The notes beneath the pieces were generated by a model. The model did not search any database. It was not told the DNA's origin and saw only the letters and a program-made list of their open reading frames with translations. The position numbers were made by a program, and so were the translations under genes. Below are positions 1 through 64,000 of a DNA stretch of 64,000 bases, piece after piece; positions within the stretch are counted from its first letter, which is position 1, and every line of letters starts with the position of its first letter. This DNA is from Psilocybe azurescens (taxonomy: Eukaryota > Basidiomycota > Agaricomycetes > Agaricales > Agrocybaceae), in NCBI GenBank assembly GCA_023853785.1, contig JAJIRX010000325.1:35324-99323 (forward strand), written 5' to 3'.

Positions 1-1439
1 CACGGACGCCAACTTTGAATGCAACGAAGAGGGCATCGTTCTGTAAGCCATGGGTAACTCACTCGTTGTGCTCGTGCCAGTCAATTTCTGCGCGCCGGGC
101 TTCACGCGCTATCGCTGCGACAGGCCCCTGCCGCTAGGCGTCAACCTCACCCTCGCTGACCAAGGTGCTCAGGTGCGCGAAGGACGACGATATTTGCACG
201 TTAAAGATGGCGGACGAGGCGGGCGTGCTGAATCTGGTGTATGAAGCCAAGAGTACTTTTTTTTGCTTTTTTCGCGTTCATGTGGCATGGGCACGACGCG
301 TCCTCTCTTTTCTTTCTTGCTCCTTCTCCCTTTCTCCTTTAGCTGGTGGGCGCTGACGTGTGCTTTATTTTTCTTTTTCTTACTCTCCCCTTCTTCCTTC
401 CCCCTTCCCTCCTCACCCATCCATCTAACCCCTCCCCCCCTCCCAGACTCGGACCGCATCGCCGAATACGACATGAAGCTTATGGACATCGACGCCGACA
501 CCCTCACCATCCCTGAGACCGAATACGACACCGACGACACCCTTCCCTCGGCCGAGTTCACATGCATCGTGCGCGACCTCTCCCAGCTCGGCGAGAGCGT
601 GCGCATCGAGGTGTCCAAGGAGGGCGTGCTGTTCGCGAGCGACAGCGAGGCTGCAAACGGGAGCGTGCTGCTGCGGCAGAGAGAGGCTGATAGCAAGAAG
701 TGGAAGAAAAAGGTGTGTTGCGTTGCGTGTTCTTGCGGTATTACCGCTGTATTAACACCCTCCTATTTCCTTCTCACAGGCAAACGGCTCTAAACCCTCC
801 AAAAAGCTAAAACCTCACCCAAAAAAATCTTCCAAGGGCAAGTCGAAAGCCAAGTCCTCAGCTGAAGACGACGACGACGACAGCGTCCCCGCAGGCATCG
901 TCATCGAGATGAACCAGCACGTCTCGCTCACCTTCTCCAAGAGCGCGAGTTTGAGCGGTAAGGTGCAGTTGTTAATGAGCAATGACGCATGATGTGCCGT
1001 TGTTGGTGGATTTCATTTTCTTTCTTTCTTTCTTTTCTTCTTGGAACAACGCCGTTCTGGCCTGGTCTTTTTTTTTTTTGATTTTTGATTTTCTGTCCAG
1101 GAATGCTCTCGTTGGCTCGCGCTTTCTTTTTCTCGTTCGTTCGTTCGTCCATCCTTCTTTCTTTTTTCTTTCTGTTTTTTCTTTCTTTTCTTGCAACAAC
1201 ACCATTCTGGTCTGGTCTTTCTTTAGGATTTTCTGTCTTTGAATGCTCTCGTTGGCTCGCCCTTTCTTTTGCTCGTTCGGTCATTCGTCCTCTCGTTCTT
1301 CTTTCTATCATTTATTTTCCCTTTGATCTCCCCCCTTCGCATAAGCTGCACTTACTTACTCACCTCTCTCTAGATTGCATACGACTTCACCCAGGGATAC
1401 ATCCGGTACTACCTCGCGCCCAAGATCGGCGACGACTAG
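1..1439 (+). pseudogene. PCNA (DNA sliding clamp) gene, 3' part, disrupted
   Basis: The translated pieces match proliferating cell nuclear antigen, the trimeric clamp that tethers replicative DNA polymerases in the nucleus. Recognisable blocks in order are GFTRYRCDRPLPLGVN, DRIAEYDMKLMDID, a basic/acidic insert (about 800-880), KVQLLMSND, and the C-terminal GYIRYYLAPKIGDD ending at TAG 1437-1439. The first ~40 codons lie left of the window. Introns at 253-446 and 713-779 splice in frame. Damage seen: an in-frame TAA at 44-46 where the family has Gln; a 1-nt frameshift near 150; about seven codons missing near 935 (the block between LTF and SKS); a small insertion near 985 creating TGA at 990-992; and no obvious GT donor for the last intron (acceptor at 1373). 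The family match is secure. Calling it a pseudogene is an inference, since PCNA is essential and an intact copy should exist elsewhere. Confidence 0.85.
1022..1289 (+). repeat. Degenerate tandem duplication inside the last PCNA intron
   Basis: Two pyrimidine-rich copies (about 1022-1149 and 1179-1289) share blocks such as TTCTGGyCTGGTC, GATTTTCTGTC and GAATGCTCTCGTTGGCTCGC in the same order, about 140-150 bp apart. The duplication lengthened the final intron to about 360 bp, unlike the 67-194 bp introns upstream. Confidence 0.75.
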
Positions 1440-2650
1440 AGGTAGAGGCTGGACGCACTAATCCCCACGTCGATGGCTCCCCGCCGCCGGCCAACTGGTG
1501 TTGAAGGAGCAGGATGCGACGAGGAGTCACAAAGATAGGTAGAGGCTGAAATGTTGCCGGAGATGATGATATAGAGAAACGTGATGCTGCCGGTGAAGAG
1601 CAAAAGGGAGGCCATGTATCGTGAATACGACGCCGTCCACGGCGACGAGGAGAAAAAAGGCGACGTGTACATGTAGATTGCGAAGCTCTTTCAACATGAG
1701 CTGAGTACCGTTCGCGCTGACGAACCCTAAGCATGCCTAGAATACGACCAGGTTGTTGGAGAGATCTTGCGAGGCTTTAGAAGGGTTGTTGAGGGACCAT
1801 GCTCCCTCTTTTATGCTGCGGTGAAGTCCTCAGAATTTAATGACATGCCTGTCGATACCTGTACTCCAAAGTAAGCACCTCGTAAAACACGCACTCGCCA
1901 AAAAAAACAGCTCAGGAAGACGGTGGAAGGAAAACGTAGTACTATGCAGCAGGAGCGGATGGATGGGTGTGTTAAATTTGATAGACCTGGGGAGGAGTGG
2001 AAACGAGGAGGATGGCTATTACAGCGGCGTCTGGCCTTGGGATTAATGCTAGACCAAATGAGATGGGAGGGAATGTGGCGGGGCTTTGCCTAAGGAGTAT
2101 GGGTTGTTTCCGACAGAAGACATTTTCTAAGTGTAAGCCATCTGGTGTGCCTATCCCTGCTCGAGATAATTATTAGAACGCCAACCGGCACTCACCACTG
2201 GCTTACATACTGCTTGCCACATCACCAAGTTCAACAACGAAGTTTATTAATGGCTATCCACGTCCCTTCTCTTTAATGCGAACGGGTATTTATTGGGTGA
2301 TATACATACACAAAAACGAAGTGCGAGAAAGAAAAAGGTCATATTGGGTACTCGAAAAAGCGCAGACGATTGTCATGGCCGTGTTCAACCTAACATGATA
2401 AGTCTATGAAAGTCAAACATTGGTTTCAAACGCAGACTTACCCAGTCACGAAGTATACCGAGAATCAACTCCAGATTAACAGTTGGATCGTGACGCTCCC
2501 CCCAAAGGAATTGGCTCTAACCAATATACAATTTTGTTTTGTCCATGCGTAGCGCTCTCCGCATCGTAGGCAAAAATACCCACCGCTTGCCACTAGTAAC
2601 ACAACCTCGAAAGGTTTTCAGTCTAAAGGGGAGTAATTTCAAGATCACAT
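1440..2650. other. No recognised gene
   Basis: I see only short open frames. A 78-codon frame on - (1436-1672) has a hydrophobic middle but overlaps the PCNA end and matches nothing I recognise. Confidence 0.5.
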
Positions 2651-3085
2651 TCATATTAGATAGGAATCAACATACTGCAGGTCCTGTGCCTTAATGATAG
2701 CGGCCATCGCCGCTTGAGGAAGTGACATTGTGGGGTTGAAAAGGTCTTCGGGCTTCGCTTCGTAGATGTTGCACTTGAGCGATTTGTAAACTCCAGGATC
2801 GCTGAAAGCGAAAGCTTTCGATTTAATAATTCGATCTACGTAGATGAAGTTAGACCCAGCGCCAGGCAACTGTGACACATAATGACCTTGCACAGCCTTG
2901 TCACCGTAGATGAGCATATAATCCACCACTCCGCCAAACGAATTTTCCGTGCTTCCAAGTAGCACGTCCTCAACACGAAATTCTGGAGCGATGACAACAC
3001 CAGATGAGTCTGTCTCTAGATTTGATGCGACGTGGATCAAGAGGATGTTGATGAGGATACAACAGCCAGCCTCTGACTGTGGCAA
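2651..3085 (-). CDS. Hypothetical fungal protein, possible PD-(D/E)XK nuclease-like fragment
   Basis: A 144-codon frame begins after a likely splice acceptor (ccacag) near 3078 and runs to a stop at 2651. It contains SFGGVVDYMLIYGDK followed about 45 residues later by CNIYEAKPED. The spacing of an acidic residue (D in VDYML) and an E-x-K (YEAK) resembles the core of PD-(D/E)XK nuclease-fold proteins, and I recall multicopy basidiomycete hypothetical proteins of this general form. Upstream exons were not resolved and the C-terminus looks short, so this is probably a partial or broken copy. The nuclease link is an inference; substrate and role are unknown. Confidence 0.45.
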   Translation of the reverse strand: MPQSEAGCCILINILLIHVASNLETDSSGVVIAPEFRVEDVLLGSTENSFGGVVDYMLIYGDKAVQGHYVSQLPGAGSNFIYVDRIIKSKAFAFSDPGVYKSLKCNIYEAKPEDLFNPTMSLPQAAMAAIIKAQDLQYVDSYLI

Positions 3086-3228
3086 AAATTAGTAGTTCAC
3101 AATGAACGAGAAACAGTCCCAAACCTCAAGTGAGACGTACTTTAGGACGTCGTGAATAATCACATGTGACTCGTTTCAGCGGATATCGGTCACGGGTGTG
3201 ACAGCTGCGGCAGTTCGGCATTCCGATC

Positions 3229-3349
3229 CCTCACCCATCCATCTAACCTCCCCCCCCCCCCGAGAGACTCGGACCGCATCGCCGAATACGACATGAAGCT
3301 CATGGACATCGACACCGATACCCTTACCATCCTCGAGACCGAATACGAC
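3229..3349 (+). pseudogene. Duplicated PCNA fragment
   Basis: This stretch repeats positions 412-530 nearly base for base, including the C-rich end of intron 1 and the exon encoding DRIAEYDMKLMDIDxDTLTI. Intron sequence is included, so it was copied from DNA rather than from spliced RNA. Similarity stops near 3350. Confidence 0.9.
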
Positions 3350-3870
3350 GCCGCTGCCATAGAATAGTGAATATGTGAAGGTTACTGTGTGCATGATGCA
3401 TGATGTATAAGAGAACTAGGAGGAGCACGTATGGATTTTTCCCAATAGTTACTATGTGCAGAACGAGGAGAAGCACGCACATATTTTTACCATGCTGTCG
3501 CGGATGCCCAGGCCCCCCCCTCCCATTGCTCCAGCTGTATACTCTACGTCACGGTGCCGTTCGGATGAAGAAGCCGTTGCAATCATCAACGCCATTGCGG
3601 ACGTACATGAGCGTTGTCGGCAAGTTCTCGGTCTAGACTTCATTTTAGGTAAAACTGGTTTGCTGCCATTGTTGCGGAGCACCTTCTGAACTCGAAGGCA
3701 GTTATCATTACTGGGCACCAGGGACAGTCTGGAGGATCTTGAGCAGCAGTGTTTGGGGATCACAAATGTGGCCACCAAAAAGAAATCCATTGATAATATT
3801 TATATATAATATAAGCCTGGACACTTAGGCTGTGTATAGACAATGTCCAAAAATACGATCAAGACATAAA
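3350..3870. other. No recognised gene
   Basis: Short frames on both strands (3456-3689 + and 3452-3790 -) overlap. The + frame has a plausible helical stretch (DEEAVAIINAIADVHERC) but no family match. Confidence 0.4.
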
Positions 3871-3873
3871 TTA

Positions 3874-5171
3874 TCAAACATTGCATCCTGTTTCTCCACT
3901 ATGACCTGAAGGCAAACTATCTGTCTTTGGAACACCTGCCACTTCCACAGCTGATAGGGACTGGCCTGCAAGAGAATTGGCTGGCATTGATTTTTCACTC
4001 ACAGGTTCCTGACGACTCCAATGCGGCGTAATATGAATGTCACCGGCATTAATGTCACCTTGGTCATTTGAAACGCGACCGAGAAACCAGCAAACCAGCA
4101 CAAGTAGATTGGATGTTATTATACCTACGGCTTCCTTGATTAGATGAATCAATGTTCTAGTTTGTCGCTGTAAATATGAAAAGAGTAACTCACTTCGGCT
4201 TGACATGCCATTATCCATACTACAAGAGCGCTGGGTCCAACGACATATCCACCATATGAGATGGTACAGAGTACAATAGACCCAATCAGGGTTATTGAGC
4301 TAGCAGAGAATACCACCCGTACCCGAAGACGCTCGTTCGCAGGAAGATTGATGTCCCACAATTGATGTAGGGGTATTGTGATTAGTGCGATATCACCAAT
4401 CACATCCACTGTCCCATGTAATCCTAATTAGAACTAGTTGATCACACAAACTGCCAAGTCGCAATGACTCACAAACTGTATTCCCAATTGTCACTCGAGA
4501 GGCTGGCCCACAGATGAGAATTTGGGAATTGGTAAACTGCCACTTGGTGTGGACAGCGCATGTCACCGTCATCCCAACTAAGAGCGCAACCCAAAAACAA
4601 AAAATGCAATAGTCATGCCAATAGCCAGGCGTCGTGACCTTGACCAAATGGGTGTAATCCGGACAACCGCAAGGGCTAGGCTGATTCGAGACCACCTATG
4701 GATGTGTAGTCAGACAATGGGAACAGTGATTAATGCTCCATTACTTCACATACCAATTAACCGTGGCGAAGAAAGAGGAACCAAAGTAACTGAATAATGC
4801 TCTGTCTTCTCTGGACACTAAGAATTCATATGTAAGAATGCTATGATCCATGTCGCATCTCAGCTAAATGAACACTTACTTGTTATATTCCTCAGACGCA
4901 ACCACAACATGGCGATATTTAGGCAATCGGTAATGGCTGGAATAATGGTAGTATAGTCGTCCCACCACAGGCGTCGAGTTCTACGTCGGTTCTCAAAGCG
5001 TAGACATGTTGAGGAGATGGCGATACCATGGAGGATTGATATGCACACTAACAATGTGTCAGTGTTCGAAATATGGCAGTTGGAGACGGTAGACCTTTCC
5101 AGGGTAGGTAATGTTGTGACGGAATCATAGATTAATACAATATTGCAGGATGAGTATTGTCTAAATGACAA
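3874..5171 (-). CDS. Fungal rhodopsin-like integral membrane protein
   Basis: Multi-exon gene on -. Exon 1 ends with HGIAISSTCLR and RRLWWDDYTTIIPAI, the hallmark of the fungal rhodopsin-like (Fung_rhodopsin, DUF-type) 7TM family. Later exons give SRISLALAVVRITPIW, then ALLVGMTVTCAV, DVIGDIALITIPL, an IFSAS-like helix (VVFSASSITLIGSIV) and ITSNLLVLVCWF, followed by a polar C-terminal tail ending at 3874. Splice signals GTAAGT/GTGAGT...AG join most blocks in frame. At about 4585 the frame slips by one base in a T-rich run (between MTIAFFVFG and WVALLVG) with room for only a 21-nt 'intron', so this is an apparent frameshift. Members sit in fungal membranes; their ligands are mostly unknown. The start codon at 5171 is provisional. 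Confidence 0.65.
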
Positions 5172-7747
5172 TTCGAGTGACGCTGCACAGACAGGAGGGG
5201 ACGATAGAATGGAAGATGCACGGATAGTGGTTCGCCTCGAGAGGGAAAGAGGGAGCCGGGAAACTTGGTGTACTCGACAGAATGTTGGGCTTGTGTTCAG
5301 AAGTCCAAAATTATATTCTAGCGGCTAGCTGGTAAGTAACCACCATCGCCACCTTTCAATCAATGCAAATTGATTTTGTTCCGAGTTTTCGGTTCAATTT
5401 ACAATTGCCGTCGTTCTCACAGGCACCAAAAGTGACATAAAACTTCATTCAGTTCTACGCAGCCGTTCCTTATTCGAATCCTCGATTCAGTTATTTTTCC
5501 CACTGTTACAGTAACCACGGCGTAGATTTAGGGTTTCAAGAGCAAATCATGAAATGGATACTCAATGATTCCAAAGAGACATAATTATTCTAAATAATGT
5601 ATTGGGTAGCTGTAGTGCATTGTAAATCAGTACATGCAAGATTCCAACAGAATAATTACAATCAATTCGACTCGGTGTATTGCAGTTATTGCAGTTATTC
5701 TGATAAGACCATCGTTAGGAGAACGTCGTACAAAGTACAGAAACATGTTAGAACTACATAGACGCACCATGAACCATGCATATCGGCGTAATCATTGAGC
5801 CGGAGCTAGCCTTAAATTTGATGTCATTCCTGTTCCTCCGGTCCTTGCAAACTGCAACGGCGAACTCACACTCGCCTTCCCGTTCCTTAGCTATCTTTAT
5901 CCCAACCAGGATACTTAGGCGTCCTCACCGAGCCCACTGCTAAATCCTTTCTCCTCTCCTCCATATTCGGCTCTTCAGGTTCTTAATAGGCCAAACTCGG
6001 GCAAAGAGAAATGTCCATCCCGGTCTGTGCACGTCAGTGCACCCTTTGCACTGACACAGATTTCTGAGAATACGTTTTATTTGTGGTATATGGGAAGATT
6101 CTTGACTGAGTATCATATAATAAGGTAATAAGCATGTATAGATGTATTTCTGTGGCAACTACGTAGTATGGCGATTTCGATGGCTGTGTTGTGATCAAAA
6201 AATCGTGAGAATGGTCAAAAATTGTCGAATCAGTGACTTGTTGCTTCTTCATAGGCGGAGGCTTGGATATCTAAGAGATATTAAAAAAAGGAATGTGCTT
6301 TATCAGTACTTTAATCTTTTAAAAATAAGTACACTGTCTCTGACAGAAGTACTACAGTACATATAAGTTCTGATCGGCCGCGTTTGGTGGCTGTGCTGAA
6401 AAGCGACATCCCCGTGGACGGGCGTCAAACTCACGCACAAACTAGAGAAGTGCTACGTACACCATAGTACGGCTATTAATCAAGTCTAAAAGTCATATCT
6501 AGCTTGATAAAATTGTCAGGAAATGACATAATATATCCATATCATAATTGAGAGAGCTGAACTATAATTGATAATGACTCGAAATGAGCCCATACATAAT
6601 CAATCTAACGAACGTTAGTTAATTAGTTTCTTAGTTAGCAGTAGAAAATACGTCATATAAGTCATAATAGCGATACAACTGCAATGTCATTTTCCACAAC
6701 CCAACCCGCTTTTGCCTATATTATTCAATGCCTACAACAACAAACGACTCCCCGCGCAACGGTAACATGCATGACATCAAGGCCTCAATATACAAACATT
6801 ATCGCTGGAATTTTGACAGCGCACAAGGTTGCTATAGCTGATAAGCAATCTTATGAACACGCAACTGTAATACAGCCGTGTATTGAAACGCATACATTCT
6901 AGGAGCAGGAAAGGATTAGTATAGCACAGGTCCAGCGGGTAAGCATCTGGAGCTTCAAAAGCCTCGACATGTAGCTCCGCATGCGAAAATCAAGCTCCTC
7001 TCAAATTCAAGCGCCGCATGGACCATATCGAGACATGAACTCGTCCGTTTTTAATTCTCCTCGCGGCACTTGCTCACTCCCCTTTATATTCCACGTTTAA
7101 CATGAGTCAATGGTCGGCCGAGTTTTCATTGTTCATAAGGCGAAGCAGATGAGTTGAAACCGGTGTCTGCGGGGTCTCAGAAGCACTGATGGGGTAGTCA
7201 CTCGACCAGCGCTGTCTTTCCAGGCAAGCTTGAGCTTCAACATAAATCTGCAAAGAGGGGAGGTAGTGCAGCGGAAAACACAACAGGGCAGAGTTGGATA
7301 GTTTGATAAATGTGATAAGTGAGATTTATTGTATATTCGGAAGAGTTTTGTTGTGTTTTTCTTATCTACAAGTGATGTTGAAGCGCATATATCGACTTTT
7401 TATGTGTGTAGCCGGACGTTTAAGTATGTCTTCAAGTACTCCATAATGGCGTCAACTCGGATGTTGCATCCTTCGCCTACGTCAGAAACCCTACCATCTC
7501 CTTCGTTGACTTTCACGTCATTTTCCATACCCACACCCACACCCGCACTCACATCCGCACCCGCCTCTTTCACTCTCGCCTACTACTTCTTGCTCCCACC
7601 TCGCACCCACCTCATTCCCTCATATCATGTTTTATTCATCCCTGCAATATAGAAAATAGCTACAACAGGACCGTGGAACAGGCTTCTAATCACATGCTAA
7701 ACCGATGCAGTGACGCCATCATGACTTTACCTGTGCATTTTAACCAT
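5172..7747. other. Gene-poor AT-rich stretch
   Basis: Only short, unrelated open frames are present. None has splice-linked partners or family resemblance. Confidence 0.5.
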
Positions 7748-8775
7748 CGCACGCGGATCGTGCACCTCATTCTGAGTTCGTGGCGCAATTTCATACGTGT
7801 TCTCTGCTCACTTCTATTTGAGGCTCATTGGATCATTGAATACAGCAAACTAGTTTGAATTTACATCCATTGGTACTACCCTCATTCTGTATTCTGATTT
7901 TCCATAATTTGACATTGAGCATTGTAGTAATGTGGTCTCGTCCTACACCTACGAAATGATATAGCTTTGTGCACAGCGACGATCATCCTGATATCGATCA
8001 TTAATGGACATGGCGAATGCCATATGAGATCATTGTTCTTTTGAGCTGCTCCCTTACATCGTCCCCTTTCCAGACATGCTCGTACTTCATCGGCATCGAA
8101 AGTCCCATTGACGACTGTTCCTGCTCTACCGCTCCATAATCCCAAAGATACATTAGACCAACTGGCCACTGATACGATATCTCGTAGTGTGAGATAGACT
8201 GGCAACAAATTGAAGTAACGACCAGATAATGCTTTAGCTTGTCTCATATCTCCCGGTTCAGGTTGCTGCATACACATATTTGATGAAGACAAGTATGAGG
8301 GTATGACGGCCAGACGATGATCTCCGAATACATATTTTGAGCCCTTCTATTTAATCTGCACATTGCTTGAGCTCACCTCGGTCTTAATACGCCGATCTCA
8401 TCGTCTTCTTATGGTCGGCTACATCGGATGCCTAGGGAGAATATCAACTCTACACTCCAAGATTATACGGATTTGTGGGCGTCAGACTGACAAATGGCAA
8501 ATAGTGTGTTTCGGGTACTCTATGAGGGTTAGCCATCATCAGAGTACTGGCATACGCAGTGCCGATCTCGTAGGTGCTACAGATACAATAGACTCGATGT
8601 AGATGTACTTTGGGAGAAGAGTGTAATTTAGATACCGAATCAGTTACATGTCTAACGCAACATTTTGTCCAACAATTTTGTTGAGGACAACACCATATGT
8701 CCAGTGAGTGAACTGAGGAAATCGAATCACGGTAGTTGCGGGATAATTTCTGGGAACGTCCATATTCCTTCTTGT
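7748..8775. repeat. Dispersed repeat R2, copy A
   Basis: Collinear but diverged similarity to 36,750-37,740. Shared blocks include GTGAGATAGACT, CGACCAGATrATG, ATGGTCGGCTACATCGGATG, GTGAACTGAGG and a final GGGATrATTyCkGG. The - strand 136-codon frame here (7882-8292) is not conserved in the other copy, so I do not call it a gene. Confidence 0.8.
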
Positions 8776-8914
8776 ACGCAGTGCTTGCTGGATTGGTTGT
8801 TCATGCTTCATCTTACTTGCCCCCTCTTAATATCATTTCTTCACGGTCAGATCATGATACGTACGCAGTGTGTCACTGCATACTTAAAGATAGAATTTCC
8901 TTTGTTCGCTGGAT

Positions 8915-9505
8915 TTTTACTTTACTTTACTCACGTACTAAATAGTTCTTTACTGTCTTTGAGTTTCGTTACTGCTTTGGATGATAATCACATTGCGTAG
9001 TGTTCCGCGTGCGTCTGGGAGTTGGTTCGATTAGTCTTATTGAGAATGAGCGAGATGAGAGAGTGGATAGGGTACGTTTCTAGAGGGTACGTCCCACACT
9101 GTGATTTATTTTTATTTTGAGTGATGATCGGAATCGTAATAAGTTCTTCTCGTTGAAACTACAGTAATAACTTGATATTCACTGGGCTAGGAGAGCATTC
9201 ATGCAGTTTACAACTTCGAATGTCTGGGCTCTGCAACTGGACGGAGAAGATGGATAGGGAAAGTACACATATGCATTTGCATCCGTGACATATATCTACA
9301 GACCATGTCGACTCTCTACACCTACAATAGCCCCACTTGAGAACTCGTACCGAGTACTAGCGAGGGTCTCATTATGTTCAGCCACTGGTCTTTCATGCCC
9401 GTGCATGAGCCTGGAGCATACGGAAGAAATGGTGAAGGTCGAGGCCGAGGTCGAGGTTGTAGTCATAGTTGAGCAGAATTCTAGGATCCAATCATTGAAT
9501 GTACA
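8915..9505 (+). repeat. Dispersed repeat R1, copy a
   Basis: Matches 44,110-45,120 and, more weakly, 40,155-40,400. Shared blocks include TTACTTTACTCACrTACT, GGTACGTCCCACACTG, GATAGGGAAA, and a 3' part that reads on + as HEPGxYGxNxEGRGRGRG before a stop near 9467. It could be a decayed multicopy coding element or a non-coding repeat. Confidence 0.8.
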
Positions 9506-10379
9506 TGTATGTACATAGTGAGAAGTTAACGTCCGGATTGTGAGGAGAGATGGCGGAAGATGGTGAGTGCGGTACGATCTTTGCAATTCGACCTCAACCT
9601 TAACCATGACCGGACTCACAGTTCGCAGACTCCATTTTCACCATCCCGTTAACGACGGCACGTATCCCGGCGAGCATGATAATTGATCTCCATGTTCGAT
9701 CTGAAAGAATGTCTGCACAGAGCGCGCCCAGCACCTTGGTCAGTTCACTGAGGGTTATGATGTGACATTGGGGAGTTGAATGTCACTGTACATTGAATGA
9801 ACACTGTCCGATCAAACCCATGAAACAGTGCGGAGGTTATGTATAAACAGAGATGAAATAACCGCTGCGCTATGTAATAAAGAAAGGCTCCACCATACCG
9901 ACAAAGCTATCGGTCCTTGTTGTGCTCGATCACGACTTTGATTTTAAATTGAAGAACAGGTACATTAGGCACATTAAGCCCACTCATCCCGATGTTTTCC
10001 AGTACATGGAAGATGTTAGGGGTTTCTGACGAGGATTTTGAGCAATCATGGTTGAGCTGGAAAAGTGAAAGCTGGGTGATTGATATTGTGCGCTATCTCT
10101 GCGCATGAGAGCACACCTCTGGCCATAAATAGTGGGAGAGTTATTGAGTCAGTAACTAGTTATAACTTTGACAATTACGCCAACTCCAAACACGCTCAAA
10201 TAGTAACTACCAGACCACAGGTATCATGCCTGATTGCACGGGCATGTGACTTGCCAAACACATCATCACGTGTTGTTTAAACCGCGTCGCGTTTGCGTAT
10301 GCAGTTATAACTTCCTTGATTAAACTTCTTCTCAGCTCTTCTATACTTACTCGATTATACACACTCTGGAGACTACATC
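9506..10379. other. No recognised gene
   Basis: Nothing recognisable apart from short frames; this is the upstream region of the gene starting at 10380. Confidence 0.4.
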
Positions 10380-12233
10380 ATGCCGGAAGATGGGGAAATC
10401 ACTGTTATTGTTCACCAGCTCTTTTCTAAAATTGCGGATGAAGCCAAAAAGCTTGGAACAACACCGCTGGGTAAGCTGTATACCTCAGTTGCTTAGGCCT
10501 ATCCTATTCTTACACAATGCTCTCTAGCTTACTTGCAATTATTTTCGCTGATGCTTTACCTTGGGCACAAAGACCAAGTCTTACTCTAGTATCTCAGTGG
10601 ACAGGTCTCGATATTCTGAGTCTTTGGAGCCGAAGGACCCAAATTATCTCGCTAATTCTTTCGACATTCAGCGGGCATCTAAACAACCATGGGAGTATCT
10701 TGTTAATAGGAGATTATCATCTGGGAAATATGTCTGGCTCGTGAGAGGAAAGTGCTTGGCTATTGGGGTGGGATATGTGCGTCTCTTTCAATTATGATTC
10801 CTTTATTATTCTTTGACAGGACTCTGGCGGTTGATCTTGTCTAGCATCTTACAATATTTCACTTAGGCTTAGAGGGAAAGGTGACGGTCATGTCCCGTGA
10901 CCACTATAACAAGCTTATTGCACAGGACTGCCCAGGCTCAAATCAGGATAAAGCCAAGGCGGCCAAAATGCGTTCCTTTGTGACTCCTACCGAATTCATT
11001 GAACCAGGATCATCATCAAAAGCAAAGAGAACAATCAATGTATTTGCAGCCATTGTGACGGATACATTTGCTGTTGTATTCTCCGACTTTGCAAGACTGA
11101 TCCGTATGCATGTTATTAGCAAGGATAGTCATTGGACACCAGCTGATCTCGAAGTTGGTTCACCAGTAAGTCAGATGTTACATTTCCCATTTCCCATTTT
11201 TATCTTTATGCATGCAGGAATGGCCTCTCATTTGGACAGTCTTTCCTGATGGTCCAGACTGGACTCTTGAACGTGATGCTGCCCTCATTGCTCTTGATGA
11301 TTGGCGCATTGATGTCTGCAAATATGCAACTGGTTATTCAAAACCTATTGTCGATGTCATTGCGGAAAATAGCACCCGGGTATTCTCTGGTTTTGGACGC
11401 CATTTAGCTAATGATTTTTGCACTTTTCTGGAATTTTTCCAGGTGCACCTTGCTTGTGGATCTGCTCAAATAATCACCATTTTGAGAGATTCAAGCAATG
11501 TATCTTGAAATACACAGAAATCTGGCGATCTCCCAAGTTTATTCAAAGATGTGGCATGTCAACCAACTCACCCAACCCTTTTGCTTTTAACACAACCTCT
11601 GATCGCAATTATACTCAAAGTTATATATGGGTTTTCAGAAAGGCAGCAGTCAACATGCCTCAAGACCTTTATAATCTGTATCTGCAAGAGGGATTGTTTG
11701 ATCCCAATCATACCATTGGTGAGTTATTGCAGTTCATTCACTTTCTTGTTTTATTACTGATATATAACACATTTCTAGGCAAGCCATATGAATTTAAAGG
11801 AGAGCTCTTCAATAAGAAGTTCAAGTGCCGGGTTCCGGTTTACTATCACTCGCACCTCGAGGCATTCACAGTTATCAAGGCCAAGATCCCAGATGACTGG
11901 AAAGATGGCCCTATTGTAAGATCTTCTATTCCACTATTTTTCTGTATTTATATATGCTTGATAGAAACATTTCTCTGATCTAACCCGAAGCTGGATATGC
12001 AACAACAATAGGACCTGCGCAGTTTTTTGAAGCAAAGCAAAATAAGATAGATCCAGATCATGCCTTGAAGGTTTGCATCCGGCCAGGTAGACCAGCCAAG
12101 GTAAATCACAAGAACTATATGATTATTATGTATTAATTCATTCATTTAGATTTCATCTGGTGGCCGTGGTAGAAAGCGTAAGACACCCACCCAAAGATCA
12201 CTTGAAAACATGAGACCAATCAAGAGGCGATAG
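10380..12233 (+). CDS. Unidentified multi-exon protein in an AT-rich island
   Basis: Begins MPEDGEITVIVHQLFSKIA at 10380. It continues through short introns (for example 10470-10526, GTGGGA...CAG after LAIG, GTAAGT...GCAG after EVGSP) into exons carrying VTVMSRDHYNKLI, INVFAAIVTDTFAVVF, WPLIWTVFPDGPDWTLERDA, MPQDLYNLYLQEGLF, FKGELFNKKFKCRVPVYYHSH, and a basic tail RGRKRKTPTQRSLENMRPIKRR ending at TAG 12231-12233. The tail looks like a nuclear localisation signal. I know no function for it. One apparent 1-nt frameshift lies near 10562. Its base composition matches the AT-rich DNA around it rather than the neighbouring GC-richer genes, so it may belong to a transferred or mobile segment. Confidence 0.55.
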
Positions 12234-12564
12234 ACATCCGCAGGAGATCCTGAAGAGAATTCCAACAAGGAGAACAAACACAATCTTGTTATAGATGTAG
12301 TTGTAAATAATAAATGGAAAGGAAAAGAATTTACATATTTGAAAGTGATGGAATAGCTAAGACAGAAGTGAATAAAGATAAGAGGATTTACTACAAGTGT
12401 GAATATTGGATATATCCTAACACATACACAAGTAGCTTTAGCAAGAATGGCATACTTGGGATATAGCTTTGAGGGACTTTTAAGAGGGGATGTGGTAATG
12501 CAGTGTTTGAATGGGCACATTCTCAGGGCTCCAATGCTTTGATCTCAAGCCCCCATACCCAATC

Positions 12565-13150
12565 TTTGAGGATTTATTGCATTCATCCAATTTCACCCAA
12601 GCTATTGAAACTTGTTGGATAGATTTCTAATATATTAAAAGCATCCAACAAAACTATTGGCCATGATATTATAATCCAGACTATGAGGGAATATGAAGAG
12701 CCAATTATTCAGTTTGATATTCTCACAACCTTGAGACTTGATCACAATGCCTCAAGACAGAACTTTCAACAATTATTGCATTCACTCACTGCTGCTAACC
12801 TCTATGAAATTTGGTTAAGGACTTTCTAATACATTTTAATATCCTAACAAAACCACTAGCCACAATATTATAGCCAATATTACAAGAGGAATGTGAAAGC
12901 CAAGGTCCAACATCTGATGTTTTGATCACATCTCAAGGCAAGAATTAGAACAATTATTGCATTCACTTATTCCTGTCAATCTCTCTAAAATTTATGGAAA
13001 AGTTTTCAAACACATACTGAGGCCTCAATAAAATCATTAGCCATAATATTATTGCCCAGATTATAAGTAAAAGAGTCAATACTCAAAGTCACTATTCTCA
13101 TGACCTCTTTGTCACAATGTCTCTCCACAAAGCTTATAACAATTATTAAA
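12565..13150. repeat. Degenerate tandem array, ~180-200 bp unit, about three units
   Basis: The anchor CAATTATTGCATTCACT-like motif recurs at about 12,570, 12,770, 12,953 and (partly) 13,140. Each unit also carries a CTAGCCAyAATATTATxGCC-like block and a following G/A-rich stretch. Units are diverged but in order. Confidence 0.7.
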
Positions 13151-13755
13151 TGGGTCACCAGATAACTTATGTGTTCAATGACACAGAGTAACTGATTCCA
13201 TAAACCATGTTAATTTCTTGGGCCAAGAAATGAAAGTACATATTGCAAAAAGTAGGAATGATGTTGTTCTCATGTTCCCCAGCCCAATTTTCTGGCACAT
13301 TGATGGCAATCACAAGCTCATAAATTGGTGTATTGTCATTCATGATGTTCTCACCTAATGGTATGTTTGTACCTTGGATGCTCATATGGATAATAAGAAT
13401 GAGTGGAGAATGATGTGATTGATATTTCAGTTAATCATTACATTATATACCATATCACCCATTGCAATAATGACAGAGCCTGGCCTTCTGTCATAGATGA
13501 TAACTCTGGGATCCAGGAAATTCAAGCACCCACTGCAGCAGAGACCTCTGCTACTACTAGTATTGAAGAAGTCAATGATGTGTTGAGCAATTCTTTTAAT
13601 TTCAATAGTGAAGAAAACCCATGGTGTGAGTAACTGACACTTCAGTCTGGCAGTCTGGCCATTCTTTTTTGGCAATTCCAATCTCCTGAAATCACATATA
13701 ACTCCATTACCACACAGTTAATAGCATAGCATATACATTTATTAGCACCATCTCT

Positions 13756-13985
13756 ATGGCTGTCCATGTGGGTAAATATACCACATAAACATTATTGGCT
13801 ATTTCCTTGTGCCATTAAACATTTCATTGTGCAGAAATATATTTTGACCTTGCATAGTTATTTTTATGTTTCTGCAGATATTGTAATTATGGCAGTCCAT
13901 GTGGGTAAATATTCTCCATAAACATTTCATTGAGCAGAAATATATTTTGACCTTGTGCAGTTATTTTTGGTGTTCATGCAGATAT
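13756..13985 (+). repeat. Two-copy tandem repeat (~130 bp)
   Basis: Both halves carry GGCwGTCCATGTGGGTAAATAT, then CATAAACATTxCATTG, GCAGAAATATATTTTGACC and a GTTATTTTT...TGCAGATAT end. The first copy has an extra insert. Confidence 0.75.
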
Positions 13986-14379
13986 CTTAAATGATTTTTA
14001 GCTGACTGGAAATATGTTTGAGTGTGAGGAAACATTCTTTAATATGCCCAGAAAAATGTTCACACCCCTGAATTTATTTTAACTTGAAATTTGGCATGTG
14101 CAGATATTTAAAGCCTCCTAAACATTATTGTACAAGTTGTGCACATTTTCTTGAATTTGTGTCAATAACAGTCAGCTGCAATGCTGTCATTATGTCAATG
14201 TATCATGTCTGGAAAGTCAGCAGCACATTTGGATTTGAAACTCTACTTGAGAAAACAGCCTAATTGACAGTTTATAGCCTGCCTACAAGTCAAGGCATGA
14301 ATGTCTGAAGTATAAATATGATTGAATAATTCTATTACTGAACCAAAGTATATGAAAGTGTTAAAAAATTGAGCCCTTT

Positions 14380-14775
14380 TTGCTGAAGACGGCTAGGGCA
14401 CATACAATAGGCTGCCCAACTTGTATGGTGGCTGTGATAAAAACGCAACACCATTCACAAATGGTGCCTATTGTAGATAGTAATGTGTCAGTATTGAGTG
14501 AGCATGCATTTTTGTCTGTAGGTATTACTATCAGCAAGTGGTGTAGCTGGCTGAGAGGTGACATTGTGAAGGTGCTTCAATGTATCAAACTCTTGTATTG
14601 CAATGATCTTATATTTTGAAAGGTCATAATGGCAGTTGAAGAGGAGCACAAGCTTGAAAAAGAACCTTTACTCAATGATAATAGTGCTGAGGAGCTCAAT
14701 GTGGACAAAGAATTTTTATGGGACCTGTTAATTATTGATGACAACAACAACAATGAAGCAAATGAATCATTGTAA
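14380..14775 (+). pseudogene. hAT-family transposase, C-terminal remnant
   Basis: The frame reads SVLSEHAFLSVGITISKW...RGDIVKVLQCIKLLY.NDLIF, then a stop, then KVIMAVEEE and an acidic tail ending at 14775. This resembles the C-terminal dimerisation region of hAT transposases (family pattern SSERAFSSAGxxxxxRRxxLxxxxVExLxxLKxxxxN). The in-frame TGA near 14618 sits where relatives have Arg (CGA to TGA is one transition). The catalytic N-terminal part is not recognisable nearby. Transposition activity is lost in this copy. Confidence 0.6.
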
Positions 14776-15369
14776 ATTAGCTGAGAGACCTGTTTTTATA
14801 ATTATTGCATTCACTCAGGTTTAGCTACATGCAAATAAAGTATCAGGAATCGTTGCATACCATCCTACCTTCCATTTAAAACCTGGTTTGCCTAAATCCA
14901 TCCAGCCAATGCCTTGGAACATGCGGAATAAGTGTGGCTTTCTACCCAACTCAAAATTCCCACGGGCTGCTGCTTAGGCCTAATCTGTGTCCAAGCTGGC
15001 CTAGGCCTGCTGGTGCAGCTCAGGTTTCAATTTCTTGATAATTATTAGGATTTGTCTGCAAAGGTATATAACAGTATCTACTTCATCAGTTTCATTCTCT
15101 TGCTCATATATTTCAATTCACAGTGAAATGGAAGAACATATACTATGTATCTAAGCTAATGGTGAGCATATTACTATTTCTCATTTTTTGATTTATGTAT
15201 CTGACTATCTCAATTGCAAAGTGTGGTAGCAATTATGTTGATTTTACTTAGGAGCCCCCTCTCAATACTATTGTTGATTCCCTGTACTTGTGCGTGCATA
15301 AGCGCTCATTTGCAAGGGTTGTCGCTTTTTGGCACAGCCACTAAGGGTAGTTGATGAAATGTTGTCAAG
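14776..15369. other. No recognised gene; AT-rich
   Basis: Follows the hAT remnant. No frame over 60 codons has recognisable content. Confidence 0.4.
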
Positions 15370-15895
15370 TAAGGTGTGCTCATTTTTGTTTGTATTCATA
15401 CACTGTGCTATTTTAAAAATTTTAATGTTGCTTCTGTTTGTATTAGACATCTAAGCCTCGAAATACAGATAATACTTAAGTAGTCGAGTTGATCCCTTTC
15501 AGGTATTTACCACACTCAGCACACAACTGCTGGGCTGATTAGCCCTCAAATGTACGTTAATCACAGTTGTATTATCTCTCTAAAATTGAAATCACATGTA
15601 TTATACATAAGAAGTATTGCACTAACATGAGTCTGGTAAGCACTGACTTTGCACTGATGTGCACTGATGGCATGGACATGGCACAGACATTTTTCTGTGC
15701 CCAGCTAGAGTGTTTATGAGCCATAGTGGCTTCATCAGATATGATGGGCTCAATTTATCTTCATATTCATGCACTGTACTATTATCAGAGTGGTATACTT
15801 AGGCTAGATTTTTAGACATCCATGCCTAGACTAGGAGGCAAGCTCTAAGTCGTTGAGTGGCCAATTTTGGAGCTTTCTCATGCTCAGCGTATCAC
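15370..15895 (+). repeat. Spaced direct repeat (~145 bp copies, ~370 bp apart)
   Basis: Copies at about 15,375-15,525 and 15,745-15,895 share GTATTCATrCACTGTxCTATT, GACATCyAwGCCT, and CTCAGCrxAyCACTGCT in the same order. The spacer has a short GCACTGAtGTGCACTGATGG-type microrepeat. Confidence 0.55.
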
Positions 15896-18345
15896 TGCTT
15901 ATGGGGCTCCCGGAAAGACCCCAGATGGATGTCACCATCTTTTCTTTGTCCAGTTCTTTTATTCAGTGTTATATGACAGTTCTAATCTTTTTCTGATGTG
16001 GAGGAATGGCCAGAGATTACATTGGAATCACTTATCATGTGGGTGTATGAAATGGGAGATGTTCTGAATCAGGCCAGGACCCTACCTTGTGCCTGATCGA
16101 AAAGTACTAATTGATCTATGACTCTCTACTACAGTTTGTGCGCTGATTTAGCATGCATTAATCAAGGTGGTCAGAATATTCCATCGCCTTCCTCATTATC
16201 CGACGGAGTAATTGTAAGTAAATGTCTTTGGACAAAATGCTTCAAAGCATTATTTGTCCTTCCCAGCTAAGCTTTAATGCATTGTAACCATGTAATTACA
16301 ATTTTAAGTCTCTTGAAAGTACACATGTTTAAATATTAAAGAGCTTCACCTGATGAGATCCATGCAAGTCCAGGCAGGTCTGTGAAACAGGTGCACAGAT
16401 GTGGTACAGACCCCACCGCCTTTTCTCTTTGCCCTCGTATGACCAATTCTGATGAAAAACAGATGTCGCTGCGCAAGGTCATCTGCATAAGCGCCTTCTG
16501 GACATCCACTTGACACTCTTGATCTGTTTAGTCTCTTTTAGTCTCCCATATGGAGAAAATTAATTCCTTAATCTGACATACCACAGATTGAGTAACCAGT
16601 GCCCACCTCCTGGTTTGCATCCCCATGGAAACTTTAGAAGGCTTACTAGACACACCGTGGCTTGGGCAACGCGCAGTCACATCCGCTTCTTGCTGCATTT
16701 TGTTGCCCCTGTTGATATCAACCCGGATATGCTCCTTCAATCACACAGTTTTCTCCATATATTATGCAAAGTCCACCAACCTTCATATTAGTGAACCCCT
16801 TGCTCATTAATATCTTCGTCCCTTGTTTTATAGTCTTACCAGCAATCACGAAGCACCCTCAAGCGCCAAATTATGGAGACAAGGTATGACTATATCTTTG
16901 GATAATGAACCCTGTCGAGATCCAGCGGTCTTATTTGCACCAAATAAAAGAGCCAAGGCCAAGGCCAAGACCAAAGAAAAGACTACAACCCCAGTGAGCT
17001 GCATATAGATATTCAGAAGAGCAAAGCTGCTCAATTTGGCCTAGAAATTCTCGTCAATTTTCCAGACTAGTGTGCATGCGGCTCACCGTCCAAGTTGATG
17101 GCACACGTCCAAGACTGCGAGTTTCGAAGTGCTCAGTCACACGATTCACAGTACATGCAGTCTACCTGGACAGTAGATGCAAAGATACAATTTGCAGTGC
17201 ACAGGCATGCGATTCCGAGTGCATGCAGTGATTTTGTAACGGATTTATTCAATTTTTTTGACTTTGACTTTATTTTTGCCGAATTCTCCCTAAACATCTG
17301 GAGCCGAGATTACGCTAGCTGCCTTCTCACTAATCACTCGAGGTAATGTCATATTTAAGGGTCTAACCGAGTTCAAACATTTTAGGTTTTAGTTCTTGCT
17401 TGAGTTTAGGTAACAGTTCTGATACTTTGTTTACGTCCAATCTGCACTAAATAGGTCCATTTTCCCATCGGTAAAACATAATTTGGGCCGCAGCCGATTT
17501 GGCAGCTGTCAGAGAAAGCGGCGACTAAGTGAACCGCAACTTAAGAAAGTAATCATCCTGACGAAGCGTGCGACTGCCAGTGGAGATGGGGCTGATACGA
17601 GATAGAAAGAAATCAGAAAATCAACCTGACCAACATGATCAATAAAGAAGTTTGTGTGCGTGATTGAATCAGGAAAATCATGGATCAAGGTTCAAAATGA
17701 CCTGGGAAGCTCCACCAAAGCTTGTCCGCTTTTGCGGCTTTCAGGGCCCAAAAATCGAAAAAGCTTTGTCCGTCTTTGGCGGATTTGAGCAGAAATTCCA
17801 AGGGATTTTGAGAATATTCAAGGAGATGATTCGAATTTTCCAAGCTTTAATCGGCGGAGAGGTTAAACCGGTCCCTGCCTGGACCGCCTGCCCCTCAACA
17901 TGAATGTATAAAAAATTAGGGTACATGAGCGAATAAAGATTTTGATCTCTGTGATGTGGTTGATGGCCGTTGATAAGACACCTTTTCTCTTCCTCATTCG
18001 GTTTCCTTCAATGTACTTCGTATAAAGAACACAATTTAAAATTTTGAAGAATAAGAAAGGAGCAAGGTCCAGGGGAGAGGCCGACCATAACAATAACAGA
18101 CCAAGAGGGATAGTACGATATGTTCGACCACGAAATGGTGAAATAACGAATAGTTATTTCTTCGTCGCCTGGGTTTAGGTATTAAGTAATTCAAGAATGC
18201 GAGATGATGTCGGTGCCATGTACTGCATACCGTCGGAATAATAATGCTAGATGCAGATGCGAAGACTATTCGAAGGTTGGCAGAGATATGATGCAATGAA
18301 ATGTACTAAAGGAGTGGAAAAGTGCCAAAGAGTAGGAACATCCAA
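15896..18345. other. No recognised gene
   Basis: Short frames only. A Lys/Ala-rich frame at 16,823-17,008 (+) is low complexity and has no partner exons. Confidence 0.4.
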
Positions 18346-19846
18346 TTACTGAGATATCCTCGTCGGCGCAAACAAGAACAGTCGCTTCCTCTCTTCATAC
18401 ACCTCAACCTCAACCTCAACCTCCTTCTCCTCCCCATCGACCACTATTTTCTCTGTCTTCTTCACCTTTTTGGGCTGAAAGGGCATCATATCGTAAGTCT
18501 TCACATTGTCATACGACCAAGGGCGTGCTGTTAACTGATAAATGAAAATTGACAAGGTAAGTAAGGTAAGGGAAGACACACTGTTCTCAACAAGCAGCTT
18601 GGGACGGAACATGGCGCTATCACACTGTTCTGTGCCCTCGTAATTGTCGCAAGTGAGTGATAGTGGGCTATGCACTCTGGGGGCAGCGAGCTCGCGGACA
18701 TACTAGACCCACTCCACGCACTCAGCGAGGCACTTGAGATGCTTCTGCTCATTTTAAGCTTGACACCTGGCACAATGGGCTTTCCCTTTGCATCTGGATG
18801 CACAAGGTGTTGCTCGTGGCTTGGGGACCGAAGGGGTATTGAGTGCGAGGAGACAGAAGAGGGAGTGGTGGTGGCCTTAGCGGGAGAGGTGCTGCGTGTG
18901 TGGAAGGCCATCGCAGCGAGTGGAGCGGCGGACAAAGTTCTCTGAGAATTTGGCCATCATTATGTTGGAGGAAGTGGAGACGACGATGGGTGCGGGTGTG
19001 AGACTGAGAGAGTACGGGGGAGGCTGGCTTGGGTGCGGCGGCGTGGCGGAATGCGACAGAATTATTGGTTGGGAGCACGGAGGAAAGTTCAGCGCGGCGC
19101 TGCTGGAAGGGATCCTGGATGGAGTTTTTAGGTTTACCAGTGCTGTAGACGGCGGATCGCCAGGCATGTGAGCCGTCCGTCCAGCCTGGGATAGGCTAGT
19201 GCGGCTTCGCCGAGTGGGGGCGGTACTTATCTGTGTGTGGCTTAGCAGGCGGCGGACACAGGGAGGTAATGAGGCGGCCAGCCATCATGATGCCGCTATT
19301 GTACTCGAGCAGCGGGGGGCGGAAACGGTCTCGTTGCCAAGGGTGGGCATGGGTGGAGGGAGCGGGGGAAGTTGTACATGATGACGAGCTTGTCAAGGGA
19401 GGACATGGGTGGCGACAGGCTGGATTGGGATTGGGAAGAGATGGATGAGAGATCGCTCCCTGTTTCGCTGGAGGGAGTATAGAGGATGGATGGCTCAGAG
19501 ACTATCTTTTCGCGGGGCGGGGTCATGGGGGCCTTTCTGTGGTTCTTGATGAGATCGGCAATTTGGCACTCGTCGGAGCAGTAGAGCGGGATGGGGCACT
19601 GGTCGATGATGAGTCTCTGCTTCATAAAGACAGTAGGTGAGGGTGGCTTGACTTTTCCGTTGTAGCGCAGTCTGCCTGTACCATTTACGAGTCTGCCTGT
19701 CCTGCCCTTTGTCTTCTTGGGGGGAGGGGGGGTGGGGGTGGGGGTGGAGTTGAGTTGTTGTTTGTGGTGACTGGAATGTGGATTGTATAACGTTTAGGCT
19801 CTATCCGTCTGTCGCAAGCGGGACACCAAGCGGCATCGAAATCCAT
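18346..19846 (-). CDS. Ecl1-family zinc-binding protein (lifespan-extension type)
   Basis: The - strand start MDFDAAWCPACDRRIEPKRY at 19846 gives the first Cys pair. About 90 codons later DQCPIPLYCSDECQIADL gives the second (CSDEC), the zinc-knuckle pattern of the Ecl1 family, whose yeast members extend chronological lifespan. A Ser/Pro-rich middle follows (SLSPPMSSLDKLV, YNSGIMMAGRLITSLCP, STALVNLKTPSR, EQHLVHPDAKGKPIVPGVKL), and the conserved end RPWSYDNVKTYDMMPFQPKK runs to a stop at 18346. The reading frame slips in the C-rich run at about 19,725 and again near 19,385, each consistent with a single-base indel. The gene is otherwise collinear with the family, so it may be intact in the organism. 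Confidence 0.7.
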
Positions 19847-20195
19847 GTTTGCCAATTGGTCTGCGAGGAAAGGAAAGGAAGAGGATTGTTGAGTGGGCGT
19901 TCGTTGTAAACGGACAACAACCCAGATCCCAGATCCACATCGGGACTTACCTCCAATATGCGCCACATTCAATCCCACAACCCATGAAGCCCTCAACTGG
20001 TAATTTTCGACCCAGGCACCCCATCTACCGTTTGCAAGAAGGACCTCCGATCAGCTCTTAATTCCTTTTACTTGTAATCTCTTTTAAATATTTTTATTAG
20101 GTGTATCCATAACTACGAATAGATAAATACAAATTGAACTGAACACCGACATGGGACTATTTATAGTATTATACAGCTCTCCCGTTACCTTTGCT
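19847..20195. other. Intergenic between Ecl1-type and SNF2 genes
   Basis: Both genes are on -, so this holds the upstream region of the Ecl1-type gene and the 3' end of the SNF2 gene. No further feature seen. Confidence 0.4.
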
Positions 20196-23100
20196 CATGA
20201 ATGAAGGTTTAACTTGCTGAAGGTTCTTAGCGAACGTACTTCAAGCCTTTCTACATATTGTTCTTCATCATCCATTGTAATTGGGCGCGATATTCTTCTG
20301 CGTTTCAGAGCATCCCTTGCGGATGATTTAGTTGGAGGCTAATTAGTAATGGGGTTAATAAGGGGTAAGGGTTTTTATGGAAGACGTTAGACTTACGATT
20401 TCATTTTGGTAAGAAGTATCATCCGTGTCACAACCCCAAGCGGGTAGGTCATAGGATCCTTGTGGCATCTTGCTAGACATGGGAAGATCCAAGCGATGAT
20501 TGGATGTAGACAAAGAGGATTGTGTTGAAGAATTGGACCTCTTGCTCTGGATGTCACTGAAGTGGAAATAATCATCGTCTTCATCAAGGTCCACCTCCGT
20601 TGCTGGCCCAGCACGCTTCTGGAGAAATGTATTCACCACGGACTGACTTATGGGCTTACGTGGAATTAGAACGGATGGTGCAGCTTTGCTGGACTTCTGT
20701 GGGAATATTTTAGGTGTCTCGATACCAGAAGGCGTCCTACCCGCCTGTGGCACTGTGGCTGCATCTCGCTTGTTGTGGGTGGAGGGCATCATCCTGCCTG
20801 CCGAGCGGAAAGATTTTGGCTCTGGGCTGGCCAAATGGAATATGGGAACTGATGGTGAGGATGGTTTAGTCGCTTCTATGGAGCTCGCGTGAGTGTTGAT
20901 GTCTTGTGCAGCAGTCTGAGACAGGGAGATCGATGCTAGAGCCAATGGGTTGTTAGTCACCTGACGATGTGCATTGAAGCTGCAGGGATACTCACCGGCC
21001 ATCCCGGATGGTGGGTGCAACTGTTGCGCCATTGTGGGGACGGAGTCACTAGGGAAAGTGTCTGACCCCCTCTAGCGCTATGTCAACATCTTGCTTATTG
21101 TGAGTAGAGGGACAGGGCACCATCCTGGCCGGCGAGTGGAATGATTCAAGGTTTTGGGTTCTTGTGCTGTCCGCATGTCCATCTTGCATTTCGATGTCGG
21201 CAGTAGGGCTTGTCACATTTAATGGAGAAGCTAATGGTGAGAGTATTTGGTTTCCTTCGATGGAGCTCTTGTGAGTGTTGATGTCTTGTACAACCGTCTG
21301 GGACAGGCGGCGTGACGTTGGGGCCATTGGGATTTGTCTCACATATTGTTGGTTGTGGGATGGCGCAGCTACTCCCATAGTGGTGATGCCAGCCTCGGCC
21401 GCTACATGGGAGAGTACGGGCTGTTCATTTCCTGGGGAATCAGTGTGTACTCCACTCGTTTCGACATCGATGGAAAAGGTTGCTTCACTTTGTGCCTTGT
21501 TGCCGGGTTTTATGTGACTGTTGTTCATCGGAGCAGAAACAAGTGGGCCGACATCCTTGAGGAGGGTAGTAATAGAAGATGTTGTTGATATCCTCATTGT
21601 GCCGGTGGCTGCTTTCTCTGGTGTCTGGGAAGGCTTGTCGTCTGAGTCAAGCACAACAACCTTCGATTGAACGCGTGACTGGTGTATCTTGGGCAGCTTG
21701 CTGGCCACTGACGCAGCATCATCTTTTCTCTTGGTACCAGAGCGACGCTTCTTGGCAGGCCTGGCTGAAGTATTGCTGGTGGACGAGGGCTGTGTCTGCT
21801 TTCTTTTTCGGCCTTTGCTTTTGAATAGCTCAGGTAAATCGTTGGGATCACATTCGATTTCATCGTCATTTTTATCGGATCTAATTTCTTCCCCATTCAA
21901 TACCTTTTCGAGGTCTGTAAACGCACTAATATGAGTCGATGAAGATTGAAGACCAAAACACGCACAAGGATCCATCTCTTTACCCCACAGACTATGTTCC
22001 ATTCTCAATTTTGACTTCGCGTGCTGCATCATAAGGCCATCTGTTGTGTTGATGGCAGTAAGATACACAATGCGAACTTGCTTAGTCTGTCCCCTTCTCC
22101 AAATGCGTCCGTTAATTTGTTCCTGTTGAACGGCGCTCCATATCATGTCCTTAAAAATACGTCGGTAAATAACATGATATACATAAAGCCATGAACTCAC
22201 AAAGTGTATCATCACATCCGCTTGTGGAAAGTTGAGCCCAGTGGATCCAACGTTGCTGAAGAGAAGAACGCTGGGGGACCCGGGGTTTGTGGTACTCTTA
22301 AAACTATCAAGCAACATTGTACGCCTGTCAGCTGCAACTGCTCCAGTTATAACAACGTGATCTATTCCGTTCAACGTCAGAGCCTTTATATAATATGAGT
22401 TAAAATTTATATGATCGACAAAATAGAAGATAACTCACTGATGCAATTCGTTGGGACATCATTGCAAAGGAAAAGTAGACGGCGATCTTGCGAGTCTGTG
22501 GTGCCGTCTGTCCATCTGGGACAGCAGGAGACGGGGATAAACTATCTCACCCGGTATTGCATGCGGATCATCGAGGTTTTGGTCTCCTCTTCATTTTCAT
22601 TATCAACAAAGAAGCGGTTGTCGCCGGTAGACAGTGTAGAATGACAGTCATCCTGGGAGGACTGGCGCACTCTTCCAGTTTGACGTAGGGGCTAGAGATG
22701 TCATCGTGGCTGAGGTAATGTGACAAGACTTTGACAAGTACGTCGAGTTTGGCGCCTTTCTTCGCTGTATTCATCAAGAGATATAAATGGAGTATATTCG
22801 CTGGTCACTGCTCCAGCGTCGTCAGAAGTGGACTTCACGATCTGTGTTGAAGGTAAGGCCAATTGGACGCGATACGCGGTCATAAAACCCTGGACGATGA
22901 AGACATCAGAACGACTGCTTCTAAAAAGAAACAAATAACACTGACCTCCCATCTGCAATCGGCGATGCTGTTTGTGGTCTGGCTCAGGTCCGCGAGAATG
23001 ACATTCAGTATTTTATACTCCCACGGCTCGAGGTTGAAGAACAGGTGGACGTTCAATTTTTTAGCAATGTTGTGATCGGCTTACCGTCCGGACGCGAGAG

Positions 23101-25752
23101 ACGAATGGGTGCGGCGGATGATACGGTCTGAGAGCACTGTCTGCAGCTGTTTGACGGAGCTATAATTTGCAGCCTTCACATGGCGGGTGGGATCAACAAA
23201 CTCCTTGTCTGCATGGCCTTTCAGAACAATATCGGCGAGGTTTTCGGATCGTTTGCTCTTCTCCTCGTTGACTTTCTTGTACGCCTGACGCTGAGTGCGT
23301 TGGAAATCCTTTTCAAAGCCCACGCCGTCTTGACCAGCCACGGATGGGATACCAATTATCCAGCGCAATATTGAGCAGGTCCTGCAGCAAAAGTGTCAGC
23401 GCTATATGCCGTCCGGGACGGTGCGTGCGCGAGCGTACCGTTGCTTGGCGTCATGACCGGGGTGGCTGTGCAGCCAATGGCAACCACGGCTTTGCGAGCT
23501 AACGCTGCGGCACCAACAAAACCCGCGGACTTCTGGCCCTTGATACCATGAACCTCGTCGACCGCCATAAGACACCAGTCCTGGTCGAATATAGTAAAAA
23601 AGCCCTTATCAATGCGGGGGTAAGGAGTATCGGGAGTCGAGATAGACCGAGTGCGGTTAAAATTGTGCGCAGTCATTATCTTCATTGTCTAGTACCCAAT
23701 AAGCGCTACATGTTGACCACAGAACCTCTATTATACTCACCGATTCTGCACACAGAACAACACGGTTTATCATTGTTTGCTTAGAAATATTCCAGGGAGA
23801 CTGAGAGTTCTTAAAAATAGTCGACATCCTGTAAAGTCTGGGGAGAATAAAAATATCAAACGAGCCCTTGACGAAGAATCGTTTAATCTCACGCCTCCAC
23901 TGGTAGACAATGGGGAGGGGCAGAACAAATAAAGTGGGAAGATCAGGAACGTGTTTGTGTGTTCCAAAGTAATCTTTGCCCACTACAACATTAGGAAAGA
24001 TCAGTTACAGTGAAGAGGCGCAGTCAAGGATGGCAACGAAGCGTGCAAAGACGTACCAACAATGGGGAAGCTCTCGATTTAAGCTCTGGCACATACGCAC
24101 AGTCAATACCAATGCCAAGATCCCAAAGATTTGGCAAGTTTTGCCAAGTCCTACAGCATCGCAAAGAAGAAACCTCCCTGAGTGTTCGACTTCAGTCGAC
24201 GTGAAGATCATATCCGCCATGGCGCAAATACCAACGCCTTGATGCCATTGCAGTTTCAGTAGGGACATCTCCGGATCAGCATGGAAAGCCTGAAGAGCTT
24301 CATCAGATAAGTCCCAACTATCACGTGTGTCATCCGGGTGCAGGCTAACGTTCCATTGTGGGGGACGACCGTCCGGGAAGGCCAACACGCCGGAACACCT
24401 CATCTTCCGTTTTCTTGTACCATGCGTGCACGCCCATATCAGGACACTCGCTGTCCAGAAAATTCATCAGCTCGTCGGTACAGTCATCGCCAGGCCTCAC
24501 GGTGGAACCGTCATGATCGGCTTCCTCGTAGTACGAAATCAAGAGTTCCAACAAACGTTCAATATCTGCAGCAGTAGCCAGGTCAGAGCCTCCCAGTTTT
24601 TTCTTCTGTCCGCTTTGACGGGCCTTTGTGACTAAATAGACATAACACATCAGCCAATGTTAGATGGATGGGAAGATCATGCACCTTTCTCCAGGAGAGC
24701 ACTGGGATCCTTCTGTGGTGGCAGAACTCTTTCAACCACAACACCAGCATTCTCCATGACTCCAAGACACATAGCAATGGCGGTATGGTGCTCAGCGGCA
24801 AAATCGGGATCCCATATTGTGTATGGTTGTGTAGACCTCGTCAGTTGAGCGATTGTCTTCATAACATCCTTGGAGGCCACCTCCGACTCGTTCAACACTA
24901 TACCAGTTTTAGTCACCGCACATGAACATTAATTGGCTAAAGCACTAACGTTTAACACTTTCCCTCAAGTTGGGAAGCTTTTTTGCGATTTGGTTCTTTG
25001 CAACTGTATACTGTCTTTTCAGACGTGTATACTGATGGACCAGCCATGACTGGGTAACGCTATAGATGTCTCGGTGTGTGATACCTCCTCCCGCGCCGGT
25101 GGCCTGTCCAAATACCTTAGGAGAAAACGTCCTGACAACATATGCAGCAAGGTGACCAATGTGGGGATACTCCAAACGCCCCTTGATCCCCTGCCCGGAT
25201 GAAGTGACAATGATGGAAGGAGGCCAATGATCCGGGTCTTCTTGTAAGATCCTATTGACGATGGCATTGATCTTTCTGGAATTACCCTGGTACCACCGCG
25301 AGTAAATCTGAGATGCTACTTGGTTGTACTGGCCCGAATGAGCACGATCTATCATTTTTCCGGTGTTTCAGCAATAAGAAGACTCTGGATCCACTCGCCT
25401 ACAAGGCGTGCATCTTCAGCGTTGCGATATCCACGAGGGACGGGGTCATGTTCATTGAAGGACGGGCGAAAATCAATACCCCAAAAGTCAAGAATTTGGC
25501 GATTCTCCCATCCAGGAGTGTGTGTTTCTAGGTCACCGGAAAACGACATGAGTATCATGAAACAAGCGCCTGCTGAAATGGATGGCATGGTTTATAATGC
25601 GGGTTGCAGAGTGGGAAAAAGTACATTCCGCCTTTCGATGCGGCTCTTAATATGAGAAATGGTAGGAGCAACAAGCCCACGCTTAAATCACGTAGTGTGA
25701 AAGCATCAAAACCACTATACAACACATCAGCGCGCACTCTATAGTGCACCAT
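20196..25752 (-). CDS. SNF2-family ATPase / helicase-like protein
   Basis: Long multi-exon gene on -. Motifs in order: Walker A DAVGLGKT (24,137-24,160), FVLPLPIVYQWRREIKRF, DEVHG box (23,546-23,563), GCTATPV (about 23,470), then the helicase C lobe with ALTLNGIDHVVITG, SNVGSTGLNFPQADVMI and EQINGRIWRRGQTKQVR (about 22,060-22,125), the SNF2 motif VI. Basic stretches GRKRKQ and PAKKRRSGTKRK suggest nuclear localisation. The Ser/Pro-rich C-terminal region carries an internal duplication; a last exon (about 20,196-20,342) ends SLRTFSKLNLHS. The N-terminal ~400 residues are not a domain I recognise. Apparent 1-nt frameshifts lie near 24,375 and 21,055. The start may be 25,588 or 25,752. Role inferred: ATP-driven remodelling or translocation on DNA. 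Confidence 0.75.
20740..21335 (-). repeat. Internal tandem duplication in the SNF2 gene tail
   Basis: Blocks at about 20,757-20,965 and 21,083-21,335 encode parallel peptides: SLSQTAAQDINTHASSIE versus RLSQTVVQDINTHKSSIE, and SFRSAGRMMPSTHNKRD versus SFHSPARMVPCPSTHNKQD. Offsets are 325-380 bp, so one or more indels followed the duplication. Confidence 0.85.
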
Positions 25753-26640
25753 ACTATAGTATCGGCGTCGCTGTATAACAATTTATGGAGATCAGATCGC
25801 CAAGAGCTTGTCAATCGAGTTGAGACGGCCGTCAAAGAGTCATAGTTCGATTGGTACTATTCGATCCAGGCACACTTGCAGGGTCCATCCTAACACAGCC
25901 TATCTCCCGTTTCTCACACAGTCGCTCTCCGGCCATCCTCCATATGCACCTCCATAGAGAAATTAATCATTTGTCACACAATATGTTATAGTAGGTGGAA
26001 CTTGAAGCGGATGATGCCAGATATGATATCTAATGATTAATGTAATCTAATTGTGATGGTGCACTGATTGAATCTCAACTAGTCCGGAACTCTTAATAGT
26101 CCGAGATGATAGATAACACACGCTCTGCATTACCTGGTAATTGACGAAAGGCACCAGCTACATGTCCATGGGAATTCCGCCAAGTTCGTGAATGCGGCAG
26201 CGCAACTACAAAGATGTTGCTGAGCGCGGCGTAATGCGTGGGAAATAGCCATTAGCACGCATTGTTAAATAGAACCTGGTGGTAATAATGCCGTTCAAAG
26301 TCTCTTTCTGTACGCTGAGAAAAGTACTCCTATCTGACCTCAAATGTTCACATTCAAATCAGCAATATGTTAAAAGAAACTTCAGACTTCTGTGAATCTA
26401 ACAACTCCAATTTACGTGTTACCACCGAAAGCCAGCTTTTCGCATCTGACCAACGTGGTAGAAAAACCTGCGGAGAATACGATAGTAAGTGATGTATTCC
26501 CTCTACAGATTGTCCATGAATGCTGACCTGCGATGCTTTAGCTGCCATCGATCTTTACGCAGCACAAAATCAACGAGTGTGGAGGGCGCCCAGTGGGATA
26601 AGGGCACTGGGGGTTACTGTCCGCATCAGGTATGTGTTCC
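25753..26640. other. No recognised gene
   Basis: Separates the SNF2 gene from the F-box-type remnant. Nothing recognised. Confidence 0.4.
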
Positions 26641-28137
26641 ACAGGAGATGAGGTGTCTTCAGGGGAAAAAATATAACGGCGGACGCGGCAATTGTGCATC
26701 CTGCTGTGGCTGCACGCAAATGTGGATTTTGGGAAGCAAGGATTCGTCAATCAGAGTGGGGGTGATGGCGTTGGCGATCAGTTTGCAAACGATCTCCCTC
26801 GACCGACGATTGGACTTTGGGACCAGAATGACGCCCGCATAAGCCAGATATTCATACAAAACTGGGTAGATTGGATCAGCGGATGCTTCTTCCGTAGCGA
26901 ATCGATTCTCAGTCTTTGCAGGGAACCGAAATCAACACAATCAAACGTGCTTGTCCCCTTGTACAAAAGACAATTTACGTTGAGTGTGACCTTGATTTCC
27001 TGCAGTTCAGATTTGGCGTTTCCATAGTATAAACAGTCAATCAAGGAGTTCATAGCATTCGCGATGTCTTCATATCTCTTATAGAGCTCCACACTCGTCG
27101 CAGACGTCATAGCGTCACTGGTGGTTTCATTTCTTTGATACAGGCCGATGCGCAATTCGATGGCAAGCTGGCGAAGCAAAACTATAGTTCAAAAAAGGTT
27201 GGTGGATGTCACTAAAGGTGCTATTCAAACATGACACAAGAATCAATAAGAGACAGCAACGTCCAATTATGGACTTACCAGCAACAGTATCTCAAAGAAG
27301 AGCGGACACTTGCATCAGACAGCAGTTGGTTAAGTCGCTGTGGATCATCACGGTACTGAATAGTGATATTGATACCAACGATATGTATTCGTCCATCAGA
27401 AGTGTAGCGTACCTCGTGACTGCCGAGTGTAGGAAGAATACCCAGAAGTTCCAAGTTCCCCCGACGTTGCATTCCTAGCACGCGATCTTGTCAGTAGTGC
27501 TTCCATGTCTAGTTTAATTTCCCCAAATTTTGCATTCTTGAGGTCGATGTATCGAAGGTGAGGACTATATCGAGCCCAGGCGATGATGGGTGGGATATCA
27601 TGAAGAAAACTAAAACCGAGACGGTTTACAGCAAGAGAGCGGCAGAGCGCTTGTAGGCCATTGGCCGTTCTCTGGGAATTCTCTTGGAGAACATATAGCC
27701 GTGTACCCGCAGAATACTGAGGTTGCGGGCTCGTTGACTCAACGTTCTGAGAAGACCATCTAGATTCGTTCGTAGAAGAATAACGTGGTGTACGTCCACG
27801 AAAATATGGAGGCTGCGGACCATGAGCCCTAGATCGGAACTCCGTTCATTGGCTAGGAGGTTGATAAAACTATTGATTCGTCTTGATGTTTTCTGCTTCT
27901 GTGCGTGTTTTACTCCGCACAGTCATCTTTGTAACTCATGTTTTGGCTCGCAAGCGACCAGAAGGGTTATAAACAGAGGCGCTTGCGAGTGGCGAATGAG
28001 AAATACTTTAAGGTCAAGGTGTAGGTAACGACAGTCTGGAATATCTCGTCCTCGAAAATGGTACCACTGCCTGGTGCTAATTGCTCCACGAATGCCTCTA
28101 CGAGCTCGAGTGGGAAGTTAATATTTGAGATCGTCAT
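26640..28137 (-). pseudogene. F-box-type protein gene, broken
   Basis: The - strand start at 28137 gives INFPLELVEAFVEQL...TLTLKYFSFATRKRL, which resembles an F-box (LPxEL...I...L...LK..S.V) but meets a stop at once. Further blocks in other frames are RSLHIFVDVHHVILL, RARNLSILRVHGYMF, FSFLHDIPPIIAWARYSPHLRYIDL and LQEIKVTLNV, typical of basidiomycete F-box/leucine-rich proteins that act as substrate adaptors of SCF ubiquitin ligases. A frame slip near 27,680 separates IPRE from NGLQALCRS. The order and strand are consistent, but several stops and shifts argue for a pseudogene. Confidence 0.5.
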
Positions 28138-29825
28138 GATCAGGGAGAGTCAGAAGTCGGCCGGAATGGTGGTGGGATAGACATCGGGAGGGAACAACGA
28201 CAGTACGAGAAATATCCCAATACAGTTGCATGCCCATGCATCGTGAGGCGGTGTCAAGCCAATCGATCATTCTAAATGTAAATCTGCATGATATATATCT
28301 GTCAGGCCTTGTAGGGGAGAAGAAAAGGATGCACATGATAGAGCATCCTTCCTAGAAGTATCAGCCGAAAAGCGAGCATTTAGAATTAATACTGTGCCAG
28401 TTTCCACCATTAAAATTTCCATCCCTTGTCGTACCACGAGGCACGAAGTTCAATTTTTTCCCATCAGGCTCTGGTATTTTTGGAATATCAAACCTCCAAC
28501 CTACATGGGGATACACTCTTCAACCAGGGATTATGGCTTCATGATTTACAATTCCACCATCTTCTCAGACGAGGCGATGAATGTTAACGTCTTTGAATGT
28601 CCATATTTAATTCCTACCTAATCAGCCAGGAAGATCTTCTCAACCAGCCTCTTCGGGTGTACAATCAACAACAGGGTCCCGTGGATACTGCTTTCGCAGC
28701 TAATACTAAAATTTCATTACCATCTTTCTCAGCATCCACATACTCGCCTTTCACATGCGCCGAGTCCTCTTCATCGACGCCTTCGGCATTGCAGACCAGT
28801 TTTATATGCCCACACTCGAGTTTCTAAGTAGAGGCGTAACCGCGGCCACACAGCCCGTTCCAACGGAATCTAGAAGCTCCACCTTTTCTCGGGAGAATGT
28901 ACTTACTGGCAGCAATGAATAGTATCGACCCTGGTACATTGACGGCATCTCGTGCAACATTAAATGTTCGTTCGTTCGTATTTATTTTATTTCCTCCTTG
29001 GGGTTACTGATTCTTTTGGATCAATTTTATGGGAACATTTACATCCCTTGGATCTGCTTTACGTTGCTCAATGACTTCCTCCCTATCCATACTTCTAACA
29101 TTTCTTACTGCAATCGCACCTACATCTACGTCCAGCATCGCTTTTCAATCACTTTCCTCATTCCTGCAAGTCCGACTATTTTACTGATATCAATTGCTTC
29201 CGACGCTCTTGGACCTACTTACTCGATACATTCAACCATATATGTAGCCATATCACATAATATCTGTTATCGACATCCTCTACGCCTCTTCTATATATAA
29301 CAGCATACTTTCCTTTGTAAACACGTTCGATTTCATATCGTTGCTTTAAAGTTAGGCGGACCTGAGGCAGAAGTGAAATGTACTAAGCCATCAGAAGAGC
29401 CTGATATCCATTAATGTAACAACATATCGCATCAGGTGTAGATATACCAGCTATTCCTTAAGGGCTAAAATACTTTCGTTTGGGAAGATGGTCTGGTGTA
29501 GCGCTTTCCTATCCAGCCCAGGTGGATTCTCTGGACCGGGTAGTTTCATTTGTATTTATCGTGTTAAAGTATCATGACTCGAGGCAGCTGACAGCAGTAG
29601 GGATCGGTGATAACTGTTCAACGTTCAACTCCAAGATAATCGCCACAAATAGATACCGACGCTGCCGAAACGTGAGTTCATATTTGGCATACCCATTAAA
29701 GAATAACATCAGTGAATAGGAGACAAACAACACAGACCGAGAAATCTCATTCTATTCTTCTGACTCGCTTCAGACTTAAGCTTAGATTTTCGCTACGCTG
29801 CCCGACACTGCTGCCCACTGACCAA
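28138..29825. other. No confidently identified gene
   Basis: Short frames on both strands around 28,400-28,830 (for instance EDSAHVKGEYVDAEKD on -) look weakly coding but are too broken to assign. Confidence 0.35.
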
Positions 29826-30855
29826 TTAACCCGCCGCCCTCATCTCCAACAATGGGTTCTCACTCGACTCGATCCCTCCACGCGCGGAATCGGATATGAC
29901 GTACTTCTGCTCCTTCTTGCTCTCCTCCCCATCAGCCCTTCGACTCGCACCACGCCCCACGCTCCTCGGGCCAGTCCACGGTCGCATCGTCCGTGATGTC
30001 TCCCCTCCTCGGCGACTTGAGCTAGGAGCTTAAAGCTGAATGCCCCACCGCCGCTGCTGGACAGACGCGCGGCGAGCTCGTCGTGGAGGTAATTATCGCC
30101 CTTCGCTTTGGTCTCTTCTAAAGAGAGCATATCGACATCGTCCTGTGGCACGATGCGATATTGGACATATGTCACCTTCCCATCTGGCCCGATCAACTTG
30201 ACAGCGGTCACCCGAAATACGCCTCCCGCGCGAAGCTGGACGGCGCAGGCTTCGGCACCTGGACGAACGCCTGCGCGACCGGATACCCACCGAGAACTGT
30301 TCCACTGGGCTCGGTCTTCCCACTCCTCCCCCAGCTTGCGTTGCCTCGATGGCCTTCAAGAACTCGAGAAACTCTCCGCCTGCGCGTGTCGGGAAGAACG
30401 GCATCGAGTGCGCGATGATGTCCGTGTGCGCGCGGCGGCCTTTCGAATCGAACCCAAGGTTGAAGTGCACGGCGATCCCGTGTGAGTCGGCATTGGCGTA
30501 GTTGCCAGGGATGGTGGGGCTGCCTGTCGAGTTAGAGAAGCAGACGATGATGGGTGTAGGGGGGAGTGGAGGAGCGGAAATGGGGTTCGGTGGAGAGGGT
30601 AGATGCGGCGCTGGATGGGGTGAATGTGCCCGTCAGGAGGACGCATTTCGCATGAGCTGCAGAGGGGCTCATCGGTGAGTTGATGGAACGACGATAGCGA
30701 TTCAGCTCACCTGGGCGCATCCCCGCGTGTTTCCCGAACGCCGTCTGCAGCTGGTCCACCGGCCCGCGACTGGTCTGCATGATATGTTTATCTGTCGGGG
30801 ACGGCACGGTATGAAACTCGGAATCGGTACGGATTGAGTACGTCTGCATGCCCAT
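29826..30855 (-). pseudogene. Catalase-family (heme peroxidase-related) protein, multiply frameshifted
   Basis: Starting near 30,855, the pieces read LQTAFGKHAG, then after a short intron AHAKCVLLTGTFTPSSAAST, STGSPTIPGNYANADSHGIA, VHFNLGFDSKGRRAHTDIIA, SPVEQF, VTAVKLIGPDGKVTYVQYRI, GDNYLHDELAARL and AFSFKLLAQVAEEG. This order matches the short catalase-related proteins that bind heme and act on peroxides. The C-terminus reaches a stop near 29,826. Frame changes occur near 30,565, 30,285, 30,205, 30,000 and 29,950. That is more damage than in neighbouring genes, so loss of function is likely unless the consensus is poor here. It diverges from the CHAT fragment on +, with overlapping starts. 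Confidence 0.7.
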
Positions 30856-31701
30856 ACTCCGTAACCTCCTCGAGGTGGACTGCTGGCGTATTCAGCTTCC
30901 TTCCCACTCATGCAGCTGGCCTCTATAATTATGATTACAGCTCATTGGAATGCTCATCTGATTACATGGTGTCCTCGTATACCCCGACCATTGGCTTACT
31001 CCTCCCGTCCATAAAAGGCGAACTTGTACCTGGCCCGCAGCAGCCATTCCCAATGATGTTGTTGTAGACGTCCAACTACCGTCCGCCAGCATCGAACTAG
31101 AGAAAATCAAAGCACGGGTACCAAAAGACCATCTTGTAGAACTTGGATCTAGGGACGCTTCAAGTGCAAATGTCGAGGCAGTCTTCTCTAATCTCCGAAC
31201 CGCTTCCATCGCCCACTTTGCATGTCATGGTGTTCAGGACCACTCGAATCCTCTGGATATCTCATTGCTTGTTAACGATGGAAAGTTATCGATCGCAAAA
31301 TTATGCAGCAGTCGGTTCCTAGTGGATCGCTTGCCTTCTTGTGCGCATGTGAGACGGCTATGGGAGATGTGAGCACTCCGGATGAAGCCATGAGTGTTGG
31401 GGCTTGCTTGCTTTTCTCTGGATATCGGAGTGTCGTCGCGACCATGTGGTGAGTCTTCGTTTGAATGTGTCAGAAAACGCCGAGGTCTAATCAGACGTGT
31501 GGAATAGGGAAATAGCGGATGCAGATGGGCCTACCGTGGCCGACGCATTTTACGAAGAGCTTTTCGAAGGCGGTGATAGAAAACCTGTCTTTCAGCCCGA
31601 CATGAGTAAGTCTGCTTTAGCACTTCACATGGCTACTCGGAAGTTGCGTCTGAGTCGTGGGATACAACCGATGGGTCCCGTTCATTCATATGGGACAGTG
31701 A
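30835..31701 (+). pseudogene. CHAT-domain protein, C-terminal part only
   Basis: Blocks in order: FSFLPTHAAG, SDYMVSSYTPTIG, ELEKIKARVPKDHLVELG, TASIAHFACHGVQDHSNPLD, GSLAFLCACETAMGD, VGACLLFSGYRSVVATMW, an intron (about 31,447-31,507), EIADADGPTVADAFYEELFE and WVPFIHMGQ. The His of HFACHG and the Cys of CACETA correspond to the protease-like dyad of CHAT (caspase HetF-associated with TPRs) domains. The upstream TPR part normally present is absent, and the domain begins where the catalase-family gene starts. Frames slip near 31,305 (A run) and near 31,665. Likely a truncated copy of a multicopy mushroom family. Confidence 0.75.
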
Positions 31702-31894
31702 ATTACTGATTTGTTTTATTACTAATTACCTGAGAATAAGGTGGTTTTAGTTAATAGATGCTGCAATTATCGAGAGTTTGTTATTCTATAATCGTTGTAC
31801 ACGAGACCTCACAAGAATACAATCAAATGTATAGCCATCCATGGTAACGAGATTTGTACAATCCAGTTGTTCTACCGTTCTCCAAGAGAATATT

Positions 31895-33290
31895 CTACGT
31901 GATAACCTCGCTATGTCTTCTACATGGAACGCTTGCGCTGGATAGCCCTATGCCAGTGCTCCCCATGATGTCGAAAGAGAAAAACATTAAACCGGATAGC
32001 TCCTCCTTCTGCAGGTCTGACGTCAGTTGCATCCTGCTATTTAATATCACCATCACGCTGTTGGCGTATAGCTTTGAGATCGCCGTGTTTGTGACATGAT
32101 AGTAGGAGTATCGTCGTTGTTGTGGAATGTAGCCGAGTACAATGTTGATAATGAGAACCAGAGCTGATAAGAAATTTCAGAAATGTGATGGAACTTGAGA
32201 ATAGTCGAAAGAAGCTATGAGTATACCTGTGATTGAGCCAGTTTCAATTGTCAATCGCACAATATTTCGAATGACCTTCCGAGTTTGTCTCGTTCCCGGA
32301 TTGGCGCTCGTTAGCTATATTCAACCGGTAGAGAAGTCGCGATGAAGATATGTCAGATACTGTGAAAGTTAGCGAATAGGACACACAATGATAGTCATGT
32401 AGACGGCTATCATAACATCACAAAGGACACCAAATACATTGAACATCTGTTAAAAGGTGGATAAAGCTATGAGATTTATCTGGGAATTGGCGAGCAATGC
32501 TCAACGAACCAGAAAAGGCAGTCTTTCCTCTATTTGAACAGCCAATAACGACCTAGTATGGCAAAAGCCTAACGCCAAGCAGGATGTTCATGATAAATTG
32601 GACTACAGAAAGCTGACTCAAGTTGTCAGACATAAAGCTGCCGCTCAAGAAGATGCAGAATTATGGTTTACCATAATTATGACGATTGCACCCGCTCTTG
32701 CATGCGTGCCATACTTTCTGAGGATAATGATACGACGCGCGTAGAATAATTGTACAACGCAAGTGACTGCAATTGAAATGTTTAAGGTAGCGTCCAGGTT
32801 TTGAAATTGAGACACAGCCATCTGTGGTAAGAAGGGATACATTTAAGATGTCGGCGGTTGACATACCGACTCCGCCCAGGACGGGAAAAAGTAAACCATA
32901 GGTCGCGAACCCGATCCACCGATTGCGCGTCCATGTAACTGTACACAAGGCTCAAAAATAGATACTTGGAACCCATGATAGTCTGTACTGTCTCCAAGAT
33001 GAATATTCCATAGACAACGGCTTTATTGTAAAATGGGTCCTTGGTAAACGCGAGATAATAGAAGTCTGATTTTTTAACAACGTGTGCAATAATTACGGGA
33101 CTGTGTATAATCAGGAGAAATAAATCACTCACACACTTGAACAGTCAAAACTCCCAGAGCACCAGAGTTTAGAAGAATGGCGATGAGCTAGAAAGTGCCT
33201 TCAGAAAAACAAGCAAAAGTTCGATTTAACCGCATACTGACGATACTCCCCCCTACTGCTCGTAGATTCTCATCAAAAACAGCATAATAA
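31895..33290 (-). CDS. DUF6533/DUF6534-type membrane protein
   Basis: On -, blocks read LIAILLNSGALGVLTVQ, YYLAFTKDPFYNKAVVYGIF followed by ILETVQTIM, then VVQLFYARRIIILRKYG, ALVLIINIVLGYIP, YYHVTNTAISKLYANSVMVI and a polar C-terminus ending at 31895. This order (YYxxFxxD...ETVQT...FYxxRIxxLS...SKLYxNS) is the pattern of multi-pass membrane proteins abundant in mushrooms. Several short introns are needed. Function unknown; presumably plasma or endomembrane. The first exon (about 33,245-33,290) is uncertain, and I did not resolve the start codon. Confidence 0.6.
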
Positions 33291-33817
33291 GCGCTCGATA
33301 TAACTTACTGACCTTGCGTGAATCAATTGAATATTTTGCGAATCGGTACTCATGAAGGATTGCAAATTAGCTTGGGATCTCAATCTTTTTGACATGACAC
33401 TTTATATGGAGTACGTCGACAATGTCTAGAGTCATAATCCGTAGAGGTGCTGCAATAGTTCGGACACCTGGAATATACCTACCTAGCGTAACTGTCAAAC
33501 GATGACACTTTCAATTACTTACAGAGCATGACCTGATGGCAAGTGGACCCCGAGCCGTTATCAACTCTGTGCCGTCGATATCAGCCGGGGTTTTATATTC
33601 CGATTTAGTCCCCAATTGCGTCGGGAGCAACTACGGCAAAATCTATGGGCAACCCGCCGATCAGAGCCGGCTAATGATTGGCGTTGCTTGTCACCAGGCT
33701 CCCATTGCCGCACGTGGAACCATTGCATCGAACTTGAGCTTGAACGACAACGAGCCCAACTAGAACTGTTTCTACCCATACTTCCTCAAGTTCTCTAGGC
33801 CTCACAACACATCGAGG
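33291..33817. other. No recognised gene
   Basis: Lies between divergently transcribed genes, so probably holds both promoters. No clear motif noted. Confidence 0.4.
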
Positions 33818-34925
33818 ATGGCCCACGTCCTTCGCTCCTACAAGTATGTGTCCCAGCACGAACACCTCTACGCGTATTCCTAAACCCGGAAGCACCCGAC
33901 CTTGTGCTCACGCCCGTTCTGTTCTGTTTTTGCCTGCCCCCGCGTCTCCCAGCGCCGCCCTCGTCCGCAGGCCTATGCTCACACAATGTCTCACCGCCGG
34001 CGTGCTCTTCTGTGCGGGAGATTTGATTGCTCAGCAGGCTGTGGAAGGGAAGGGGCGGAACCATGATGTATGTATGGTCTCTTGTCTTGATGAAATGAGA
34101 GAATTTCCTTTTGTTTTGATGTGTTCTTTTTGAGTGGGATTTTTGACAATATATTGATGCTAATGATGGCAGTGGATGCGCAGCGGACGACTAACGTTCT
34201 ACAGAGGTGCAATCTTTGGACCGGCCATGACGAAGTGGTATCAGCTGTTGAATCAGATGAAGTTCCCCAGTCCGACTAAAGCTCTTCTGTGTCGAGTACG
34301 TTGCACTTGAACACCCGGTATTGTGCTCATTGTGATGTTCATATTTAACTCGTTAGATGTGGCTTGATCAAGCCCTTCTCGCTCCAGGTGCGTTTCCCTC
34401 CCCGTTTTAGCCGACGTCTCCGCTGGTTTTAACAGCACATTCCGTTCTCCTCAGTGGCCATCGCATTCTTCTACGGGTCCATGGCTCTGCTAGAAGGGAA
34501 ACCTGAAGAGGCCATGCCCAGGATCCAAGCCGTACGCCACTCCTCCCTCTCCACAATCATCATTCTCGTATTCTGAAATATACGTTTGATTTTGCGATTT
34601 GAAAGGCGTTCGTCCCCACTCTGATCCGCAGTTGGGAGTACACATCCCTACGCAGATCATCAACTTCTCGCTGGTGCCGCCGCATCTGAGATTGGTCTTC
34701 GTCAGCGTCGTCAGTCTTTTCTGGAGTACGTTTTTTTTACCTATCCACATTCCATCATTTATATGTCCGGACTCCCGATTTATGTTTCATTTTTATGTTT
34801 TGCTTTCTTTAGATACATACCTGAGCACTGCGAATGCGTCCGCTGAAGCAAACAGCGATTACGGGCACGGGCATCGAGAAGGTCGAGGTCGCGGAGTTCT
34901 GATCCCCGGTTACTTATATATGTAG
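33818..34925 (+). CDS. Mpv17/PMP22 (Sym1)-family membrane protein
   Basis: Start ATG 33818 (MAHVLRSYN), intron to a cag acceptor near 33,947, then ALVRRPMLTQCLTAGVLFCA and GDLIAQQAVEGKG. Further short introns join RLTFYRGAIFGPAMTKWYQL, LNQMKFPSPTKAL, MWLDQALLAP, VAIAFFYGSMALLEGKPEEA and AFVPTLIRSW to IPTQIINFSLVPPHLRLVF and SLFWNTYLSTANA. This is the Mpv17 family of four-helix membrane proteins of the inner mitochondrial or peroxisomal membrane (yeast Sym1 is a relative). A single-base loss in a G run near 34,635 breaks the frame between IRSW and IPTQ. Everything else splices in frame. The C-terminal tail is Gly/Arg-rich and ends at TAG 34923-34925. Confidence 0.85.
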
Positions 34926-36039
34926 GTATGTACATGCGTGGGGATGAAGATGTTGTGCGTTGCAAAGTAGAGCAGGATGATGATGATTATGTCATGTTTG
35001 TTTCATGGAGTGAGATTTCCGGGGTGTTGAGGCCTGAGGTGCAAAGGCTGTCGGAGTCGATGCTGGACGAAGGCTATTTTTAGTGCTTTATCGTTTTGCA
35101 CAGTGAGGGGCAGTACCCTGCATTTCGACATTCTCTGAATCACCTTGGTAAGGGTACATTGGTTGATGTTAGGCAATCTTAGGACATGGACGGATCCTCC
35201 ATGTTTGGGCCGTCCTAGTAATCGTTCAGTATTCCTTTGTTGGATGACGGAGCGGATTCGGATGCAGATGACTGTCAGTTTTCAGGAGTGTGGTATACTT
35301 ACTACCCTTATTCTGCTAGGGTTCATATGAGTTGCAGTGATACTACAGTAATCAGAGTCGCCGTTGCCGCTGTGCAGGGCTTGTGCCTTCACATATTGCT
35401 CTGCATCCTCCAGAGCCGCTCATGTACATGGCATCTGGGAGCTTGCGGCGAAATTGAAATGTCGTGATGTCAGCGGACGGTGAGAAGATGCTTTTCATAA
35501 CACTATATGATTGTCGTCGCACTCGTCGTTAAATGTGAATACTTAGGCATGTCAAAGAGTGAGAGAACCTTAGCTGGGGCTATGACAGGTTATGGCGGCG
35601 GCATATCTGCACTGTGCTGTGTGTAGCCCTGCAGAGTGATGATTTCGTATATCCAATTCACAATTTCACATACTGGCAGAACACATTGTGAAGCACTATT
35701 GATGAATGAGATGAAACAATATTAATAACCCATAATCACACCGACCAGTGTGAAATTCTAGCTGGAACATGAACATGAACATGTCGTTGATATCATAATA
35801 GTTATCATATATTGCCAGAGCATCGCTGGTTTTGAATGATTGGATCCCTCCCTCCGCGCTATCCCACCAAAACCCGCGCAGGACTGTGGTACAAGGTCTT
35901 GAAGAGCGTGATCTACATCCCTCCTTCCTGGCCTTCTACGTTCGAACCTCGTCTTCTCTTCTCAATCCCATAGCTCTAGTTCCTACTACTCGGGCGTCTT
36001 CGTTTTCTTATCGTGTTTCTTCGTGGCCTTTAGGTGTGT
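34926..36039. other. No recognised gene
   Basis: Only short frames. Confidence 0.4.
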
Positions 36040-36212
36040 TTGTATGTGTTGGTGGTTTAAGGTCTCTTCCAGATACCCTGATTGCATGTAGCGTTATAAA
36101 TGCGCTAGATGGGTTCCTCCGGGGCATTCCAGTGGACCTAGCTGCCATACGCGTCAACATCGTTAGCCCGGCCGCGGTAAGAACAGTCGCTCTGCAGGTA
36201 TTCAACAACTGA
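36040..36212 (+). pseudogene. Short-chain dehydrogenase fragment
   Basis: The frame contains NALDGFLRGIPVDLAAIRVN followed by IVSPAAVRT, which matches the helix and NxVxPGxVxT segment downstream of the catalytic Tyr/Lys in SDR oxidoreductases. The Rossmann nucleotide-binding part is not found upstream, so this is an isolated scrap. Confidence 0.5.
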
Positions 36213-36749
36213 TTGACTATGCGCAACTTGTAATCAGATTGATACAGAGGTCAGTGTGCTATGTTCTTCATTTTTCTGTAAACATAGATTGATGTGCAAT
36301 CATCAAGCTTTCTGATAAACTCTTTGGGTACCAAAAATAAAACATGGTAAAAATTTTCAAAAAAGGACCTCCTTAAACGAATCCGAAATCCCAACGAGGT
36401 GCGCTTGCTCCGCCTCACATGCCAAAGGAGGCCGCGACCATTCCTGGGAGGGGTAACATCGCGGTCTATAATTCCAAATCAACAAATAGTCCAAATGCAT
36501 GTTGTAGATGAGGCATAGATACTATTGGAGGAGGGGTGAGTGACATTGATAGTGAAGAAGATGAGCATGAATAAGTCGACCAAGACGTTCGAAAAACCCG
36601 ACGTTCAATGACAACGGGATATACGCTCTCGATAGCACACCTTACGCACCCGCGTTATCATTCATCAGAGTTCTTATGTGCTCTCCCGTTCTATTCCGGA
36701 CTGATTTTTTTATCTCTCGGAACAATCTTTAATCGACGTATGCCATAGG

Positions 36750-37740
36750 GTGCGCGCACCTCGTTCCGAGTCCATGGCTCAATGTCAAACGTGTTCTCTC
36801 CCCACTTCTACTTTAAGCTTGTACTACGCTGAATTTGTGAACCTAGCAGATAGGTTTGAACTCTGAATGACTGACCGCAGATACCATATTCGCAGTGTGA
36901 GATAGACTTGCAACAGATCTAAGGGACGACCAGATGATGGTTTAGCTCATCTCATATCCCCGGTGAAAGCCTGGCGTCACCAGGCTCACTGAGAGTTACG
37001 CGGAGAATGACAGGACCACGATATATCGATATATCGACTGACTGGGCTACAGGTGTGTACGGTGCATAATGTGTAATGTGTAAGAGAGAAGTCAGTGTCG
37101 AAGGAATGAGTTGGGGATCGCGGTCACGTGTACGTAAATGTAGAAGATAAGATAATACGGCTGTGGCAAGACTGGGGCGCCAGGCTTACACTCGGCTCAG
37201 GTTGCCGCATACGCCCATCTGACGAATATAAACGCGGGCATATGGTGGTTGTATGATGAGATCAAAAATCATGATGGTGTTTCGAGCATTGTTTTATTGA
37301 ATTCCTCGAGTTCATCTCGGTCTTAATATGCCGATCCCATTGTCTTCTCATGGTCGGCTACATCGGATGCGTAGGAGAATGTCGACGTTAGCAGGTGACA
37401 CCAGAAACTTTGGTCATTTTACGTGTCAGGATACACAACCTCCGCTTTTGTGCCAGCTAGACTGACGAAAATGCGAATGGCGTGGTTTGGTAACATCATG
37501 AAAGATTGTAAAGGCTTAACCATCAAAGTACCGGTGTACACAATGCCAATCACGAAGATGCTACAGGCACAATAGACTCTACATGGATATACCTAGGACA
37601 AGACTAATTTAGATATCGAGTTAGCTGCTTGCTTAATGCAGCATATCCACCGGACAGTTTCGGTGTGGACAACATTGTATGGCCGGTAGGTGAACTGAGG
37701 CGAGGTAGTTCCGGGATGATTCCGGGAAGCATCCATAACG
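36750..37740. repeat. Dispersed repeat R2, copy B
   Basis: Collinear with 7748-8775, interrupted by a ~229 bp insert at 36,963-37,191 that is absent from the other copy. Confidence 0.8.
36963..37191. mobile_element. MITE-like insertion with inverted termini
   Basis: The left end GTGAAAGCCTGGCG (36,963-36,976) is an inverted copy of the right end CGCCAGGCTTACAC (37,178-37,191), 13 of 14 bases matching. Copy A of the surrounding repeat reads straight through this point, so it acts as an empty site. No coding capacity. Target duplication is short or unclear (possibly CG). Confidence 0.65.
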
Positions 37741-37851
37741 ACAGTTTAAGAGAATTGTTACAATAAGGAGCATAAGATATGAATATTATAATCAAATGAG
37801 TTATATAAGGTGTTCAATGTATGAAGATCCCCAACTATAAAGCATCTCCCA

Positions 37852-39177
37852 ATGTCTATGCCTGACATTCCATTCCCAGTCAACGTTCAAGAGAATGAAA
37901 TTAGCGGCAACTTCAATAGCTCAATGCTTTTTAATTTTCTCATGGGTAAATCTCAACTCCTGTGCATATCATCAACACAAACTTATGTGCATCAGGCATT
38001 TACACTATGGTATATGGAGGAACCATGTACCTTCACCGTGAATTCTTCCCTTCAACTTGAAAAATACTTTACCAATGATGTGTTCCACAGTATCCAAGAA
38101 GCCTGTGAATTCAAATCGTCACATCATTCTTTCAGCAATTTCTGTGCTCTATTTTCTTTGCTTCCTGGACTTCATTATGGAATGGTACTACCTTAATTGG
38201 ACAATTGTGATTACCGGAGATACACGAGAATTAATCTTTTGGGGAACAATGGGAGAGGGCTCTCAATGGACCTGGGTAATCAGTGACTTTCTATTGAATT
38301 TCTTGTTGATTATTTCCGATGGGCTATTGGTTGGTCATCATTTTTGATTATTACTTAATTCTTACGAACGTCTCAACAGATATGGAGATGCTACCACGTC
38401 TGGGGACAATCATTCTGGGCGATTTCGGTTCCATTCATACTTTTAGTCGCAGAATGTGGTAAGTCCCGTGGATAAAGGCCTGGCATGAATACTTCCTGTA
38501 ATGACATGTCATTGCAGGTCTATTTATTACGACAACGGTTTTAAATACAAAATTGAGCCATATAACCAGTGACGCAAACGCTAATCTATTCAATAGTATC
38601 TTCAGTGCTACGCCATTTGTATCATTGGGCACCACTGTGATTACAACATTTCTCATTGGTTACAAAATATATTCCGTCTCTCGATTAGATGGTTCAGGAT
38701 CCAAAAGACTATTCAATCGCATTGTGATAACGATCATCGAGTCAGCTGCAGCTTATGCATTTGTACTTCTCCTCTATGCCATCTCCTTCATTGTTCCATC
38801 ATTCGGCGTCTTGGGATCTCCCTTGAGTGAAGCTGAATATTACATCGAAACAATTGTCACTATTATCGCAGTACGTGTCCTCTAATTATGGTTTTGCGCG
38901 TCCCGTATCTCTAACCTAGAAGCAGGGGATGGCACCAACAATTCTGGTTGCCAGAATTGCTACAAACCACAACCACACAGTTACATTCTCCAAAATAACT
39001 CACATATCTGGCTTGAAATTTGGATCACAGCAAGACAATGACAGCGGCCACAGTGGACATGGCATCGGAGGAGACGTTAACGTCCCAGTTTATACAGACG
39101 ATGCGGGGCTGATGCCCGTAGTCGAAGTGAACAGGGAATACAGCACAGATGCCACATCTGGGGACAATCAGGTCTAA
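37852..39177 (+). CDS. Seven-helix membrane protein (basidiomycete DUF6533-like family)
   Basis: Start ATG 37852 (MSMPDIPFPVNVQENEIS). All exons join in frame by GT-AG introns: after FNFLM (37,945-37,998), after YGGTMYLH (about 38,037-38,088), after DGLL (to IWRCYHVWGQSFWAISVPF), after LLVAECG and after TIIA. Hydrophobic segments include AISVLYFLCFLDFIMEWYYL, FLLNFLLIIS, LFITTTVL, PFVSLGTTVITTFLIGYKIY, IIESAAAYAFVLLLYAI and AGMAPTILVARIA. A polar C-terminal tail ends at 39177. Family members are mushroom 7TM proteins of unknown ligand. It is one of the few multi-exon genes here with no frameshift, so consensus errors are not universal. Confidence 0.75.
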
Positions 39178-40154
39178 CACGTATTGCGGTAAAGAAATAG
39201 CAGGTGATGGCGGGTCCATTCGACATCAAATATCATTTTTTCTTTTCCTCTTCCTCTTCCTTAAATTTATATTTAACATTCTATGATTGGTACACGTCAA
39301 AGCAGCAGTTGATCTGTCGATTTTGTAATACCTTCGTTCTTGTTTTTACATTCCTTTTTAATAATAAGTTTCTCCTTCTCGTTTTCCCTACTGTAAGTGA
39401 ATTGTGTCTAGTAATCAATAAGTGGGTCCTTATGCTATATTCTCGGCTTCACTGAACTAAATATATCTGTAGCACTGGAATTGATTCACACGATATGTCT
39501 GATCGGCAGGACAGCGCAGTCTAAATGTCTGCGGGATATGACCGTCAAGCGCTGAGTTATTGACTCTCACTCATTACATCACATTGTAATTTGAGCTTGA
39601 ATGTCTCTGAGTACTCTCATCGTGTCTCAAACTATCGGAACTGCGAGTTGCACTGAGACGCAGAGGTCAGCTACTCTCCTCATAGGTATGTGGGTCCGTC
39701 TATTTCGCACACTTCCATGGCCTCTCCGTTCCATGCTTTTCTGTCATACTCTCAATACGTCCCTTTCCTTCTTATTCACCCAGGAATCCAACACAACCAT
39801 TAATCCAGAACCATCCATTCAAATTTTTTATCTTGGTCCTATCGCACACATCCACGCACACGTGCGCACCCCCTCCTCCTCAACAACCCACTCGTTACAT
39901 CACCCTGCTATTGAATCCAGCCCAAAATCCCTCAATCTGTACGTTCTCCTCTCGGAATGTATCGATAACGAGTCAAAAGCTCGTATTATGTTCTTATATG
40001 CAAGAGTACACGTGTGGTGCGAGCCGAGGGCGGGGGCTGTGAGAACTCCTGAATTGTCTTAGTGGGTTGGGAGGAGCGAGTTGCAATATGTACCTATTAA
40101 GCTTCTATGCGCTGTTTGTGAGCATTTCTGAACAATTATAGGTAGAGAATGGAG
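39178..40154. other. No recognised gene
   Basis: A 153-codon + frame at 39601-40062 has no resemblance to known families and no splice partners. Confidence 0.35.
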
Positions 40155-40400
40155 AGAAATGACGTTAGCGTGGACAGAGACAATGGATAGGGAGCGGAAA
40201 CATATACATTTACATGAATGCAGCCTACAGGACACCACCCACAACACAACGACCTGAGCACTCGCACAGAGCGGCATGGAGAGGTGTTCTGTTGCCTATT
40301 ACAATCCATGCCGTAGATTATGAGCCTGGAACAGATGAAGGAGAGTGTCAAAGTCAAGGTCAAGGTCATGGGTAGGTAAACCCACGCAAAATCATCGAAT
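40155..40400 (+). repeat. Dispersed repeat R1, copy c (diverged, short)
   Basis: Shares GATAGGGA, the CATATrCATTTrCAT block, ATGAGCCTGGAACA, and the AAGTCAAGGTCAAGGTCATGGG counterpart of the EGRGRGRG-encoding end of copies a and b. Confidence 0.6.
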
Positions 40401-41566
40401 CCAAATGTAGAGGGACCCTCACTGCATATCATGGGGAAGATCGCAGAAGAGTTATGAGGGGACCGTATGGTTGTATGGAATATGTAATGGGTAGATGGAT
40501 CAGGGCTCTGCTGAGTCTGAATGCCAATGGTATTATGAGTACCTGAGACGACCAACTTTCTAGCTTAACTTGAGATCGAGACATTCTGGATGCTTGAAGA
40601 GTTCTGCTCAGAAACTCGACGCTTCGGTCTTGACCCTCAACCCAACCTTAACCATGGACAACACCGTCCTTTTTCCCCCACAAAGAAGGCTCTCTCATCC
40701 CTCAACACGACGTTCGAAATCTGTACAATTATTAAGGGGCACGATATATAATAAACGTGTTCGTGAAATGCATTCATTAGAGCTGGGGTTACTGTTATGG
40801 ATGCCGGGCATAATATCGTTGAGAATGGGAGTGTGGATATGGATGTGGATGTTAATGATGACATGGATGGGTCATCAGTAAGAGAATAAGACAATGAGGC
40901 TAGCACATGGGCACCATTCAGCGGAATCAAAGTACTGGTCAGAAACATGCATGCCTCACCCTCTCGATCCTATCCTGACAGTAGAGCTCAGATCTTGCAT
41001 AACCATCTCTATATCACCTCCTGATATTTTATGCGTTGCTGCTCTGCACAATGAGAGTAGAAAAGAACGGATGATATATGATTCTCGTGTATGCAGGTTG
41101 GGCAAAAACCGAAAATAGAGGCCGTGTGTGTTATCTAGGGAAGTACATCTGCATCAGAGCTGATCAGAAAAGACAGTTGGTATGTGAACATGGCTTGAAG
41201 GCTTGCAACACCGGGAGACATAGGAGGGCACTTTTAATATATTGTAAGGATACAACGGTAGGTGGTAGTGTGAAGCAGACATATTATTCATCGTTCACTA
41301 ATGCACAGCCAAACACGAGAGGGGATTCATTGATTCGTCATTGGATATAAAGAGCAAGTTACGTTCTTCTGATAGTCCTGATCAGCTTGAGTAGAGAGGT
41401 GAGTGGATATTTGAGAGTGCTATTTATAATATGAATCGATTATCAGATCACGGGGAGCCAAACTAAAGAACGAATGGAATAACATTCGGTCAGTGATGGA
41501 TTGATGGGTCTAGACCTGTAATCACGTGTAAATCTCTTCTAAATAATATCAAACGATCATCCTACC
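40401..41566. other. No recognised gene
   Basis: Short frames only. Confidence 0.4.
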
Positions 41567-42090
41567 GCGATGTATATAGCGCAGAACAGTGCGATACACC
41601 TCCACGTACAGGAACCCGCGTTCACCGGGTCGGGATACCGCCCTTATCTGAACCCTGAGACGGGTGGGGAGACTCCATTTGGTGATCATCTCATCGCTGT
41701 GTTCAATGTACGTTTCTCTTCTCTTCTATTTCCTTGTATTCTTTTACTGTTTTTTCCAACCTGCTCCGTTATCGTTCGTTAATAAAATACACACATTCCG
41801 AACCCTTGTCGATCCTCCCTTTATAAAAGTTCATTCTCAGGGTTTTTCCTCCTATGCGCCGCTGGGTACATTCTGGCAAGACTGATATTCTGGATACGCA
41901 GACTCAACAGGTACGCATACGCTCTCCCCACTATTTCTGATTCGCTCCACGGCTATACTTTATATATTTCTCATATTAAAGTTTAAAATTATAGCAAATC
42001 AACGGAACCAACGTATCGCTCTTCACATCCGCACTGCTCTTCTCCGGAGTCACCTTTTACTTGACGCTGGTACGCCGTCCCGCTTTGTGA
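41567..42090 (+). other. Coding-like exons of unknown family
   Basis: A frame GYRPYLNPETGGETPFGDHL ends at a GT donor (about 41,707). A later block INGTNVSLFTSALLFSGVTF lies between AG near 41,995 and GT near 42,070. They may be 5' exons of the carrier pseudogene downstream or of another lost gene. I cannot decide. Confidence 0.35.
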
Positions 42091-42169
42091 TTTGAAATTC
42101 GTTATTCGTGATGAGACTTTCGGTGAGTTTCTGAAAAGCTCAAAGAACTCTGAGTAATACCGATATGGT

Positions 42170-43852
42170 TCAAAATTATCACCGGCGTCTCGATGGTCAT
42201 AGGCCGGATCCTGGGCTGGACGTTCTAGTTGAAGAAGGCGCAGCTGTACGCATGCACTCCGTCATTCCTTTCTTCTACTAACCCGCACAACACATCCTCA
42301 CGCACGCACGCAGGAGCTTAATCGTGACCGCCACGATATTTATGAACTCCAATGCGCTCCTCATCACGCTTATGCAGAGTCTCATCGTCTGAGTCCCCGA
42401 ATTTCCATGAGGCTGGGACGACAACAATCACACAATGCTCGGACGCGCGCTGACGTATTTGACGATGTACAGTATGCCGGGGATGGTAGTATGTGGCTTT
42501 GCTTTTGCTTTTGCTTTTGCTTTTTCTCTTGTTCTCTTTCTTGCATTATCTACCTCGATCCTACCTATCTCCTATCACTCTCGTCTATTCCCTGCCCTTC
42601 TCGTCTTCCTTTCTCTTTTCTTTTCTTTCCCATCCCCATCCCATTCACGCTTACCCCATGATCCTTATTCACATACATTCACTAATACATCCCTTCCTTC
42701 TATGAAACCACAGGACCGGGATAGCTACTTCATAAGCCTCTCGCGCGCCGACACCATCCTCACACCACCTGCGATCGTCTTATCCTCATCCACAAACACG
42801 CCTTCTGCATCCATCCCAATGCACGATACCGACCTTCACGACGATAGGGAAGGTGAGCGCACGCCATTCCTCGTGGACTTCGCCGACCAGGGAGAGAAAA
42901 CAAGCCACGTTTTAAGGGTGCACGCGTTGAGCTCGATGCTCGTGCATTCGCATTCGTTGGCGTCGAAGAAGAGGGTGGCGGTAAAATTCACGGAGTCGCT
43001 GTCGTCACCCCATATCCGGAGTCCCTGATACCAGGACAGCATCACGCAACAGGCCCAACACGGCATTCTCCAACTCATTCTCGAATCGTCCGAATGAAAG
43101 CCATGCAGATTGGCCTGCGTGGGATATCAGTGTCGGTATTTCCACTACTTCCGGCTCTGGGGTGGATCTGCTGCACATTGGGACACATTAGAATTGCAAA
43201 CGCGGGATAGTGGCAATGGCAAAGGAACAAGAAAAAAGAAAAAGGAGGGGATGAGTGGGATGGGTCGGATGGGGTCGGAAACCAGGACGGTCTACTCGTG
43301 ATCTCAGCTCACGCACGCCGCTGATCGTGCCTGCGACGAAGGGCGAGCCGCGATTGGCATGCTTTGTTTGAGGAGTGAGTTTTTTCTTTTCTATTTTGAG
43401 TTTGATTTTGTGGCGCATTCTTTTCTCTGTGTTGTAAGAGCAGGATATATGCGCTCTTCCTTCCTTCCTTCCTCTCCTTTCATTTTTTCCGTTTGTATTC
43501 TATAATCCGCCTTTCTTCGTTGTTCGATTACGGATCGTTCGTCATTCTTTAGTCTCGATGCCTCGAATATTCTTCCTCTTCTCACTCTTCACTTCCCTTT
43601 TCTACTTTCTCCTCCTCCTCACAACAAGATTCACTGACCAACCCTCCCTCTCAAAGCCAAATGTTCGCTGTTGTCAACACCCTCCTCAGCTCCGCGTCCG
43701 CTCTCACCCTGGCGCAGATCACGTCCACCGGCTCATCGGGAATTTCGTTCGAGCAGCTCATCAGCTGGAGGGTATTTTGGAGCTATTGTGTGTTGATACT
43801 GGTTGTTATTTTGGGGAGCGTGTTGGATGGGTTGTGGTTGACGGAGCTTTAG
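42170..43852 (+). pseudogene. Auxin efflux carrier-type (AEC) membrane transporter, decayed
   Basis: Blocks in order on +: IITGVSMVIGRILGW, VTATIFMNSNALLITLMQS, GWDDNNHTMLGRALTYL, a long polar loop (about 42,720-43,025, DTDLHDDREGERTPFLVDF), RDWHALFEE, and the C-terminus FAVVNTLLSSASALTLAQIT then FEQLISWRVFWSYCVLIL ending at 43852. The FMNSN..PIALMQS, MLGRALTYL and SPPALTLAQIT signatures are those of fungal AEC-family carriers, whose ten-helix members sit in ER or plasma membrane. Stops fall within the FMNSN exon and in the loop-to-C-terminal region, and several introns are very pyrimidine-rich. Substrate unknown. Confidence 0.65.
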
Positions 43853-44109
43853 GATTGGGATTTTGGAAGAGGTCGGTATGGATGGATATAGGTTATTTTG
43901 AGGTGGCCGGAAGGTATCGGTCATCTTGCGATGGGTGGTTTTTCTTGTTTTTGTTTTTCTACTTTTCCTTCTTTTACGCTGCGCTTGGCGGGGCGATCGT
44001 CCTCGATTCATTGCTTTATTTTAATTCCCCCTCTTCGTATCGTTGCTTCACAGTCCGATTGCGATGCATACTCATACATTACTAACACTCACAGGTAGAA
44101 TTTTACTTG

Positions 44110-45120
44110 TTTTGTACAATTTTCACTTACTTTACTCACATACTTAGTAGTTCTTGACGGGAATCAGAAAATGTGCGTGACAAAGTTGCGTGCTTGCGTG
44201 CGCTCGAGTGCCACGCAAGTGCACGCAAACAAATATGCGCAACATTTGCGTGCATTTGCACAGACTTCGATTGTACAAGCGTGAACATGGGCAACTTGCT
44301 TAATTCACTTGGTCAATTCAATATATATGTGCGTGTATTACCGATCAATAAATTGAGGGAAACAGGTCAAACTGTCTAATACTAACTTGTGATATCTTAT
44401 ATCTATGGTTAATTAGCTCTTGCCTCTCTTCCTCTTCTTCGAAATGGGTCTCAACCTGGGGCAAAGTTGCACTGGTAAATTTTCTCCTGGCTTTGACTTC
44501 AGAAAGTCAATATAGTTAGGTCCCTGCTTGGAGAATTAAAGACATTAGACACGTTTGAGATAGGTAAAACCTCAACAAAAAATACTGGAACCACCTCCAT
44601 TTCATTATCATCTCCTACTCTCTCTGAGTTTACTTACTTCTCTGATTGAGAATGAGAGAGTGAACAGGGTATATTTCTAGAAGGTACGTCCCACACTGCG
44701 ATTCATTTTCTCTGAGTCAGGATCGGAATCACAATGAGTTCTGCTCGCTGAAATTATAGTAGTAATTCGATATACAGGACGCTTCACAGGGAGGGCATTC
44801 ACGCAGTCTACAACTGCAGTAGTCTGAGCTCTTCCCAGGCTCTGTGACTGGAAGGAGAAGATTGATAGGGAAAATAAACATATGTATTTACGTCCGTGAC
44901 ACATGTCTACAGAACATGTCGACTCTTGACACCTGCAATGCCACTACGTTAGCAGTAGTACTGAGCACGACGGAGTGTCGACCGGGTGCTCATTATGTTC
45001 AGCCGGTTGTTCTTCCGCCCATGCATGAGCCTGGAACATACGGAGGAAATAGTGAAGGTCGAGGTCGAGGCAGAGGTCGTAGTCATAGGTAAAAAACTTG
45101 AATAGAATTCTAAGATCCAA
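44110..45120 (+). repeat. Dispersed repeat R1, copy b
   Basis: Matches 8915-9505 with an extra ~480 bp between the TTACTTTACTCACATACT block and the GAATGAGAGAGTGxACAGGGTA block. The + frame near its end reads PMHEPGTYGGNSEGRGRGRG. The extra segment has a dense TGCGTGC/GCACGCA microrepeat at 44,170-44,265. Confidence 0.8.
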
Positions 45121-47269
45121 TAGGCCGTAGATTCATTTACATACAGCATGAACCTCGAATCAGTGATCGCCATTCAGACCAATAGCTGCTGGCTGAAGGA
45201 TGATTCACTTGGTCCTCTCTTCTCTTCTTTTCAAAGTTGTCTCAAGGTTACTTGCACCCCACGCGAGAGAAGTCAATCAACGACGCAATATTCTTTCAAA
45301 TGGATTGAACATAAAACGATTACCCGTCCAGTAAGTAAAGATGTGAGTCGTTATCATGTATTGTATTTTATTAATAATGTCGTCGTGTTTCCTCGAGCCA
45401 AATCGGCGTCGTCTTAGCTCCTGCATGAGATCGTCATCTCACCAAGAGCCAATAGCGAGTGAAGGAGACAAGAGAGAGCACAATATATGGGTAGGGCGGT
45501 GCATGGCTTACATGTAGTGACATAATTGTTGTGATGTCCAAATCGTGTGTAGAAATCCATAAACCAAAAATCAAATCGCGATCGCAAAGAGGGTCACAAG
45601 TTAGCGAGCGAATAAAAGAATTAACACGACGCTCCCAGAACTCGACTCAAGCACCGTCCGTAGAACGGTTACGGAAGAGTGCAAGGGATATCATCGCTTT
45701 TACTCGGCACTCGGACTCGCGGGTTGGATGTGGTAGTAGAACGAAGATGGAGGGTGCTGCGAAAATGAAAAATAAAGCCACACATCAGAAGAGGTCCACA
45801 TGAAAAAAAAACCAAGTTGGACGACTCGAGAAGCAGAAGGATTCAGGCAAACATTGAAGCGATCGACTCGACAAAAAATCAAGGCGGAGAATGTATAGGG
45901 GATAGGATGGTTGGATCTGGACCTGAGCTTCGAATCCAGTCCGCTCCAGTGTACAATGCTTTGCTGAGCGCGGTATTGGGAGATTGAAAAGTAAAGGCGG
46001 TCAAGGATAAACAGTGGAAGGTAAAAGTGCGAACGAAAGGCAGATGTTGAAAGTTGAAAAGAGAACTGAAAAAGTGGGGGTAGAGAACAAAGTGAAAGTG
46101 CAGACAGAGGGTGGCAAGTCGGTGGCGTGTGCCAGAAGGGGCATGACAAGGGGAAAAGGACTGGCGAGAAGAATAGATAGGCGGGAGGATGAACAATGCG
46201 AATGTGAATTTAAAGACATAAATCAAATACCAAAACATCAAAATTCCATCGTTATTCATAAATTACAACGCACGCACCAATGTACGCCCTCCTCCAATCA
46301 ATAATTCATCCCTGCATACCAATCCACAACCGACGACAGATCGTACCCCTCCTCCATCTCCTGCATGCAGCCTTCTTCTCCCACTTCAGCAGCCCACGCA
46401 CACGTCCGCAATCTACTCCTCGTACCTCTACCTCTGCCTCTCTTCCCGTTAGCACTATAACCACTGCAACCGACGCTGCCGAACCCCTTACGCGCAGGCA
46501 TCACGCGTTGCTTCATGAGCAGAAACGCGATCGTGTACGACGTGGGCAGGACAGTGCGGCGCCGGCGTGCCGACTTGGAGACAGACAAGGGTTCGGGGAG
46601 AGTGGTGGAGGGGAGGAACAGATGAGGCGGGCACGTACCTGGGTGGCAGCCAACGCACAGGTCCACAACCTTCACCTTAGGTCCCGTTTGATATGGACAT
46701 TATCATTGGTTTTCGGCTCATTGGAACAGAACCAGACATCACCAAAAGCTTTTCACGATGCCAGCGTTACACGGGGCTTCATTAGCAGAGCCGCATATAA
46801 GATATCATGGGGTGGCATTGACTTGGTGCTTTTGGGACAGGTAAGAGTGGAGGAGGAGGGCGCGAGGATTAAATGGGGCCGACTGATACTCGAGCTGGTA
46901 CCTGACCTTAAGTCCCCATGCACCTCATCCCCATCGTCCTCTTCTTGACCACCTTTCTCTTGCAAGGGCCTGATCACTAAAATAGCACCCACAGCCTTGA
47001 TAAACTGTATAGCAGTATCAAATTGACGTCCAGCGATTCATAGCTATCTAGAAAGGAGGAGGATGACATGGTTCGGGTATCGAACTGAACGTTACTCGAG
47101 TATTCAGCAACATTTTTTACGCAACACGTGAGTGATCGTTACGTAATTATTTTCCATCTGCCTAACCACGAACTTCAAACCAAATCTGTCGTCATCGTTC
47201 ACATTGTCAAGCTGCCCTTCATTAAATGCCATCAGCACGCTCTATCGACTCAGTAATATGTTCCATCTC
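45121..47269. other. No confidently identified gene
   Basis: Long frames occur on both strands (46,280-46,948 + and 46,298-46,675 -), but they overlap and are Ser/Arg/Pro-rich with no family match. Confidence 0.4.
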
Positions 47270-48640
47270 ACCCTCACACCTACCCCAGACTCCGTACTAC
47301 ATGTTCCCCGAACTCATGCAAGGAAAGTCGTACGACTCAAAATTGACATCTGGTGATTGGACAGCCTGATATACGAGCTCTGCGCGCTCGAACTGCCCTT
47401 CCACGAAGCCAAGACCCACTCAGAATTTGGTATCTTCATCCTGTAAGATTATCTGTCGTTCGTATATCTCCAAACAACCGGGATTAATATATTGTGGGCG
47501 TATAGCAACAGCCAAATCTCACCACCACCACCACCACCACCACCACCCGCGGATAATCATAGGCTCCCACCTCTGTCATCAAGTGCATGCTTAATCTCAA
47601 CGTACGTGCCATCTAGACTACCCTATATTCTAATCATATTCAATTTTCATCCTCAAGCCTGCTATGCGCTCCTCTCCGGCCTAGCTCCTCCAGCATGAAC
47701 GCCTCGAGCTCGTCAACAAGATCACTGAGACCGAAAAGGCGTGCGCGGTTTTCATTTCCAACGCTCATCTTCTTCTCCTTCTCTGCACGCGATTCCTAAA
47801 GTCTACCGTGCCATTTTATCCACCAAGGAACACGAAGTTTCGGGCACAAGCACAACCTACGCGGGTGAACAACACCTCACCTCCGTGTTCACCTTTAAAG
47901 ACCAAGAAATCGCCTCGCTCCAGTACCTCGTTTCCCAGCTGCACAAGCAGTTACGATCCTCGTCCTCGCAGACCCGACAACAAAAACCCCAATGCACCAG
48001 GCAGGACATCGAGCACGCGTCAAAGCAGGCCGTCGCACGGCTAGAAGAAAAGCTGCGCGTGTTGGTGAAACACGAAGAAAAAGTGGCGCCGGCGATCGCG
48101 AAACGCAAGGAGGAGATCATGGAGGCTCTTCGCGCGTGGGAGGTCAAGATCGATCAGCGTGTGTGCACCGGGAGGAGGCAGTGAGGAAGGAGGTGGAGGA
48201 GCGCGTGCAGTGGGTACTGGACAGAGAGGCGGCGCTGCGGGCGGGGAGCGGAGGCTGGAGGATGTAAGAGGGAGGTTGAGATGGAGATGAAGAAGGTTGA
48301 GGCTATGTTGGTGAAAGGTTCGTTCGTCTGTTTAGATCCTTCTCTTCTTGTTTTCTTGCCCTTTGTTTTAGGAGGCCAGCGTTGTTGTTTAAACAACAAC
48401 CCCACCAACACCAACACAAGCAACAACAGCACTACCACCAACACGAATGACAGCCACACTACAGCCACTACAAACCCCGCCCTCGAGACATCGCCTCCCG
48501 CCCATTCGCCACATACTGCTCCGAATTTATGTCCGGGTCCACAATAAAGGGCGTCGTGCTCACCCCCACCGGCGAGACGCTCGTCACACCTTCTCCCGCG
48601 GAGTTCGTAAGCCTGTTCACACCCTCGCCATTTAAGTAAG
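47270..48640 (+). pseudogene. NIMA/Kin3-type protein kinase, C-terminal half, decayed
   Basis: Blocks on +: TPYYMFPELMQGKSYDSK (activation-segment end, subdomain VIII), then in the next frame KIDIW.LDSLIYELCALELPF with EAKTHSEF (subdomain IX), HERLELVNKITETEK, SVFTFKDQEIASLQYLVSQL, a coiled coil rich in Glu/Arg (EHASKQAVARLEEK, EEAVRKEVEERVQWVLDREA), and the end KGVVLTPTGETLVTPSPAEF. This is the architecture of fungal NIMA-related mitotic kinases: kinase domain followed by a coiled-coil tail. The N-lobe (Gly loop, VAIK, HRD, DFG) is missing to the left. Stops and frame changes occur in the kinase part and before the tail, so it cannot encode an active kinase. Confidence 0.65.
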
Positions 48641-48889
48641 TGATTTCTTTTCATTTCTATGTGCTGCATGGGCGGGATGTATGCGCCTTTATTTCCTCCT
48701 TTTATTCCTTCATTATTTTTATACTTTGTGGCCTTCCTTTCCTAATCCTTTGGTCTTAATCCCTCAATCATTCTTCTTCTTCCCTTTTCCTTCGCCCCAT
48801 CGTCTTTACTTCTATTTTCTCCTCTCTCATTCCTACATCCTCCTTCTTACAACACAATTACTAACTAGCCCTTCCTCTCCCCTCACAGC

Positions 48890-49060
48890 GCAATATTCGT
48901 CGTCTTCCACTCTCCTGCTGTGCTCTCCGCTAGCGCTCACCCTCGCGCAGATCACGTCTGCCGACACATTGGTTGTCTCGTTCGGGAACGTGGTAGAGAG
49001 ATTTCGAGTTCAAAGGCGGCAAGAACGATTGGAGATGAGGTTGGCTAATAGTCAGTATTC
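48890..49060 (+). pseudogene. Second AEC carrier C-terminal fragment
   Basis: SPLALTLAQITSADTLVVSF aligns with SASALTLAQITSTGSSGISF of the carrier at 43.7 kb, at DNA as well as protein level, and is also preceded by a pyrimidine-rich intron-like stretch. The final helices are not recognisable. Confidence 0.6.
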
Positions 49061-49189
49061 TCCTCTTTTGTTCTTTTCCACTTCGAGCAATCACATGGAC
49101 ACGCATATATGTATAAACTCCAGTGACGCGCACATGGGAGGTGAAGCTTCATTTCCTTGCATATTAACTGGACGTGTATGCTAACGCGA

Positions 49190-49385
49190 ATGTATAGCAG
49201 AGCGAAATACCAGCTGTACGACGCCCTCGGCCGGCGCTTCTGGCGACAGCACCTCAAGCAACAACACATCAGCGCTCTCCTACATCGAGCTGCGCGTGAT
49301 GCTAGACTCGCTCGGGTTCACACTCGTCATGGCCACTGCCTGCTCATTCTTTTATCGTTGTGAAGGGGTGGCGAGGAAGTGGTTA
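49190..49385 (+). repeat. Duplicated module M, copy 1
   Basis: Aligns with 52,838-53,010: GAAATACCAGCyGTAyGACGCCCTC, then CTTCTGsC, CCTCAAGCA, and CTACmTCGAGCTGCGyG in order. One frame reads SYIELRVMLDSLGFTLVMAT. Family unknown. Confidence 0.65.
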
Positions 49386-51260
49386 TGAAAATTTGTGAAC
49401 ACTTGTAGTTTGGGGCTATACTATCGTTTGGTGGGTAGCAACCGCTTTTCGATACCCTCTTTCATCCTTCTCCGGTCTGCGTGAGTTCCGACTTGTCTAT
49501 ATCAATCCTCTTTTCTCTTTCGTTCTGAGTTTTTGATCTCTTTTTACCGCGTTAATTTCCCCATCACTTATTTCGACACTTTTGGTTTATATTGTCACTT
49601 TCCTTACTGTTATTCTGTCGGTTCACTCATCTATGGGTATTCGAAGATTGGTCCTTCCCTTTGCTATGTTGACATTTCCTCTCCTCTCGATATTTGTCCT
49701 TGCAACTTTTTCACATCTTCGTCACTACATTTCTTTACGTTCTGTAACATGTCAGAATGTGGACGATCACTGACACGGTCTCCTTGCATTGAAAAATACA
49801 ACTTGGTGGATGTCAGCGTGCAGAATCGTATCGTGGGGCGATCGGCAGTGGAGAACATGACGGTGCATGCCAGCTGCTTTTTGTTATTGTTGAATGCACG
49901 TCGGGTGCGGTACATTATTTTACTTACCTTATTTTAAGTCGGTATTCAAGCACCAATGGACTCGTCTGGACTCGTCCAATTGGGATTCGGGCTGCGCTGA
50001 TCGGAGACTTGTAATAAATATGATGCACTCCGGGCCACTCTCCGTTACTGTCTTCAGCGACATCGGAATTAAGCTGGAATTGTGATGTAGGTTATTGTAC
50101 ACGGAGTGTTGCGTATGATATGAAGCAGAATACTACTCAGGCAGCAGCCGAAGAATCACCAGAAAAGAAATAAACTCAAGGAAGGAGTCTGCCGAGCCTA
50201 TCCAACAAACAGCGTGTGTTCTCGAAAGAGATATATAATGAGTACCGCGAAGCCATTCTTGTAGAGATCATTGAAGCCTCGTACTGCATACAAATGGATC
50301 AGAAATGCGTCCCAAAGAGCTTGCGGACGATGTCGGAGACAAGGAGTCAATTGCGTGCAGCGATTGTGCAGATCGGTTCAGAGACTTGTAGCTCCAACGG
50401 ATTACAGCGAGTCACAACAAACATGTGGACTGCTTGTTAGATAAATCGCAATCGCGTTGGGATGTATGATGTGATTGATCAAATAGAGACTTGTAATGGT
50501 TTTAAAGCACTCCACGGCACTCTTTCGGTTTAGATTACGATGGTGCTGTCAGTGGTGGATGTGAGATTTCGGGGCTGAGTGGCCCGCGTCACCGTAAGAG
50601 TGGGACGGATCTTTGAGGGGGCAGATTATCTTTATTTTTCTTGGGTGTTTTACACTCCGATGAGGAGATTCGAAGAGAGTATTGAGCGTGGAGACATGAG
50701 CTAACACCGTGGCGACAAATGTAAGTGTACATACGAGTCGTTGAAGGCACCCATCGCTATGCCCGAGTACAGGCAGCCGCACACCAAACCGACGTGAGAC
50801 GCCGATCCAGAGCTGAGGAAAGTGATACAAAGGAAGTTTCGATCCACCACAGGAGGGTGTTCGACGTTAGCCATGGGTCATCACCTCTATGAGGAGTGTA
50901 CAAATTGTCATTGAGGGAGGTACCTGGGGCCTGGAACCCTCTGAAGCCATGCATGAGTTCAGACTGCCGCAGTGTATCCAGATTCCAGAAGGTCGGCAAG
51001 ATCAATCGAAAAAACAAACACAGTGCAAGTCGGGAATGGAAATAAGGCGATGATGACATTGCAAGCAAGCAAGTACAAATAACTACATTTGAGAAAGACT
51101 GACAATGATCCCCGTGTGTGGTCACTTGTTCTGCGTGCTCTTTTTCTCACCAGCGTCATCTCTCAACTCTCCGACGATCTCAGAAATCCAATCCCACTCA
51201 TAAGGCCGCATTCAGAACACCTATGTATATGCACACACCGCCAAACGATGACATACGTAT
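49386..51260. other. No recognised gene
   Basis: Short frames on both strands with no family resemblance. Confidence 0.4.
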
Positions 51261-52440
51261 ACCACCTCACGGCTCGGGGTTCTTCGATGCGTTTCCTGGA
51301 GCTCGTGGAGGGCGGGGAATAAAGATCTGTTGGGGAAGGAGGTCTTGGACGAGGTTGCTATGGGAGTGGAGGTGTGTTTTGGTGTTGGGGCAGAGGAAGG
51401 GGGAGGAGAGAGCAGGTTTGGGTTTAATGCGGAGGGGAATGTTGTATGTTTTCTTTCCTCGCTTTGTCTTTCTTTCTTTCGCTCCTTTCGTCCTTGCTGA
51501 TTTTATTATTATTATTTGTTCATGCAGCCATTCGTGCCCCTCCTGATTTATACCCGTGCATCTACGTTCTCTCAAGGTGGGATAACGATCAGGCACAGGC
51601 TGATGCACACGCCGGACGCGTAGAACTTGATGAAATTTATGGATAGCTGATTGAGAGGAGCAGGTCGTCGTTGATTTCTGCACCGCCTGTGCGTTGACTT
51701 TTCTTTTTTCATGCTTTTCTTTTCGTTCAATCGGTTTTACCGGGTTTTTTTACGCTACGCTACAGATGCAAGGCATAGATACGATCCAGTCGAACCAAGA
51801 CCCTGCAGGCGGAGCCGCAGCACAGCTGCAGTATGAAGATGACAGCGGGTTGTTATCTGATAGAAGCGACAATAACGATAACGACGAGGATGACAACGAG
51901 GAGGAGGATTCCGACAAAGAGTTCGCGGATGCGTCGGATGCGAGTCCGGGGACGAGCCTTTGTTACATTTGTATATCTTGCCTTTCAACGATCTTCTGCT
52001 CAAGGTCGAGAAGGTGCGCCTGCGGTCAACCAAAGACAAGGTCAAGGACCGAGAGCGCCGTTTAATCTTCCGGAGCTGAACATCCTCCCCAGTTCGCCTG
52101 CGATGCCAACGCCAGGCGCGACTTTGCCCACTGCTATTCATATTTTCCTGTCCTCAGCGGCAGGGAGGACGTACCTAGAGCCTCGGTAGGGCTTTTGCAA
52201 CCTTCGTCTGTTCTAGCTCCGACGTCAGTGTCGAAGAGCAGGTTCAACTCGAAGAAGCTTGTGTAGAAGTTCCTCGGTTAGGAGGAAGATAGGCGTCTGC
52301 GTGGCCTGCGGCGGACGTGCAGGGAAATCTCGCGCCGCCAAGGGCAAGGGGCGATAAGGGATCGTTGGAGAAGAAGGCGAATAAGGAGAGGGGGAAGGAG
52401 AAGAAGGAGCGGAGGAGCAAGGTCAGCTAGCGATGATGCA
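51260..52440 (+). other. Coding-like remnants, acidic and Lys/Glu-rich, unidentified
   Basis: A GT...AG pair (about 51,440-51,530) would join a GC-rich exon to FVPLLIYTRASTFSQGG. In another frame, VELDEIYG precedes LIERSRSSLISAPP. After an intron comes an acidic run (NDNDEDDNEEEDSDKEF, about 51,865-51,935), then a Lys/Glu-rich stretch near 52,360-52,420. Stops interrupt every model I tried. I cannot name the family. Confidence 0.35.
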
Positions 52441-52837
52441 ATGGGAGTGGAAAGGGGAGTATATCGCCTTAGGGGGTAGTGGGAGTGATACGGGTGTCTT
52501 CTGAGAAGGGAGGAGAGGGGACGAGGGATTATAGTCTGACGCTGAGTACGGCGAAGGAGATGAAATGGAAGGTGAAGCACAATCCTGTTATATGCTTTAG
52601 GTGTGCCTTCTTCCAACGAACTCAAGCGTACATATATGCTAACGTGTCAGACGAAGATCCGGCGAGGACAGAGGACGAGCAAGAAGGATGAACTTGGGTG
52701 AATTGACCAGAATGAAACTACCTTGCATCTGTGCTAGGCGCGAGTTTATATGCGCGCAGGTGACCTGCTCCAGCTTTAGGTGTTCCTTCTTCCTACCAAC
52801 TCAAGCGTATATATATGCTAATGTCACCACGACGCAG

Positions 52838-53010
52838 AGAGAAATACCAGCCGTATGACGCCCTCCGCCAGTGCTTCTGCCAGCAGTGCCTCAAGCAGTA
52901 TGAGACAGACAACATGTGCGCGCCTTCCTACCTCGAGCTGCGTGCAATGCTCGACTTTCTCGGGTCTGTGCTTACCTCAGCCACCACGTCCTCGTTCTTC
53001 ACACACCATG
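52838..53010 (+). repeat. Duplicated module M, copy 2
   Basis: Partner of 49,190-49,385; reads SYLELRAMLDFLGSVL in the matching frame. It is preceded by a second small direct repeat: CAACxAACTCAAGCGTAyATATATGCTAA-type blocks at about 52,615-52,645 and 52,795-52,825. Confidence 0.65.
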
Positions 53011-55296
53011 GGAATCAATTTCGTAGATTATGGATACAGTTCTTAATCTCTCGCTCATTTAAATAAGACTTCTGTAGCTGACCTGTTCTTGATGCTTCCT
53101 TGAGTTTGTATGTTATGTACTGTCGCTTGATCCTTAAGTCCTGGAGCGATTACAAACAAAAAATTTACTCTTTCGTATGAGCACCTGTAAAGTATACATC
53201 AATACTAAGACTTGCAGGTGGAATATTTCATCCGCACAATCCGTATTGCGCTTTTGTATCTGTTTCATTTCGCACATTCAAGCTGGCTTGTATACATCGT
53301 GCTCATAATTGGGTTGGCATTCTCGCCTACACTTTATTTTTAAATAAGCTAGATGAAGTGTATAAGCTACCAAGACAGACTCAGTATAGCTCAAATGAAT
53401 CCCTTTAGGGATTTATGTCCTCGATTCCAGCGAAAACAGGTCAGTTGTGGCACTGGGTCGGAACTAAAGGAATACATTAGAAGATATATACATAACAATT
53501 TGGAAGCTTACCCATTCGCAAATGAGTTGCACAATCTCACGTAACGGCATGTCAGAGCTCTCTATGACATCTCTACTCAAATGATGCACCGCCCATTCAT
53601 AGTAAGTTTGTAAGTCAGTGCTGCCTGTGGCGTAGCAGACCTCGCTAGGCGCCTGATATCTGATTTGTAATAAAAATTCAGACCAGCACGACTTTTATTA
53701 CCAGCTAACAACAACAGCATGTTGCAATCTTCCTGCGTTTCATTGGCGGATCACTTTCTGTCATGTGAAGATTTACGTTTGCCTATCATCTTCCCTCTAA
53801 ATCACTTGCTATTCTGTAAATTTAAGCACTCATCTCAAATTACAATCACCATTTACTATGTATCTGACCTAGGTATATGCTGACCTATCTCGTCTTAATC
53901 GTCTCAAGGTGGATCATGTTCAATATGAAGTACAAGTGCATTTGAATAGTTATTGTACATATATGTTCTATGCAACGCTCTGAAGACTCACCCATATTAT
54001 TGATACCAGTACTACGTTGTTGTGCTTCTATATACCTTTACGGAAACGATGCTCGCCAAACTCTCTTTCCCCCCCGGGCGGTCGAGAGGACATTTCCTTT
54101 GCCGTGAAGCTTGTCAACAGCAACACAAACCTGAAGACCGACACGAAAGCAGTTTCACAAGGCAACAGACTCGGACTCGGACTCGGAAGGTCCTCAATGT
54201 CATATTGTGACAGATACAGTTACTTACGCCTCCTTGAAAATCATCAGTATGCCAGAATTAAACAAAAGAAGGAGATGCCCGACGTACGAGACGAGCCGGT
54301 GTCGATATGCAGAGAGAACGACTGGTTCTTGTGGCCAAACTTGAAGCTTGACTGGGAGGGTGTATGCACTGTCGACAAATAAATCAGTCAGACTAGCCAG
54401 ACTAGCCAGCTGTCATTATTCAAAGCTCCCAAACAACTCCACAAGACGAAGGAAGGAAGGAGAACGAAAAACGATGGTGATGTAAACTGCAAGCAGTTCG
54501 ATTGCCTGGATCATTTGCTCTCCATCGCCGATGTCGTCATAATCATCGTCTAGACTGGTTCGCAGATGAAATACGATTCAAAGAAGAATTCAACAAGGAG
54601 AGAAATTGCAAGGTTCGGCGACAGAACAAAAGACAAACGACGATCAATATGACATGGGGCACTGGCCTTCGATGACCGATCACATTGCTCGGTGCTCATG
54701 CCTCCTACTGCAACAGCAGCAGCGCATGCTGATGATGAGAATGAATGCGGTCCCAGGGACGCAGTAGGTGCATGCATAGCACAAACCACCATGGATTCTG
54801 GAAGATAGTGTCAATTTTATATGACCCCAATCAGAACCCCCTCGCCTTGGGCCAAATGATATGAGATATGAAGATCATCTAAGATATGCGGGTATGGTGT
54901 TCTACATTCCTTGAGCCGGAGGACAACGCGATGAAAATAGGAGAAGTATCAGCGTGGGTTGTTGCAGCATGAATTGAAGTGAGAACAAGAACGGTGACAG
55001 TGAGAGGGACGCTGGAGGGATAGGGATAGGGGGATAAAGGGATAGGGAAACAAGGAGAGTGGTTGTCAAAAGGAAGGAGGGGACAGGAAGGGAGGAAAGC
55101 ACCATAACTTTTACTTGGACATATTCTCGTTGAATCCACCAACGCGAAGGACAGTTCGTATTAAGACAGTTCCAACTGAAGAACATCAAATGAGTCCGAC
55201 AATACTGAGTGCACAGGAAATGAGACAAATTGAGTTTGGGTCTAAGCTAGGAGCAACGCATCTCACTTCATAAATTCCAGCCGCAGAACTTATTGA
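53011..55296. other. No recognised gene; unique DNA left of the retroelement stack
   Basis: A 121-codon + frame (54,017-54,382) has no family match. Unique sequence ends abruptly at 55,296, where the first TTTGGGG tract starts. Confidence 0.45.
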
Positions 55297-55313
55297 GGTT
55301 TGGGGTTTGGGGG
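55297..55313 (+). repeat. Telomere-like junction tract 1
   Basis: GGTTTGGGGTTTGGGGG joins unique DNA to the first retroelement fragment. Confidence 0.85.
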
Positions 55314-55375
55314 TGAGGGGGGCGCAAATCAATGCAAAAGGCTGTGTGTTACACTATGAGTGTGGGGCGACAGGC
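55314..55375 (-). mobile_element. Penelope-like fragment 1 (62 bp, 3' end only)
   Basis: Matches the 3' terminus of copy C (60,096-60,158): TGAGGGGGGCGCAAA, GCTGTGTGTTACACTATGAG and TGTGGGGCGA are shared. It stops where the hammerhead ribozyme of the long copies would be cleaved, give or take a few nt, and is followed directly by another TTTGGGG tract. Confidence 0.85.
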
Positions 55376-55395
55376 TTGGGGTTTGGGGTTTGGGG
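55376..55395 (+). repeat. Telomere-like junction tract 2
   Basis: Nearly three units of TTTGGGG between fragment 1 and copy A. Confidence 0.85.
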
Positions 55396-55445
55396 AGAGG
55401 TGGTGCTAAAAGCGAAATCTGCAGGTTACACTATGAGTGTGGGGG

Positions 55446-55521
55446 CGATATGTGCTAAATGACTTTGGAGGGTTATCCAAAGTAGCCATTTCGCTCTTTA
55501 TAGACTCATCAGTAGCTATCG
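55446..55521 (-). ncRNA. Type I hammerhead ribozyme, copy A (stem II damaged)
   Basis: On -: stem I CGATAGCTA pairs with TAGC-ACA-TATCG; the core CTGATGA and GAAA are present; stem III is a long hairpin (ACTTTGGA/TCCAAAGT with a TAACCC loop, plus ATG/CAT at its base). Predicted cleavage falls between 55,458 and 55,457, leaving a 62-nt 3' product. Stem II reads GTC-TATAAA-GAGC instead of GTC-TATAAA-GAC, an extra G that should weaken it. Confidence 0.8.
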
Positions 55522-55937
55522 TATGTAAGGAATATTACTAAATGCTCTTAAAATAGCGCGCGTTTACTAAGCTAAGCGCCTATTCTTAGCTAATCGACTA
55601 TTGATTACTCATCCTTTTATTGTTACCTTTGTAATCTTTCTCGCGAATGCGGGAACGTTAAGGGTCTTGCTGACTGATTACAATAGAGTCGATCGACTCA
55701 TTATCGATAACATCGTGGGGTGGATTAGTGATCAATTCATCTTGATTATGAATCGGCGAGACCGGATTGCTCCAATCGGTCAATCTGACTAAAAGATTAG
55801 TCATGTCAGTGTAATAGCTTACCAATCGTGTCGAGAATAGACACTAGACTTTATAATTGTCTATCCATGTACTTATGCTACCCGGATAAATCCGGGGCCA
55901 AGGTACCGGTCAACGATCCGGACTACTGGGTTCGAAT

Positions 55938-56021
55938 CTACTAATCCGGCGGTGCATCGTGTTGGGCTGCTTACTAACCTAGGTGTTGGGCAGCTTACTA
56001 AGCCAGCGGTGCTTCGTTTTC
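55938..56021. repeat. Triple TACTAA/CGGTGC microrepeat in element UTR, copy A
   Basis: Three degenerate ~28-35 nt units built on TTACTAAxCC...GCGGTGCxTCGT; conserved at 60,660-60,748 in copy C, hence part of the element. Possible structured RNA or protein site. Confidence 0.6.
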
Positions 56022-56119
56022 GAACGATCCGTTCGTGAGGAAAGTGCCGGTCCCGAGATACATCTCGTACATCCTTCCCTAATAAGGCAATTGTTAGAAT
56101 TACCTATTTGGGTAAGTTC

Positions 56120-56154
56120 GGTTTGGGGTTGATTGGGTTTGGGTTTGGGTTTGG
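56120..56154 (+). repeat. Internal TTTGGG tract, copy A
   Basis: TTTGGGG followed, after a short interruption, by four TTTGGG-type units, at the same place in the element as 60,858-60,892. Confidence 0.8.
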
Positions 56155-56219
56155 CTATTACGAATCAAGATGTGCTTGTGAGTTGATGTAGGTCACTCTG
56201 TAGCATGAAAATTACATAC

Positions 56220-56235
56220 GGTTTGGGGTTTGGGG
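56220..56235 (+). repeat. Internal TTTGGGG tract next to the coding end, copy A
   Basis: GGTTTGGGGTTTGGGG just beyond the coding 3' end; repeated in copy C at 60,960-60,975. Confidence 0.8.
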
Positions 56236-56242
56236 TAGCGCA

Positions 56243-59200
56243 TCAGCGACAAAAGTCGCTAGTAATTTTCTCATCGATTATTCGCTTTTGAGCTTCTGCC
56301 GAATTCTGGATGTTCCCGATCTGGAGATCGTGAACGTCGGTGTAGTATAATATCTTCACCATCGCTTTCAATGGGTATCTGTTCAGTAGCTTTGTCTGAG
56401 TCAGATTGATATTCTTCAACGACGTCTTGAATCGTAGAGAACGACACCACCTTCTTCGGGCGATGTTTTCATCCAGTTTACGAAAGACTGTTTTCTTCCA
56501 TACATTTGCAAGGTCAAATAGATTTGTGTTGCGTTTCCGGGACACTATCCAACGACTTCCGAGTAGTCCTATCTTCCTCAAGTCCGGAACGTACACTTCG
56601 TCTCCGTCAAGTTGAAGCCGCGCAAACAGCTCCGGTCTGACATCATTGAGGTCGTGGTTCATCCTCGTCACTTGGTTTGATAAAGGGTCTGGATGCGGAG
56701 GCACTAAAGTCTCCTTTCTCAGCGTGGTCATACCACTCTGACCAGTACTCGGTAACAGCTTTTCCAAGTTCGGCAGCTGAGAACCAATTCCATACGTCGT
56801 CGAATCTGGTTTTAAGTACAAGAACACCTTCGTCGTGCTCTCACGACTCGCGGTGCAAATCGTTTTCCCAACGTTCTTGTATGTTTTTCTTACACCAGCT
56901 TATGACTAGTTTTTCGGGATAGCCAGCGCGTTAAATAGAGAGCGTTAAGGTCTCTAATTGCCTCTATGTAGATATCCTTTGAACTACATAACACGGCTAA
57001 CCGGGATAACTCACCGATGTAGACGCCTCTTTTGACGTCCAACGGATGATGTGATACCCATGGAACTCGTTCTCGATTGTTTCCAGACTTGACATACGGC
57101 TTCCATTGAAGTTTTCCAGACTTCTTGAAGAGGAAGCTGTCGAGAAATTGACATCCAGTCTCTGAAACAGCCCATTCAATCACACATTCATCAAAACGAA
57201 TTGTCTTTTCGACAAAGTCGAGGGCTGCTTGCGCTGATTCTGCGTAAACTATGCCTAGGCAATCGTCGATGTACCTTCCGTAGAAGGCCACGTCGGGATG
57301 GTCTAATATCTTTGAACGTTTTTCAAATGGTATCCGTAAAGGTTGGCAAGGTCGGGAGAGTCCGCTGACCCCCATTGCAGTCCACTTAATTGTTCAAAGT
57401 ATTTATCACCATGTTGTGTGATTAATTGCGTATTGCCAATCTCGATGGCACTTTTAAAGATGTTTAACTTAATCTTATTATTCTCTAACGAATTAGGATT
57501 AAGGTGTGACAATGCATCGTCCGGCATCCGAATTGCTTAAAAGCCACTCCTCGTACATTGAACAAATGATTTCTATGCACGATTTAAGCGGTATATTCGG
57601 GTAATAGGCGACAACATCTCCTGTGACGAAGTAAAACTTTCGTCTGGAGTCTATACGCAATTGGCTTAGCCTCGTGAAGAGGTCCTTCGTACCGTGAATG
57701 ATAGAAGGAGCCGCTTTTACAAGCGGTTTAAGCTCTTTTGATATGAACTTAGCAGCCGGATTAAATACGACCGAATGACACGGTATTATGGGCCTAAATC
57801 CAGTAGGCTTCTTGTGGATTTTAGGTATGCCATGAAATTGTGGGTAATCAAACGTAGATCCATCCTCCGGTATTTTGGATCGGAAGTAATCTGGTAAGTT
57901 AAGTTCGTTAAGCATTAAATGGTCTTCTGCCATAGTGGCGAGTTGACGCATTTGTTTTGCTTTTGTTTTCATTATTCGAAGCGCATCTACGAATTCCAAC
58001 TTTGCGTAGTTGCGTTCATCTTCGAGTAATTTCAACTCGTTTCGTTTAAGCCAGTCGCGTTCTGACACCGCTAGGCCAAGGTTCTTATCAGTCATCGTAA
58101 TAACGTAGTTGTTATCCAATAAGAATCGGAGGATCTTGTCGCGTTTAGGAGAGAAACGCTTGCTTACGCGATCTCCTTAAGCGTCTCGTCAGGGATACTT
58201 GCGATCGTCTTAGTGACGTACCGACGTCCCATCACAAGGCCAAGTTCCATCCATTCGCGGTAACATAGGTGGTGCTGTTTTTTTCTTAGACGCCACACTA
58301 TAATCTGGGTCAAACGGCTTATTAAGTCCCTCTTTAAACAAAAAATAGATACGCCATCTAATTCTTCGCTGAAAGTCTTTCCATGCACTCATGATCAGAT
58401 CTTTAGAGGGGGACAAAAAGCATATATTTCAATCCGAGAGATAAATCATTTGCTATTTCTACGGGAACTGATACTCCGTCGCTACAATGTACACTATTAC
58501 GAAACTGGCCTGCCAATATAAACGATAGCGGGGTATGTAAGTGTACGAAGGTGACTGCGTGGTCCCAGGAGTAAGTCAGTATTTCGTCAGGTATAGTAGA
58601 AGGATAAGCGGGACGTACGGAGGGTGTGTTCGGACGTAAGACCGCTAAGCTCTTGCCTTTCCTTTTCCTTTGTGATCGACCTTGACGGGAGCTTTCCCTT
58701 TCCCTTTCTTCTTGTTGTCGACTTTCGAATTGGCCTTGGTGGCCGGCTTGGGTTTGTTCGACGGTTTTGAAGAATTCGGTTTGGAACCGGATTGCTTGGG
58801 AGGAGGGGCCTTGGACGAATTCTGGCCAGACAATGTCTGGATAATTACGATAGTAATTAGTATCAAGAATTGCAGGTGAAGGGTAACTAATACTTGCCTT
58901 CTTGCCTGCAGGTACAAGGTTCAGCTTCTTGAGACGTGCATTCAGGCCCTTATCGATAAGGGACTGAATCGATGGACCTGGTTTGGTCGCATCGGCCATC
59001 TCGACGTCAGCTTGCGCTGCAGTATCCTTTTTCTTCTCAATTTTCTTGGCGAGAGCGGTGGCGCATCTCTACAAGAGTATTGATCTGATTGCAGAAAAGG
59101 GGCAGTGCGATGCTGAGTGCATCACGCTCTGCCACTTTCTGCGGGGATACTTCCCACCGACCTATCTTCTGATGACCCGTAGCATCCTTGACGATGACGG

Positions 59201-59790
59201 GCATAAGGTAGCCTGAACGCCGGTCGTTCCAGGTGTCTGAAACGACTTTAGCGTGGGCTTCGTGAGACGGTGTCGGTGTTACACTTGTCCTCCCAAAACT
59301 TGAGCTCGTCTTTCTTGGCCAATCTGGCCGTTTCGTTGATCGAAGACTGGAAAGTCTCCGTCACGGAAGCGAAAGCTTGCCGTGCCGTAGCGACACCAGC
59401 TGAGCCTGAGTCCGAAAATTCCTTTGTGAATTGGAATTCCGGCGCCTTGACGCGAAGGCGGTTGGGAATAGACTTTGCAGCAAGGGATTTTTCAAGGCGT
59501 TCAAGAGAAGCCTTGACCGTTGCCCTCTTATCGCACCACGATGCGAAGGAGAGTAGCGGTTCCCTAAGCGCAATCCTGAAATCGAAATAAACGCAGTCTA
59601 AGACGTTATCGATGGAGCGACACTCAGCTATTTTCTTCTGGAGGACGATGACGAGCTCTTGTCGAAAAGCGTCGTTCTTGTCGTCGTCGAGTTGTCCGCT
59701 GACGGTGTTGGAGACAACGGCCTGGGCGAGTGCATCCAGGTGGGGGGACATGGCACGAGCGAAAGCAGTAGAATTGGATGAGAAGGACAT
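56243..59790 (-). pseudogene. Penelope-like ORF with reverse transcriptase, copy A (frameshifted)
   Basis: On -, ATG 59790 opens MSFSSNSTAFARAMSPHLDA, an N-terminal region of unknown function, followed by a Lys-rich stretch (KKKGKGKAPVK, about 58,700). The reverse transcriptase follows: DKNLGLAV, FHGIPKIHKKPTGFRPII, NPAAKFISKELKPLV, motif A FVTGDVVAYYPN (about 57,615), motif B region GLQWGSADSPDLANLYGY, motif C YGRYIDDCLG (YIDD codons 57,262-57,273), then FLDSFLF, KPYVKSGNNR and WVSHHPLDVKRGVYIGELSR. This domain order is typical of Penelope-like elements. The C-terminus (to 56,243) shows no GIY-YIG endonuclease. Several frame slips (for example near 59,000, 58,410, 58,160, 57,510, 57,330 and 56,900) make this copy non-coding as written. 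Confidence 0.8.
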
Positions 59791-59809
59791 GTTGGCGATA
59801 GTGCAGTAT

Positions 59810-59819
59810 GGGTTTGGGG
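59810..59819 (+). repeat. Telomere-like junction tract 3
   Basis: GGGTTTGGGG between the 5' end of copy A and the 3' end of copy B. Confidence 0.75.
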
Positions 59820-60085
59820 AGAGGTGGTGCTAAAAGCGAAATCTGCAGGTTACACTATGAGTGTAGGGGCGATATGTGCTAAATGACTTTGGAGGGTTAT
59901 CCAAAGTAGCCATTTCGTCTTTATAGACTCATCAGTAGCTATCGTATGTAAGGAATATTACTAAATGCTCTTAAAATAGGCGCGCGTTTACTAAGCTAAG
60001 CGCCTATTCTTAGCGAATCGACTATTGATTACTCATCCTTTTATTGTTATCTTTGTAATCTTTCTCGCAAATGCGAGAACGTCAA
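59820..60085 (-). mobile_element. Penelope-like copy B, 5'-truncated (266 bp)
   Basis: Nearly identical to the first ~265 bp of copy A (starting AGAGGTGGTGCT...) and cut off in the untranslated region after GAACGTCAA, where tract 4 begins. Contains a complete ribozyme. Confidence 0.85.
59870..59944 (-). ncRNA. Type I hammerhead ribozyme, copy B
   Basis: Same fold as in copy A but with intact stem II (GTC-TATAAA-GAC). Stem I is 4 + 5 bp around an ACA bulge. Predicted cleavage between 59,882 and 59,881 leaves a 62-nt 3' product. The site triplet is ATT, which fits the NUH rule. Confidence 0.85.
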
Positions 60086-60095
60086 GGGTTTGGGG
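60086..60095 (+). repeat. Telomere-like junction tract 4
   Basis: GGGTTTGGGG between copies B and C. Confidence 0.75.
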
Positions 60096-60146
60096 TGAGG
60101 GGGGCGCAAAATGCAAAAAGCTGTGTGTTACACTATGAGTGTGGGG

Positions 60147-60221
60147 CGATACTAGCTAAATAGCTTTGGAGGGGTATCCAAAGTAGCCATTTCGTCTTTA
60201 TAGACTCATCAGTAGCTATCG
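60147..60221 (-). ncRNA. Type I hammerhead ribozyme, copy C
   Basis: CTGATGA, stem II GTC-TATAAA-GAC and GAAA are intact. The stem III hairpin is CTTTGGA/TCCAAAG with a TACCCC loop; stem I has a TAG instead of ACA bulge. The changes keep the pairing (one base pair at the stem III base becomes G-U). Predicted cleavage between 60,159 and 60,158. Confidence 0.85.
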
Positions 60222-60659
60222 TACGTAAGGAATATTACTATATGCTCCTAAAATAAGCGTGTTTACTAAGCTAAGCGCCCTATTCTTAGCGAATCGACTA
60301 TCGATTCCTAATCGTTTTGTATTACCTTTGTAATCTTTCTCGTCCTAAAACGGGAACGTCAGAGGTCTTACTGACTAATTACAATAGAGCTGATTAAGCT
60401 TGTTTCCAATAATATCGTGGATGATTAGTTATCGAGTCACTTTGATTATGAATCGGTGGACTAGAGTTGCTCCGATCTAGTGTTTCTGACTAAACGTTAG
60501 TCATATCCGAGTAATAGCTTACCAACCAGGTCGAGAATAGACCATAGACTTCTGCAATAATAGCAGTCTATTCATATCGCTAACGCTATCCAGTAATCCG
60601 AAGAAAACCGGGCCCGGGCCGACCTACTTTGTACAAGGTCGAGTTACTGGGTTCGAACC

Positions 60660-60748
60660 TACTAATCCGGCGGTGCTTCGTGTTCGGCGACGCTTACTAA
60701 CCTAGGTGTTGGGCGTTACTTACTAAACCTGCGGTGCTTCGTTTTCGG
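60660..60748. repeat. Triple TACTAA/CGGTGC microrepeat in element UTR, copy C
   Basis: Counterpart of 55,938-56,021. Confidence 0.6.
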
Positions 60749-60857
60749 TAAGATCCGTTGGCTCGATCGAGACGTTTCGACAATTCGACCGTCGATGCGA
60801 ATAGCGGTATCCTTCCCTAATGAGGTAATTGTTAGTATTACCTGTTTGGGTAAGTTC

Positions 60858-60892
60858 GGTTTGGGTTTGGGTTGGGTTGGGTTTGGGTTTGG
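60858..60892 (+). repeat. Internal TTTGGG tract, copy C
   Basis: Five TTTGGG/TTGGG units in the same place as the tract at 56,120. Confidence 0.8.
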
Positions 60893-60959
60893 CTATTACG
60901 AATCAAAGTGTGCTTGTGAGTTGATGTGAGTCACTCTATAGCTTTTAATAATTACATAC

Positions 60960-60975
60960 GGTTTGGGGTTTGGGG
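60960..60975 (+). repeat. Internal TTTGGGG tract next to the coding end, copy C
   Basis: Counterpart of 56,220-56,235. Confidence 0.8.
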
Positions 60976-61009
60976 TGGCGTGTCGCTGACAAAGTCGCTA
61001 GTAATTATT

Positions 61010-64000
61010 TCATCGATTATTCGCTTTGGAGCTTCTGCCGAATTCTGGATGTTCCCGGTCTGGAGACCGTGATCGTCGATGTAGTATTATCTCGTTATCG
61101 CTTTCATAAACGATAGGGTTCTGTTCACTAGCTTTTACTGAGTCAGATTGATAATCTTCATTAACGTCTTGAATCAAGGGAACGACACCACCTTGTTCGG
61201 CGATGTTTTCATCCAGTTTACGAAAAACTGTTTTCTTCCATACATTTGCAAGGTCGAATAGATTTGTGTTACGTTTCCGGGACACAATCCAACGACTTCC
61301 GAGTAGTCCTATCTTCCGAAGGTCTGGTACGTACATATCTTCTCCGTCAACCGGGATCACTGCGAACAGGTCCGGCTTAACATCATCGAGTCCATGCACC
61401 TCATCGTCACTAGGTTTGATAAAGGGTCTGGATGCGGAGATTGAGTAATCTCCATTCTCAGAGCGGGTATACCACTCTGACCAGTACTCGGTAACAGCTT
61501 TACCAAGTTCGGCAGCTGAGAACCAATTCCATACTTCGTCGTATCTGGTTTTAAGTACAAGAACACTTTCGTCGTGCTCTGCGGCTCGCGATACGAACCG
61601 CTTTTCCCAACGTTCTTGTATGTTTTTCTTACACCAGGACATGACTAGTTTTTCGGGATAGCCGCGTGTGATATAGAGAGCGTTAAGGTCTCTAATTGCC
61701 TCTATGTAGATATCCTTTGAACTACATAACACGGCTAACCGGGATAGCTCCCCGATGTAAACGCCTCTTTTGACGTCCATTGGGTGATGCGATATCCATG
61801 GAACTCGTTCTCGATTGTTTCCGGCCTTGACATACGGCTTCCAACAAAGTTTTCCAGACTTTGTAAAGAGGAAGCTGTCGAGAAATTGACATCCAGTGTC
61901 GGAAACAGCCCATTCAATCACACATCCATCAAAACGAATTGAATTCTCAAGTAACTTGAGAGCGTCGTTAGCTGATTCTGCGTAAACGATGCCTAGACAA
62001 TCGTCGATGTATCTTCCGTAGAAGACCACGTCGGGATGGTTTAAAATATTCGAGTTCTTTTCAAAGTGGTACCCGTAAAGGTTGGCGAGGTCCGGTGAAT
62101 CGGCTACCCCATTGCGAGCCCACTAAGTTGCTCAAAATATTTATTACCATGTTGTGTGATTAATTGCGTATTGCCAATCTCGATGGCACGTTTAAAGATG
62201 TTCAATTTAATCTTGTTATTCTCTAACGAATTAGGATTAATATGACTTGTAGCATCGTCAGGTTCGAAGCACTTAATAACCAATCCTCATACATAATACA
62301 AATGATATCGATGCATGATTTAAGTGGTATATTCGGATAGTACGCTACTACATCTCCAGTAACGAAGTAGAACTTCTTTGAAGAATCTATACGCAATTGG
62401 CTTAATCTCGTGAAGAGATCCTTCGTACCGTGTATGATAGAAGGAGCCGCTTTTACAAGCGGTTTAAGCTCTTTGAAACGAACTTTGCAGCCGGATTAAA
62501 TACAACCGAGTGACACGGTATTATGGGCCTAAATCCAGTAGGTTGTTTGTGGATTTTAGGGATTCCATGAAATTGTGGGTAGTCAAACGTTGACCCGTCC
62601 TCCGGTATTTTCGATTTGAAAAATTCGGTGCATTTAGTTCGTTAAGCAAGGGATGTTCTTCTGCCATCTTGGCGAGTTGAATCATCTGTCTTGCTTTTGT
62701 TTTCATTACTCGTAACGCATCTACAGCTTCCAACTCTGTGTAATTACGTATATCTTGAGCAATTTTAACTCATTTCGTCTGAGCCAGTCGGCGTTCGGAC
62801 ACCGCTAGGCCAAGGTTCTTGTCAGTCATCGTAATAACGTAATTGTTATCTAACAGAAACCTAAGTAACTTGTCGCGTGAGGAGAGAAACGCTTGCTTTC
62901 GCATCTCCTTCAGCGTCTCGTCCAGGGATACAGCGATCGCTTTGTTAACGTGTCGGCGTCCCATCGCAAGGCCAAGTTCCGTAAATTCGCGGTAACATAG
63001 GTGGTTGCGTATTTTTCTTAGATGCAACCCCATAGTCTGGGTCATACGGTTTATTCATGCCTTCCTTAAACAAAAAATAGATACGCCATCTTATTCTTCG
63101 CTTAAAATCATCCCATGCACTCATGATTAGATTTTTTTAGAGGGGGGGCAGAACAACATATATTTCAATCCTAGAGATAAATCATTCGCAATATCCGTAG
63201 GTACTACAACTCCATCGCTACAATGTACACTATTACGATACTGGCCAGCCCGATATAAGCGATATGGGGGTATGTAGGTGTCACGTAGGTGACTGCGTGG
63301 TCCCAAGAGTATGTTAGTATTTCGTCAGGTATAGTATTCGGGTAAGCGGGCGTGCGGAGTAATTGTCCGGACGTAAGTCCACTAGGCTCTTGCCTTTCCC
63401 TTTCCTTTGTGTCGACCTTGACGGGTGCTTTCCCTTTGCCCTTCTTCTTGTTGTCGACCTTGGCGTTGGCTTTGGTGGCCGGTTTGGAATTGGACGGCGG
63501 TTTGAAGAGCTTAGGCTTGGAGCCGGATGCTTTGGGTTGAGGGTCCTTGGGCGAATTCTGGCCAGAGCGATGTCTGGATAATTACTATAGTAATTAGTGT
63601 CTAGAATTAGCGGGTGAAGGGTAACTAGTACTGCCTTCTTGCCCGCCCGGTGCAAGGTTGAGCTTCTTAAGAGCGTGCATTCAAGCCCCTTGTCAATAAG
63701 GGATTGAATCGATGGACCTGGTTTGGTCGCATCGGCCATCTCGGCGTCAACTTGCGCTGCAGTATCCCGCTTCTTCTACCGATTTTTTTTGCTGAGAGCG
63801 CGGTGGCGTATCTCAACAATAGTATCGATCTGATTGCAGAGCAAGGCGTGCAGGCGTTTAACGCGTCTCGCTCCGACTTTTTCTGCGGGGATACTTCCCA
63901 CCTATCGATGTGATTATTGCCGTCTTTATCTTTTTGATAACGGGCATTCGGTAGCCACGCTTCCGATCGTTCCACACTTCTGCGGTAACTTTCGAAAGGG
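61010..64000 (-). pseudogene. Penelope-like ORF with reverse transcriptase, copy C (partial, frameshifted)
   Basis: The longest open part (62,029-61,010) carries MVFYGRYIDDCLGIVYAESA (YIDD codons 62,000-62,011), CQFLDSFLFTKSGKL, RVPWISHHPMDVKRGVYIGE, ALYITRGYPEKLVMSW and a C-terminal region ending SSKANNR, again without a GIY-YIG endonuclease. Motif A lies near 62,355. N-terminal pieces (MADATKPGPSIQSLIDKGL at 63,739; a Lys/Arg/Pro-rich stretch near 63,450) match copy A. The frame breaks near 62,040-62,110, 62,270, 62,500, 62,620, 62,770 and 63,110. Start is outside the window. Confidence 0.8.

Follow-up and report, generated by a model that had tools for sequence, protein, structure and literature searches.

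A Psilocybe azurescens contig end that was probably broken and healed by TTTGGGG repeats and telomere-attached Penelope-like elements

HeT-A and TART of Drosophila are telomeric non-LTR elements of a host that lacks telomerase. In fungi, Gladyshev and Arkhipova reportedly described, in 2007, Coprina-type elements that are telomere-associated and endonuclease-less. As excerpts of their published accounts have it, the Athena elements and Terminons of bdelloid rotifers carry a telomerase-like reverse transcriptase (RT) and no endonuclease, and are arranged in head-to-tail arrays (PMC6431247, PMC3846280). One of these sources, again in excerpt, gives endonuclease-less elements as the only kind in fungal genomes, and presents telomerase and Penelope RTs as held to share an ancestor (PMC3846280). 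Poseidon of Anolis, in the excerpted description, occurs in tandem and partial-tandem copies with pseudo-LTRs and a hammerhead ribozyme, and its reverse transcription starts inside the RNA rather than at the 3' end (PMC11167929). Telomere-attached retroelements were known before; what is distinctive here is that one end is present in the same genome both broken and unbroken, side by side, so that chromosome healing can be followed one base at a time.

The window, i.e., the whole stretch of 64,000 nucleotides of Psilocybe azurescens analysed here, has its right edge at the end of its contig (C315), which bears no terminal TTTGGGG array. Beyond 55,298 and as far as 64,000, antisense pieces of Penelope-like elements of two subfamilies, A (units 1 and 4) and B (units 2 and 3), are interspersed with TTTGGGG tracts. 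Our preferred reading, with a probability of about 0.85, is that an end that broke or wore down would have been healed by repeats and then extended by repeated 3'-first cDNA additions of a telomere-attached, endonuclease-less Penelope-like element, working in the manner of Athena and Coprina in a TTTGGGG host, with units 2 and 3 as one addition; the class is assigned by features rather than by an RT tree. The features, in window coordinates, are these:

51300..55298, no strand: subterminal host DNA to the breakpoint, from the alignment with the homologous contig C19 (C19:9059-13061)
55299..55313, plus: telomeric tract 1, two repeats set directly against the break; the host DNA stops in GG, which fits the repeat
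55314..55375, minus: unit 1, a 62-bp fragment of the subfamily A 3' end, by comparison with copies
55376..55395, plus: telomeric tract 2, three repeats
55396..59809, minus: unit 2, full-length subfamily B; gag-like and RT frames with frameshifts or stops
55446..55521, minus: predicted hammerhead ribozyme of unit 2, by pattern, in which stem II carries one additional base; expected cut 55457/55458
56120..56155, plus: inner telomere-like tract 1 of unit 2
56220..56236, plus: inner telomere-like tract 2 of unit 2; complements the CCCCAAACCCCAAACC stretch of the RNA
59810..59819, plus: fixed junction GGGTTTGGGG between the unit 2 5' end and unit 3
59820..60085, minus: "unit 3", 266 bp of the subfamily B 3' region, read as the pseudo-LTR-like left repeat of unit 2
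59870..59944, minus: predicted hammerhead ribozyme of unit 3, by pattern and Rfam RF00008; expected cut 59881/59882
60086..60095, plus: telomeric junction GGGTTTGGGG between units 3 and 4
60096..64000, minus: unit 4, an element of subfamily A that the contig end cuts off
60147..60221, minus: predicted hammerhead ribozyme of unit 4, by comparison and pattern; expected cut 60158/60159
60858..60893, plus: inner telomere-like tract 1 of unit 4
60960..60976, plus: inner telomere-like tract 2 of unit 4, immediately beyond the RT frame stop
61010..62122, minus: open RT piece of unit 4, 370 aa, containing RYIDD

The initial annotation had listed four units of 62 bp, ~4.4 kb, 266 bp and >3.9 kb, and direct reading returns the same lengths; all four are antisense, as it had said, with a TTTGGGG tract ahead of each on the plus strand (55299-55313, 55376-55395, 59810-59819 and 60086-60095). 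It had also let unique DNA stop at 55,296: the break is there, and its position moves 2 bp to the right, C19 matching through 55298. The inner G-tracts, the hammerheads, the two subfamilies and the contig end at the window edge had been overlooked.

Contig C19 (9059-13061) is 99% identical to window 51300-55296 over 3997 bases, and its sequence continues beyond the breakpoint; we therefore read the window as a broken, healed end. By this comparison, which covers 4 kb, C315 lacks 3.4 kb of outer DNA as well as the array that C19 itself carries; both contigs end in arrays, at different points. The outer 3.4 kb could be a gain of C19 instead of a loss from C315. The broken ends of C528 and C167 show the same pattern relative to their unbroken homologs, and none of the joins on the three homologous sets (C315/C19, C528 and C167) carries a target-site duplication.

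Three contig ends bear terminal TTTGGGG-type arrays of 7-13 repeats, (TTAGGG)3 is absent from the genome, and a TERT domain is present on C568; TTTGGGG is therefore probably the telomere repeat of the host. These arrays and the TERT domain also tell against the earlier description of the end as "retroelement-capped"; both telomerase and a telomerase-like retroelement seem to be active on the same ends. The count of the 14-mer TTTGGGGTTTGGGG is 95 and that of the reversed pattern 45, but the control is imperfect: longer arrays contain the reversed string too.

The RT of the element is closest, by protein sequence search, to Psilocybe cubensis proteins, and the predicted model of one of these proteins has telomerase as its closest structure in a fold search, in line with a telomerase-like RT; the RT model is of moderate confidence (pLDDT 69.5, pTM 0.53). 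In the Psilocybe relative P0001, the gag-like and RT parts form one continuous frame. Pfam sequence searches with the RT gave no match, and among six relatives a weak RVT_1 match appeared in P0079 alone; a sequence search of the PDB gave no match with the L023 query and, with the RT profile, a weak match to a bacterial RT (E 0.0058). Pfam matched a GIY-YIG endonuclease in none of the window pieces, the L023 RT and P0001, and the GIY-YIG pattern occurs in 0 of 191 relatives. The fold-search matches also include no endonuclease, an absence that does not count as evidence. The C-terminal part of P0001 (~892-1022) has no assigned fold. Taken by sequence, these results support a Penelope-like element without a recognisable endonuclease.

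Set beside Athena and the Terminons as excerpted above, the element agrees in its head-to-tail arrays, its 5' truncation by short telomeric repeats, the lack of an endonuclease, the telomerase-like RT, and a 3' end at which reverse-complement telomeric repeats come after a hammerhead. It differs in the repeat, which is TTTGGGG instead of that of rotifers, in its length (~4.4 kb, against up to 40 kb in rotifers), and in the continuous gag-like and RT frame of P0001 and the fixed head-to-tail junction of 12/12 full-length copies. With the Coprina-type elements, compared by description rather than by sequence, it shares a fungal host, telomere association and the lack of an endonuclease. Head-to-tail arrays, tipward 5' ends and variable 5' truncation recall HeT-A and TART, but those are non-LTR elements of a telomerase-free host, whereas here a TERT domain is present and the 3' junctions are TTTGGGG repeats rather than of the poly(A) type. 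Partial-tandem copies, pseudo-LTRs, a hammerhead and an internal start of reverse transcription are likewise found in Poseidon; unlike the present element, with its TTTGGGG joins and no endonuclease found in the same frame, Poseidon is described in the excerpted account as having a GIY-YIG endonuclease and as inserting at AT-rich sites (PMC11167929).

Window 59800-63137 has 60 matches in the genome, itself included, more than chance would give. The clusters number 51: at distances of up to 15 kb from a contig end, 38 have the 5' end outward and 6 have it inward, and 7 are mid-contig; on contigs of at least 30 kb, 28/40 clusters are terminal and outward, against 8.4 expected at random positions. 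The excess of 38 outward over 6 inward gives a binomial p of 9e-7, for clusters that are not fully independent, and each of the 12 full-length copies sits at a contig end, facing outward. The 3' ends are joined to G-rich telomeric repeats with the 5' ends tipward, and 5'-truncated ends are followed by telomeric repeats, the exceptions running into unique DNA or other repeats. Junctions across the genome thus bear out the proposed 3'-first joining to G-rich telomere-like ends with 5' truncation. The initial annotation had further asked whether all stacked copies lie at ends in one orientation, which holds for most and fails for the 13/51 that are inward or mid-contig, and had predicted a chromosome end to the right, which is certainly a contig end and probably a chromosome end.

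That the contig ends in an interstitial array at which the assembly breaks, with no chromosome end involved, is highly improbable. The assembly is fragmented into 937 contigs, whose ends are not proven chromosome ends, and C315 has no terminal telomere array; C686, C687 and C793 are a real instance of a break at an array, since they share one flank that on C686 runs 92 kb past the element, so a break in the assembly can produce a contig end. Interstitial breaks, however, should give outward and inward ends in about equal numbers, rather than 38 and 6, and the outward placement of every full-length copy and the different points at which C315 and C19 end in arrays argue likewise. For the interstitial copy on C207, the empty-site comparison shows another repeat as the inner flank.

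Recombination among subtelomeres, by break-induced replication or unequal exchange, could also have spread the copies, the TTTGGGG tracts being mere homology. Such exchange is suggested by the B-740/A boundary common to C251 and C292 and present in another setting on C262, by a subtelomeric repeat of ~3.8 kb common to ~12 contigs, by three left repeats that match another copy better than their own element, and by the 5/37 truncation points at an inner telomere-like tract. We nevertheless regard it as quite unlikely to be the main process: tracts directly on broken host DNA are not explained by exchange alone, 5' ends mostly differ among copies, and the phase of the tracts is constant after non-repeat DNA at different sites, so that de novo addition fits. 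Among 60 distinct tract starts, C precedes TTGGGG in 35 and G precedes TTTGGGG in 15; the three terminal arrays likewise start with TTGGGG after C. Separators have one (22), two (26), three (9) or five (3) repeats.

Under the preferred reading, de novo addition to a broken end, a chromosome end would break or wear down, the loss being seen in the comparison with C19, and one or a few TTTGGGG repeats would be placed on it, most likely by telomerase. The G-rich 3' end would pair with CCCCAA(A) at the 3' end of the element RNA, ~62 nt downstream of the hammerhead, and prime its reverse transcription. Copying would mostly halt early, the cDNA end would receive telomeric repeats, and a new cycle would begin, with the observed head-to-tail copies and tipward 5' ends as the outcome. 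The short separators could come from the element RNA instead of telomerase. Full-length templates, such as those of 12 copies and presumably the one used here, would bring an extra 3' region ahead of the 5' end via the fixed junction.

The GGGTTTGGGG junction is fixed in 6/6 full-length B copies, with an equivalent junction in 6/6 A copies. The follower across it belongs to the same subfamily in 12/12 full-length copies, versus 9/25 truncated ones (Fisher p = 0.0002), and B comes after a truncated B copy in 1/9. Because junction and follower are constant in this way, units 2 and 3 are probably one addition, "unit 3" probably being part of one partial-tandem template, with the pseudo-LTRs seen in 12/12 full-length copies; by extension to this copy, three additions are more likely than the four separate ones first proposed. 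Unit 3 differs from the 3' end of unit 2 at 6/271 positions and from two other copies at 0/270, an identity favouring other copies that would suit two separate additions, which the recurrence of the junction, always with B after full-length B, makes rather doubtful.

A hammerhead, predicted by pattern, adjoins the telomere-complementary CCCCAA(A) 3' end, and its stems II and III show paired changes across copies. Rfam scores that of unit 3 (RF00008) at 24.3 bits, short of its gathering score (48.5), and does not list that of unit 2 at E up to 1. We tentatively suggest, as a possibility on the unlikely side, that the hammerhead shapes the templates: tandem RNAs would be cleaved to unit length and closed into circles with the CCCCAAACCC unit junction inside, the telomere 3' end would prime there, the telomerase-like RT would run past one lap, and cleaved 3' fragments would give the ~62-64 bp solo units of the window and of C825. 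Circular templates would explain the constant junction and same-subfamily follower of the 12 full-length copies, as well as left repeats extending across the hammerhead site. The 5' end of unit 1 is 2 nt short of the expected cut, as placed from other A copies, and the C825 solo unit (L088) also ends ~2 nt from it. As a general rule, 5' truncation at the cut was rejected, most of the 37 tabulated truncation points lying elsewhere.

G precedes C in 26 of the 40 tract starts chosen for C before TTGGGG, so a telomerase RNA template ending CCCCAAGC would be predicted. The search sequence CCCCAAACCCCAAG occurs at 41 places; among 13 examined, several belong to copies of the element; the best of the few that do not is an allelic-looking pair (L100/L101) picked on its template-like stretch alone, and no non-element candidate at the examined CCCCAAACCCCAAG places was seen to end CCCCAAGC. 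Titles and abstract starts among the matches listed, a scope outside which most subscription journals fall, yielded no printed TTTGGGG fungal telomere; the TTTGGGG of one fungal paper lies within a gene, not a telomere (PMC8209732). Telomeres are reported as TTAGGG in Agrocybe chaxingu (PMC11433599) and as TTTAGGG in Stropharia rugosoannulata (PMC8874372), and a TTTGGGG host with CCCCAAA-ending elements, set against such relatives, permits a test of whether the elements track changes of the telomere repeat.

Rightward of position 55,299, direct reading shows antisense element fragments interleaved with TTTGGGG tracts, and this alternation, as proposed in the initial annotation, is seen as far as the end of contig C315, which coincides with the right edge of the window (C315:35324-99323). 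Comparison with other copies in the assembly (70.4 Mb, 937 contigs) assigns the four fragments to two subfamilies, which are ~83% identical across the 3' 3 kb:

Subfamily A, antisense: units 1 and 4
Subfamily B, antisense: units 2 and 3

Another element 3' end, ..ACTCACAAGTTTTATACAGC..GCCCCCTCACCCCAAACCCCAAG, is found at six loci (L096, L099, L103, L104, L105 and L108) and probably represents a third subfamily. Copies at C440:21403, C290:11050 and C873:10508, and others at C8:197358 and C887:6185, are interrupted by two further repeats, beginning CAGGGTACCCATTGTCAAACATCGG and TTTCTAGAATCCTGACAAGGGTCTGTG, which are probably transposons.

The evidence for end healing is unusually clear. Window 51300-55296 aligns with C19:9059-13061 at 99% identity; past this homologous stretch, C19 has 3.4 kb of other DNA and then its own array from ~5,610. 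We infer from the two sequences that C315 lost its tip, rather than C19 gaining 3.4 kb.

Breakpoints at three compared ends (a slash marks the break)
Window versus C19: C19, ..TTATTGAGG/CCAAGTAG; window, ..TTATTGAGG/TTTGGGG
C528 versus unbroken homolog C873: C873, ..CTGACC/TTGATG; C528, ..CTGGCC/TTGGGG
C167 versus unbroken homolog C528: C528, ..GACGAGC/GCTAACC; C167, ..GACGAGC/TTGGGG

No target-site duplication is present at these three ends; they represent healed chromosome breaks rather than insertions that duplicate their target.

Genome-wide, at least 51 clusters were assembled from 88 places (lower bounds, with 40 candidates scored per search), and these are partly non-independent, with flanks common to C775/C428, C686/C687/C793 and C215/C620/C621. 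Thirty-eight of the 51 are no more than 15 kb from a contig end and point outward, with the element 5' end toward it; on contigs of at least 30 kb, this holds for 28 of 40, versus 8.4 expected at random positions. Six further clusters are near an end but face inward, and seven are mid-contig. Contig ends within arrays might be mere assembly breaks in repeats, and a contig end can indeed be such a break, since C686 continues for 92 kb at the C686/C687/C793 flank; however, breaks in repeats alone predict equal numbers of inward and outward ends, whereas 6 and 38 are seen. A subtelomeric repeat of ~3.8 kb (L012:742-4500, on C528) is 95–97% alike on ~12 contigs, the other matches being on C793, C686, C873, C687, C207, C309, C385, C272, C167, C901 and C782, and is joined by element arrays at varying points.

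The probable host telomere repeat, TTTGGGG, is unusual. (TTAGGG)3 does not occur genome-wide, nor (TTTAGGG)2 among 109 fetched, mutually overlapping loci, and three contigs end in TTTGGGG arrays:

End of C8: 10 G-blocks
End of C262: 7 G-blocks
End of C528: 13 G-blocks

A telomerase RNA-binding domain on C568 scores above the Pfam cut-off. Stretches of CCCCAAACCCC apart from element copies, at L100 (C447:340572), L101 (C473:24169), L097/L106, L102 and L094, are candidates for the telomerase RNA template; two of them form allelic-looking pairs.

A script gathered 71 distinct tract starts, of which seven were excluded (five as chance matches, two for lack of sufficient sequence) and four are the fixed junction, the constant short join between the unit 2 5' end and unit 3. 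Among the remaining 60, 35 start C/TTGGGG and 15 start G/TTTGGGG. The C8, C262 and C528 terminal arrays share the C/TTGGGG start, an indication that telomerase made the tracts. Since tracts hold one (22), two (26), three (9) or five (3) repeats, the elements appear to join ends bearing very short telomeric tracts.

The fixed partial-tandem junction is a feature of the element. All 15 candidates from a genome search with the element 5' part were scored; 12 are full-length copies, every one crossing the junction, and the remaining matches comprise a shortened C440 copy, unit 4 where the contig stops, a piece on C446 and some short, weak hits. The sequence beyond the junction is of the same subfamily in 12/12 full-length copies (on C284 just 29 bp of the follower is visible) versus 9/25 truncated copies (Fisher p = 0.0002). 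For 11 of these 12 copies, the left repeat was set against the 3' end of the same copy; that end is strictly closest in four, tied in four and not closest in three, including the window copy. The extra 3' piece was thus probably carried by the RNA template, which may be a circle or a read-through RNA.

The element is a telomeric Penelope-like element of the already-known endonuclease-less kind, and a likely member of Athena/Coprina. The predicted lack of an endonuclease agrees with the absence of the GIY-YIG pattern from 191 relatives and of any Pfam match for the window pieces, the L023 copy or the Psilocybe relative P0001. Among the best 120 matches listed in each search, the open RT frame of L023 (634 residues) shares 74% identity with a Psilocybe cubensis protein of 1080 residues and 80% with a P. 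cyanescens fragment of 366 residues, and more distant named relatives are in Armillaria, Sanghuangporus and Lentinula. These matches make an agaric allied to Psilocybe the probable host. The structure of P0001 was predicted together with 27 other relatives (pLDDT 69.5), and the top PDB matches of its model are telomerases.

A type I hammerhead whose stem III is long lies in the element 3' region (49 matches, falling into 35 variants). CTGATGA is invariant in 51/51 hits of a pattern that leaves this stretch free and constrains only the positions around it. Paired changes occur in stems II and III of the C440 copy and in stem III of the C207 copy; the stem III change may be a single event, because these copies are 97% alike. 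Three natural variants give folding z-scores of -3.2, -1.9 and -3.0, and the unit 3 and 4 hammerheads score 24.3 bits in Rfam, below the gathering score of 48.5. The predicted cut lies 62–63 nt from the telomere-complementary end, an arrangement that PMC6431247 also describes in rotifer Terminons; PMC11167929 reports that an Anolis element can dispense with its hammerhead for in vitro insertion. Two solo subfamily A units of ~62–64 bp (window 55314-55375; C825 ~23714-23777, L088) both stop ~2 nt from the expected cut.

Two inner telomere-like tracts lie directly beyond the RT frame. Truncation falls at the first in 5 of 37 tabulated points, versus 0.43 expected if uniform (p = 8e-5) or 1.4 for the last 950 nt only (p = 0.016). 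A 72-bp element piece at C290:11168-11239 (L034) has the second tract as its 3' boundary, as if priming had begun there and not at the 3' end. Elsewhere in the window, an open frame of 461 residues (21049-22434, strand -) looks by eye like the C-terminal half of a SNF2-type helicase.
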